NCBI GenBank assembly: GCA_034440635.1
Contig: JAOTON010001130.1
Location: forward strand, 486,501-550,500
Length of the DNA: 64,000 bases
Origin: Lepas anatifera
Taxonomy: Eukaryota; Arthropoda; Thecostraca; Lepadidae
Direction of reading: 5' to 3'
This document shows, one piece after another, positions 1-64,000 of this stretch. Made by a program: the position numbers and the translations under genes. How positions within the stretch are numbered: position 1 is the first letter of the stretch; the number at the start of each line of letters is the position of its first letter. Below the pieces are notes generated by a model that was not told the origin of the DNA, ran no database searches, and saw only the letters and a list, made by a program, of their open reading frames with translations.

Positions 1-400
1 GGACGATTACCTTTATTGTTTCAATCTGGCTTTTTGGAACCCAGGTGACGGTGTGAGCTAATCGGTCGGCACAATATTTCCTGTCCGAGATACAAGTCTT
101 TTTTAGGCTACCTTGAACAGTCTAAAGACACTTCACCTGCTTCATTTTTGGTTGTAATTTTGTGGCGATTAATAATAAATAAAAACATTCTTTAGATCAT
201 GGAACCAAGTACACCAAGCATTTATGGTTACCAAACGAAACTGTTAAAGCATACAAATCGGCTCGTATGCCCATATTTGGTCTCACGCCAAAAATCAGCA
301 AAACATCCAAAGTTATCGCAAAGAATATCCGAGAGGATCCTCTGCTCCAGGTGGTCCGGATAAAGCAGGACTGTGCCACTCATGTTCATTCACTGGCACA

Positions 401-531
401 TACCGACTCCGACTCCAGCTCGGAGTGGGGGTCGGCTAAATTCTACTAACTCCGACTCCAACTCCGTCTCCAGTCAAAACGTCCGACTCCAACCGACTCC
501 AACTCCGACTCCTCCTCCGACTCCGCAGCTC
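401..531. repeat. GACTCC-type hexamer repeat
   Basis: Degenerate tandem repetition of the hexamers CCGACT and CCAACT, interrupted by a short inverted stretch (GCTCGGAGTGGGGGTCGGC). It produces low-complexity Thr/Pro-rich open frames that I do not regard as genes. Confidence 0.75.
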
Positions 532-2898
532 TGCCCCAAACACACACACATAGGCTAGGTCTGCCACATCACTCGCTGTTGCCCGTCACGTCACTGCAAA
601 CCATACAGGCAATCACCACTGGTGCTCCCTTGGTGGTCTAGCGATCGTTAATTTAAACAGAGGTCTCTGATTCTAGCTAAGATTTCGGAGAACATAACAC
701 ACTAGTACTAAAAGTTGTCTATTCTAAGTACTGAGAGAATTTTGAGGAAAAAATATGACGAAGATTCTTGAGGCTTTAATCGGTTAAATATGTACACCTC
801 CTATGGGTTTCCATGCTGATTCTTATAACCAACTGGTTCAGCCCTTCCTTATTCATACATGTAGGAACTTATTCATGTAGAAAGGTATGCAGCACAGCTT
901 TTTTACGTGCATCCAGCCTGTGAAACTTCTTTTGATAGTGAGGCATACTTTTGCGTACGTATTTCTTGCTAAGCACATTCGCTGTTTTCACAGAAGTTCC
1001 TTTCTAAGAAATAAATACTCAGGTTGAGGTTTTTGAGCTTAACTCAAAGATACTGCGTTAGCAGAAACATGTCTTCGTTTCTATTTACAATGCATAGGTC
1101 GTGTGACTAACTTTTTCTCCTCCCCTTTAGTGACGTGCATGCCATTCATGGGCAGATCCAGGGGAAAATTTGGAGCCAAACCTTCTTCCCCTAATCGAGT
1201 ATTACTTCCCTAGGATGCAATGAGGGTATTAGAGTCCTGGAATGCGATTTAACGCCCCTAAGAGTTTGCCACGCCCAAAAATGGCGCCCTCTTCCCAACG
1301 TCTCCACTCCTCAAAATAAATGCCTGGCTCTACTTGCGACGCAAGGATACAAATGATGTTATAATGCAAATTTTAGAGCTGAGAAACTGTAAAGAAAACA
1401 CACATTCATCCAGTATCCTCTTGTTGCCATTTCAGAAATATTCGCTACCGAACAGTATGTGCTACAAGAAGGCTGGGATGTCCTGCGGCACTGTGTAACA
1501 TCGGAGCCTGCTGCCTCCTGTTCCGCCCAACACAGGTGATGTACGGGTTAGTATAACGACCACACTTTGTGAGTCAGCGGACAACATCGAACAGAAGCGT
1601 CGCGGCCTGGTGGTCAACCACAGGCCTCCTGGTATCAACTCGTCAAAGTGGCAGAACTTCACGTTTTGATGTTTTTACGTGACTGCAGCTTTGAATATAA
1701 AACATTTCCATTACCCATCCTGGCTAGCAGAATACAAGATTAAGGAGGGCACAGGCTTCCACGCTTGATCCGGTCCCACGCTAAAAATCCGTGGCAACGA
1801 GTGCACTGAAGAAAAACATCAAATATACGCCATTGATCGCATAATGGAGTGAATTATGCTTTCCAAAAAAGGCCCGTTGCGTTAGATTCGATTTTTTTCA
1901 TCCATTTTCAAAGGCTATAGTAGCTTTCCAGTACTGAGGGCGTTAAGCGGCATTATTCTTTTGATAGCTTAAACGTTTCACGTACGATGGTTTGGTTTGA
2001 AGTCGCCATAATTCCTCCAGCTTTATAAGAAGAGGTTTGGTGAGCATCAGGGACGTCGCCAGGGAGGAGTGGGCAGAGGTATTGTGTAAAGCTGAAAACA
2101 TTAAGCCAAAATAGTATAAAGCTTCCAAATTTTATCGAGAGTTTGTACATAATTTAAAAATGTGTCGAGATCGGAAGTGTGTGCCTTTGTACAAGATCAT
2201 TGTTTTTTTTAGCAGGGATCTAAGGTTTCAATAATAACATGGTTCACCCCTCCCCCGTCCTCACGTTCTGGCCGATGACGATCGTGCTCTTGGTGAATAC
2301 ACTTATATCCCAGCAATGCTCTTCGGATGTCCTCTGGCATAGTCACTGAAGAGCCCTTAAACCCCAACCCGCGCGGATGTCATTTCGCATAGAGAGCTGT
2401 CGCTACATAATGCTGCATGCTTCACTGTGAATAATTCACACAAACTATAGGAGTAAGGGCATGCTATTCTACACTATAAATTAGCTAACTGGGTAGCTAA
2501 GCCACAGCCTAGGTGCGACTATCTCCGGGAGACGCCCAAGCATTAGAGGGGCGCCGGTAGGTGCCTGCCATATTTCTGATTACACTTTCGACACTGAGAT
2601 AGCAGGACTACCGTCTATTGCGAAGCGTCGCTCTGAGGGTGCGGCTCCAGTGCGGCTGTTGTCCAGGAAGGCCACCAGGTCTTACGCCAGTCGTGTTTGA
2701 CTCGGCGCTGGGTTAGTCACGCGTCGGGAGCTACAGATTTGTAGCGCGGGAACACTGCACTGCCATCTAGCGGCGAACCGGCCACCTGCATGTTCTCAAC
2801 CAAACAATCCAGAGGGCACAACCTGTGCTGGGTTCTCGCATAAAGCTCGTTCTTCCAGAGGGAATATAGACGTAGGGATATGGTCCGATCTTAATGGG
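532..2898. other. No recognisable gene (intergenic)
   Basis: I read both strands here and at 1-400 and found no open frame with family resemblance, no tRNA-like fold and no clear terminal repeat. The composition is AT-rich with scattered GC-rich patches, for example around 2620-2780. Confidence 0.5.
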
Positions 2899-3351
2899 TT
2901 AACCCATTAACGCCCAGCGGGTCATTTTTGTCCTCTGACTTTGACAGGCTGCAGAATCGGTACCAGTGAAATGATCTTCATGTTTATGATATGGATGTGT
3001 GTTTCAGAGCGTGGACAAGCTGGAAAAATGCATTTGAAAATTCTAGGTTATTATGGGACAATTTTGGTGGAACTTATTTTGGCGAGGTTTTGGTCAGCGT
3101 GAGATAGCTCTGCAAATTTTGTTTCTCGCAATAACATATGGAAAGCTGAAAAGGGTTTGCATGATTGACATTAAGCCAAGACCACTAGGAGTCAGATGGT
3201 GAAGAAGGAGTAAGATTTTCTTGAACGGCTTTGCCATGAGACATCGTCAAATATGAAGCGGACAAAAATGACCCGCTGGGCGTTGCGGACATCTGCGGGC
3301 CGCTGAAAATGAGGAAAAGGATGTGTCCTGTCCTCCCGTCTGGTGGGTTAA
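2899..3351. mobile_element. TTAA-type miniature element, copy 1
   Basis: The block starts TTAACCCATTAACGCCC and ends GGGTTAA. Inside, ACGCCCAGCGGGTCATTTTT (from 2910) reappears inverted at 3261-3283. TTAA at both outer ends fits a non-autonomous element of piggyBac or Kolobok type. The right terminus is degenerate and lies about 68 bp outside the inner inverted repeat, so the right boundary is less certain than the left. No transposase is present. Confidence 0.6.
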
Positions 3352-4992
3352 GTGCACAATGTTACCTAGAAGGAAGGGAGGCATTGTGGGTCCTGCGAAT
3401 GCAGGGTTGTCAGTTTGTATATTTTTCATCAAATCTGAAGATTTTTAGTGCAATGTCGATACGTTTGGAATCTTTGAAGTTCATGAAATGCTTCCTACCG
3501 TTTTCGGGGTCTGTCTTATTTTGGGAATGATTATCACATAATTATAACGGAAACATGCAAGATGGTTCCAGTATTTTGTAAAGGCGTTATTAAATACAAT
3601 TTTCAGGGGTTTTGAAAAATTATCGAAATCTTAGCACTGACTAAAAGCTAGCAGAGCCTTGTCTTTTCCCCTTGATTGATTGTGTGTAGTGGATAGAGAG
3701 GATAGGGAACAGTAGCGGATTGAGGACTTCATTGGGTGGTGGGGGGGGGTTTAGGGGTCTTGAGCCTCCCCGCCATGGCCTCGGAACAGCCCTCAGTAAT
3801 GCATTTAGGTACTATAGGCACACTGACATTTCGGTAGGGGGGGCTTGAGCCTTCCTAGCCCCCTTGTGTCTACTAATGATTGAAAGCCAATGACCAGCTG
3901 ACAAAAATGAGTTGGAAATTATCGCGGCCGCCGCGCTGGCTTGTTTTGACGAGATGGTGCAATGTCAAAAGTCTGGAACAGTATAGAATGGGTGAAAGCT
4001 TGGGAAGTTCTAGAACTTCTGTCTAAAACCCAACTATCACTTTTTTGCTTGGTTCTAGTAAAGTGAAACTACCATGAGTGAACATCCCGGGGGGAAGGAG
4101 GAGGGGTCAAGACCTGCCTGTATTTTTGTCTCCCACAGACTTTGTCTAGAGCTTGGATTGCAGTGCCAGCGTTAAACCATCTAGAACCCTTCCTGGATCG
4201 AGAAGAAATCTCCAGCCATGGAGACATAAAAATATCGAAAGCATAGCTGTTAGCAATGCCACAGATCAAATGTTTTGCAGGAAAAGAAGCAAAATAAGTT
4301 GTTTTAAGTGCGCAAGATAGCGGAGCGGATCAGGTGCATATCATAATCATACCATAACAAAATATATTAGTCATGAGGATGAGAAAGATGATGAGCTGAC
4401 CAGCGTTACAATGACTAGTGGCGTGCCTGGAAATGTGGAGGTTCACATTTATGAAACTATGAAGCGCGCTACTTGTTCCAAAGAAAAGTTGGAAAGATGG
4501 GAATGGACCCGTTTGGAGATTTGGAGATTAATCAAGCTAATGTGCACCGCGTGGGGAGCTAACGGATTGAGTTTTCAAAACTTTTCATCTGTATGCTGCA
4601 TATTACGATTTCTCGTTGAAAGCTCAGTGAGCATCAGTCACAAAGTCTGGGAGGCGGAGAAGGAAAGGGGTAGAGAAAAAGAAACGGTTTCCCAAAACCT
4701 TTGATATTCACAAATATTCTTAAAATACTATGATGTTTACAATTTTAGTCGATCCCCCGCAAATCATCAGTCTAGGTTAACCACGCTTGTATACTATTTG
4801 CAAATATGCTGTTAGTATTGCCTTTAATTAAACCTTAAGAGCATAGAACTGTCTAAACATTTTACTATGGCCAATATACAAGAGGAAATAAAAACACTTC
4901 ACAGAACTGCAGTAAAAGCGATGCGCATTGGGCCGCTGAGTGCGGTGACAGCGCCGCCTGGGAGCCGGCCGCGCAGTGCCAGCCGATGTCCC
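3352..4992. other. No recognisable gene
   Basis: Around 3715-3880 there are G-runs followed by 'cttgagcctcc' and 'cttgagccttcc', resembling decayed ends of a hAT-like element, but no target duplication is visible. A 97-codon frame at 4411-4704 has no family resemblance. A minus-strand ATTAAA near 4821-4828 could serve as a poly(A) signal for the LIM gene upstream on that strand, which is weak evidence. Confidence 0.4.
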
Positions 4993-5155
4993 AAACGCCC
5001 AGCGGGTCATTTTTGTCTGGTGTCATATCTCAGAATCTAAAAGTGGTATCGATTTAAAACTTTCGGAACATCTTATTGGGCATATTCTAAGCGTAGGAAA
5101 ACATTTGTTTTGCCAATTTTAAAGCTGGAAGTAGGTGCGGGCGTTAATGGGTTAA
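4993..5155. mobile_element. TTAA-type miniature element, copy 2 (truncated)
   Basis: This begins with the same inner motif as the 2899 copy (ACGCCCAGCGGGTCATTTTT) and ends GGGCGTTAATGGGTTAA, the exact inverse of that copy's left terminus. The outermost left bases (TTAACCCATT) are missing. It lies downstream of the LIM protein stop codon on the minus strand and may be in its 3' UTR. Confidence 0.65.
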
Positions 5156-5451
5156 GAGGTGCATGTTTTTTTCAGACTATTGAGAGATAAACTTTTAGAG
5201 GAGATAGGTACTTTTGCGTGTTGGACTTCGTCGAAATTAAAGACACCGCATTTTCATCCACCTTAATTACCTTTAGAGACCAGGTTTCGGACCGGAAAAC
5301 TTCCCGCCAGGGAAAATTCAGTCACATTTAGGCCAAGCAAAGCCAAAGCCCCTATCGCAGGTTCCCTGGAGCTTATAGCAAAAGGAAGATAAGCACATCT
5401 CGTCCAGCGAGGAGCAGCATGCGTGCGAAAAGGTCGTAGCTGTTTGATAAC

Positions 5452-5627
5452 TCACGACGGGGACTCTTCGTTGCCGAGGTGTTCGCCGGTGTCCATTCCG
5501 AGGGTGCCGGCTCCGCCGCCGAACCCATATCCTTTAGGTCCATAGCGTCGGCCGTGGCACTGCTTACAGAATAGGTCGGTACCGTGCTCGGCACAGTTGG
5601 TGGAGTCCAAGCCTTTGTTGCACAGAC
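5452..5627 (-). CDS. Mlp60A: Muscle LIM protein, coding exon 2 (last)
   Basis: This is the second coding exon of a 97-residue single-LIM muscle protein. It is read on the minus strand from an acceptor (AG at 5629-5628) to TGA at 5454-5452. It supplies residues 40-97: the rest of the split Ser40 codon, then [33 protein letters not shown], a glycine-rich stretch and a short acidic tail. Together with exon 1 it completes a perfect LIM zinc pattern: C12-x2-C15-x17-H33-x2-C36-x2-C39-x2-C42-x17-C60-x2-C63. The RRYGPKG basic motif and Gly-rich segment after the LIM are hallmarks of the CRP/muscle LIM family, which acts at Z-discs and in the nucleus as a scaffold in striated muscle. The length fits the single-LIM arthropod form (Drosophila Mlp60A is about 92 residues). 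Homology by motif is very strong; the single-LIM assignment rests on the in-frame stop. The first ~18 bases of this exon are copied in the adjoining tandem array. Confidence 0.93.
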
Positions 5628-5629
5628 CT
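5628..5629 (-). other. Splice acceptor of LIM exon 2
   Basis: The minus strand reads ctgctgtcgacag followed by GTCTGTGCAAC. Joining here to the A left by exon 1 restores an AGT (Ser) codon and the C-x2-C spacing of the LIM domain. The same acceptor sequence lies in a 10-bp palindrome (CTGTCGACAG) that is repeated throughout the upstream array. Confidence 0.85.
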
Positions 5630-7185
5630 GTCGACAGCAGAAGGCTAGCTTAGAGTCAGTCCTTGTCGTACAGACCTGTCGACAGCAGAAAGCTAGCTTA
5701 AAGGCAGCTCTTGTCGCACAGACCTGTCGACAGCAGGAAGCTAGCTTAAAGGCAGCTCTTGTCGCACAGACCTGTCGACAGCAGAAAGCTAGCTTAAAGG
5801 CAGCTCTTGTCGCACAGACCTGTCGACAGCAGAAAGCTAGCTTAAAGGCAGCTCTTGTCGCACAGACCTGTCGACAGCAGGAAGCTAGCTTAAAGGCAGC
5901 TCTTGTCGCACAGACCTGTCGACAGCAGGAAGCTAGCTTAAAGGCAGCTCTTGTCGCACAGACCTGTCGACAGCAGAAAGCTAGCTTAAAGGCAGCTCTT
6001 GTCGCACAGACCTGTCGACAGCAGAAAGCTAGCTTAAAGGCAGATCTTGTTGCACCGACCTGCCGACAGCAGGAAGGCTAGCTTAGAGGCAGCTCTTGTC
6101 GCACAGACCTGTCGACAGCAGAAAGCTAGCTTAAAGGCAGATCTTGTCGCACAGACCTGTCGACAGCAGAAAGCTAGCTTAAAGGCAGATCTTGTTGCAC
6201 CGACCTGCCGACAGCAGGAAGGCTAGCTTAGAGGCAGCTCTTGTCGCACAGACCTGTCGACAGCAGGAAGCTAGCTTAAAGGCAGCTCTTGTCGCACAGA
6301 CCTGTCGACAGCAGAAAGCTAGCTTAAAGGCAGCTCTTGTCGCACAGACCTGTCGACAGCAGGAAGCTAGCTTAAAGGCAGCTCTTGTTGCACCGACCTG
6401 CCGACAGCAGGAAGGCTAGCTTAGAGGCAGCTCTTGTCGCACAGACCTGTCGACAGCAGGAAGCTAGCTTAAAGGCAGATCTTGTCGCACAGACCTGTCG
6501 ACAGCAGGAAGCTAGCTTAAAGGCAGATCTTGTTGCACCGACCTGCCGACAGCAGGAAGGCTAGCTTAGAGGCAGCTCTTGTCGCACAGACCTGTCGACA
6601 GCAGGAAGCTAGCTTAAAGGCAGATCTTGTTGCACCGACCTGCCGACAGCAGGAAGGCTAGCTTAGAGGCAGCTCTTGTTGCACAGACTTGTCGACAGCA
6701 GGAAGGCTAGCTTAGAGGCAGCTCTTGTTGCACAGACTTGTCGACAGCAGGAAGGCTAGCTTAAAGACAGCTCTTGTTGCACCGACCTGTCGGCAGCAGC
6801 GGGCTAGCTTAGAGTCAGCCCTTGTTGCACAGGCCTGTCGACAGCAGGAAGGCTAGCTTAGAGTCAGCCCTTGTTGCACAGACCTGTCGACAGCAGGAAG
6901 GCTAGCTTAGAGGCAGCTCTTGTTGCACAGACTTGTCGACAGCAGCGAGCTAGCTTAGAGTCAGCCCTTGTTGTACAGACCTGTCGACAGCAGGAAGCTA
7001 GCTTAGAGTCAGCCCTTGTTGCACAGACCTGTCGACAGCAGCAGGTTAGCTTAGAGACAGTCCTTGTCGCACGGACCTGTCGACAGTAGCGGGCTAGCTT
7101 AGAGTCAGCCCTTGTTGTACAGACCTGTCGACAGCAGCAGGTTGGCTTGAGGCGGCCCTTGTTGCACAGACTTGTCAGCAGCAAA
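5628..7185. repeat. 48/49-bp tandem array of 3' splice-site copies
   Basis: About 32 tandem units (48 bp, or 49 bp where AAGGCTAGC replaces AAAGCTAGC) fill the LIM intron up to its acceptor. On the minus (sense) strand each unit has a CTAAG-like element, a short pyrimidine-rich stretch, CTGTCGACAG, then about 18 bases matching the start of LIM exon 2. Typical units carry two 10-bp palindromes, CTGTCGACAG and AAGCTAGCTT. A variant with TGCCGACAG and CACCGACC recurs near 6049, 6193, 6389, 6534 and 6631. Units next to the exon (5676-6050) are almost identical, and distal ones (6660-7185) more diverged. In the exon 2 reading phase the units I checked meet a stop within about nine codons. A 165-codon plus-strand frame ([16 protein letters not shown] repeats) exists only because 48 is divisible by 3. 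Confidence 0.95.
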
Positions 7186-7518
7186 AGGTTAGCTTAAATA
7201 CAATGTTTTGACTGCAGAGTGTTGAAGCTCTACAGATAAATTATTTTCTGTTGTTGTGCTTTGCATAATGAAAGGTTCAAACCCAAGTTCTACGGTACCA
7301 GAGCTTAGATAAGAGCCATCACATAATATGGAGCTAAATTAATTAATATGAGGTTTTCAACATAAGAAACTCGGTAAACAAAACATATCATCAGGCAAGA
7401 TCAAATAAAAAGGCATTCGCAAAACTTACGTGTTGTGTCTAGGAAGGCTTTCTATGTTACTGGCACACTCCCGATGTTTCTCCTGTTCCCCAGAGGTCAC
7501 AAACTACGCTAATTAAGA
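7186..7518 (-). other. LIM intron, unique part
   Basis: AT-rich intronic sequence between the tandem array and the inserted TTAA element. I see nothing else in it. Confidence 0.6.
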
Positions 7519-8368
7519 TTAACACGCGCATTGACGGGGGTCTGAGCCACCTTCGCATTGACGGGGGGGCGGGTACCCGCCCCCCTAAGATCTCGAGAAC
7601 CACGGTAGGTAGCGAAAAACGGTAAACGGCGTTGGGCTGCCCATCCACTTCTCCATCGAAAACATTTGAACCATTTTTTTGTCAGGTCACATCTAAGGTC
7701 ACGAGAGGTCAAAACATGCCCGTCATAGGGATAACATGTAAATTCAGTTTTTCGGCAATGAAATCTGAACAAGTAAAGATAGAGCAAAACGACTTGAACT
7801 ATATGAATCCTCTTAGCAAGCCGAATCGAATGATATATAATTTGACCTTGCTAGGTCAAATCAAGGATTTGACCTGACCTGAGGTCAGGTCAGGGTCAAA
7901 TTATATAAAATGCATATCATTAGAACCGCAAAGCCCAGGCGAGTCTAATGCAGCTAAAATAAATGCTCTATCACCATCCGTTACTGAGTTATTCCGTAAA
8001 AACCATTTTTCCCATGTATTTCCAATGGAGAGGTCATGCCTCGTACCTGACCTTAGGTCATCGATATCAAAAATACCGGAACATATTTTAGAGAACTCGG
8101 TGGGGCCATTATGTGATGTGAGTTTCAATCGGATAAGTTCACCCTGCTCCGACTTATGCTATCTTAAACTTTTTTTGAGGTCGGGTCACTTGACCTGTAC
8201 TGGTGACCTGACCTGAGATGACCTAACCTTAAAATTTTCACAGAAGTTGTAAAAATGATGAGGGAAAAGGTATACCAAGTACGGCGGCGCTACGCGCCGC
8301 CGTTTTTCTGTTGTCTCCGAAAAACCCGAGGGGGGCGGGTACCCGCCCCCCGTCAATGCGCGTGTTAA
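7519..8368 (+). mobile_element. TTAA family 1 element, copy A (in LIM intron)
   Basis: 850 bp from TTAA to TTAA. The left end is TTAACACGCGCATTGACGGG and the right end its inverse. Just inside each end is a GC palindrome around GGGTACCC, flanked by G and C runs. The left end carries an extra partial duplication (GCATTGACGGGGG twice, with a 14-bp spacer). The interior holds about 18 GGTCA/TGACC half-sites, including a palindrome near 7871-7893 (TGACCTGACCT, 1-nt centre, inverse). There is no open reading frame of transposase type. The TTAA target fits piggyBac or Kolobok mobilisation; the family itself I do not recognise. Confidence 0.9.
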
Positions 8369-8812
8369 AAAGGACTCAGAGGGCCTGGAAAATAATCCCT
8401 TTCTGGTGGTAAAGCTCAATATTTTTGGTTACAAATTTATTTGGTGACAAGTATACACTTTTGTCCACCTCTGCTGTTCACAGTCGCTTCAGCTTCAAGC
8501 AGTAGCTGCACTCAAAGCCTGTTGGCGCAAATACAGATCTACAGGAGGGGAGAAGGGGGCACTCTCCCCTCTCCCTCCAACTGACCATAAATGCCACCTG
8601 GAACTGTCACGATGCCCCCGCAAGGTTGCTTCCCACCTCCCTCCACAGGATGCAAATGTCAGCGCCCCTGCGACAGGACTTGACGCCTATCTGATAGATT
8701 TGCCCGGCCAATAGTGACGCCCCCTGGTGCGTATGCTCCCCCAAACCATATCCCCCACCCTATCAGAGAACCTGAATCCACCTGTGTTCTGCCGATCCTC
8801 TCTCGTATACTC
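8369..8812 (-). other. LIM intron with decayed transposon end
   Basis: The minus strand about 25-30 bases after the splice donor reads CACAGGTGGATTCAGG. The same motif occurs at 15878-15893 next to a C-run. It looks like a hAT-like terminus, with G-rich sequence behind it. I could not find a partner end or a target duplication, so only the motif is supported. Confidence 0.35.
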
Positions 8813-8814
8813 AC
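8813..8814 (-). other. Splice donor of LIM exon 1
   Basis: The minus strand reads AAATGCA followed by GTGAGTATAC, a consensus donor. It leaves one base (A) of a split codon, matching the two bases (GT) at the start of exon 2. Confidence 0.9.
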
Positions 8815-8932
8815 TGCATTTGAAGCAGCCCTTGTGGTACTTGTGTCCACCCGATACTCTCTCTTCGGCGGCGTATACAGCCCGGTCACACACCGGACAC
8901 CGTGCAGGTGGGTCGGGCGCCTTGAACGGCAT
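8815..8932 (-). CDS. Mlp60A: Muscle LIM protein, coding exon 1
   Basis: 118 bases: 39 codons plus one base, from ATG at 8932-8930 to the donor. The peptide starts MPFKAPDPPARCPVCDRA and continues VYAAEERVSGGHKYHKGCFKC, the signature N-terminal half of the muscle LIM/CRP domain, with zinc ligands C12, C15, H33, C36 and C39. A possible acceptor (gtgtcgacag) lies one base before the ATG, so the ATG exon is probably preceded by a non-coding 5' exon further right on the minus strand. A decoy ATG at 9014-9012 opens a similar but out-of-frame peptide (MSFKEPRP) that stops after 18 codons. The exon is flanked by two inverted copies of the same TTAA element (7519-8368 and 9061-9919). The exon is GC-rich and intact. 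Confidence 0.93.
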
Positions 8933-9060
8933 TCTGTCGACACATCCAGCACCAAGGTCAGCTTGTCTCCCAAAGCTCAAGGCCCTCAACCGGCCTTGGC
9001 TCCTTGAACGACATCTCATACAGACACGGTGAGGAATGAGAATGCAGGACTTGAAGGTTT

Positions 9061-9919
9061 TTAACACGCGCATTGACGGGGGGGCGGGTACCCGCCCCCC
9101 TCGGGTTTTTCGGAGACAGCAGAAAAACGGTGGCGGGCAGCGCCGCCATACTTGGCAGACCTTTTTCCTCATCATTTTGCAACTTCTGTGAAAATTTTAA
9201 GGATATGTCATCTCAGGTCAGGTCACCAGTACAGGTCAAGTGACCTGACCTCAAAAAAGTTTAAGATAGCATAAGTCGGAGCAGGGTGAACTTATCCAAT
9301 TGAAACTTATATCATATAATGGGCTCACCGAGTTCTCTAAAACCTGTTCCGGTATTTTTGATATCGATGACCTAAGGTCAGGTACGAAGCATGACCTCTC
9401 TATTGGTAATACATGGGAAATATGGTTTTTACTGAATAACTCAGTAACAGATGGTGATAGAGCGTTTATTTTAGCTTCATTAGACTCGCCTTGGCTTTGC
9501 GGTTCTAATGATATGCATTTTATATAATTTGACCCTGACCTGACCACAGGTCAGGTCAAATCTTTGATTTGACCTAGCAAGGTCAAATCATATATCATTC
9601 GATTTGGCTTGCTGCGAGGATTCATAGTGTTCAAGTTGTTTTGCTCTATCTTTACTTGTTCAGATGTAATTGCCGAAAAACTTAATTTACATGTTATCCC
9701 TATGACGGCATGTGACGGCATGTTTATGACCTCTGGTGACCTTAAATGTGAACTGACAAAAAAATGGTTCAAATATTTCCGATGGAGAAGCGGATGGGCT
9801 ACCCAACGCCGTTTACCGTTTTTTGCTACCTACCGTGGTTCTCGAGATCTTAGGGGGGCGGGTACCCGCCCCCTCGTCAATCCGAAGGTGGCTCAGACCC
9901 CCGTCAATGCACGTGTTAA
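9061..9919 (-). mobile_element. TTAA family 1 element, copy B
   Basis: 859 bp, TTAA to TTAA, in the opposite orientation to copy A and close to identical along its length. The same GGGTACCC-centred GC palindromes lie inside both ends, with the same half-site-rich interior. It lies upstream of LIM coding exon 1, probably in a 5' intron. Confidence 0.9.
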
Positions 9920-9995
9920 ATGCCTACGATTGGCAAAATTGTATAACTGTATGTAGATATCCAAGAAGTGAGGTAGAAGAGAAGAGCGCAAGATA

Positions 9996-9997
<2 letters not shown>

Positions 9998-10028
<31 letters not shown>

Positions 10029-10037
10029 GAGAGAGAA
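9998..10037. repeat. (GA)n microsatellite
   Basis: About 40 bases of GA dinucleotide with one interruption (GAGTGAGA). Confidence 0.9.
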
Positions 10038-13000
10038 AATCGGATGATAATTTTCCTGATAATCACTGAAATGACCAGAAAAGGTCATCAACAGTTAATC
10101 GCTTAAAAATAGTAAATTTTATTTTGAGTGATAGCGAATTATGTTTTATTTCAATTTAGTCGGCTGCGAAGAAACCGCAAAATACAACAGCAGACATTGA
10201 TGTGGCATTCTTAAGCTTAGGACTCTGCGAAGTTGGGAGCCGGCGAGGCATCAAACAACTAATTAGGGTCGACGGTGATAAGTCAGCGGATTATTAGGAT
10301 TTCTCGGGTGAGAGCGTGGCTGTGTCTGTCACAGGCACTTTGATAACCTCAGCGCCTGCTGTCGGCTCAGTGGGTCATTGCGGATAAAAGAAAACCGCAC
10401 TGAAATCATAAGAGATTACTAGATATGTAAATCGTTAAGCAACACATAGTACTAAAGAGGGCACTTCGGTTTCTGGTACCAGTTTCCTGTGTGTACTACT
10501 GCCGGCCGGGTCGGATGTGACAGGAGCTTCGTCATACATAACCACGCTTAAATCGGTCAGATTCAAGTGTTTCCATGTCTTATTTTCCTGTTCGTGTCCC
10601 ACCCACTATACACCGCGGCCCGGCCGCCTTCAAGCCACGTGCGATTCGCTCTCCTGGCCCTGACCCCGAGGTAGAGACTGGATGGATACGACCGTCCCTA
10701 CTTCTACCTGTCCATACCCGTGCATTGTATTCTTACCAAATCTATGTTTGATGAGCCAGATGGAAAACATGTATTGCTTTATTGAAACAGACAGGTCAAA
10801 CTTCTTCTCTCTTTTCTCTTCTGAAAAAGACTTGACAGAATTTTGACGACGAGAATTAGGAACAATACAGTGTGTTTGCGAAACAGTCGCTCATCAAACG
10901 TGTATTCGGCGCGTCATTGCAAATATATAGGTAAAGTTCTTCACAAGAATTCACTAACAGTTGTCTCGGAGATACAGAATCAGGGACGCGTGCGTACAGA
11001 AATTGACGAATCTCAGGTGACGAATGACAGGTTGAGGGCCATCTCGTCTGTAACTAGGCCACCGGAGTCGAATTCTGGCACACGAAGTGTGGTCAAATGT
11101 AACGTCTGGCCGCTTCATCCGGGGCCATTTGGATTGAGACTGTGCACTAGGCTAAGCTTTGCAGCCTTCACCACTGAATTAATTCCCTTTATGGGCTATT
11201 CATATTGATATTTGTTTTGCAAAACAATAGGCTCCTGAATGTACATTTTTGCAAGAATAAAAATTTCCCTGATTATCAGGCATCTGCCCCTGTTATTTTT
11301 TCTTCACCGAGAAAATAAATAGGCTACAACAATTTAACGTTTGGGTGACTCATGTTGGAAAATTTTGCGTAGGGCAGCCCTAAAAACATGTGCGGTAATT
11401 GTAAAGGCATAACGGCGTTATTGACATAATTTCACGCTTCTCTTCGCTAGTTTTTCCCACAAGCTTCAAAAAGGTGAGATGCGGAATGTAAAACAGGCCA
11501 GCGCTTCACCTGGACGGCGGGATCCGGGCTGGCACTGATTAGAGATCAGACGGCCCGCTAGCTTGCAGGCTGCACAACCAGACAGCTCAGTCAATACCAA
11601 CAGCTGGTCTGGAATGCTGGCGCGGAAACGCCTCCGTTCCAGCGTGAAATCCTACCCGGCGCCAAATTTGGCCGCGCCCGCGCATGCGCAATGGCTGCCA
11701 CCACTGAGTCAGGTGTTTGTGTTGGGGCCAGATGATCGCGGCCTCCGGCTGTAGTCAGCTGAAACCGCTGGCGGTGAACCCAGCTCTGAACCCCATCGTA
11801 GCCTCTCAAAGGAGGGAAACGTTAGCTTGGAGGTCGCAGCTATAGTGATACTAAAAATGCTGCTTTCTTTTTTGCTGAATACCACTGTTTTGGCTTTATT
11901 TGTAAGGGGAATGCTTGGGTGGTTCCCTATGTTAAATGCATTTGGAAGTTTGTGCTTTATGGCGATAGTCCCAATAGGAGGTGGGGAACACTCTAATCAA
12001 TTCGTCTTTATGCGTGTCTGAGACAAGAATCACTGGATGTCTGGATGTGTCTGGATGAAGCAAAACACTTTGCTTTAATTGGTTCGTTATAGGATGAACA
12101 CCTGCTCAATGTATACAGGTATCTATATATTTGCATATCGAACAAATATCTTTGTTTGTCCGGCATATTGAGAGTTTAAAGGGGTGATTTTGCCATGTTT
12201 AAGCTCTAGCAGATTTTCCCTCAAGAGTTCCACAAATCTAGGTGCCCACTCCTGCTGAAGTATAGGTGGCATGGCCGGACGGAGTGAGTATGGAGACTAT
12301 TCACAAGTCATGGTGACATGCAGTGACATTTTCCGGGTAATTGACGACTCCTTCGCTCGGTAGAAGTCGATCTCGGATCGCCCTTAAACTCAAATAACAG
12401 CGAGCGACAGCAGGCGTCCTGTTTACAAGCGATGGCATTTACCAACTACATAGCGATTCCCACGCCCATCAGAATCAGTGTGAAGTTACTGTGCGAGGTC
12501 TGATTTTTTTTGGGAGGGGGGGCATGCAATTAGAGTGGCCTTCAGCACTAGCCGCTGTTGCTTTCCTCTGGATTAAACTTCGGCCATATTAAAACTCCGA
12601 ATCGAGCGTTGACTTTATACCCCACCCCTGGCAGAGCTGAAAGTGCGCTTGCCCTCCTATGAAGGAAACCTTCAGACCGGCAGGTCAATAGCCGATTGAG
12701 TGCGGTCCATTGTGCGGCCTTGCCGTTGCATACGAGAACAGCTTCCGCCGGGTGCGGGAATCTCAAATTACCTGGTTGATGCCATTACGTGTAAACAGGA
12801 GTATAATGTTCACCACCTGTCGTTTGGGCTTTGTGGTGTCTACCAGGGGAGTCAATTTCCAGAAAAAAATCCAGAATTTAGGATAGTGTTAATAACATTC
12901 TCATCAAAAGCGTAATATCACATCTTTTTTTAGCTTTCTCAGGTACCCTTTGAACAGGTTAAAACAAATTGTAGGTGCTGAAAATAAAATAAAATCATAG

Positions 13001-13487
13001 ATCATAGAGGTGACCAGTACGTGCTTTCTACTGATTTTCGTATGCAATGAAGAATGCTGGTGATTTTCCCAAATTTACCAACCAATCACCTCAAAATGCA
13101 TGCCAGCATCACAGACTCCTCATTTTAGGCATTGGTACATAAATGCACTATTGTATCGATCTGGGTCGGAGTGAAGGCAGTGCCGGTGAAAATATATCTC
13201 GTGAGAATATTTCGGGAAAAGCAGGTAATAAAGAAATTACTGGGCACGGGACACAGTTGGCCGCAATACCCGACAACTTGGTTACTGCGCTTCACACCAA
13301 CAATGCGAAGCAGATTTGGATAGAGAAGATAAGGGCTACATGCTATTGCTAATCTAATGAAACAACCTGTACGTGCTGAGTGTTTGGGTGTATAATGATA
13401 GAACAGGGTATTTTGAAGGTTTTTAAAATATCTAATGATTTCAGAAGAACGAAAGGAGCTAACAAAATGAATGCCTTTCCTCTTACT
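10038..13487. other. No recognisable gene
   Basis: Open frames here (for example 10843-11208, 121 codons, plus strand) have no motif I recognise and no flanking splice or promoter logic. GC-rich islands occur at 10600-10680 and 11500-11780. A non-coding first exon of the LIM gene could lie in the left part, but I cannot place it. Confidence 0.4.
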
Positions 13488-14309
13488 TTAACCCTCGCCC
13501 ACCGGGGGGCCTCGATGGCCCCCTAGGTTTTTCCGGATAGCCGAAAACGACGAGGCGCAGCACCGCGGTTAGGGCTCACCCTCCTGACTTTTCCCATCAT
13601 CCCTGAAATTTTTACCCCGGGTCACCCAGGTCGGTCCGACGAGGTCACCAGGTCACCTACTTCCTTTGAGCTCTGTAGGCTCATTTCAAACTCGATCGAT
13701 TTGAAACTTCCTCCTTCATGCCCTCCGGGTCTACAGGTGTTATCCGGGTTTTTGTTTCGTGCCCTGAGGTCGGTCCGAGGCGACCTCTCCCATTGGAAAG
13801 CATGGGGAAAGCTATTTCTGATATAAAACCCACAAAATGATTGCATACTCGACTGCTCGACAACGTTTTTGGACACCTTTCGGTCCCGGGGTCTTTTGCC
13901 TTTGCTTTCAGGCATCGGTCCCAGAGGTCAAAACAGTATTTTGACTAACTTTTGACCTAATTGGCTGGTGGTGACAACACTACGTGTTTGTTTGTCTGGC
14001 TTTCTTTGATATACGGGGTTTTTGACCTTCGTGACCTCGGTTATTGGTACAGGTGCTCTGGGGTCAACCACTGGCGGGGTCTTTCGCCACATAGCGGAAA
14101 GTACTGGCATTGTATAATGTTTTCGGCCTCATGCTCTATGCATGTTTGCCCGTTTGTTATTTGCTATTTGGTGAAATAGCCATCTTGACCTATTTGCCTC
14201 TGGGTAACCATGACTGCTAAACATGGTTCTGATGCGTTTTGACTTGTTTGGCTACGCCCATATTTTGGTGGGGGGCCTTGATCCGTGGGGCGGTGGCGAC
14301 CCCGGTTAA
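13488..14309 (-). mobile_element. TTAA family 2 element, diverged copy
   Basis: 822 bp bounded by TTAA. The left terminus (TTAACCCTCGCCCACCGGGG, followed by the CCTCGATGG block) is the inverse of the right terminus of the 22856 and 24589 copies. It is shorter and more diverged than those, with a shortened right end (GGTGGCGACCCCGGTTAA). The GGTCA-rich interior is still recognisable. Confidence 0.8.
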
Positions 14310-14967
14310 ACAGGGCTGCACATTCAATCTGCTATGAAAATATTTAGGTCTGTCCTGTCTCCATAACCATAAGGAATACACCCCCCCCCATAATTTCTAC
14401 ACCAAAACGAGAGACAGTTTCTAGTCACAATGCCAGAGAGGACTTCTCAGTTCTCAGGTTGTTTTCTTCTTTTTTCATTTTCATGTAGCTTGGCTTGCTG
14501 ACGACAAGGATATTAAGCTCTTCTTTAAATTGTATTTCCATTTTTTACATCACTTCGTTTTGGATGGGACCATTGTACCAAACCACAGCTGAGCTCCACT
14601 AAGATAAACAGTGACGTCTTCAGTTTTGATGACCTTATGTGTTAAAAATCTAAAGCAAGGAAAGTGCGCCTAACAAGCTTATCATAGCGGTTACGTTTGA
14701 ATCTAGGCGCTAGATTTTAAGCATTGTAACTATCGCTTACCGGGGAAAGAAAAACGGGTAATTGCTCCCAGATTTTGCCGATTTTCTTAAACATAGCTAT
14801 GTTTTTCCCATTGCACCGCTCCCCCTCCCCAAGCCATCGGTCCGGATCCGAACCAGATCCTGATATGTATGCTTTCCTAAGTGAGTCCTCTCATGCACCA
14901 CGTACAGTCCACCCTCTTGCATTTTACCAAGGCCTTATATACATCACGTGCGCATTTTACATACGCA
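14310..14967. other. No recognisable gene
   Basis: AT-rich sequence with a short C-run near 14382-14390; nothing else seen. Confidence 0.5.
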
Positions 14968-14975
14968 CGTGATCC

Positions 14976-15174
14976 CAGGGCATATTTTAAGCCACAAAGT
15001 GGTGGGCATTTTGCCCACCAGTCCCCCATGCTATGTCCACCAGTGAACTTCCAAGAAAGGCCCAGTGCCCACCAGTCACCAATCATTTGATGCTCTAGGA
15101 ATGCCCTTTTGGTGACAATTCGTGCCCTTTTCAGCCAAATGCCCACCAGTCGCAATTTCTTAAAATATGCTCTG
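14976..15174. mobile_element. hAT-like miniature element (199 bp)
   Basis: Perfect 8-bp target duplication CGTGATCC at 14968-14975 and 15175-15182. The terminal inverted repeats are CAGGGCATATTTTAAG on the left and CTTAAAATATGCTCTG on the right, followed inward by a shared GGTGGGCATTT block. Eight-base duplications and CAG..CTG ends are typical of hAT elements. It is too short to encode a transposase. Confidence 0.88.
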
Positions 15175-15182
15175 CGTGATCC

Positions 15183-17993
15183 TGTCTTTTATTTATCCAA
15201 ATCTGTTTCTGTTTATTCTATGTATGTATGTATGTATTCACATCAGCTGGTCTTTCCACACACCACGCATTATTCTAAGACCTTTGTCAAAAACATAGTC
15301 AAATGTCAGTGCTCCAGCACATCGTCATGAACTGAACATAATAACTACATGCCCGGACATGATATGAGAGTTGCAAATTTAAAATAGAAATGTAAGATAT
15401 GATACTACGTACCATAGCATACGATCACTCCACACACCAAGCCTGATATTCTTTTTAAAGACACAATAGCTTGTTGTCCGAGGATTTCCGACTAGTACAC
15501 AAATATTGCTGTAAACAGGTGACGCGTCAGCATTAAATTTCCGTTTTTCGGGTGTTGTATTTCGTGCACGGCAATTTCCGATGTTGACATGCTTCATTTT
15601 CACGGCGAATTACGATCGTGACATAGGCAGATGCAAGGGGCAAAGGGACACATGCCTGCCCCGAGTAGGCGGTGCTCCTTGAAATGGTCATGGTGCCCCT
15701 GAAAGGTCGAGGCGTCTCCTGAAGCTCTATTTTTCATCTTCCCCCCCGGATGGCGAGTGTCGGTGCCCCCAAGATATGATTTAGCGCCCACCTGATATTT
15801 GTTTTAGTCCAAAAGAGGCCACTCTGGGCTGAATAGTGCCCCTAACCCTGTGGTCACCCCCCCCCCCCAATTGGCAATCCTGAATCCACCTGTGGGCTGC
15901 GGTACGTGTTTCAGGTGCAGGGCCTACTCTTTAAACCAGATGCAGATACAATGTTACGCCTGCACAATGGTGCCGTGTGACAAGTTCCCTCTCACATGAT
16001 TTGTCTGGCATCAGCCATCACTGCATCCTGCATTATGTTGTAAGTATATTTAGATGGTCCCCTTCATTTGTGCGTTTTAAGTAGATGGACAAAACGTTAA
16101 AGTTTGGTGACAGGGAGATGCCCGTCCTCGCGGGTGAGCTTGTTAAATGAAACAAGCTTCTCGGAAACTAGGTTACTGTTTCTAAATCACGCGAGATTGT
16201 CCTCTTTAACTTCAAGGTCTTCCTGGTCGCTCCCAGGATTGTGCTGTGTCCGACTGTGACAACCTGAGGATGTGAGTGCGGGAGGGGGAGATGTTTGCGC
16301 GCCAGCAGGGGAGGAGGGAGGGGTGACAGATGTCGTGTCTGCCACGTCACGTCACGTCAGGTGCCTGTCCTGGCCTTGAGATGCCAACTCAGGTCGGAGG
16401 TCAGGCAGCCACGATTGAGGAGAAGTGTTAGATTTGGACACCTGACGGATCTGTGACATCAGCTTCGTACTAGTTTTAGCACCTGCTCCTCTAAACGTCC
16501 CAAGCATTGCTGTTTTAGGCGGAAAACATGGCGAAAAGTTGGTTTTTAACAACTGTAGCATATACTCTTTCAACCAGGGACGGATCCCGGCGATCGGTTT
16601 GGGAGGACCATACTGACATCGACCATCAACAAAACAGATGTTATCAAATTTTCACATCAGCTACACCTGAGCAATCTCGTCACGCAAGAGGGCCCCTCAA
16701 ATGTCTCAATTATGTCATCAGAAAACATTTTGTAACTGCCACATAATTGTGAGCACAAATCATGCTTCAAACGCGAAAGATTCCTTCACTTTTTGATCAT
16801 CCTCAGGAGGAATTTATTTCACTCCTGAAGGGGTACACAAATTCCAAGTGAATAGAAACGCTTAAATATGCCTCTTTCTGACAGCCACGTCCTCTCCAAG
16901 TGATCAATTATGTAACCCTAGTTTGCTTGGAGGGGGAGGGCTATCGCCCTCGATTCCACTTCGGGGGGCCATGACTGGATTGGTCCCAATGCATCCGCTC
17001 CTACTTTCAACAAAGCAAAATAGATGTATTTTGTTTGAACCGTCTACTGAAAAAAATACAGATCTTAACATCCCACAGCGGATAATTCGACACAGGACGT
17101 GAACAAAGTAAAGAGTACTCCAATACGTTCGGGTGGAGCACTGCATTGTTTTGTTGCACGCAGTGCTTTTCTATCTTCATATTTTATCATTTATTTTATC
17201 GTATTTAAAGCCTTAGAACAGGCCAGACCCATCATTAATTGGGCATAAGAGCCCGGGATTCAGCTATATTGAGGATTTTGTCTGATCTCTACCCGTTTGA
17301 GAGGCCGTACTATTACCTCATCCTGTCCCCGCAGGTTAACATTTTGCATCATACATAGCTCTCAGACATAGGTATCATATGTGACCCAATCCAACGACAA
17401 AATTCCACTCAGTTATACAGCACTGAGGACATTCCATTTATTGATACATGCTGCACATTGTTCTGATACATCCTGCGTTCGTTGTGATACAGAAGAGTCG
17501 ATAGATACGGCTGACACCGGTTCGGCCGTCGTGCCGCGCTTTCTGTTTAACGCTCTGCTTGCCAAGGTCAGCAACCGGCCCAGACGTTCAACATTGAACA
17601 GAGCACGTGACTGCAGCCAGATTGACAACCATGACGTCACTGGTCATTGGTATGTGCGTGTGCATATACATGCCTATTTTTACGGTGGTGTGTTTGTGCA
17701 TTTATATGAGTTCTGCACATGACTGTCGCCTGCAGTTTACCCCCTCACCAAATCTGATCGCTGACAAGTTATAACTTTGAATGAGTTTTCAATATGCACA
17801 ATACAACATAATGCAATAGGTACAAACGGATTAAAGGAAATGGACCCATCAACATTTCAAAAATAACTGTTTGCAGCCAGCGTAAGTCCGGAAATCTGGC
17901 CTCAAATGTTTTCCCCGCCTTTAATCGCTCAGACCAAAAACATAGCCATTTTCTTGCAATGTATGATGTCATCAAAAAGACTGTGGCTCCCAT
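15183..17993. other. No recognisable gene; decayed repeats
   Basis: A second copy of the CTGAATCCACCTGTG motif (15878-15893) follows a run of C's, as in the LIM intron. The sequence CAGGGACGGATCC near 16576 resembles a hAT terminus, but without a partner. Open frames at 17381-17722 and elsewhere show no family resemblance. Confidence 0.4.
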
Positions 17994-18274
17994 CAGGCTG
18001 AACTAAGCAACACGTGTAATTACCAGGCTGAACTAAGCAACACGTGTAATTACCAGGCTGAACTAAGCAACACGTGTAATTACCAGGCTGAACTAAGCAA
18101 CAAGTGTAATTACCAGGCTGAACTAAGCAACACGTGTAATTACCAGGCTGAACTAAGCAAAACGTGTAATTACCAGGCTGAACTAAGCAACACGTGTAAT
18201 TACCAGGTTGAACTAAGCAACACGTGTAATTACCAGGTTGAACTAAGCAACACGTGTAATTACCAGGCTGAACT
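17994..18274. repeat. 30-bp minisatellite, 9 copies
   Basis: Unit CAGGCTGAACTAAGCAACAC plus GTGTAATTAC, nine near-identical copies and a final partial copy that runs into unique sequence. Each unit carries the palindrome ACACGTGT (E-box core CACGTG); single-base variants are at the fourth (AAGTGT), sixth (AACGTG), eighth and ninth units (GGTTG). Confidence 0.95.
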
Positions 18275-18574
18275 CCGGGGCGTCACTCACAGCATGTCGA
18301 CGCTGCAGCATTGTTGTCATTGTAAAAGTGTATCACGTGATTGCGGGGCATGTTACGCAGTGAGGATTTAGACCAATCAAATTTTTTGAACCAGATGGAA
18401 AGGTAATCGGGGTTTAAATAAGGGTGATAAGGCTCCCTGTTTTGAACTTTAAATTGTGCGCAAATTCAATGTAGAGAGCGTTGGGTCAAATAAAATATGC
18501 TGATAGTGGTTTCTCGACACATTCTACAGAGCTGCTACCTTACATCGAAACATGTTATAAAGGTGGGACACTCC

Positions 18575-18970
18575 CAGTGGCGGATCCAGGGTGGGGGGGA
18601 ACAAAAAGGCATTGCCCCCAAACGGAAAAGCTCAGGGCAATACTATATTTTTGCCCCCCAAAGCGATCGACCTCCTTTTTCCCCCGACTCCTTTTTAGTT
18701 TATAAGCAAGATTTTGGTGCTTCAACTCTCAACTTCAAACAGAACCAGTTAAGCTCAGTGTAAATATAGGCCCTTGGATAGGAAAAAAGTATCTCGAGCC
18801 CATGTTTTTCACCCTGTGACGTTTTTTATTTTTTTATTTTTGCTTTTAGCCGCAAATACCCAAAATTCTACCAGCAAGTAATATTGTATTGCTTATTTTT
18901 TCTGCGCGACGTTTTTTTCTTTTCTCCTTTGGTTTGCCCCTCCCAAACCGACCGGCTAGATCCGCCACTG
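18575..18970. mobile_element. hAT-like miniature element (396 bp)
   Basis: Perfect 8-bp duplication GACACTCC at 18567-18574 and 18971-18978. The ends are CAGTGGCGGATCCAGG and, inverted, CAGTGGCGGATCTAGC. No transposase is encoded. CAGTGGCGGATC-type termini are common in arthropod hAT elements. Confidence 0.9.
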
Positions 18971-18978
18971 GACACTCC

Positions 18979-21587
18979 CTGTAATATTCATAATTTCAGT
19001 GAACTTTGAATCATGCAAGAAGTCGCGGATCTTCGCTAACTCAATAAAGTGGCCGCCTTCAATATTATAGACCCAAAACGTCTGCTTGACTTCAGCCAAC
19101 ATAAAAGTGTTGCTGTCGGAAAACGCACTCATGATTTCTGCGAAGCATCGTTGCGTATTATAACAGTGAGCTGCCTTGGTTTTAAATTTTGAGATTGGAA
19201 ACAACATTAAGCGTGGAAAAATGATTGACCTAATTTTCGTATTAAGCGAATATATGGAAATTCAATATACCGTGTAGGTATATGACAAAATGATCACGCC
19301 GATTATTCTGAGGCAAACGCACGTCCCGTAGTAAATTATATATCCTGCAAGATTGTCAGTCCGAAGACCTCTAGCAAACACTTAGATCTGTCATCTATAG
19401 CCCTGGGGGCTGAGGTTTTATTTTAGAAATGTGCAGTGTGACGCCACGCCGCCCTCTCTAGAACTTTTCCTGGACAATTAAGGTCTGGGCGATTAAGTTC
19501 CTGCTATATGTTTCCATCACTTGGATGGGTTCTCCTATAAAGAATCCGTGGCGGCACCCAGGGACGGATCCAATATATCGCTGCGAGCGCTAAGGCCCGG
19601 TGGAGGGGGATGAACCATTTGCCACCTTGGGGCGACTTTTGGTAACATAAAGGGAGCCTGTGCGACAATAATTTTTGAAGCTGACTATGCTGTTTCAGGC
19701 AGACCCGACTAAAATGATAAAAATAAAAAACGTCGCCAGGGAATATGAGAAAGTGTCTCTTGTCAAATACAAAGGGTCTGAAAACAGTGCCTCTCATAGA
19801 TGGATCCAGGATTTTTGATGGGGGGATCACATGGTCAGATGGGGAGGGGGTATCATGTGGATTAGGAGCTGCCACTTTTGGGCGGGAAAACCTATAAGGT
19901 GGCCGCCAAAACCTATGGCGGGGGCGCTGATATTCGCACCCTGGAGAGCAGTGGGGTAAAACGCGACCTTCAGGGGGGCCGAGGATCGAGCGAGGAAGGG
20001 GGAGTGGCAAGTACACCTTTTCCCTAATTCTGCCTCTGGTGCTTCTACCCGAATTACTGTCTAAAACCGACTTCACGCCACGACGGCCTTTGGAGACTTT
20101 TAGGAACAATCCCTGTGCCCAAACTATCGCATCTGCGTCTGGTGGATGATGCTAAATCCACAGCTTTCTACATAAATGTAAGGTGACGCATGAACTTTTC
20201 TTTGTAGTCTACAAACAACTTTGTTTTAGTGATACAACGGAACTATCATGCTCTAGAAGGCGGTCAAAAGTGAACGAGGGTGGTCCATGATGCAGTGGGC
20301 CGCCCAGGACTGAAAAAGAGCGACCAATCATAAAACACGGTCATCCAACTACAAAGTAGATGCCGACCGCAGGTAAATGAGTATGGTTCACGCTTAAGTG
20401 GCCCGCTTTAAGGATGCAAAGGGCGCCCAGTGCTGGAGGCAATCCACCACAAAGTAGAGGGCGGGAGAAGTGAATGGGGGCGGTCCACGTCGAAGTGGGG
20501 CTCCCAGTGGATTGTCGCAGGCAACTGATTCAAAATAAGGAAAGGCTCACGGTGGGATAATCAAGACTCAGGTGGTCTGTTGCTTACGTTTGAGTCCAAA
20601 ATTTACTGTTCTTACCCAAGCCGCGCGCTTCGTCCCCCCTTGTATTCATTTCTGGCACATTGGGGACATAAAAATGTAATTTTAGAATCCCAATCCGGCC
20701 TGTTTTATTACAAAAATAATATTTGACCTTAGACGGTTGATTTTTAGTATTTACCAATCGTTTCTCTCACTTCTAGGATTTCTTTCTTGCTTCATAATTA
20801 CATCCATTTGCTCAAGCTCTGAGTGACTTACAATTGACTTACATTCTCGAGAATAAATGAATTATTTCCCAGGTGAGTAATACATAAAGATTCTTAGTGT
20901 TTTGTAGTCGGGTACAGGACTTCAACAAACACAACTACTACATAGGTACGCTGCACAGGCTGCGTCTGACGGTTGCGCCTGACGACATTGTTTGCTAAGT
21001 TATCACTGATGTAGACCGCCTGTTGTGACAGCGGCGACACAACAAATGTCTAAGCTTGCCAGGTCCCCCTTACCCCAGAAGAGACTCTTAATTTCATTGC
21101 CATGGAGCACTGACTGGTGCATTCGTGCTGCGTAAGAAGGTTGTGAGTTTGGGATGCTCACTCCCTTCCAGAATCTTTTATCGTATGATTGGTCCAATAG
21201 CCAAATTTCTTATTGGACAGTGGTGACCAGCCACAACACCGCTGTTTTGACAGACAGAAGGGGCTGCAATTAGGTAATTAAATATAGACGAGCGTTGGCA
21301 GGAAATAGCACACATGTGATATTCCTCAGCATTTAGAATATATATTTTAGGCCAGCTCATTTAAAAAAGTCATATACACCAGCAATCGCTCTATTCCTCG
21401 CCACATCAAATTTATATTCAATGTTTTGCAAAACATTGCCATGAATTTCACGCGGCTGAGAGGTGTGGCTTCTGTGAAGCGCCCACTGCTCTGGCATACA
21501 TTGAAGCTATTTTGGTGAATGGGGTCAGGCGGCTCCGACGAGGGCCGAGGCTCCTGCCGGGGCCTCAGGTCCACCCGGTGCCGGGAC
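18979..21587. other. No recognisable gene; hAT-like debris
   Basis: Motifs ACGGATCCAATAT (19563) and TGGATCCAGGATTTTT (19801) resemble decayed hAT ends. A 201-codon minus-strand frame (19504-20109) reads through them and is rejected as a gene. The end of this stretch (21530-21587) is GC-rich. Confidence 0.4.
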
Positions 21588-22625
21588 ACTCACCGGTGGT
21601 TACCCTGGCATCACTATACGCCACACCGGTGGTTACCCTGGCATCACTATACGCCACACCGGTGGTTACCCTGGCATCACTATACGGCACACCGGTGGTT
21701 ACCCTGGCATCACTATACGCCACACCGGTGGTTACCCTGGCATCACTATACGCCACACCGGTGGTTACCCTGGCATCACTATACGCCACACCGGTGGTTA
21801 CCCTGGCATCACTATACGCCACACCGGTGGTTACCCTGGCATCACTATACGCCACACCGGTGGTTACCCTGGCATCACTATACGCCACCGGTGGTTACCT
21901 GGCATCACTATACGGCACACCGGTGGTTACCCTGGCATCACTATACGCCACACCGGTGGTTACCCTGGCATCACTTATGCCACACCGGGTGGTTACCCTG
22001 GCATCACTATACGCCACACCGGGAGGTTACTCTGGCATCACTATACGCCACACCGGTGGTTACCCTGGCATCACTATACGCCACACCGGTGGTTACCCTG
22101 GCATCACTATACGCCACACCGGTGGTTACCCTGGCATCACTATACGCCACACCGGTGGTTACCCTGGCATCACTATATGCCACACCGGGAGGTTACCCTG
22201 GCATCACTATACGCCACACCGGTGGTTACCCTGGCATCACTATACGCCACACCGGTGGTTACCCTGGCATCACTATACGCCACACCGGTGGTTACCCTGG
22301 CATCACTATACGCCACACCGGTGGTTACCCTGGCATCACTATATGCCACACCGGGAGGTTACCCTGGCATCACTATACGCCACACCGGTGGTTACCCTGG
22401 CATCACTATACGCCACACCGGTGGTTACCCTGGCATCACTATACGCCACACCGGTGGTTACCCTGGCATCACTATACGCCACACCGGTGGTTACCCTGGC
22501 ATCACTATACGCCACACCGGTGGTTACCCTGGCATCACTATACGCCACACCGGTGGTTACCCTGGCATCACTATACGCCACACCGGTGGTTACCCTGGCA
22601 TCACTATATGCCACACCGGGAGGTT
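21588..22625. repeat. 33-bp minisatellite, about 31 copies
   Basis: Unit GGTGGTTACCCTGGCATCAC plus TATACGCCACACC. Because 33 is divisible by 3, long frames appear in several phases (VVTLASLYATP or GVAYSDARVTT repeats), but base deletions near 21885-21900 and an indel near 21973 shift every one. Variants CACACCGGGAGG recur at about 22017, 22184, 22350 and 22615. On the minus strand the array ends in CCACCG followed by GTGAGTGT, a donor-like junction at 21594/21593. Confidence 0.95.
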
Positions 22626-22855
22626 ACTGCGCTTGATTCATCACTTGTCGTGGGAGGGCCAGGGCTTATCATCTGGCTGTGACTAGATAATGAATCAATA
22701 GGCGTATCAACTGGCTGTGAATAGATAACGAATCAATAATATAACTGAGCAGTGGAGGGAGACCTTATTTTCAGCCATATGCGCACCAGACACTGCCGAG
22801 TCTCAACACTAGGAAGAGGAATGCCTTCGTAACCGATGTCAAACTAAAATGAATG

Positions 22856-23894
22856 TTAACCCGCGCCCCACCGGGGGTCCGGCGCCACCTTCGCCCCACC
22901 GGGGGGCCATCGATGGCCCCCCATCTAACTCCGAAAATATGGGCGTTAGCGCAAATCTGCAAATTGCAATAGAAAGCTCGCGTGAATTCAGTAAGAAATT
23001 ACTTCGCATGTTTTAGTGCTCAGGTTAATTGTTTGACCTCCAGAGGTCAAATTAGGTCAAGATCGGCTATTTTCACTCAAATATGCAATGATTAAGCAAA
23101 CTGGGCATAACTCTTATGTCATTAGAGCTATTGAGGCCTGGTAAAGTACATTTGATAGCAAATTGCCAGTACTTTTTCCGCTATGTGGAACGTAAAGACC
23201 TCCCGCCAGTGGTTTGACCGCCAGAGGTCACCTCGTGACCTAATATGACCTGAGGTCACGAAAGGTCACAAAGTGACCTTGCCGTATATCAAATGAAAGC
23301 CAGTGACAAGACAAACACGATGGTGTTTGTTTCATTGCTCTAGCTCAATTAGGTCAAAAGTTATTGTCAAAATACTGTTTTTGACCTCTGGTGACCTTGG
23401 ATGACCTTGGAAAAGTCAAAGGGCAAATATGACCCCTGGGATCCGTGAAAGGGTGTCCAAAAACGTTGTTCTGAGCAGTCTGAGTATTTGCAATCCTTTT
23501 TGTGGCTTTTATATCATGAAATAGCTTTTCCCCATGCTTTTCCAATGGGAGAGGTCGCCTCGTGACCTGACCTCAGGGCACGAAATCGAAAAATCCCGGA
23601 TATACACCTTGTAGACCCTGGAGGGGTCATAAAGTTTAGGAAGTTTCAAATCGTTCGAGTTTGAAATGTAGCTCTTACAGAGCTCTAAAGGTGAAGTGAG
23701 GTGACCTTGGTTGACCTCGTCTGGTGACCTGACCTTGGGTGACCCGGGGTAAAAAATTTCAGGGATGATGGGAAAATGATGCAGTGAGAGGTAGAGCCCT
23801 CAACCGCGGTGCTGCGCCTCGTCGTTTTTCTGCTATCCCGGAAAAACCTTAGGGGGGCCATCGATGGCCCCCTCCCCGGTGGGGCGAGGGTTAA
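22856..23894 (+). mobile_element. TTAA family 2 element, copy A
   Basis: 1,039 bp, TTAA to TTAA. The left end is TTAACCCGCGCCCCACCGGG, the right end its near-inverse. A GGCCATCGATGGCC palindrome flanked by G and C runs sits inside both ends. As in family 1, the left end carries a partial duplication of the terminal motif. The interior is rich in AGGTCA/TGACCT in direct and everted arrangements (for example TGACCTGAGGTCA near 23248). No transposase is present. Confidence 0.9.
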
Positions 23895-24588
23895 AATACA
23901 ACTTTTTGAAAGCAGTCATGCATTGAGCTGATTTTTCGATCATAGAGCGTTCATTTCCGATTTTAATAAGACTCCAGAAAAATTCGTTTTTCCTCCATCA
24001 AAGTTTTATTTACACTAGATGATGGGAACCTAACCAATGTTTTGAAAAGTAATGTGCTGCATTTGATAGAAAGCTTTGAATTTAGGTGGGATAAAATTTC
24101 TGGAATTCGAAGATACTTCTACGTGAAGATAAGGACACAAACACAGTCCGTGAGTGTTTTCCTGAGCGACAGATGCACACATGTTTTATTATTGCTCAGA
24201 ATTTAGGGATTGTTTCACGACCATCGATGATTACACAGAGTTAGGTGTGATCTAGCAACTAACCACAGAATATTCCCAATAATTTTTACACTTATTTCTA
24301 AATCACAAACAGCTAAAGGCAAGTCACAAGAATGGCAATGGTGAAGCTGTCCTGTAATGTTTAACGCACAATCGGGTCATATGTCCCTAGGAAAATATTT
24401 TCAATAAGCTGCAACGACCGTTTATCTTGCCTGCTACTTTGATGCTCACATCACACCAGCATCCTAATTTTCACCAGCAATGGTTTATCCATCATCATGC
24501 ACAAATAAATTGTCGTCTCCAATCGGGGAAAGAGAACATGTCACAGCTATTTTCTAGCTGCATGTCCTCTTTGTTATTGTTCGGGGTT
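23895..24588. other. Spacer between two family 2 elements
   Basis: About 690 bp of AT-rich unique sequence with no gene or repeat that I recognise. Confidence 0.5.
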
Positions 24589-25624
24589 TTAACCCGCGCC
24601 CCACCGGGGGTCCGGCGCCACCTTCGCCCCACCGGGGGGCCATCGATGGCCCCCCTCTAACTCCGAAAATATGGGCGTTAGCGCAAATCTGCAAAGTGCA
24701 ATAGAAAGCTCGCGTGAATTCAATAAGAAATTACTTCGCATGTTTTAGTGCTCAGGTCAATGGTTTGACCTCCAGAGGTCAAATTAGGTCAAGATCGGCT
24801 ATTTTCACTCAAATATGCAATGATTAAGCAAACTGGGCATAACTCTTATGTCATTAGAGCTATTGAAGCCTGGTAAAGTACATTTGATAGCAAATTGCCA
24901 GTACTTTTTCCGCTATGTGGAACGTTAAGACCTCCCGCCAGTGGTTTGACCGCCAGAGGTCACCTCGTGACCTAATATGACCTGAGGTCACGAAAGGTCA
25001 AAAAGTGACCTTGCCGTATATCAAATGAAAGCCAGTGACAAGACAAACACGATGGTGTTTGTTTGACCGCTCTAGCTCAATTAGGTCAAAAGTTATTGTC
25101 AAAATACTGTTTTTGACCTCTGGTGACCTTGGATGACCTTGGAAAAATCAAAGGGCAAATATGACCCCTGGGATCCGTGAAAGGGTGTCCAAAAACGTTG
25201 TTCTGAGCAGTCTGAGTATTTGCAATCATTTTTGTGGGTTTTATATCATGAAATAGCTTTTCCCCATGCTTTTCCAATGGGAGAGGTCGCCTCGTGACCT
25301 GACCTCAGGGCACGAAATCGAAAAATCCCGGATATACACCTTGTAGACCCTGGAGGGGTCATAAATTGTAGGAAGTTTCAAATCGATCGAGTTTGAAATG
25401 TAGCTCTTACAGAGCTCTAAAGGTGAAGTGAGGTGACCTTGGTTGACCTCGTCTGGTGACCTGACCTTGGGTGACCCGGGGTAAACAATTTCAGGGATGA
25501 TGGGAAAATGTTGCAGTGAGAGGTAGAGCCCTCAACCGCGGTGCTGCGCCTCGTCGTTTTTCTGCTATCCCGGAAAAACCTTAGGGGGGCCATCGATGCG
25601 CCCCCCCGGTGGGGCGAGGGTTAA
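24589..25624 (+). mobile_element. TTAA family 2 element, copy B
   Basis: 1,036 bp, in the same orientation as copy A and nearly identical along the length. The differences are mostly single bases, plus a shorter C-run at the right terminal palindrome. This suggests a recent common source. Confidence 0.9.
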
Positions 25625-28508
25625 GGCGCTTCAACTGCATGGTTTCTTGGCGCCCTATGGCTGCATCTCCTCAGCACACCAAAGCCAAGAGTGAGTGTTT
25701 CCTCCTCCGGGATGAAGCGGACTCCTCTGTGTCGTCCAGCTGTTCTTCGCTCACCTTAGGTCGAATCCACTAGCCGTTCGGACCACGCTTTAGAGCCGGT
25801 GTCAGTAAGCACCAGCTTGCCCCGATAGTCGTGGATCGCACGCCACGCCTGCCAATCACCACCGCTGCAAACCTATCATTCGAGAGCGCAGCCAAAGAAG
25901 GCGATGTGGAAGAATCAATCACCTGAAAACTGGAGCGTTGGGGAAGGTGTGCGCTGGCGAGGCAACGGACACTGACTGCGAACGCCGACTCCAGACAGCT
26001 CTCCTGTTCGCCTTCCAAATCTCAAATATATCTCGCCAGTCAGCGGCCCAAAATAGCCGGCTGCCGGCGGCGGAGGCGGTGGCCGCGCGCGGCACTGCCT
26101 CCTGCTGACGATCCTCCACCGCAGCGACGGTGACGTCGTAAACTACCCGGTGAAGGCAACGGCCTTCGGCGTGCTTCTTATCTGAGTCACTGGAGGACGC
26201 GACATCAGGCAGGGATGTTAGCCTTTTTCCAGCTGGAGCGGCAGCTGCGCCGGCCGAGTCGTTTTTGGACGTGTCTGCAGTGAGTCAGCTGAGGGCGACA
26301 GAAGCTGAGCACGTGCTCCTGGCCCAGTTGGAAGCCGTCACGTCCACCGAGGCGTGACGCTGGACAGTGGCCGTAGGCTAAGGATAAGCTCTCTTGTCTC
26401 TACAAATGACAGGTGTGTTCTTCCTTGATGAAAAGGAACCGCTTCAATGAGCATTATAGGAGATGACAGAAAAACTGCCACAAAGACATCCTTTATAAGT
26501 GTCTTCAGATGAGCACGGGTGACTTTTCACCTTCAAGACAGTTGGTGTTGGAGCTGATGTGCGAAGGGAATGCGGGACGGCGTCGCGTCGCGAGAGTGCA
26601 TGGTGTGCCCTCCTGTCGGCGTGCCATACACTTACACCTGGCGGGCCACTGCAGGATGAAAAGTAGTGAGGTCAAACTAGTTTCCATTGAAAAAAATCCA
26701 CTGAGTTCCAAGCTCCATCATTGGCCTTTTAAAAGTGTATAAATGTGAAATTGCTGAGGTCGCCCCTACAATATTGACACACTTAAATTCGTGTAGAGCC
26801 AAGAACTAATTTGTTATCACACCATGTGTAAGCAGTGGTGTATCTAGGGTACTTGGGGCCATGGTCACTTTTGACCTCACTGTGACCTGTGGTTGAAATC
26901 CAGGCGAGTAGAACTGCATGCTTTTGTAATGCGTGGGTATTCTTAAAAGTTGTAAAAGCACCCCTAAACATCCAAAAGAGTCCGTTATGTTTTTAACCAC
27001 ATTGGGACTCAGGCCCAATATCGTGAATCGCAGTAAAATGATATCTATGTACACACCATGGGCGTCGAGAGCGACGGGGGAGACGAGGGACGCATCCCCC
27101 AACTAGCCTTATAATGAGGACTAAAACAAAATAGTGGCACTCGACCAGTTACTTTCGCCCGAACTTGCGCAAATGTTCCGAAATTAGTTTGAGGTCAACT
27201 GCCTCATTAAAGCTCTCCCGGACTACTTTTAAGCCAAAAAGCCATGGAGGCTTTTGAAATATAACGTAAGAGCACTTAATACCAGGGTACTTTAACTACG
27301 GGTACAACCAGTTTCCTACTAAATATAGTCCTCCATGATGACGTCCCGCCCTTTCCTACTAAGTTATAGGGATTCTACTAAGTTTTTGGAAGGATCAGCT
27401 GAACATATCGAGTTTGGGCGTATTTGGCCCAATCTAGTATAAATCGAATCAACTTGTTTCACCCATTTGACAGTAACCTTGATCTCAACCGCGAGCAGCG
27501 TATTTTACGTAAATCTAATGAAAAATTATAACACTTCAAGAATTTGTTGAAGGGCATGCATTTATTTGATCACTAGGCCTACCTAATAGCCGGAGAAATA
27601 AATTTCCTTCGCTCAGGATCACTGGTGTTTTTGTCTTCTGCGGGTGCCCCAACAGCCAATCAAGGTCGAAATCAACGCCAATCAAAATCGAGATTGTCTT
27701 ACTGCAAACAGCTGTTAGTGCTGAACATGTCCTTATTTTGACACGCTCTGGAAATTTGTAAATAATATTCTTCCTGGGTTTTTCAAACGTCTGTGGTTTC
27801 AAAATAAAATCTTTTAGCTTTTGGTTCAACCATATAAGTTTTGTTGATACGTTCTAAACAGGTTATTTGAGCTTCGAAAAGTGATTTCTCCAATGCCCTG
27901 CATAGTAACTGTAGTGCCTCTCCGCCATGTGACGTAATGCTGCCAAAAACTTGAAGGGTTGCTTAATACCGACAATATTTCTTACAGAGGCCAGGAAAAA
28001 TACTATTTTCCACAATGCAGTTCAATTTCCACCCTGAGATGAAAATATTTTTTCAGGAGACAGAAGATTGTTCATTATATCGGAAGAACCATTATTTTCC
28101 CGGCTTCCATAATTAAAATCTAGGGCATGAGATCCTGATACCATTCAATTGTAAAGGACAACTCAATGGGCCTCATTCTCAGTTTTGAAGGAAATGAAGA
28201 TTTTGTAATGGTACAAACGCCCCTCCTCCCTCCTCGGTAAATCACCTTCTCGCCAGCCCTCGTTCCTCACACCGCAGAAACCAGTCTCGACGCTCCTGAC
28301 TTCAGCAAACTCGGCCGCCAGCTGGCCTGTGCCGTCTCCGCCGCCGTCTCGCCTGTGCCGAGGAGCCGCCTTGAATAACATTATAATCAAGTCGATAGAA
28401 AACAAATTATGACCAGGAATTTCCGAAAATGTGACTGAAACTAATTTTCTGCTGCATACTTGAAGGCTCTATAAATTTCATGGATAAATTCCTGCTGAAT
28501 TCCTGGCA
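25625..28508. other. No gene called; GC-rich patches
   Basis: GC-rich stretches occur at 25640-26380 and 28210-28370. An acceptor-like site (tttttccag before 26233) and a donor-like GTGAGT (after 26280) bracket a short stretch, but I recognise no protein. The CAGTGGTGTATCTAGGG motif at 26833 resembles a transposon end without a partner. Confidence 0.35.
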
Positions 28509-28524
28509 ATGGGAGATAACACGC

Positions 28525-28690
28525 ACCCACCAATCAGCGGTCGCCATTCGCCGTCACCCATGGATGCCTGCGGGCACAGAGGTGAGAGGTCACGCATGGT
28601 GACGACCGCTGATGCCGAGTTCAAGCCTCGGTGGGGAGGGGTCGCGTGGCGGATTATAAAACCCACGAGTGCTATAGTGTCGGTGGTAAC
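28525..28690 (+). promoter_or_regulatory. Possible promoter (CCAAT plus TATA-like)
   Basis: CCAATCAGCG at about 28530 and ATTATAAAACCC at about 28662 lie in a GC-rich context with promoter-like spacing on the plus strand. No supported coding exon lies downstream, so this may be chance. Confidence 0.18.
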
Positions 28691-30104
28691 TTATGATTGC
28701 ATGCTGCTGGTCTGGGAGAGGATAGGTGTACAAAACATTCTGTGCATGTGGTTGGCTATATGGTTGAAGTGTTAGTCAGTGGGTAGTGCTGATGGCGCTG
28801 GAAAACTATCAGTCAATCAATTGAGTTCGGTATGTGAATATTTTAGGCAGGCAAAGATAATCCCGATGTAAAGTTGTTAGATTCCGATGTGTGCTTTTTG
28901 ATACCAGGGCACATGTTGGAGATGTTCAACGCTTTCGATTTTGGGCTCAAAAATGGATTTGTGAGCTACAGTTTTTTGCTATTGACTCCTTGGGCCCTGG
29001 TGACATCGTGTTCAAATTTAGTTTTTAGTTATTATTACACGATTGATGTACACGGTTACACGGTTATACACGATTGATGTTACGTTCGCATGAGGGGCTT
29101 GTCACATTACTGCGATCGGTGACAGAACGGCATTGGAGCATAGGAAGTCAAGTACCGGCCGTTTTCGTGGCGAGCAGCTGAACTAGACATATTAAATTCC
29201 AATTCAAGCTTACCAGAGTATCCGTAATATGAGCATCGAATAAGCTAGCTCAAGTCAGTTCACAACTCGAGACCTATACTAAACGAAAATATTTGCACGT
29301 CCAGGGGCGTTGAAAGCGTGGGACGGGGCGTGGGGTATACTTCCTCCCAAATCATGAACCTATCTCTTTTCAGCTAACCAGTTCTATCCCCCCACACCCC
29401 TTGTACCCTGCGATCATAGAGGCCGATGTAACGACCAAGTAAAACGAGCTAACACGGAAACAAAACCTACATGCAAAGTCTGCTTGAAATGGGCCGGTTA
29501 AGCCTTCCTGATATGCTTAATGGTTTCAAAGCCGGCAGCCTGCAGCACTCCAGTGAAGCAACTGGCTTAATAGAAGTGTCACTGACCTACAATCGGCTAT
29601 GGGTCGAGGCGTGACAAATGCCTACTAATAGCTTATTCTAAAATCTTAGCTGTCAAAAGTTATAGCTTGTTATTTTTAATGAAATAGCTTATTTTACAGT
29701 TTTTCTACACAGACTCTATGCGTTGGGAAAGTTAAGATAACTCTAAGCTAGCACAGCTTGAAAAAGAGAAACCGCCAAATGACTCAAAATTAGATATCAA
29801 GACCTTCGTTTCGTGTATCTTGTGAACTATAAATTGCCTGTCTCGGAAGATTGTCACACAGCGCAAGAAAAAGCTTCAAATTCGTAAGGAAATCAGAACA
29901 CGAACAATAATCGCTTTCTGGTTTCACGAGCTATCACTATCCAAATATATTCGAACAACGCTCACAGGACACTATTGGTACATTTCTCATGGCGGATGTT
30001 TATCAATAGCTAAAATAACCCTTATTCTATATCCAACTTGCTGAGCCATACATCACAAAGTGAGGTATTGGAGTTAACAAAGAATGAATCACTTCTTAAA
30101 GGCA
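28691..30104. other. No recognisable gene
   Basis: AT-rich. A motif at about 29306 (GGGGCGTTGAAAGCGTGGGAC) resembles one at 52744 (GCGTTGAAAGCATAGGAC), suggesting a decayed dispersed repeat. Confidence 0.4.
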
Positions 30105-30112
30105 TTCACATT

Positions 30113-30265
30113 CAGGGGTGGACCTAGGAGCGCCGTTTGGGGGGGGGGTGGGGCAACTCAGGATAAATTGTAAAAACAAAGTGTTTTTTTAAGAAACTAG
30201 GTCAAAACTGCGCAGTTTTGGGGACAATAGCCCCTTGCCCTCTCCCCCCGCTGCGTCCGCCAGAG
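30113..30265. mobile_element. hAT-like miniature element (153 bp)
   Basis: Flanked by TTCACATT (30105-30112) and TTCACATC (30266-30273), a 7-of-8 target duplication. The ends are CAGGGGTGGACCTAGGAGC and, inverted, CTCTGGCGGACGCAGC, similar but diverged. It contains G- and C-rich subterminal blocks. Confidence 0.7.
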
Positions 30266-30739
30266 TTCACATCAATAAAGTCCGGTAACAGGGGACAACC
30301 CCGTGGACTTCAAATAGTACAAATATACCTACACTTGCGATGGAACCTTTTAGCAGTCATCACATCAAATCTTCTCGCTGCTTGATGTCCGAAAAAAACA
30401 GCGAGAAGTCACGAAATCCAATAGAGATTATTCACTCGAAGACAGTTTTTCAAATGGCCACAGACGTGCCTCCACTGGTTACCATCTCATCAGACGAATA
30501 GCTCATACGCATGATGCTTTAATTTCAGCTGAGCAGTTTCCTAACTTCTTTCAATCCCCTTCTCTCTCACTCTCTTCCCTCTGCCCCCTCTTTCTCCAGC
30601 AGCCTCTCCGCACTACTCATCACCACCTTCTCGGAATCTTTGTTTGTCTGCGCTGAGCTGATGACATCTATACTTGGACACTGGCTGGGCCAACGTCAGG
30701 GGTGTAATTTTCTATCTCTTTGGGGTGCCCGAGCACCCC

Positions 30740-32750
30740 CAATCCTAATTCGAGCACCCCCAATCATGTGCTGAGCACCCCCAATACATGTGCCGCCCCT
30801 GGCTTATCACTGATACCCTGAAAAGTGTCACCCTATCTCATCACTGCCACCCTGATTTGTGCCGTCCCTCACAAGTTTTCCCCGTCCCGGATTCATTACT
30901 TCCACTCTGATTTGTTCCACGTCTAATTAATCAATGCCACCTGACTTATCATTTCCCCCTGATTTATGACGCCGCATCACTGCCGCCCCCTCCGGATGGT
31001 TACTGCCGCCTTTTGTTCATCACTGATCAGCTGGCTGATCACTGACACCCCTGTTTTATCACTGCCGCCCCTGGTTAAACACCCCGGTTTATTTAAACAC
31101 CCATATGCTTGCCCGTCCTAGTAAGTCACTGTCACCCACCGAATCATTTTTGCCGCCCCCCTGCTGATCACTGCCGACCCTCGTTCACCACTGCCGCCCC
31201 TGGCTGATCACTGCCGCCCCCTGGCTAATCATTGCCGCCCCCTGACTGATAACTGCCGCCCCTGGCGGATAACTTCCGCCCCCTGGCAGATCAATGCCGC
31301 CCCCTGGCAGACCACTGCCGCCCACTGACTGATAACTGCCGCCCCCTGACTGATCACAACCGCCTCCTGGCTGATCACTGGCGCCCCTGACTGATTACTG
31401 CCGCCCCCTGACTGATCATTGCCGCCCCTGGCGGATAACTTCCGCCCCCTGTGCCGATCATTGCCGCCCTCTGACTGAGAACTGCCGGCTTATGGCTGAT
31501 AACTGCCGCCACTGGCTGATCACTGCTGCCCCTTGACTGACAACTGCCGCTCCTTGGATGCTAACTGCCGCCCCTGGCTGACTACTGCCGCCCCCTGACT
31601 GATTATTGGCGCCCCTTGGCTGCTAACTGCCGCCCCTGGCTAATCACTGCCGCCCCCAGCGGATTCATAAGTGTCACCCCCTGGATGATAACTGTTGCCC
31701 CTGGCTGATAGCTGCCGCCGCTTGACAGATAAATTCCACCCCTTGGCTGCTAACTGGCGCCCCAGGCTGATCACTGACGCACCTTGGTTGATCACTGCCG
31801 CCCCTTGTTGATAACTGCCGCCTCTTGTTGATAACTGCCGCCCCTGGCTGATAACTGCCGCCCTTTGGTTGATAACTACCGCCCCTGGCTGATTACTGCC
31901 GCCCCCTGAATATAACTGCGGCCCCCTGGCTGATAACTGCCGCCCTTGACTGATAACTGCCGCCCCTGGTTCATCACTGCCGTCTCCCGGGGCAGTGAGC
32001 ATCCTGGGGATATCTGGGCGGTGAACGTTCTGGGGGGAGCATCCTTCTGTGGATATCACTAACATCATGTTATATCTGAGGACCATTAGTTTTAATGTCA
32101 TATATTCATCCTAGTAGTCTTTCAGGTTTTACATAACTTCGAGTTTCATGTTACCTATAGTCTCAGACTTTAATATACCGTGTGAAATTGTCTGTGTCAT
32201 TTTTCAGTATTTGGATTTCATTTAATCTTTTATGTGTTTTATATAATCTTCTGATAAAAATTTCACAACCTGACCTGTTTTGCCAACTGACTTGTTAAAA
32301 TTCCTGCGGAAATGTCTTATTTACGTGTTATGGGCGCCGTATGACCCTAGATGTCGGCGCGCTCTAAAACCTCAAATATGACGATGTACCGTCTCACGGC
32401 TGATCACTGCCGCCCCTGGTTTATCACTGCCGCCTAATTCATGCTGTCTCTGGCCCATCGTTGTCCCTGGCATATTTTGACCCAAATGCGCGCCGCCCCG
32501 ACTCATCGCTGCCGCCCCTGGTTCATCACTGATGCCCCTGGCTTATCACTGTCTCCCCTGGTTCATCACTGCCGCCCTAATTAATCATTGCTGCCCTGAT
32601 TCACGCCACTCCTAGCTCCCTGTTTTAAATTAACCCATATGAGCGGCCTCTGGTTAGACACTTCCTCCCTCGAATCTTCACTGCCGCTCCCGGCTGATCA
32701 CTGCCGCCCCTGGTTTATTACTGCCGAGGAGACCAGTCCGGCCATGGCCC
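30740..32750. repeat. Degenerate ~20-bp satellite, version A
   Basis: Unit close to CTGATCACTGCCGCCCCTGG, many tens of diverged copies, interrupted by about 300 bp of AT-rich unique sequence at 32050-32390. At the left edge it grades into GAGCACCCCCAATC repeats that match the terminal inverted repeat. A 153-codon minus-strand frame is an artefact of the repeat. Confidence 0.85.
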
Positions 32751-32937
32751 CCAAAACCGGTCAAACTTGGCCCTGCTGTAGGCACAGTTTTGTCAGGAGG
32801 AATCTCTAACACCCTTCCAGAAAGCAAGCAGCAGCCCACAATCGTCTAATCGTTATCTGTTTGTCTATTGGACGAATTCTCCGAGCCGAGTAAATGGTAG
32901 ACTGCTGCTGCCGTGCTTTAACTCTTTTAGTGTCAGC

Positions 32938-33990
32938 CAGGGGTGAAATTTGTTATATCTTTGGGATGTGTGAGCACCCCTAATCACAATGAGAACACCC
33001 CCAATACATGTGTCGCCCCTCGGCTCAGCATTTCTGCCCTGATTCATGCCGCCTCCGTCTTACCACTGTGATCATGCCGCCCCCGGTTCATCACTACCAC
33101 CCTGGTTTTTTTGCTGCCATGGTTCGTCACTGACTCCTCCCACCTATCACTGCCACCCGGATTTTTGCCAACCCTGACTTATTACTACCGCTCTGATTCA
33201 AACAGCACCCCGCTCATATCTGCTGCCAATGGCTCACCAGTGCTATTCTCAGCTTATCACTGCCACTCTGTTTCAAGCTGCCTCCAGCTCATCACTATCG
33301 CCTCGGCTCATGAACGCCATCCCTGACTTATCGCTTCCGCTCTAATTCGTGCCGCCCTGGGTTTATGACTGCCGCCCCCAGCTCGGGGACGGTGGATTCC
33401 ATTTTCGGGCGGTTGTACAAGATTTTCGGGAGGGCGCACCTTCCTTCTCAGGGCAAGGGGGCGCCTCCATCCCTAGGGGGCACCTTTGGTTCCCTAGGGG
33501 CGCCCACTCGGGGGGGCGCCGACATCATTTCCCTGCGTTGAGTTGATAAATTGGGTCTATTTGCTCTTCATGGGATGGCTTTGATGAAAGGGGCACCATT
33601 CATATTTGAAGCTGTTTTTATTTTGCACAGAGGGCACTGTCTCTTCAGGTAGGCGGTGTTTAGGTCTGATGTTTTCTTGGCCGACCGGGGGCGCCACCCA
33701 AATGCAAGGGTGCTTCCCCGGACGAAGCCAAAACCGGGAGTGCAAAAATATACTTTTTCACGTCCTCATTTTTTTCAGGGTGTGTAATTGCACCCCCTGC
33801 CCCCCCGACCACTGTCCCTGTCCCAGCTTAACTCTTCCGCCCTGATTGGTGCCACCCGTAGTTTATAACTACTACCCACAGCTCACCATTCCCGTCCTCG
33901 ACTTAGGTATGCCCTTTGCCTTGTGCGTGCCACCCCCGGCTAATCAATGCTACCCCCTCCCCAACTTTGGACTCGTTGTTTCAAGGCAAA
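32938..33990. repeat. Internal terminus and more satellite A
   Basis: It starts with an internal copy of the hAT-like left terminus (CAGGGGTGAAATTTG, then GAGCACCCC). Diverged satellite A units follow to about 33380 and again at 33820-33970. The stretch 33400-33800 is non-repetitive, with G-rich blocks and an inverted CAGGGTGTGTAATTGC/CACCCCCTG motif near 33778-33803. Confidence 0.6.
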
Positions 33991-34435
33991 TGATACAGAG
34001 AGTACCGGGATTTCCGGCATGCTATACAACTTAGCTATCTCAGTTAAAATCATGCTAAAAAGATGCTACATTCCCTTTTAGTCCTTTGGTTTCATTTCAA
34101 TCTGCATCCCCTCTGCCCTACTGCAGGCAAAATTTAACCCCCAAAACTGATACACTTCAATCGTGGGCAGGTGCGCAGCGAGGGGGTCACGTACCCCCCC
34201 TTCATCGGTGCCGGAGTGTCCTTTGATTGCTAGGCGGTGTACCCCGTTTGGGCTATGCTGCTCGAAATTTATTGCCTTACGCGGTCAAACCTAGATGCAA
34301 TTAGAGCACATTTAGCGATTGAAACTATTGTTGTACAATTTAGTACCTTTTTGGTCAGCTAGGGCATTCTGTCGCCTTTCCAAACATCCCGGATATTATG
34401 GGTACGTACTCCGTGACCAGCTAATGCCCCATCGT

Positions 34436-36740
34436 CGCCAATAATCGTACCGAAGGAGCTAGTCTGGTGCCCCTTGAGCTCATCTGGTGCCCACTAAGCT
34501 GGTCTTGGCCACTTGAGCTGATCACATGCCGTCTAAGCTGATCTGGTGCCCGTTAGGTCAATCTGGTGCCTCTTGAGCAAATAATTGTGCCTCTTAAACC
34601 TAGCTAAAGCTCTCGGTTAGTCTGATACCTCCGAGCTCGCCTGGTGCCCTATTAGCTGTTTTAGTGCCCCTTGAGCTGATATGAGCCCCCTGAGCTGATC
34701 AATTGCCTCGGAGAGTTAACACGCGCACTGGAGGGGGGCCTCGGAGGCCCCCCACCTGTTTTTCCAAGGTGGCCGGAGAACCTCTTGTAGCCGAAAAACG
34801 AAACGTGGCCACATTTAACAAAATTGAATAGCGCATCGATTGGTGAAGACTTTTTGAAAATCGGCCGAAAATGTTTTGACTTATGGGCTTTCAAAATCAG
34901 ACCTGCATTTTGAAATCGCCGTAAACGCGCGGTCGGACCAGTTAGCTTGCATTGAAGACCGAGTGGGGACGTCATAACGTCATATAAGCGGGACTACATG
35001 TCAAGGTCACTTCACATGAAAGTCAGGGTCCAAGTCAAAGGTCACAGGTCAAGGTCATATCTGCACTTTCAAGGTCACTGACCACTGTGTGTCCGGCCAA
35101 ATGACGTTACCCCGTCTGACATATATTATGCTATGACGTCATCGGTAGGGTACCCCAATACAAAGGTCAAGATCAAAGGTCATTGGGAAAGGTCAATCCT
35201 CATTTCCCGCCAAACAGTGGCTACAGTGTTAGTCAAAGTGTAAATAATAAGTAGTATACCATATGGTGACCTTAAAGGTCAATGACCTTGAATGACCTTG
35301 ACCCAAAAGTTTTGGGAAAACCTCTTTGAGACCTCTTCTCTATGAACCTTGTCCGCCTTTAGCTTATTCCCGCCATTTTCCTGCATAATCACAGCATTTA
35401 TCAATCGATCCCAGCATGGCTAATATTTGACCTTTACGACCTTGTTTGACCTTGAAGATATTGACCTAGGTCAATGAAAATTGGTCATCATGTCGATCAC
35501 CATAGCCCCCACCAACCTACCAAGTGACGTTTTTCTAACCCTCTTAGTTTCCGAGATCTTAGGGGGCCTACCAGGCCCCCTCCAGTGCGCGTTAGTGCCA
35601 GACCCCTCCAGTGCGGGTGTTAATCTACTGTCCCCTGAGCCAATATGGTGCCTTTTTCAGCTGATCAGGTGCCCCCTGAGCTGGTTATTGATATTTCCTT
35701 CGATGATCTGGTGCCCCCTGAGCTGGTATGGTGCACCCTGAGCTGATCTTGTGTTCTCTGAGCTGATCTATGCCCCTGCTTTGGTCTGGGGGCTAGGAGC
35801 TGATCTAGGCTCTCGATCTGATCAATCTGGTTCTCCCTGAGCATATATGTTTCCCCCTGAGCTAAACTAATGCCCCCTGAGTCGATCTGGTGCCTCCTGA
35901 GCCAACATGTTCCCTCCTGAGCCCATCTCAAGCCCTCTGAGCTCATCTAGCGCCCCCTGAGCTAGTTTGGTGCCCCTGAGCCAATCTGGTGCCTTTCAAG
36001 CTGATCTGGGCCTACTGCGTTGATTAAGTAATTTCCTCAGCAGCTATGGGGCCCTGAGCTGAGTTGTGCCCACTGAGGCTGATGAAGGCCTCTGAGCTGG
36101 TATCGGGCTCTTGGGCTGATTAAATGCTCTTTGACTTGATCTAGCGCCTCCAAGTTGATCTGTGCCCCGAGCTGATTGGGGACCACTGAGCTGATCCTTT
36201 GCACTCTCTCTGAGCTGATATGGTACTCCTTGAGCTGATCTAGACCCCTGCTCTGGTCTGGGGACTAGGAGCTTATCTGGGCTCCGAGCTAATCGATCTG
36301 GTGTCCCCTGAGCAGATATATTGTCCTTGAATTGAACTAATGCCTTCTGAGTTGATCTGGTACCCCATGTGTCATCATTGTGCCTCCTGAGCCCATATGA
36401 TGCCCTCTGAGCTAGTCTGGTGCCGCCTAAGCTAATATGGTGCAAGGTCCTATGAGCCTATCTGCCGCCCATTGAGCTAGTCTGATGACCCCCCTCTATT
36501 TTTGGGGCCACTGAGCTAGTCTAGTCCTGGGCCGAGCATGAGCTGCTCTAAGAGGCTTTTACCCACACCAGGGGCCCCCTTAGCTGGTCTTGAACAGACA
36601 GAGAATAAGAACACAAGGCCAACTCCCATCACCTCGGGGGTCACCGGGCTAGCTAATCCCAAGGGTCACAACTGGGGGGAATGAGGGGCAGCTGCTCTGG
36701 AAGACTCTGATCCACACTAGGGGGCCCCTGAGCTGATCTT
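34436..36740. repeat. Degenerate ~20-bp satellite, version B
   Basis: Unit close to CTGATCTGGTGCCCCCTGAG, alignable with version A (CTGATCACTGCCGCCCCTGG) and therefore probably the same ancestral repeat. It is split by the TTAA element at 34716-35623. A longer duplicated segment (CTGCTTTGGTCTGGGG / CTGCTCTGGTCTGGGG near 35775 and 36250) shows local higher-order duplication. Confidence 0.85.
34716..35623 (+). mobile_element. TTAA family 3 element, nested
   Basis: 908 bp, TTAA to TTAA, inserted in satellite B. The left end is TTAACACGCGCACTGGAGGG, then a GGCCTCGGAGGCC palindrome. The right end has CCAGTGCGCG, a GGCCTACCAGGCC palindrome and a duplicated terminal motif before GTGTTAA. Interior half-sites include AGGTCACAGGTCA (DR1 spacing) immediately followed by AAGGTCA (35038-35056), and several TCAAGGTCA extended half-sites. 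No transposase. Confidence 0.87.
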
Positions 36741-37863
36741 GAATAGATGGGGAGTAAGGACACAGTGAAAACTCCCCTTGTAAAATGGAGCTACCGAGGA
36801 ATGAGCCGTCATCGCTAAAAAGCCTTGTGATGCCGAGGCACCCCGGTTTAATAAATTGCTTATCATACTGATGGATTTTGGGGAGGGTGATAAAAAGGCA
36901 CGCGCCCCTGAGCTCAGATCATAGTTTGCTGAACCAGGATTTCTACTCATCAATTTCAATGAATGAAGAATTAGTTTTGCACATTTTTAGCCCTGTTACA
37001 TCATCCCCATCTAAACAACCAGCCTGTTTACTTTTTCTTTACTCCAACTGGGACCGATCCTTGAAAATATGGAACTTTTAAAGGTGTTAAAAAGGTATCT
37101 CCCAAATTATTCCGGCAACAAAAATTGTATTCTTCCAATGTCACTATGCTACACCTCCTCCCACGGCCATTGTGGGAGCCGGGACCAGGGCTCACTCGTC
37201 ACGACAAAACCAGTGGGCATAACAAATGAGTTTTCGACTCCAATATGTCTTATGTTGCACATAGGTACAGATATCACAGGCTCCGCTGATTTCTCTGGTG
37301 TCAATTATTTGCATGAGTTGGCTGATTTGTCCTTAAATCTATCCAAAAAAGTAGTGTTCTGGCTATTTTCATGAGATTGCGATGACACTTCATTTTTCAA
37401 GTTTTAATTCTGTTTTCCTTCTCCGTCAATGCTTACTTTGCATTTTTCTTGGACCAAAGATACCCAAAAGTTGATATTAACTAAGATATAGTAAGTTTTT
37501 TTTAGGTTACGTTAAAAGTACCCTTTCTCTCCCGGGGTGCCCTCAAAGGTGGTGTGCTCTCCCATGCCAAAGCTCTGGCTGCGCCCCTGATCGTGGAAAG
37601 ATTTAAAGCTCAGATTGGATCATTTTAAAACGTATATGTAGCTTTGGGATGTCGCCTAAAAAGCAAACACGTTTGGCAAAAACTGTAGAATACCTGCCCA
37701 ACATTAAAATAGAATGTTATCTGTGCTATAAACGGCGCAAAAAAGTGTTGAATAACAGATTTGGTGCAATGAAGGGGTTCCGCCCCCAACGCCGCCGCCC
37801 CTATGGGGTGCCGCCCTCCACCGGCTGAGCACCCCCAAAGATTTTGGGAAAATTACACCCCTG
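36741..37863. other. Non-repetitive right arm of the hAT-like element
   Basis: No protein family is recognisable. The sequence GGCTGCGCCCCTG at about 37578-37590 resembles the right end of another hAT-like miniature element; no partner was found. The last 80 bases are GC-rich and carry the terminal inverted repeat. Confidence 0.45.
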
Positions 37864-37871
37864 GCCAACGT

Positions 37872-39574
37872 AGCCATCTTCGGCCTCTGTCTCGGCGAAC
37901 ATGACATCCATGGAAGTGGCAGGCTCAGTGATATTCCAAGGGAGATGGGCAGAAAGTGGCAGTGCGGTGCAAAATAGCTGGAGCGTCTCTAATACCAGCT
38001 TTAAATATCTCCGTTTTACTAGAAAGATCATAGCAAGAATATATCGCGGTTTCTACAAACCAGAAGGGTAAAGAGAGCAGTGTGTTCTGAACCCCAGCCA
38101 GTGTACGGAGGTTTGTTCCCACGCGTTTTGTTGGCCTGAGTTCTCCCGTGGCGCGCCCTAGAGGCCCGGAGCTCGGCTGCTCTGGCAGTCTGCCCTGCTG
38201 ACTAAGCCCGGTGACTAACGCCGACTGGGGTCCGTGGCCAGCTTCCATGTCAAGTGGGCCCGACCCATCTCGGTTCGAAGGTCTCCTGCCATCGCAGTAC
38301 GTGTCCCCGTTCTCAGCCGAGTCCGAGCCGCGGCCAACAAACTGGGAATTTAGCAGAAAAGGCGAACACATTTTGTTTAGGCTCCTGTAGCCCGATGCAT
38401 GAGCTAAGTCAAATATTGTTATCAGTGTCAGAAAAAGGTTTAGAATTGAGGTGGGACTCAGGATTTTAGCGAATATGAAATACTTTTAGATAAACATAAG
38501 TTTCGCTTTCAAAATCATCTGCTCCAAACCAGGCCCCTGGTAAAATTCCACAGGGACTCTCAAACCAAAAAACACGAAAACCCTCGACATCTCAACCCAA
38601 CTCAGGCAACACCTGAAAATATCCCAGACTGAGAGTTTGTCACGTTGCATGATGACCCTATCAAGGTCATAGAGCATCATAAACCTCTTAGCAAGACGAT
38701 CTCAACATAATAGTGGCTACAATAAAACGATACTGTACCCCTTGCGTTGTCAAGTTCCAGTTTGGGTGACTGTTCATTTGCCATTTCCCCCATGATGCAA
38801 CTAATTGGAACTGATCATTTTTCTCAGTGCATCCTTTTTGAAAAAGTCCTAACCCTCCCTGCTTCAGGCAAAAATTTCAGAGCTGCATGTATTGGATTTG
38901 TTTTCGTGAAAAACTTACTCTCAGGTCTTCTAGAAAACCCAACTGATCATGTAGTACAAAATCATAGTCATAATCAGTGTTTCGTTTGTAAAATTTCTGC
39001 TAAATTTCATCTCATTTTTCCCGCTTACATTATTCAAAGGTCCGTGAACTAAAGCAGTTACTCTCACCCATGTTTATAAAAGAACGGTTATACAGCTGAC
39101 CATAAGCTTGAGTAAATCGTCCGATTGAAACAATAGAGAGAACCAATCAGAAGCAAAGATGACCTGGGCCCGACTCGTTAGGTGGCTTCTCTTCATCCCC
39201 GCTTTGTCGGCCCTGCGCAGGAGATGAACGCAGCTGTGCGGCGGCGTCCTCAGTGCTGTTATAAGCCGCCGGGGAAGGATTATGACAGTGACAAATGCCG
39301 TTGTGACAGAGGCAAACAGACGGGTGAACTTACCGTTTTTGAAGATAGCAACTGATGCATTGTTCTGGCGCGCTGCAAGCTATTTTTCAAAGCGTATATC
39401 AATTGATGTCAGTTAATAAAATGCACCATTATATATATTTTTTTCAATGTGATTAAATTAAGACTGGTCGCCGAAATTCTTGGTGTGATTTACATACCTC
39501 AGTTGCTTCATCTGACTAGCAATCACTGGATATTTCACATTTCAAAATATGTTTTGAAGACGTCAGGTGATACA
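37872..39574. other. No gene called; GC-rich patch 38090-38340
   Basis: A minus-strand open frame of 148 codons (37925-38371) contains a good acceptor-like site (ttttctgctaaattcccag before 38341), but no convincing donor and no family resemblance. The remainder is AT-rich. Confidence 0.3.
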
Positions 39575-40420
39575 TTAACACGCGCAATGACGGGGGTCTG
39601 AGCCACCTTTGCATTGACGGGGGCGGGTACCCGCCCCCCTAAGATCTCGAGAACCACGGTAGGTAGCGAAAAACGGTAAACGGCGTTGGGTTGCCCATCC
39701 ACTTCTCCATCGAAAAAATTTGAACCAATTTTTTGTCAGGTCACATTTAAGGTCACGAGAGGTCAAAACATGCCGTCATAGGGACAACATGTAAATTCAG
39801 TTTTTCGGCCATTACATCTAAACAGATAAAGATAGAGCAAAACGATTTAAAATATATGAATCCTCTCAGCAAACCGAATCAAATGATATATAATTTGACC
39901 TTGCTAGGTCAAATCAAGGATTTGACCTGACCTGACGTCAGGTCAGGGTCAAATTATATAAAATGCATATCATTAGAACTGCAAAGCCCAGGTGAGTCTA
40001 ACGCAGCTTAAATAAGTGCTCTATCACTATCCGTTACTGAGTTATTCCATAAAAAAACATTTTTCCCATGTATTTCCAATGGAGAGGTCATGCCTCGTAT
40101 CTGACCTTAAGTCATCGATATCAAAAATACCGGAACACGTTTTAGAGAACTCGGTAGGGCCATTATGTGATATGAGTTTCAATCGGATAGGTTCACCCTG
40201 CTCCGACTTATGCTATCTTAAATTTTTTTAGGTCGGGTCACTTGACCTGTACTGGTGACCTGACCTGACATGACCTAACCTTAAAAATTTCACAGAAGTT
40301 GTAAAAATGATGAGGGAAAAGGCATGCCAAGTACAGCGGCGCTACGCACCGCCGTTTTTCTGCTATCTCCGAAAAACCCGAGGGGGCGGATACCCGCCCC
40401 TCCGTCAATGCGCGTGTTAA
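39575..40420 (+). mobile_element. TTAA family 1 element, copy C
   Basis: 846 bp, TTAA to TTAA, in the same orientation as copy A. Both GGGTACCC-type subterminal palindromes are present, the right one mutated to GGATACCC. The interior palindrome near 39926-39947 reads TGACCTGACGTCAGGTCA, a one-base difference from copy A. Confidence 0.9.
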
Positions 40421-40423
40421 TGC

Positions 40424-40616
40424 AATGGGGAGGGAGGCGGTAGTGGAGTGGTCAGCGTAGCTGTCTGCCACACAGCCGACCCGGGTTCAAGGTCCGGCGG
40501 CTTCCCTGAACAAGGAACAAGCTGGCTTCCGAGAAACCCTTCCAACAGGGAAATAGTTGGTGACGCCATATGACCCTGGCAGTTGGTGCGTCGATAAGCC
40601 CCAAAAATTATTACTA
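40424..40616 (+). mobile_element. tRNA-derived SINE, copy 1
   Basis: Box A-like AGTGGTCAGCGTAGC (about 40447-40461) and box B GGTTCAAGGTCC (40484-40495) form a tRNA-like head. The body ends in CCTGGCAGTTGGTGCGTCG and an ATTATTA tail. The body matches the SINE at 54907-55109 (shared CTTCCAACAGGG and the 3' motif), showing they belong to one family. It abuts the TTAA element directly. Confidence 0.75.
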
Positions 40617-42783
40617 CACCAATGCAATAACCTCGCCAAGTATATCCCCAACAAAGTTGGCTTGCCGGATCTAGGGGCCTGGCCGCGGCCGTGAGCAATG
40701 GAAATCACAATATTATCTAAGAAACACACTTGTATTTTTCCAGCTGAGTATGTGTCTCCGTTTAGTCTCGAACAAAGACGACACTTTTTGGTAAGTCTCC
40801 CTTAACGTTGCCTCTTCCACGTTAAAATTAGCATATTGTTCTCGTGACCAGCTACAGAAAAAATACAGATTCAGCTTTATATCAGGATCAAGAAGTTTAC
40901 ATGTGAAATCTAAAGTCACAGAATTATTGTACTCTCCGACCAAAATAGCATTTAGAAGTTGAGTTCACCCATCAAATGATAAAGTAACTGGCTCAAACCC
41001 ATCTTTAATGTATGCAATGCCTCTCTGATTAATTGAATCACCGCTGAATGACATGTAGGGAATCTTTTGAGAATAGGACTCCCGATCAAGGTTCCTTGTC
41101 CGTGAACCAGGTGGTTAAAATGACTGGTGCAGCTGTATAATTTATTCCAGTAGAGCAGAGAGGAAATACTATATATTCTCTTTCTCTCATCAATGATACT
41201 CCTTAAATATGATTCATGCGCATTGGGACAATGTCCCGAGATCGAATGTGTGATCCACACTGCACTCAGCCTTATTTTCTATCAAATCAAAACGCTGAAT
41301 ATAAATGTTGACGCATGATCACTAAAGTTAGATCGTAATCCATACGCGACCCTGTTGAAATTGGCACCGTATTGCTTTCATATACGTGATTTATATGTGC
41401 ATCAATTTATTGGCTTTCCTAAGCTTGCTTTACCCCAAGTCAACAATTTTGACCAGACGCCTTAGAACTGTAGCAAGAAGAAACATGCCCCCTAACTGAT
41501 TTATGCCAGCATCGATCAGAGGGTTGTATTCCCACTCGCATACTTTTCCTTGACTTTGTTACTGTCAGACTTCCCTATTTCAGTCAGGGGCAGGTTCACC
41601 GCCCCCTCCCCACTAATCCTCTAAGGTCTCAGCATATTCTGGTTCAATGCTACACATCTAAACTAGAGTCGACTTATTTTATACTTAAATCCATTTCCAA
41701 AGAGAAAATGTTAATATTTTGACAATATTCAAGCGAGAGAGGGAGAGTTGGAAAATGTAATACAGCAATTGTAACAAGTTTCCTGTTGCTCATATCCATA
41801 CCTATATGTATGATGCTGCGTGACTTTTGAACAGTGATATAAGTTACGCATGCAAGTTATAAGTGATATAAAAAATCATCAGTGGCCAGAGGCAGATACA
41901 GGAAAGTAGAATAGTCCGGCAAGACGAATGTTATCAATGTCCCAGAGGCTTGCAGCGCTATTGATGCTCTTTATTTTGCACAACATTTATCTGCACATGC
42001 AAAAGCCGAGGGTAGTCTGAATCAAGGCTGAATGCAATCAAGGCTAGAATGCCTCGTTGGCTCGAGTTCTAGAGGTTTTTTAGGTTTCTGGCGGTAAAAA
42101 GCGAATTCAAATTTTCGATAGAACGTTTCAAGAGCTTTCAAACAAGTTCACTTTCAACGAAATCAATGTGGTAGTTAGTTCTCTGCATACGGCCCTTCAA
42201 AAACATCCAACTGCTCATAGGGTCAAGCTGTAAAACACCTCCGGCGTTGTGATGGTGACGTCAGTGCTGCATATTGTCAAGCAACTTGAATGGGGCTGGT
42301 CTGATTTACCATTTTCCTTCTCCAAAAATAAAATCAAATTTAATTAAAAACCCACCATTTTAGGTGCTGTTCCACCGCTGAAACAGTTAGATCAAGCTGA
42401 ACGAACCATCGCCTGGAATCTCGTTCAAAATATTAAAACATTCTCATCACTCTTAATATTCTTACAGACGGCTTTGTTCTAAGCAATCCGTACGGTACAC
42501 GATAAAAAACGGCTTGCGAATATACCTGTCCTTCCTAAAAAACTTACAAAAGATCCGTCGCTGTTTAAGCTATCACTTAAGCAATCGCTTTTAATATCCT
42601 TACAGACGGCTTTGTTCTAAGAAAACCGTACTGCATACGATAAAGCGCGGTTTGTGAATATACCTATCCTCCCTGAAAAACTAACAAGAGATCCGTCGCT
42701 GTTCAAGCTGTCACATTCATTGCCAGACTTAAGAGAATGCCATTTTTCTTCGCTTTCCCCCCTGAAGTCTAGATGTGTGCTAT
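40617..42783. other. No recognisable gene
   Basis: A local direct duplication of about 90 bp is present (TCTTACAGACGGCTTTGTTC at about 42460 and 42598, followed by similar sequence). Nothing else is seen. Confidence 0.45.
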
Positions 42784-43622
42784 AGGGTAAGGGTGGGTAA
42801 GAGTGCGCAGGAGATAAGGGTACGCAGCAGCTGTTTTGGTTACTTAGCAACCACTGAGATGGTGGATACCCCGGTATAAAAAAGCAAGGTCAGTACCTAG
42901 GTTGCACAAAAAAATTCAAAGTGCTCCTGTTCTTTCCGCGGGAGTACAGAGCAAAATAAGGTTCTGGGCATCCTTGATGTAATATTTCTTAACTAGGTAA
43001 ACTTGCAGATCATGCTTCTATTATCAAAAGTATTTTATTACGAACGGTCATCAGTAAGAAAGCTGAGCTGGGACTGAGCTGTAGGACCGGAGCTGATGCT
43101 AAAACGCCTGCCAACATGTTTATGAAGACTTTCTTCCCAGAGGAGCATGTCCGGCAAGAGTACGCAGTAGACCGTTGTGTAAGAGTGCGCATGCTTAAGA
43201 GATAGGACAATTTAATTTTCGCTCGGGACAGAGTTTGTAATTCATATTTGGAAAACCAAACGTTGCAACATAGTTCTTGTATATTCAGAACGATATAAAA
43301 TCATACAATCGCTTACTTTGGCGACAAAATAAATCGCGACATGGCCCTTGCACCTAAAGCACAGCGGGGCATTAATGCGTACTTCAGCCCCTCTTTTGCG
43401 TACTCTTACCGACCCACTCCGGCAAGAGTACGCTCGTGACTTTTATTTTTGATGGGCTCGTGGCGAGTTCGTTTTTTTCGAATTGAAACATGGACCATAC
43501 ATAGACAATTCTTCAGGCTAAACAACCATATACCAATTTTTGCTGTTAGACATATAGGAGAAAGGTAAAAGCCTTCAGAAAGTTAAGTGCGTACTCTTGC
43601 ACGGACGTCCCCTACCCTTGCC
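42784..43622. mobile_element. TIR element, GTAAGAGTGCGCA variant
   Basis: The left end is GGGTAAGGGTGGGTAAGAGT followed by GCGCA. The right end inverted is GGCAAGGGTAGGGGACG, then GCAAGAGTACGCA. Inside, an inverted pair (GCGTACTCTTACC and GGCAAGAGTACGC) sits at 43378-43436. The layout matches the elements at 50728 and 56299, with a different trailing motif. No transposase. The ends are imperfect. Confidence 0.6.
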
Positions 43623-46501
43623 AATGGATCCCGTCACTTAGAAAGCCCCATTCAGAAGCTCTCGGACCGCTGCTAGAATTCTGGGACAAAAGTATGGTAG
43701 GTCACAGATTTTTTTCATTGAAAGAACTTTAGTCATGACTTTGAATTAGAAATGTGCTCTTAACTATTATACGTATAAATTTTGCCTCCATTTTCAAAAC
43801 AAAATTCCTTGAATTTCAACTTGAGACCAAAACACATCAATGATATTCCTGGTCTCGAATACATCATTTTACCCAGGTCCATGGTAACTGTTGTTGCCCT
43901 ATATTGTTTTCTGCCGCTCAGTCCTCATCTTAAACAAGTATCAAGACAAAGCAGACATCGTTGCATACAAAGCCGGTACTAACGCTGTGTTTGAAGGCTT
44001 GAGTACGCATAAACTAAGATCCAGTTAGCCTCCCCGTCTGGGGGTTCAGGATTCAGGTGTTAGTCCCTGTCGTAAGTCCCTCGCCTGATCCGCCAAACCG
44101 ACGCCTGCCCATGCTAGACAGAGGTCAGAAGAACCCAAGCTTGCTAACGCAGTCGTGTAAAATATCTGAGAACCATATAGTTTAATATCTTCTTATTGGC
44201 CTATCCATTTCGTTCGAAACTGAGAGGGGTACCCCTTTAAGGTGCGAATATGCCCTTCTATATAATATCATGATCTGGTACTAACATTTTCATTTCTGCG
44301 TGCTGGGTAAAGTAGTTTTCTCTCCATTTAGACCCCACAAGTAGTTTTTTTCCCCAGAAACTTTCTTTATCTCGTGGCAAACATTGGTCTGTGGTGAGGG
44401 AAGAAAAGCATTTTTCTGATCTTTCACGTCAGAAATAGCCAGCATCAAGGCTTCATCTAAATCTCTCTGCATCCTCGTCCGTGAAGTAAAATATTTACCC
44501 GTCCCGGCCGTTGCGGAGGAGTTATAAGCCACACGGACACTTGCCGATCTGCAGGAATTCGCCTGGCCCTTCCCTTCGTGGGCGGGCCCGGTCAGGGAGG
44601 AGCAGTGTCCTGGTCACCGTTACGCTACACCACCTGTTGGTGCGGCTCTGTTTCGGCTCAGAGGTGAGTCGGCGGGGCAGCTGGCCAGTGTCTGCCTGTT
44701 GGTTTTGGATGGGAGGTGTTAGCAGAGGCGGCGCTGACTCAAACCGAAAATATCCGTGGTGGCTGGCGGCGGCGACGGCGAACCTGAAACGACGCGGTAG
44801 CAACCGGACTGGCCGTCGGTGTGGAAACAAGGTCGCCACTGATTCAACACATTCACGACTGTACCAAGGGTAGTGGTTCTTAGTCCAAGTTTTCAGCCGT
44901 AACTTCTCGGCTTCCGTCTTTTGCAGTCAAGGGATCATTATTGCAAAGCAGTGGCTTCATTCAAAACAATTCCTTACAATTTTACTTAAAAGCAAATCTC
45001 ATGTGGGAATGAGCGGATGAAAATTCAAAGCTTTGAAATGAGTCTGGATTAGATGATTCACGAGGCGGGTGATTACCGTCATAATTCCCCGTTCTGCGTG
45101 ACGCAAGTAATGTAATCTCTAGGCCAAGGACACGGGCTGCGGCTGAGAGCGGGAATTCTCCCGACCGCAAGCAAGTTCTCCGCAATAACCCGTGCAATTT
45201 CTACAGCAGCTCAGTCAGGGACACGTCTTAGGTAGCAACACCGGATTAACTACTCTGAGCATGTAGTCAATCCGGATTTCCGAGGAGAAGAGCTCTGGTT
45301 GAAGAGCTCCCGAGCTGACCTAAATGTGTCATTTGTGCTGGGAGGACTACCGTCTTCACTGATGTGCTGCTGTTTCCTGTACCATGGTCGTGGCATCATA
45401 TGTAGTTGTGTAGCGGTTGGCCCCATCAAATGACAAGTAAATTGTGATATACACTTCTACAAGCTTTTATCTGGATTGACATCGTCGATAATGACTTTGT
45501 TTTTACGACAAAAAAACAATGATAACGGTTTTGGTAGTTAAGACCAGCTGTATCAACACGTGACTTTTAGCACGAGTGAAAAACAGAAACGTATTATGCC
45601 GGCGTACCTCAAGAACAAGTGCAGATAACTAGGCACCTCATTTTATCATTGCTGACAAAGATAGTCGTACGACGCTCGGAACCCCAATAATACATACGAT
45701 ATCTGACTAACGTCGATATCTATACGATATCGACAAATACTCGACGGACCCAATATGTTCTAGTAGAATACGACTTACTGCAACATGATAATGAATATGT
45801 TGCTCACTTCAATGACATTAAAATAATCCTAGTCATGGACACTAATATGCTTCTTCACTAACACAACACTAAAACAGTCCAACATCATACGCATAACAAT
45901 TGTTATAGCAGTCATCTTCCGTATCAACTGGAACCGAGCCTAGAATGAAAATACTCCAACCATACAATCTGATTACATGCGTTTGCCAGCGCCCTTGCAA
46001 GCCTAAAACAAACAAACATCACGCTCAAGACATATAAAATGTACTTTAATCCAGCATGGATTCGTGACTGTTGTAAGGAATAGATAACGACCGAGAACTG
46101 CTTTTAATTCCGTTACAAAATGAACCTGTCGTATTTTTCCTCCTCAATCTTCACCCTTCTGGCTGTCCGGCAAATACGTTTCGCCCAGTAGATGGTTCAG
46201 TTACTTCACTCCTCCAAAACGCTAATTAACGTTTCCTTGAATAATCATCATCATCAATGGCTTTTTATTAGGCGTTCTGTGCATAGCACCTTTGCCCGCC
46301 TCTAAAGGAGTGTGTGGGAGAAATTTAGAATTTTGTGTGAGGGCAAGCTACGTTAGTCTGTTAAAGCAAAGGGAGTTATTTCAAGTAATGGGTTGCAAGA
46401 TGTTTTAGCTTGCAAATGGACGGGCGTGGCAATGGCATAGCCATGCCAAGGGAGGTCTTTTAATAAGTTCAGACCCGCAGAGTGCGAAGGTTATTTCTGT
46501 G
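43623..46501. other. No recognisable gene; GC-rich patch 44500-44870
   Basis: Overlapping frames of 120 (plus) and 105 (minus) codons at 44511-44873 reflect GC-rich composition. No motif, splice logic or tRNA is seen. Confidence 0.4.
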
Positions 46502-46577
46502 GTTGAAGACCTTAAATTTAGAATTTGAAATTTATAATTTGGAATTTAGAATTTGGAATTTAGAATTTAGAATTTTG
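46502..46577. repeat. AATTTAGAATTTGG short tandem repeat
   Basis: Degenerate repetition of TTTAGAATTTGGAA, a few copies. It lies beyond the 3' end of the LINE and may relate to its tail or target. Confidence 0.7.
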
Positions 46578-46839
46578 TGTGTCAGCTATTGATGTCCGCT
46601 TGTATACGTTACTCGAAAACCTCCGTTAACTCAATAATTTCGTTTTTTAGAAAGTGCGCTAAACACCTGGCCAGGGTGCCGCGAATTTACCCTGCAACCC
46701 GGAGGTGAAGTTGCAGCTCCCCTCTCCGGCTGGGCAGCCGCCGCGCAGAGAAAGAAGTGTGAGAGGATAGTTAGATTGTTAGTAAGAGTATAGGTGTGGT
46801 TAGTATAGACCCGCAGTGAAAGGTATCACTGCGGTGAAG

Positions 46840-46890
46840 AAATCTAACCTATCTAACCTAACCTGATTTCAAAGATAGCCTAACATAACC
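46840..46890. repeat. TAACC-type degenerate repeat
   Basis: Reads CTAACCTATCTAACCTAACC and related copies, resembling degenerate arthropod telomeric (CCTAA)n. It lies about 145 bp past the LINE stop codon, in the position of the 3' tail. Confidence 0.5.
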
Positions 46891-47031
46891 TATCCTTAGT
46901 CTACAATGAACCATTTAAAGGTTACAAAACTATTGCTTAAATTTCGCAGTGGATCATTTATGATTAGAAAATAGGCAAGTCCTACTTTGGGGGTGCACCA
47001 TGCACCCTCATCATATATACTGGGAGGGGTG

Positions 47032-48845
47032 ATTTATAGAAACTTCTCTAGCCCAGAGTCCTTTAGAAATGTAAAGACTTTTTCGAGTAGCTCAGGATGG
47101 TCGTTACCGAGCAGAGTTTTTAGGTCTACAGGGATGTTTTGGATTCTGCAGTAATCTAGCATGGGTTGCCGATGGGTATTGTGCTGGGGACAATCGATGA
47201 GAATGTGATAGGGATTCTCCATTGCGTCGCAGGTACCACAGGTACCCGCGTTCCAATAGGCATTTAATTTTGTGTGTCCATTTCTGAGTCTGGTTAGAAT
47301 AACCTCGCGCCGGCGACTCTTTTGGTTTGAACTGGGCCAGTAGCCGATGTTAGGCTTGATATAGAATAGGTGGGCGCTGTGGTTTGTAGTCCAGTCATTT
47401 TGAATTTGCTTTCCGGATGGTGTCCTGGAGGAGAGCTTTGCTATCGTCTCCAGACCACGTTAAGGGTGCGATCTCTCTAAGTTCTAGGGACTTTTTTGCC
47501 TGCTCGTCGGCCTTTTCATTTCCTTGAATTTTGCAGTGGCCCGGGATCCAAAGAAAAGAGACATCAGGGGTATCATCGATACCTTTCTGAATATCTGCTA
47601 TAACGTGGTGGCTGGGGTTGACTACGTTACTGATGGCCTGCAGGACAGATTTAGAGTCTGAACAGATGACGGCTGAGTTGATATTTTGGGTTCTGATTAT
47701 GGCTAATGCATTTAGGATGGCAACAGCCTCGGCTGTGAAGATGGAGCAGTTGTCCGGAAGTCTTTTCTGAAGGCAAATATTTTGTCCCCAGATGCCAAGG
47801 CCTACTTTTTCGCCTATTTTGGAGCCGTCTGTAAATATAAAGGTCTTGTCCGCGTTACAAGATCGGAACTCTAGGAATTTTTGGGAGACTTCTTCCTCTG
47901 AGAAGTCCGTTTTACGGGAAGTGAAAAGAAATTCCACTTTGGGCTCTTTTCGAGTCCAGAAGCGGGAGAGTGGGGGTTTGCCTATTGTCGCTGGCAGTGC
48001 AAGATTTAGGCTTTCCAGGGTTTTCGCTACTCTGTGCTTAAATGGGGGCCACTTCTGTAGAGTGGCTTTATTTGCTCGTCTGGGATGGGCAAAACATTGT
48101 TTTGCCGGGTGATTTTCGGTGGATTGAACCTTGATGTATTAAGAAATAAGCTGGGCGTCGCGTCTTGTCTGTAGTGGGCACAGCCCGCTATCAGTTAGCA
48201 GGATGGTGATGGGGGGATTCTCTGAGCGCGCCTGTGGCTGCCCGGATACTGGCGTTTTGGACTCGCTCTAGCTTTAATTTATTGGTCTTGTTCGTCGAGT
48301 CAAAAACGAACGAATTATATTCGAGAATGGACCGAATCAGGGACTTGTAGAGCATAAGCAGGGTCTTTCGATCCCCGCCATACTCTGTGCCGCCGAGCAT
48401 GCGGAGAATGTTGACTCGCTTTTGACAGCTAGAGACGACTTTGGTGATGTGCTCATTGAAACTCAATCGGGAATCTAGGGTGACGCCCAAGAATTTGAAG
48501 CTATTGGTGCATTCAATAGGTTTACCCGAGATTTGGAGCCGTGGAGGGTCGTGTCTGGAATGCGCTCTGGCAAAGACAACGACTGATGATTTTTCCGCCG
48601 AGAGTGATAGACCCATTAGGCTACACCAATTATCGATGTCGTTTAAGCTGTCCTGCAACTGCGTAGTTGCGTGTTGGAATTCTGGTTCGTTATACCGCCT
48701 GGTATCGATTGCAGTGGTTTTCCAAATGGCGACATCGTCCGCAAAGAGGGAGTAATTTATTCCAGGCGGTAGCTTTTTGGCGAAGAGATCATTGATCATT
48801 ACTAAAAAGAGGGTGGGGGACAGAACGCTACCCTGGGGTGGCGTC
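47032..48845 (-). pseudogene. LINE ORF2 remnant: RT, RNase H, zinc knuckle
   Basis: Minus-strand non-LTR retrotransposon, 5'-truncated inside the reverse transcriptase. It starts at the QGSVLSPTLF motif, then YSLFADDVAIW (catalytic DD), GLSLSAEKSS and FKFLGVTLDSRLSF. An RNase H domain follows at 47937-47395 (FTDGS, an AEA glutamate, SDSKS and WIPGHCKIQGNEKAD, giving the D-E-D-D set). The C-terminus carries CGTCDAMENPYHILIDC, a zinc-knuckle pattern. RT plus RNase H in this order fits the I-type superfamily of LINEs. The frame is broken: a one-base slip in a C-run near 48216, a stop after DAQLIS near 48140, and a slip near 47396. No RNA polymerase II promoter or 5' UTR remains. Confidence 0.9.
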
Positions 48846-49100
48846 CTTGAATAATAGTAGTCACTCAGTCCTTAAGCCAACATGGTGTTACATACAATAA
48901 ACAAACACGCCAGTTTAAGGCCCCTCCAGACTGGGAAGGGTATAGACACCTCTGGACTTGAAGCTGGCAGTGGTGAGTCAGACTGCGTGTGGCTACCAGA
49001 ACGGTCCCTAGTGTAAACACCCATTGTAAGAATCCGTGACTCACAGCAGCAGGTCTTTTTCGAACGCCTAAAGTAAGAGGTTTGAGTCCGGTAGCTCCTC
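48846..49100. other. No recognisable feature
   Basis: Sequence between the LINE truncation point and a 22-bp repeat; nothing seen. Confidence 0.5.
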
Positions 49101-49219
49101 AATCGAGTCCCGTAGCCCTCTAAATCGAGTCCCGTAGCCCTCTAAATCGAGTCCCGTAGCCCTCTAAATCGAGTCCCGTAGCCCTCTAAATCGAGTCCCG
49201 TAGCCCTCTAAATCGAGTC
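49101..49219. repeat. 22-bp minisatellite, about 5.5 copies
   Basis: Unit AATCGAGTCCCGTAGCCCTC plus TA, nearly perfect copies with a degenerate first one. Confidence 0.95.
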
Positions 49220-50727
49220 GTTCCTCGTCTACCCTGGAATCCGTCTTATCTATGTTTTCCTTACCGTTTTGTATCCTGCCCTCTCTCACATGCCCTGTCC
49301 TCCCTCGTCTACAAAATCCCTCTCATATGCCTTTGTGTACCTTGTCCTTCCTCGTCTACCCCGGAATCCCTCCCATTTGCTCTGACCCCTTGGTATGTTC
49401 TGATCTTTCTGGGTTCACCATCTTCTGGTTTGTGAGTGTGAAACCAGATAAATATATAGATTCAATTAGGGGCCAATCGCGACGGGAGTATAACAACTCC
49501 TCCCATGGCCTTGTAAGGAGGAAGGTGGCGAAAACCAGATTAAGAGTGAGCAGTTACTCAAGGCAAATTTTGAAAAACCTTATTTTACACTTACAACTTC
49601 AAGTAGGCACGTCGCCAAGGGTTTTTACGATTGTAAGGGGAGAGGCATTGGACTCAGAACGCGATGTTGAAGATTGCAGGGGAGGGGGTAGTAGGTGAAA
49701 TTATAATTTATAACCAGCAATCGAAATGACATGATGAGTAACATAGGAAGCCAATGCAAATTGTGAACTCTCACTACTTGGTAACCGATCGCTTCATAGC
49801 GCATTTAAGGCATGTAGATATATCGAAAACGCTGCTAAATGATTTTTTTACAGAATGGCGAAGTCCTTAATAATTCTTATCACCAATGTTAGAGAACGCA
49901 ATCGAGGCAGCTCACAATATCAACATTGAGAACAACGTAGGTCGACAATCAGGGGCTTTCCATGGATGTTTTACTGGAAGGACTGACTCCGGACTAGAAT
50001 AATCGAGGTTGGGGGATGGCAAGCCCAGTTTGGATTTGGAAACGGTACCAGATATATATCCAGACAGGTAATAAGGAGAAAGTGTGATTAGCCTATGATG
50101 AGGCCAAAATTTTAGAGGGGACGTCCCCCTGGCTCACAGGTTGAGAGGACACGTCCCCCTGTCCCCCATGCTTTTAACGCCAATTTCCAAAATCGGGAAG
50201 GTCCGAAACGTTAAAAAGTCTAGTGTTGCTGCTTTTTTCCGTATCTACGCCTGGTTCACAAGTTAGAGGATGCATTCCCCATGCCTTTCTTCAGACGACC
50301 ATGAATTCGAATGCTGTGAAAAAGCCAAATTTATCACAGGGAGAATTAGCGAAGTGGAGAAACCATGCCTGGAAGTTTCAAATACTCCTAATAGATTAAG
50401 GGATGTGAGGGGATTCAGGAATGTGAGGGGGACAGGGATTCAGGGAGGTGGAAATGTGAGTGGGGTAATGATCATTTCAACCGATAAAGAGACAGCATTA
50501 GGTATAACTCTTCTCGTTACATTGATATTTATACAAACGCCTACCTCGTCCTAGAAAAGTCTGTATTTTTCAATAACCTTTCCATTATTATGTATCAGAT
50601 GCATTTTTGAAGGCTTCCCAATTCTGATTCTTGTAATCATGAACGACATGAGCGTTAAATGTGGGGTCGCCCACTTTCCGTCAACGCTCGGGAAAAATAT
50701 CAAGTACTTGGATTCTACTGAGAAATA
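49220..50727. other. No recognisable gene
   Basis: A 148-codon plus-strand frame (49252-49698) starts in C/T-rich sequence with local duplication (CCTCGTCTAC three times) and shows no family resemblance. Confidence 0.4.
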
Positions 50728-53510
<2,783 letters not shown>

Positions 53511-54906
53511 TATATGAGCATGAGCTTCAAGCAGCACTGTGGAGGGTCAGATGTTGGGGATCTATTTGTGTATAATATGTTGGAGCAGATGCTGCAACCA
53601 CTGTATTTTATTGTAATTTGTTTGTGGGATGCAATGAATTTTTGTGTAAATAAATGTTGAGCTACCAATGGTACACTCGACCTCCCTATCTCTGCGTGTG
53701 TTAGCTCTGGATATTGGGTGTCAACTCTGGCAGGAGAATCTGTTGTTCGCGAGAGACTGAGCCATGTATCTGCAGGGGCGAGCCCCCTCTCCTGTGGCAA
53801 CACCACTACCCTCCAGCCTAGCTGAGTCACCAGAGACTATTCTGGACTGATAGCTGTGGTTCTGGAATTCACCACCAGAGCGGCGCTGTCGTTGCACAGC
53901 TGGGATGGTTTCGGTTACCTGCCAATTGGCCCAACGGTAAAGCATAACATGGTCTCTATTTAGAATTTAGATAGTAGATAGTGGATAGGGAATTTTTGTA
54001 CAGAGCTACAGATAAATCTGATTTTGATACAGGAAACAATACCTGATATTGATTGATATACCTAAAATACCTAAAAGGATTAGTTTGTTTGAAGGGGCAA
54101 GGCTGGAGATCTCTTCTCGATCCATGGGGTTCTGGATGGGTTAACGCTGGCACGCAATACAAACCCTATACAAAGCCTATGACAGACCCAAAATCCAGGG
54201 GTTCCCCACAATCCCCTAGGATCTCCATCCATATGTAGGGACATTCCCTCTTCATTTTGGAATGTAATGGTGCTGAACCACAATATATTTTGCCAAGAAC
54301 GAAACGGTCGAAGGTCTGAGATATTATCAAGACATGCAAAAACGAGAGATTCTAGCTTAAAAATATGTTTAAGTCCAAATTATGTTCAGGTCAGACTTAT
54401 TGGAGAGGCGACCGATGAATCGCTACTAATAGGGCAGAAACCTTTACTAGCATCTTTGGTTCAAGTTGAAGAAATAAGGGCTGCCAGATGACGACGATTT
54501 GCATGCTTTGCCCTCGTGGCGCGCGTTGTTGACATACTCGGAATACTTGATCAGTGTTTCAGCTCCAGGTATGAAACTGCGCTACCGACGGAACTAATGT
54601 GGGGGAGAGGGCGGCAAGACAGGCATGTTAGGTATGCTGGGCATAGGGTAGTCTGTGAAGCAAACCAACAATGATACAAAGTCCCAGTAACTTGTATTAG
54701 TGTGTCACGTGGTGTATTGCTCCGTGCGAAGCAGACGCATATGCGAGCTCTGTACTTTAGATAACGTTTGGAAAAATAAAATAGAACCTATTCCCTTATT
54801 GCAAGATGTTTTGTTTCCAACGCCGTATCTGTTTCTGGTAATGTTTTCAGGGAGAAATCTCCAACATTGCCGGAGGAGGGTATTACGGTGTGTTATACGA
54901 TAGATG
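53511..54906. other. No gene; possible outer TIR at 54599
   Basis: GGGGGAGAGGGCGGCAAGAC followed by AGGCATG at 54599 resembles the left terminus of the 56299 element. Its partner could be at 60652-60693. Otherwise no feature is seen. Confidence 0.4.
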
Positions 54907-55109
54907 CTAATAATAATAATAATAATAATAATAATTGTTGGGGTTTAACGACGCACCAACTGCCAGGGTCATACGGCGTCGCCAACTCTCACCCTGTTGG
55001 AAGGGATTTTGGGGATCAGATCGACTTATTCAGAGGCTCCGCCGGGACTTGAACCCGGGACCAGTGGCTTAGAGGACAAGGGTGCTATCCACTAAGCCAC
55101 CTCATCCCC
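54907..55109 (-). mobile_element. tRNA-derived SINE, copy 2
   Basis: Minus strand: box A TGGCTTAGTGGA and box B GGTTCAAGTCC in a tRNA-like head (about 55109-55043). The body contains CCTTCCAACAGGG and CCTGGCAGTTGGTGCGTCG, and an (ATT)n tail occupies 54935-54907. It belongs to the same family as the SINE at 40424. Confidence 0.85.
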
Positions 55110-56298
55110 ATATGATAGATGCATCACCATAATAAGGAACCATGGAACGTGAAATTTTCAAATAGATGGCGATATGGAGTACGGCAGACACATAGTGGAA
55201 ACCAATTAGCCCGGTTAACTAGTAGTATCTTAGCCAGTGCTAATTTCACATGATTCAAAACTGCATCTGTCTCAGAGTTCATCAGAAACTGCATTGAGGA
55301 AAAGAAAGATACAATGTTGGAAATCTTAATAAACAGTAACTTTACTAAAATGAAATAGAAATAATGGTCTGCCGGTCACTTGATGGTGACTATTCTTAGT
55401 TAAATGGCTCAAATATCATTTTTGTTCAAAACAATTAGGCTTTTATGAAAACATTATCCAATAAGACATACCACATACAAAAGCCTGTATTGCTTTCAGG
55501 GCGGGGACGCACAAATGCTCACAGAGGCTTCAACAAAAATTGTATCACAATCACATTATAGGCAAGCCAGATACACGGCCCCAAACAAAACTATCCTGCC
55601 CTGGTATCATCTCCCTTAGGAAGCAAGCACAAAATCCCTTCGTTATTAGGGAAGTAATTTTCCATGGCCGGACGTCAACACACTTACGATGGGAGAGAGA
55701 AATACTACAGCAGCTCTTGTTTTCAAATTCAGTTCAAAATTAGTGGGTTTAAACTCCGGTGCTTGCAAGTCTCAGGATTGGCCTGCGCGATGCACATATT
55801 TTTGCGATGTCAATATGATGATCCATTGGTGTTAATGTAGCTACATTTTTGTCGAGCTTTTTGTGATTCACACCCTAATGGCCAGAGTGAGAACGAGTGT
55901 AGAACCTGGCGATTATAAGGCGTAAATTCAAACATAGTTCATAAAAATAACATAAAATATTCTAGTGTTAGTCACTGCCGTTCATAACCTGGTCGATAAC
56001 GAAACAAGAGCAGATCAACAGTGGGCACTTAAATTTGAGACCATAAAGAGGTTCAATGCACCTGCGCTTCAGAAAAGACACCGCCTGTTAAAAAACGAGT
56101 ATTTAATAGGTATGTCTAGAAGGCTCGGAATAAACACAAACATTAATTTAAAGATGTCTGCACTTTCACCTTGAGCATTGGGTACAATGACAAAAACCGT
56201 GAGTTAAGCACTATCTAAGCTACTTCTACAGAGTAAATAAACAACCCACGCGAAAAATGAGAAATCCGCATATATATACATATATATCTATATATATA
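55110..56298. other. No recognisable gene
   Basis: AT-rich; a short TA-rich tract ends it (56270-56298). Confidence 0.5.
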
Positions 56299-57166
56299 GG
56301 GGAGAGGGTGGTAAGACGGGCATAGTTGTGTTTGAGACTGTGTGTCTCACTCACTTTTCATATGACGGTGATGAGATGTCGCTTGTAGCTTTATCAAACA
56401 TTTATTTGTCCCTGCGCTTAAACATACTAGGATCCGTGCAACGTTTACCGTAGAATGCTGCAAAAGTCCGTCTTACCCCAGCAGGTGGGGTAAGATGGGC
56501 TTTTGAAAATAGTTCATCATGTGCTAGAAATTTTTGGAAAAAAACATACCATACGGAGCAAAAATGAGGTCTGAAACATTTTGCAAAGCATTGTTTCGAT
56601 AACGCAGCCGGCAGACAATTATTTTGCGGAAATTCCATAAAATGACAAATTTTTCAATGGATTCAAACAATCAATAATTTACAGCTCCTAATCCGGTTTG
56701 CAGGGCCTTTTGGGACTGATTCCTTTTGCTCATGTAAAAACAGCAGCGATAAATAGTAAATACTTTATGGTAATATAATATTTCCTTTCGTGCCCGTCTT
56801 GCTCCATATCAGTATTCTAGAAAATTTCCTTGTTGGCGATCATCATGCAAGGGTAATATAAAACTTCAATCAACTAATGCATGTTAACGCTCTCCCCTGA
56901 CAGATTTTGCATATTTGACTTTCAAAATATGACCAGATACTGGCAGAACGCCACAAACAAAACTACTAACAATGGTAGATTAAGTCATCAATATTTTTTC
57001 CAAAATTTTGGAAAAACAATAAAGGTTAGGAATTCCTTTTTTGGCTCATGATCAGGCACCCAAACACACATTTATGCAAGTAATGGGATATCTATAACAT
57101 TGCTGGTTTGGTCCACAGAGCCTGTGCCCGTCTTACCTACCATGCCCGTCTTACCACCATCTCCCC
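56299..57166. mobile_element. TIR element, GTAAGACGGGCA variant (868 bp)
   Basis: The ends are GGGGAGAGGGTGGTAAGACG plus GGCAT and the inverse, with one mismatch in 25. An internal inverted cluster (CCGTCTTACCCC and GGGGTAAGATGGGC) lies at 56468-56505, the same position relative to the left end as in the 2.8-kb element. It is inserted in a TA-rich tract. No transposase. Confidence 0.8.
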
Positions 57167-57179
57167 ATATATATATATA

Positions 57180-57235
<56 letters not shown>

Positions 57236-57238
57236 TAT
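57167..57238. repeat. (TA)n microsatellite
   Basis: Mostly uninterrupted TA, following directly on the TIR element. Confidence 0.95.
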
Positions 57239-57353
57239 AAGTTATCGACGGTTGTAATTTTGCAGCTTTGGAAAATTGCTCCTAAGCTTTGACTCGAACC
57301 CAGGTCTCCGGATTTCCGGCCCGGCATGCTAACCACTACACCACTCAGGAGCC
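57235..57353 (-). mobile_element. Second tRNA-derived SINE family, copy 1
   Basis: The minus strand starts GGCTCCTGAGTGGTGTAGTG (box A) and has GGGTTCGAGTC (box B), with a tRNA-like 3' strand TTAGGAGC pairing with the 5' end. A short body, TTTTGCAGC to CCGTCGATAACTTATAT, follows. The T-stem has mutated bases, so a functional tRNA is unlikely. Confidence 0.7.
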
Positions 57354-57458
57354 TGAATTTTCCTTTCAAGCTTGCGTATTTATACTTAATTTATCGGCAG
57401 TTGTTTTACTGGGGCATTTTCATGCCAGTCAGGTCTCAGTGTACCTCCAGTATTGATA

Positions 57459-57551
57459 TATAAGTTATCGACGGTTGTAATTTTGCAGCTTTGGAAAATT
57501 GCTCCTAAGCTGGGACTCGAACCCAGGTCTCCGGATTTCCGGCCCGGCATG

Positions 57552-57553
<2 letters not shown>
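57459..57553 (-). mobile_element. Second tRNA-derived SINE family, copy 2 (truncated)
   Basis: The same body and box B as copy 1, with an intact T-arm (CTGGG TTCGAGT CCCAG). The 5' half, including box A, is replaced by (TA)n at 57554. Confidence 0.75.

Positions 57554-57635
<82 letters not shown>
57554..57635. repeat. (TA)n microsatellite, left border of Penelope pair
   Basis: About 80 bases of pure TA, ending exactly where the Penelope-like sequence begins. Confidence 0.95.
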
Positions 57636-57637
<2 letters not shown>

Positions 57638-57784
57638 CGGAAGAAGTCGTTCTTTTATACAAGCTTCGTTGAATATTACAGCTTCTTTGGCGTTGATAAG
57701 TTTCTTCGTGGTCGACTCGAGTTTTCGTATTAGGCTTCGGTCATTCTCGTCATACTGGTGTAAAACATTAGAAAAAGACATAAT
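57636..57784 (-). pseudogene. Penelope-like ORF N-terminus (left repeat)
   Basis: The minus strand encodes MSFSNVLHQYDENDRSL, then KLESTTKKLINAKEAVIFNE and ACIKERLLPKY, before running into (TA)n. A KLE..KKL..A...FN..C....LLPKY pattern is typical of the extreme N-terminus of Penelope-like polyproteins. It lies downstream of the endonuclease and 3' UTR of the same strand, the permuted order expected of Penelope terminal repeats. Confidence 0.75.
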
Positions 57785-58017
57785 TCGACGTTTCGTCTTA
57801 CGTAAGACATATTCATGTTATTTTGACACTACAAGTTTCAAGATACATAATAATAAACACACAAGTAATATAACACTGGTTAATGTATCTCACGATGAAT
57901 CGCATTTCTTTGTTTTTATTCAAATGAGTGGAACGCTGCAGTCTGTTTTGTGAACCCTCTGTTTAGTGGAAGCAAAAATATATATGTATATAAATAAATA
58001 TGTCCGCTGAGTGTGAA

Positions 58018-58660
58018 CTAAATTTTCCTATCGTAAAGTGGTAGCGTAGTGAGCTGTTTAGTCTGAATGTTTATGACCGGCGACTTGTTGCGAATGATGA
58101 TGGTTTCAAGTGTTGTTAGTCGTCGCCGGTCATTGCAGTGTGCTATAATCTTAGTGTTTGATGTGAGCATGTTGCGGGTGAGGGTGATGTTGTGCTGGTC
58201 AAGGGTGTGTTTCTTAGGAGCACCGTCTTGGAGGTGCATTGTCAGTCTGCGGCTGAGTGTAGTGGTTGTGTGACCAACGTAGTATACCTCGCGGGTTGCA
58301 CAGTCCCCGGCATTGTACATTTGTATTGGTATACTACGTTGGTTTGCTTCAGTGGTGTGGTTTTCTGGTTAGTGTTGTTTTTCATGACTAGGCTGGAAGT
58401 TTTGGGATTTTTGTAGTAGATGTTCAGGTGTAACTGGTAACTATGATCGGAAGAAGCAGTGTTGCGTGTGATAATGTCCCTAATGACCCTCTTGTCTCTT
58501 TTCCATGCCGGTGTGAGTATGTTTCTGTAGTGTATGGTTATTTTGTGTTTCTGCGGTGGCCTTACTGGGGATGTGATATAGTCATTTAACATTGCCTTAG
58601 TGACCCGGTCAAACTCGCTGTTAGAGTACCCGTTGTTTACCAGGATCTGGCGTACCCGTT
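58018..58660 (-). pseudogene. Penelope-like GIY-YIG endonuclease (left copy)
   Basis: The minus strand encodes the linker (NILTPAWKRDKRVIRDIITR) and the GIY-YIG domain (REVYYVGHTTTTLSRRL, H, later LETIIIRNKSPVIN with the catalytic Glu). Compared with the intact inverted copy at 59447-60004, a 2-bp insertion near 58315 breaks the frame just before the domain. A second slip near 58665 separates it from the RT. Confidence 0.85.
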
Positions 58661-59446
58661 TAAGCTCTAGGTGTAATAATTTTCCATGTACTACAGTGAC
58701 TTAGAGCCCTGCGGATATATGCGCGGATTACACTAGTCTTGTAAGTGTCAGTGCAGTCCCCTCCTCCATTCATACAACGTCCTAGATTGGTCGGTTTCCT
58801 GTACACGTTCGTGGTGATGATATCTTGCCCTGCATCTATCATAAGGTCCAGAAATAGGAGTTTGTTGTTAACGCTCAGTTCTGTCGTAAAATTGAGGACT
58901 GAGCTGGCACAAAGTTGGTTCTTAAGTCCAGTTAGCTGATCCATATTTGCCACGTCGAGATATATATCGTCGATATAGCGGAAATATTGATGGGGCCTAT
59001 TCTCGCCTTTAAGGACCATATTCTCCACATGACCCATGTAAGCCTGCGCAAACAAGACACCCAGCGGAGACCCCATAGCGACACCATCAGTTTGGACATA
59101 TAGGTCTCCCTGCGGGCACCTGAAGGGAGATTCCTTAGTACACAGTTGCAAAAACTCCCTAAGGACACGGCGTGGGAGCTTGGGTGCTTTAAGGGAATCA
59201 TGTTCATATACACTCTTCAGGATAATATCTATGGTCTCCTCCACCGGGACGTTAGTGAAGAGGCTCTCGACATCTAGTGAGGCTAAAAATCCTTTAGGCT
59301 TGCTACTACGCAGAATATCTACAAAATCCTCAACCGACTTTAAACCATAATCATTTGGAACAAACGGTGTGATAATATTGTTTAGCTTTTTGGCAATATG
59401 GTAAGTGGGAGTTGGAATTTGCGAAATGATGGGCCTGATAGGATAT
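58660..59446 (-). pseudogene. Penelope-like reverse transcriptase fragment
   Basis: The minus strand starts within the RT (IRPIISQIPTPTYHIAKKLN) at the head-to-head junction. It includes FLASLDVESLFTNVPVEETI (first catalytic Asp), DGVAMGSPLGVLFAQAYMG, YFRYIDDIYL (YxDD-like catalytic pair) and KLLFLDLMI. It ends RALSHCSTW, followed by a frameshift. DVxSLFTNVP, GxxMGSPLS/G-type and RYIDD motifs are diagnostic of Penelope-like elements rather than LINEs. The first few hundred codons are absent (5' truncation). Confidence 0.92.
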
Positions 59447-60004
59447 ATCACAACCCCAGTAAGGCCACCGCAGAAACACAAAATAACCATACACTACAGA
59501 AACATACTCACACCGGCATGGAAAACAGACGAGAGGGTCTTTAGGGACATTATCACACGCAACACTGCTTCTTCCGATCATAGTTACCAGTTACACCTGA
59601 ACATCTACTACAAAAATCCCAAAACTTCCAGCCTAGTCATGAAAAACAACACTAACCAGAAAACCACACCACTGAAGCAAACCAACGTAGTATACCAATA
59701 CAAATGTACTGCCGGGGACTGTGCAACCCGCGAGGTATACTACGTTGGTCACACAACCACTACACTCAGCCGCAGACTGACAATGTACCTCCAAGACGGT
59801 GCTCCTAAGAAACACACCCTTGACCAGCACAACATCACCCTCACCCGCAACATGCTCACATCAAACACTAAGATTATAGCACACTGCAATGACCGGCGAC
59901 GACTAACAACACTTGAAACCATCATCATTCGCAACAAGTCGCCGGTCATAAACATTCAGACTAAACAGCTCACTACGCTACCACTTTACGATAGGAAAAT
60001 TTAG
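59447..60004 (+). pseudogene. Penelope-like GIY-YIG endonuclease (right, inverted copy)
   Basis: Plus strand, open from about 59447 to the TAG after DRKI. It covers the linker and the complete GIY-YIG domain: YQYKCTAGDC, REVYYVGHTTTTLSRRL and LETIIIRNKSPVIN. It lacks any RT and is therefore 5'-truncated. It is nearly identical to the left copy but has no frame break in the endonuclease. Confidence 0.9.
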
Positions 60005-60358
60005 TTCACACTCAGCGGACATATTTATTTATATACATATATATTTTTTGCTTCCACTAAACAGAGGGTTCACAAAACAGACTGCAGCGTTCCACTCATT
60101 TGAATAAAAACAAAGAAATGCGATTCATCGTGAGATACATTAACCAGTGTTATATTACTTGTGTGTTTATTATTATGTAACTTGAAACTTGTAGTGTCAA
60201 AATAACATGAATATGTCTTACGTAAGACGAAACGTCGAATTATGTCTTTTTCTAATGTTTTACACCAGTATGACGAGAATGACCGAACCCTAATACGAAA
60301 ACTCGAGTCGACCACGAAGAAACTTATCAACGCCAAAGAAGCTGTAATATTCAACGAA

Positions 60359-60360
<2 letters not shown>
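60005..60360 (+). pseudogene. Penelope-like 3' UTR and N-terminal repeat (right)
   Basis: Inverse of 57636-58017: a 3' UTR followed by the ORF N-terminus (MSFSNVLHQYDENDRTL to VIFNEA). It stops about eight codons earlier than the left copy, at (TA)n. Confidence 0.8.

Positions 60361-60405
<45 letters not shown>
60361..60405. repeat. (TA)n microsatellite, right border of Penelope pair
   Basis: 45 bases of TA, beginning where the Penelope sequence ends. Confidence 0.95.
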
Positions 60406-60407
<2 letters not shown>

Positions 60408-61224
60408 CCGCAGGATAATTGTGTCTTTGAAAAGTAAAAGACGACGCATATTTCACAAGCAGTGGGTCCCAAAACAGCGCCAGAAACCAGCAGAGTGTTG
60501 TCAACAAAACTTTTTGAATAGACAGACCAATTCGAAAACTGCTTATTTCTGAAATTTCCGCAGTTTAATTTGAGCGTTTGACACGTGACCGTGACGCACA
60601 CATATAGGTAATTTGAGCTTCATACCATCAGTGTTTTGGTCCACAGAACCTCTGCCCGTCTTATCTACCAAGCCATCTTGCCACTGTCTCCCAACTTGTA
60701 TCGAGTGGGCACAATCTGCCGACGGATAGTCTATCCACCCTGCGCGCGCGCGGGAGCGTTTCGGGGAGGCGCGTCGATCAGGATTGACACTGGACGGCCT
60801 GCGCCGGGGCAGAACTGCAGGCGGGGGCAGTGAGGTCATGGGTGGTTCCAGTCAACACAGGATCGCCAAAGGACAGACAAAAAGACATATGAATCGTGCG
60901 ATAAATACGATAAATACCCCATTTGATGGGCATTTATGAACTGCGCCACAAAATTCACCCGTCGCAGGGCGATGCGCGGAGTGGCCAAACTCACAACCCA
61001 GTAGCGGGCTGAAGCATACTTCCAAAATCTTTTCACTGCCCAAGCGGTGTTTATTTAAAAAGGAATCAATTCTAGGGGGGATGTTGAAGTTTTCTATGCA
61101 ATTTCATAGATCATCCAGATCGCAGATAAGGATGTAATAATATGAACACACGTAGTAAAATAAATCCCATATCAAGCAGTGTCTATGAAGGTCCATGAAT
61201 AGCAGCATGCCGTGCTGAGGGAAC
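60406..61224. other. Upstream of receptor exon; no gene
   Basis: 60652-60693 (TGCCCGTCTTATCTACC to CTGTCTCCC) resembles the right terminus of the 56299 element, including flanking TCCACAGA. A GC-rich stretch lies at 60730-60840. An in-frame TGA lies three codons before the ATG at 61225. Confidence 0.45.
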
Positions 61225-61332
61225 ATGGCGTCAGACTGCGCTGAGAACTTGATGTGCCTGTGGCCATCTCAGCAGAGCTCAGAGGAACCCTCTCCAGAGA
61301 ACATGGCTTATCTTCGCGTCCTTGTTGGAGAG
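61225..61332 (+). CDS. iGluR/IR-type receptor, exon before the LBD
   Basis: 36 codons from ATG 61225 to a consensus donor (GAGAG followed by GTAAGTGTG). The peptide begins MASDCAENLMC and ends NMAYLRVLVGE. Splicing in phase 0 to the exon at 63320 gives YLRVLVGE-DPPFSYRDG, the classical opening of the ligand-binding domain S1 lobe of ionotropic glutamate and related receptors (L-R-V-x-V-x-E-x-P-P-F). The donor and phase match well. The start is uncertain: the ATG follows an in-frame stop, but acceptor-like sites (CATCTCAG at about 61264-61271; GAGCTCAG at about 61275-61282) could make this an internal exon with the amino-terminal domain further left. Confidence 0.6.
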
Positions 61333-62205
61333 GTAAGTGTGCGTGGGTGTAGTTATCAAATGTCTAAGTGTGTCTTTGATTGTAATATATGACTGCAGTT
61401 GTCAAATATTTAAATACGTCTGCAATCATGATAAGTGTAAGCGTGCCTAAAATTTTCGGATGGCTTAGTAAGACTGGAGTTATTATAGATATATATGTGT
61501 CTGCCATTGGTTGAGAGAAGGACGCTCGCAACCTTTCTAAATGTGTGTGTGTGTGTGCGATTGGTGGGGAGATATGCTTGCCTGCAATCGTAGTGGAGGA
61601 GTGAATACCGGTGATTGTTGAAGCTATAACTGTACCTGGGAATTCCCATTAGTGGTCTAGCTCATGGAACCTTAGTAGAAGGCACAATCACACTATAGCA
61701 TTTGTTAAGCTATGAGACGTGGCTATTGTTAATATTTGTACAGAACTTTGAGTCTGGAGTTGCTTTAAAGAAAGTCACTCGCACCGTCAGGCTGTGAGTC
61801 TGGCCTTAACCTAGCCTCAGGGAGTGATTACGTAGCTTTTCAAAACGCATAATGGTTCATTATTTTGTCTCCAGGCCAATATCACGTAACTTTTGCGATC
61901 AAAAGTTAGTTTTTCGAAAAGTCTGCAATTATGATAAGTGTAAACGTGCCTGAAATTTTCGGAGGGCTAAGTAAGACTGGAGATTAAGACTTTTAGGATG
62001 CCGTTACAGTTACATCAAACTTTTACAGTTACAGTTTAGGAAAGGGGATGCCGTTACAGCTTAACTTTACGAGAGGGAATTAAGTCTCCCGAAAATTGTT
62101 TATCTTCTCACTAAGACTGATAAAAGATCGATTTTCTAAGATGGTCATCCTTCTGCCATGGCCACCCTTCTACGATGACCGAGCTTCTGCAGTGGCCACC
62201 CTCTA
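61333..62205 (+). other. Receptor intron, left part
   Basis: Contains a repeated phrase (TGATAAGTGTAA.CGTGCCT.AAATTTTCGGA.GGCT at about 61430 and 61933), a local dispersed duplication of roughly 60 bp. Nothing else is seen. Confidence 0.5.
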
Positions 62206-63055
62206 TTAACACGCGCATTGACGGGGGGGCGAATACCCGCCCCCCTCAGGTTTTTCGGAGATAGCAGAAAAACGGCGGTGCGCAGCGCCGCCGTACTTGG
62301 TATACCTTTTCTCTCATTATTTTTGCAACTTCTGTGAAAATCTTAAGGGTAAGTCATCTCAGGTCAGGTCACCAGTACAGGTCAAGTGACCCGACCTCAA
62401 AAAAGTTTAAGATAGCATAAGTCGGAGCAGGGTGAACTTATCCAATTGAAACTCAAATCTCATAATGGGCCCCACCGAGTTCTCTAAAATATGTTCCGGT
62501 ATTTTTGATATCGATGACCTAAGGTCAGGTACGAGGCATGACCTCTCCATTGGTAATACATGGGAAATATGGGTTTTACTGAATAACTCAGTAAAGGATG
62601 ATGATAGAGCGTTTATTTTAGCTTTATTAGACTCGCCTTAGCTTTGCGGTTCTAATGATATGCATTTTGTATAATTTAACCCTGACCTGACCTCAGGTCA
62701 GGTCAAATATTTGATTTGACCTAGCAAGGTCAAACCATTTATCATTCGATTTGGCTGGCTGCTAAGATTCTTATAGTTCAAGTCGTTTTGCTCTATCTTA
62801 ACTTGTTCAGATGTAATGGCCGAAAAACTTAGTTTACATGTTATCCCTATGACGGCATGTTTTGACCTCTCGTGACCTTAAATGTGACATGGCAAAAAAA
62901 TAGTTCAAATATTTTCGATGGAGAAGCGGATGGGCTACCCAACGCCGTTTACCGTTTTTCGCTACCTACCGTGATTCTCAAGATCTTAGGGGTCGGGTAC
63001 CCGCCCCCCTCGTCAATCCGAAGGTGGCTCAGACCCCCGGCAATGCGCGTGTTAA
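62206..63055 (-). mobile_element. TTAA family 1 element, copy D (in receptor intron)
   Basis: 850 bp, TTAA to TTAA, oriented like copy B. The GC palindromes inside both ends are mildly mutated (GCGAATACCCGC on the left; GTCGGGTACCCGCC on the right). Half-site-rich interior. Confidence 0.9.
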
Positions 63056-63107
63056 TTGAAACAGTATGCAAAAATATAGACCTGCAAGAAGTATATCAGG
63101 ATGTGAA

Positions 63108-63180
63108 GCCCTAGACTGTACACTGTACAGTCTAGGGCTTGTATGTACTACACTGTACAGTGTACAGTGTAGTACATACA
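63108..63180. repeat. Two adjacent near-perfect palindromes
   Basis: 63108-63138 has 15-bp arms (GCCCTAGACTGTACA) around a single C. One base later, 63140-63180 has 20-bp arms (TGTATGTACTACACTGTACA) around a single G. Both share the TGTACAGT core. They lie 140-212 bp before the receptor exon acceptor. Confidence 0.97.
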
Positions 63181-63319
63181 CTTGTGCCGAGTCACAAGAT
63201 TTTACGCCTGAGACGGACGGACAACCCTCCATATGAGAAGGATCTGAACATGCTGGCACACCGCCTTTCCTCTTTGGCAGCATTCTGTGCTCGCCGCTAG
63301 CTGTGCCTGCCCATTTCAG

Positions 63320-63411
63320 GACCCTCCGTTCTCCTACCGGGACGGCAACGACACCAGCCGCGGGTACGGCATCGACGTGCTGGCCGTGCTGGCTCGAGAG
63401 GTCGGCTTCAG
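63320..63411 (+). CDS. iGluR/IR-type receptor, LBD S1 exon
   Basis: 92 bases between a strong acceptor (tgcctgcccatttcag) and a donor (TTCAG followed by GTCAGT). In phase 0 it encodes DPPFSYRDGNDTSRGY, then GIDVLAVLAREVGF, ending with two bases of a split codon. PPF.Y......GYGIDVL..LA...GF is the start of the S1 half of the periplasmic-binding-like ligand domain of ionotropic glutamate receptors and arthropod ionotropic receptors. These are ligand-gated cation channels for synaptic or chemosensory signalling in the plasma membrane. The ligand-binding Arg, pore and transmembrane segments are not in the window. I cannot decide between a classical iGluR and a divergent IR from this exon. High GC compared with its surroundings. 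Confidence 0.8.
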
Positions 63412-64000
63412 GTCAGTGCTGCTCCTGTTCGCGAGGACGCAGGTAATCAGAGCAAGTGTAATCCGGAACAATTGGGACCTGGTGGGGACAGCCAGCATGT
63501 ACGTGGGGATGGCTAGCATGTACGGATCCCAACAGGCAGTCATCCCACAGGCGGCGTCTGTCTGTTGGAATTCCAAAGCACCCATAACAAAGCATCGGAT
63601 TAATGTTAAGATAGTGTGTTTCAGACACCGTTGATTCGTCTCTGGTACCACTCCCCTCTTACAAATTATCGACCCACATCACAACGTGCAGCAGTTGCCA
63701 CCTTCAGCAATGAAAAATAAGGACCAGTGATTATTATTCATTCCGATAAAAGCTACCCACTCCATTAACTTCCAAATGTGGGGCACGTTGCTGCCTTCAG
63801 GTCATGCTGCTTATACGGTTGTACGTTTCTTATCAATTCAGCTTAAATCATTTTCGCATCAAAATTTAAGGGGCAGACCCACACAGCCGTCCCCTCCCCT
63901 CCCCTACCTGATTTCGTTTTCACTTCCACGAATAGTTATACTCATCAGAATTCCTTCCTGGAAACTTAAGTTCATTGGGTATACTGACTTGTCAATTTCG
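63412..64000 (+). other. Receptor intron or downstream sequence
   Basis: No further LBD exon is recognisable before the window ends. A 115-codon frame (63287-63634) reads through the real exon into the intron and is not a protein on its own. Confidence 0.5.

Follow-up and report, generated by a model that had tools for sequence, protein, structure and literature searches.

A muscle LIM protein gene of Lepas anatifera carries, immediately upstream of its second coding exon, 32 complete tandem copies of an intron–exon junction, each unit covering both sides of that junction. The array, which was counted in one haplotype, is in our view probably a junction-spanning intronic minisatellite that is tolerated since its exon-proximal copy keeps a working junction, and not a device. 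The gene lies on the minus strand of the stretch of DNA analysed here (the window; 64,000 nt), with the following coding features; slashes in the motifs given below mark splice boundaries.

8815–8932, minus strand: coding exon 1, with the ATG at 8932; the first half of the LIM domain, ending FKC + A (placed by homologues, residues 1–39 of which align here)
5628–8814, minus strand: putative intron separating the two coding exons, 3187 nt (boundaries from homologues)
5456–5627, minus strand: exon 2, the second half of the LIM domain, probably internal (placed by homologues)

The gene and the layout of the array

Joined, coding exons 1 and 2 encode a predicted protein of 97 residues with one LIM domain (PF00412, E 4.6e-10), related to CRP1 (1b8t, E 1.2e-46); its best match among the 120 homologues listed of 213 found is the muscle LIM protein of the barnacle Amphibalanus (73% identity), residues 1–39 of which map to exon 1 and residues 40–96 to exon 2. 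Single-LIM muscle LIM proteins (CRP/MLP) have a LIM domain followed by a glycine-rich tail, and the predicted protein has this arrangement. The exon-1 donor reads GCA/GTGAGT, the first intron base being 8814. When the window was searched by tblastn with the 120 listed homologues, nearly all of the 224 matches fell at exons 1 and 2 (118 begin in the bin that holds exon 2, 104 in bin 8500–8999, which holds exon 1, and 2 at 9000–9499), with no clear sign of an extra LIM domain.

When the 120 listed homologues are compared with the gene at a permissive cut-off, 109 show a match to each of the two exons and 11 to exon 2 only; the 109 include at least one doubtful case, P0107, which by eye looks like an exon-2-only ORF with foreign upstream sequence. 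In all 11 exon-2-only homologues the similarity begins at the first whole codon of exon 2; three begin exactly there, whilst eight carry different residues ahead of it, the pattern that an ORF reading from intron into exon would give. Because the homologue alignments run right up to this boundary, the start of exon 2 at 5627, proposed in the first-pass annotation, is well supported.

The exon-2 ORF is ended by an in-frame TGA (5454–5452) which sits within a donor, GTC/GTGAGT (donor G at 5455), and for this reason exon 2 is probably an internal exon. Homologues P0102, P0107, P0108, P0114 and P0115 end after S at the position of the stop, P0001, P0004, P0005, P0008 and others continue past it with NKP, and a further group has different endings; we take this as a sign that longer protein forms exist and that exon 2 is internal. 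Together with these differences among homologues, the stop codon within the donor (5450–5458) points to a conserved switch, based on a stop inside the donor, from which short or long forms would result. A search of 1–5455 (minus strand) with one pattern gave no candidate for a downstream exon coding S-NKP as in the homologues, and a poly-A signal scan of 4700–5460 found one ATTAAA, at 4828.

At the other end of the intron, coding exon 1 lies in the 686-nt gap between inverted repeat copies (7519–8371 and 9058–9919), made up of pieces of 456, 207, 100, 84 and 52 nt, the four largest 91–95% complementary and the last 79%. Repeats so placed could promote the formation of circular RNA, editing or skipping of the exon.

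The array divides as follows.

5628–7171, minus strand: array of 32 complete units, 1544 nt (TRF; cut at the exon boundary)
~7172–7200, minus strand: outermost intron tail, like the intron half of the unit (TTTAAGCTAACCTTTTGCTGCTGACAA; sequence comparison)
6787–7171, minus strand: diverged distal units u01–u08 (unit comparison)
5676–6786, minus strand: core units u09–u31, homogenised most strongly from u12 (unit comparison)
5628–5675, minus strand: unit u32, which has diverged from the core and supplies the real acceptor with its intron end (unit comparison)

TRF assigns 5615–7198 a period of 48 and 32.8 copies (90% matches, score 2261), and finds a second period of 145 nt (three units) over the same stretch. 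The units, numbered from the distal u01 (near 7171) to u32, which adjoins exon 2 (5628), measure 48 nt in 22 cases, 49 nt in nine and 47 nt in one, and each consists of ~25 nt of exon-2 head and ~23 nt of intron end. An earlier count of about 32 tandem junction copies just upstream of the real acceptor is thereby confirmed, as is the description of the unit as a repeat of the junction; the stated 48/49 bp is correct but for the one shorter unit, and the exon part is longer than the ~18 nt then given. With units that straddle a splice junction supported by homologues and stand in tandem, the array can be classed, from its sequence, as a junction-spanning minisatellite or VNTR.

GTCGAC is present in 26 of the 32 units and GCTAGC in 30 (5628–7171); these, which we take to be SalI and NheI sites, respectively, would make a handy ladder assay for copy number. 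Array and unit queries revealed no second array locus in the window, only 12–13-nt matches beyond the array. Among 7998 candidates scored, an array-derived ORF (5376–6077, minus strand) had no match in a protein database at E 0.001, and Rfam gave no match at gathering score in 5000–9500. Other large minisatellites are present (21591–22627, 31151–31982 and 17994–18274; 33-bp x31, 41/62-bp and 30-bp x9), making the stretch minisatellite-rich. Elsewhere in the window, a reverse transcriptase ORF (58663–59493), presumably Penelope-like, has its best named relatives in the crustaceans Eriocheir, Oratosquilla, Palaemon and Macrobrachium, ranked below five others, and similar reverse transcriptase ORF sequences occur on the opposite strand near 59405–60001.

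Origin and evolution of the array

The proposal that the array arose from the gene's own intron–exon junction is strongly supported by comparison of the exon-2 head with the units. The alignment to u04 spans 25 exon bases and contains a single mismatch and a single 2-nt gap; its score of 34 is reached by none of 5000 dinucleotide shuffles and none of 2070 window placements. Against u01 the score is 29 (no shuffle or placement as high); a core unit, u31, gives a weaker alignment (score 21, shuffle p 0.0034, 3 of 2070 placements). Across the array, likeness to the exon is greatest in u04 and u07 (34), lower in u12–u31 (21) and u32 (19), and lowest in u03 (16). Because the coding sequence on the exon side is conserved, it is the junction that gave rise to the array and not a satellite that gave rise to the exon.

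The nearer a unit lies to the exon, the less it generally departs from the consensus (Spearman −0.69 for all 32 units, −0.81 when u32 is left out), and the distal units are, as first described, the most diverged. The exon-adjacent unit is not the most uniform: u32 has 7 differences from the consensus, against 0–4 in u12–u31, and is the sixth most diverged of the 32. Of the growth or homogenisation from the exon end that had been suggested, the homogenised core thus stands, whereas simple growth from that end does not fit, the exon-proximal u32 being an outlier. Most of the distal end appears to be old and the core to be derived and homogenised, with u32 as an edge unit. Identity between neighbours is highest at a lag of three units (0.939, versus 0.916–0.917 at lags of one, two and four). 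Diverged edges, a homogenised core and a multi-unit period form the pattern left by unequal exchange, and the three-unit lag, the 145-nt period and the distribution of divergence all fit this process.

Four environmental ORFs related to the gene (P0104, P0112, P0114 and P0115) read 26–34 residues up into the intron; by eye, no repeated exon-head motif occurs in these intron-reading parts, from which we conclude that the array is not common to those relatives. No relatives were confirmed in viral contigs (searched with the whole protein) or in prokaryote contigs (searched with the exon-2 peptide).

The exon-1 acceptor (8934–8964; AAGCTGACC...TGTCGACAG) resembles the array acceptor. In comparisons with u03 and with u32, none of 79 control sites scores as high, and in comparison with the outermost tail 4 of 79 do; under stricter gap costs the likeness to the array has a shuffle p of 0.007–0.03. 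The exon-1 acceptor carries CTGAC at a place matching the array branch motif, and TGTCGACAG is absent from the rest of the window beyond this acceptor and the array.

Choice of acceptor

AG stands at the exact boundary in 28 of the 32 upstream junctions; the remaining four read CAA/G, with the AG displaced by one base. On conceptual translation none of the 32 upstream acceptors reads into exon 2: the 28 exact-boundary acceptors would give products of 45 or 47 residues and the four shifted ones products of 61–64, which agrees with the earlier claim that use of an array copy would truncate the protein (32 of 32 stop after 45–64 residues). All 33 junctions have pyrimidines at 10–11 of 17 positions. 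When 29 positions (−20 to +9) are compared, each upstream junction departs from the real one at 2–7 of them, and 8 of the 32 depart at only 2. Acceptor sequence alone does little to distinguish the real site from the copies.

Branch-point motifs were sought as the consensus yUnAy, from which animal branch points depart freely, at −15 to −50 of each junction. The motif is found at 8 of the 33 junctions (the outermost tail, u02, u03, u04, u05, u07, u08 and u32), and 6 of the 8 distal units u01–u08 carry CTGAC or CTAAC. None of the 23 units u09–u31 has it, nor does it occur anywhere in their 1111 nt; there is thus no support for the core copies as strong competitors. Over the minus strand of the window yUnAy occurs at 17 per kb, yet of the window's 2324 CAG sites, those of the array among them, 1365 have no such motif, and 42% of shuffled units lack it as well. 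Since absence of the motif is so common by chance, branch-point loss was rejected as proof of selection; the core consists of the descendants of few founder units, and the loss represents at most a few events.

CTAAC, which appears from these comparisons to be the ancestral branch site, survives in the outermost tail and in u03; 30 of 32 units have CTAGC in its place. As u32 is among the latter, the real exon-2 acceptor may be weak. Unit u32 does retain CTGAC 29 nt before exon 2, with two further AGs between motif and acceptor. At the outermost junction the branch-point-like motif is the cleanest of all, a CTAAC 18 nt away with no intervening AG. This junction is also predicted to be more open than any of the other 32 (0.46); by these two measures it looks the strongest, though its acceptor-like AAG end is one base off. 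That this junction, and not the real one, looks best placed in motif and predicted openness counts against a tolerated array.

Our preferred explanation, that the array is a tolerated minisatellite, has as its first step a tandem duplication spanning the intron–exon junction of this gene, followed by enlargement through slippage or unequal exchange. Each duplication would leave a complete junction on the exon side, such that the last copy stays intact and splicing would still occur at 5627. Choice of that acceptor would rest on the CTGAC of u32, which is absent in the adjoining core, on exon context and on the donor at 5455, acting through exon definition. Mistaken use of a copy would yield a truncated protein and, if exon 2 is internal, the transcript would probably undergo nonsense-mediated decay. 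A role for the array in splicing kinetics or isoform choice is possible.

It is rather unlikely, in our assessment, that the array is a poison-acceptor device, in which the copies compete with the real acceptor, leakage gives a stop-containing, decay-prone mRNA, and the number of copies adjusts how much muscle LIM protein is made or gives rise to a half-LIM isoform. The truncation predicted for all 32 upstream choices, the exact-boundary AG in 28 of them and the yUnAy kept in the outermost junction and in 6 of the 8 distal units are what such a device would call for, and exon 2 probably has a donor, which would place the stops upstream of a splice junction. Retention of AG would, however, be expected in young copies regardless, the core units u09–u31 lack yUnAy, and the array is not common to the four relatives inspected by eye. 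Quite unlikely is the version in which the acceptor has been rebuilt from the minisatellite, with the ancestral branch site lost in 30 of 32 units, the exon-relic CTGAC of u32 serving as the branch point, and the ladder of poison acceptors setting the level of full-length protein in a copy-number-dependent manner.

A further alternative is that the RNA occludes itself, copies of two 10-nt palindromes pairing between units to hide the core acceptors. CTGTCGACAG, which ends at the acceptor, occurs 23 times in the array region and AAGCTAGCTT, which lies over the old branch site, 17 times. Core unit u29 contains both; two or more 10-nt palindromes arise in only 65 of 20000 shuffles of it, and tandem arrays of shuffled units are predicted to be as closed as the real-unit array in 4 of 100 trials. 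Mean predicted openness (200-nt window) is 0.13 in u18–u31 versus 0.22 at the real site. The real acceptor nevertheless ranks only 14th to 21st of 33 over four window sizes, and RNA structure as the acceptor selector is accordingly weak. Its opening hardly changes when the exon is shuffled (0.27, sd 0.06, n 40) or u32 is replaced by a core unit (0.20), and so looks like an edge effect; a fold of 316 nt has a z of just −1.88, 3 of 100 shuffles being equally stable. We consider self-occlusion distinctly improbable.

The boundaries also invite a reading as a ratchet ladder or intron-gain intermediate, in which GT...AG units with paired CAG/GTCTGT sites undergo recursive splicing or act as small new introns. 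Upstream boundaries read AG/GT in 27 of 32 cases, AA/GT in four and AG/GC in one, and the array thus consists of tandem units bounded by AG/GT, as in AGGT-type intron gain. CAG/GTCTGT fits 7 of 9 positions of the donor consensus, and with recursive splicing the reading frame would be recovered without a break. The donor regenerated after exon 1 (GCA/GTCTGT), however, fits at only 4 of 9, where the exon-1 donor fits at 6, which disfavours recursive splicing, and 48 nt is short for an intron; this reading is very improbable. Tandem repeats are prone to assembly error, but 20 distinct unit sequences in ordered variation are not what a looped assembly would easily invent, and it is extremely unlikely that assembly made the copy number or the array itself.

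The array offers a natural test of how a spliceosome picks one acceptor among some 33 similar ones in series, in which branch point, exon definition and transcription order can be told apart as factors in acceptor choice. If copy number varied between animals, it would provide a ready dose series. The case also indicates that a minisatellite may span an acceptor of a coding gene and leave the reading frame to all appearances intact.

Comparison with known junction arrays

Minisatellites that carry splice sites in series are already represented by IFI6/G1P3; the G1P3 minisatellite reportedly provides multiple splice donor sites, as the title of a 1995 paper in Nucleic Acids Res has it. The sites there are donors, and in Lepas they are acceptors.

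The human CBS gene supplies two further parallels. Its 31-bp VNTR, c.1444_1467+7(16_21), has 16–21 units (PMC2630376), each of which, by its name, comprises 24 exon and 7 intron bases, again placing junction copies in series. This VNTR lies on the donor side (exon end and intron start), whereas the Lepas array lies on the acceptor side, with a 48-nt unit and 32 copies. In the CBS 844ins68 junction duplication the more distal, exon-proximal site is strongly favoured (PMC2630376); the passage in question speaks of splice donor sites, whereas the work it cites (Romano 2002) has a 3′ splice site in its title. Here the intron-end/exon-head junction is duplicated to give two sites in series, as in Lepas, but with one extra copy only, compared to 32 and homogenisation.

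Tandem duplications are also described in PMC4974935, namely intron gain in the potato RdRp gene by tandem duplication across the intron 1/exon 2 boundary, and multi-copy 24-bp AGGT repeats in fission yeast. The potato case resembles the Lepas array in duplicating an intron end and exon head with branch site, pyrimidine tract and acceptor, and the yeast case in its multi-copy AGGT units; these examples, as reported there, have few copies and a new intron, whereas the Lepas array is described from genomic sequence. For recursive splicing in Drosophila, a weakened ratchet-point donor led to inclusion of the cryptic exon (PMC8605326); the ratchet points share with the array AG/GT at most boundaries, but the regenerated Lepas donor is poor (4 of 9).

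No description of an acceptor-side, many-copy array was found in the open-access literature, which was the scope of the search. By analogy with these systems, the Lepas array can be viewed as an acceptor-side, many-copy version of the known donor-side and few-copy acceptor-side arrays.
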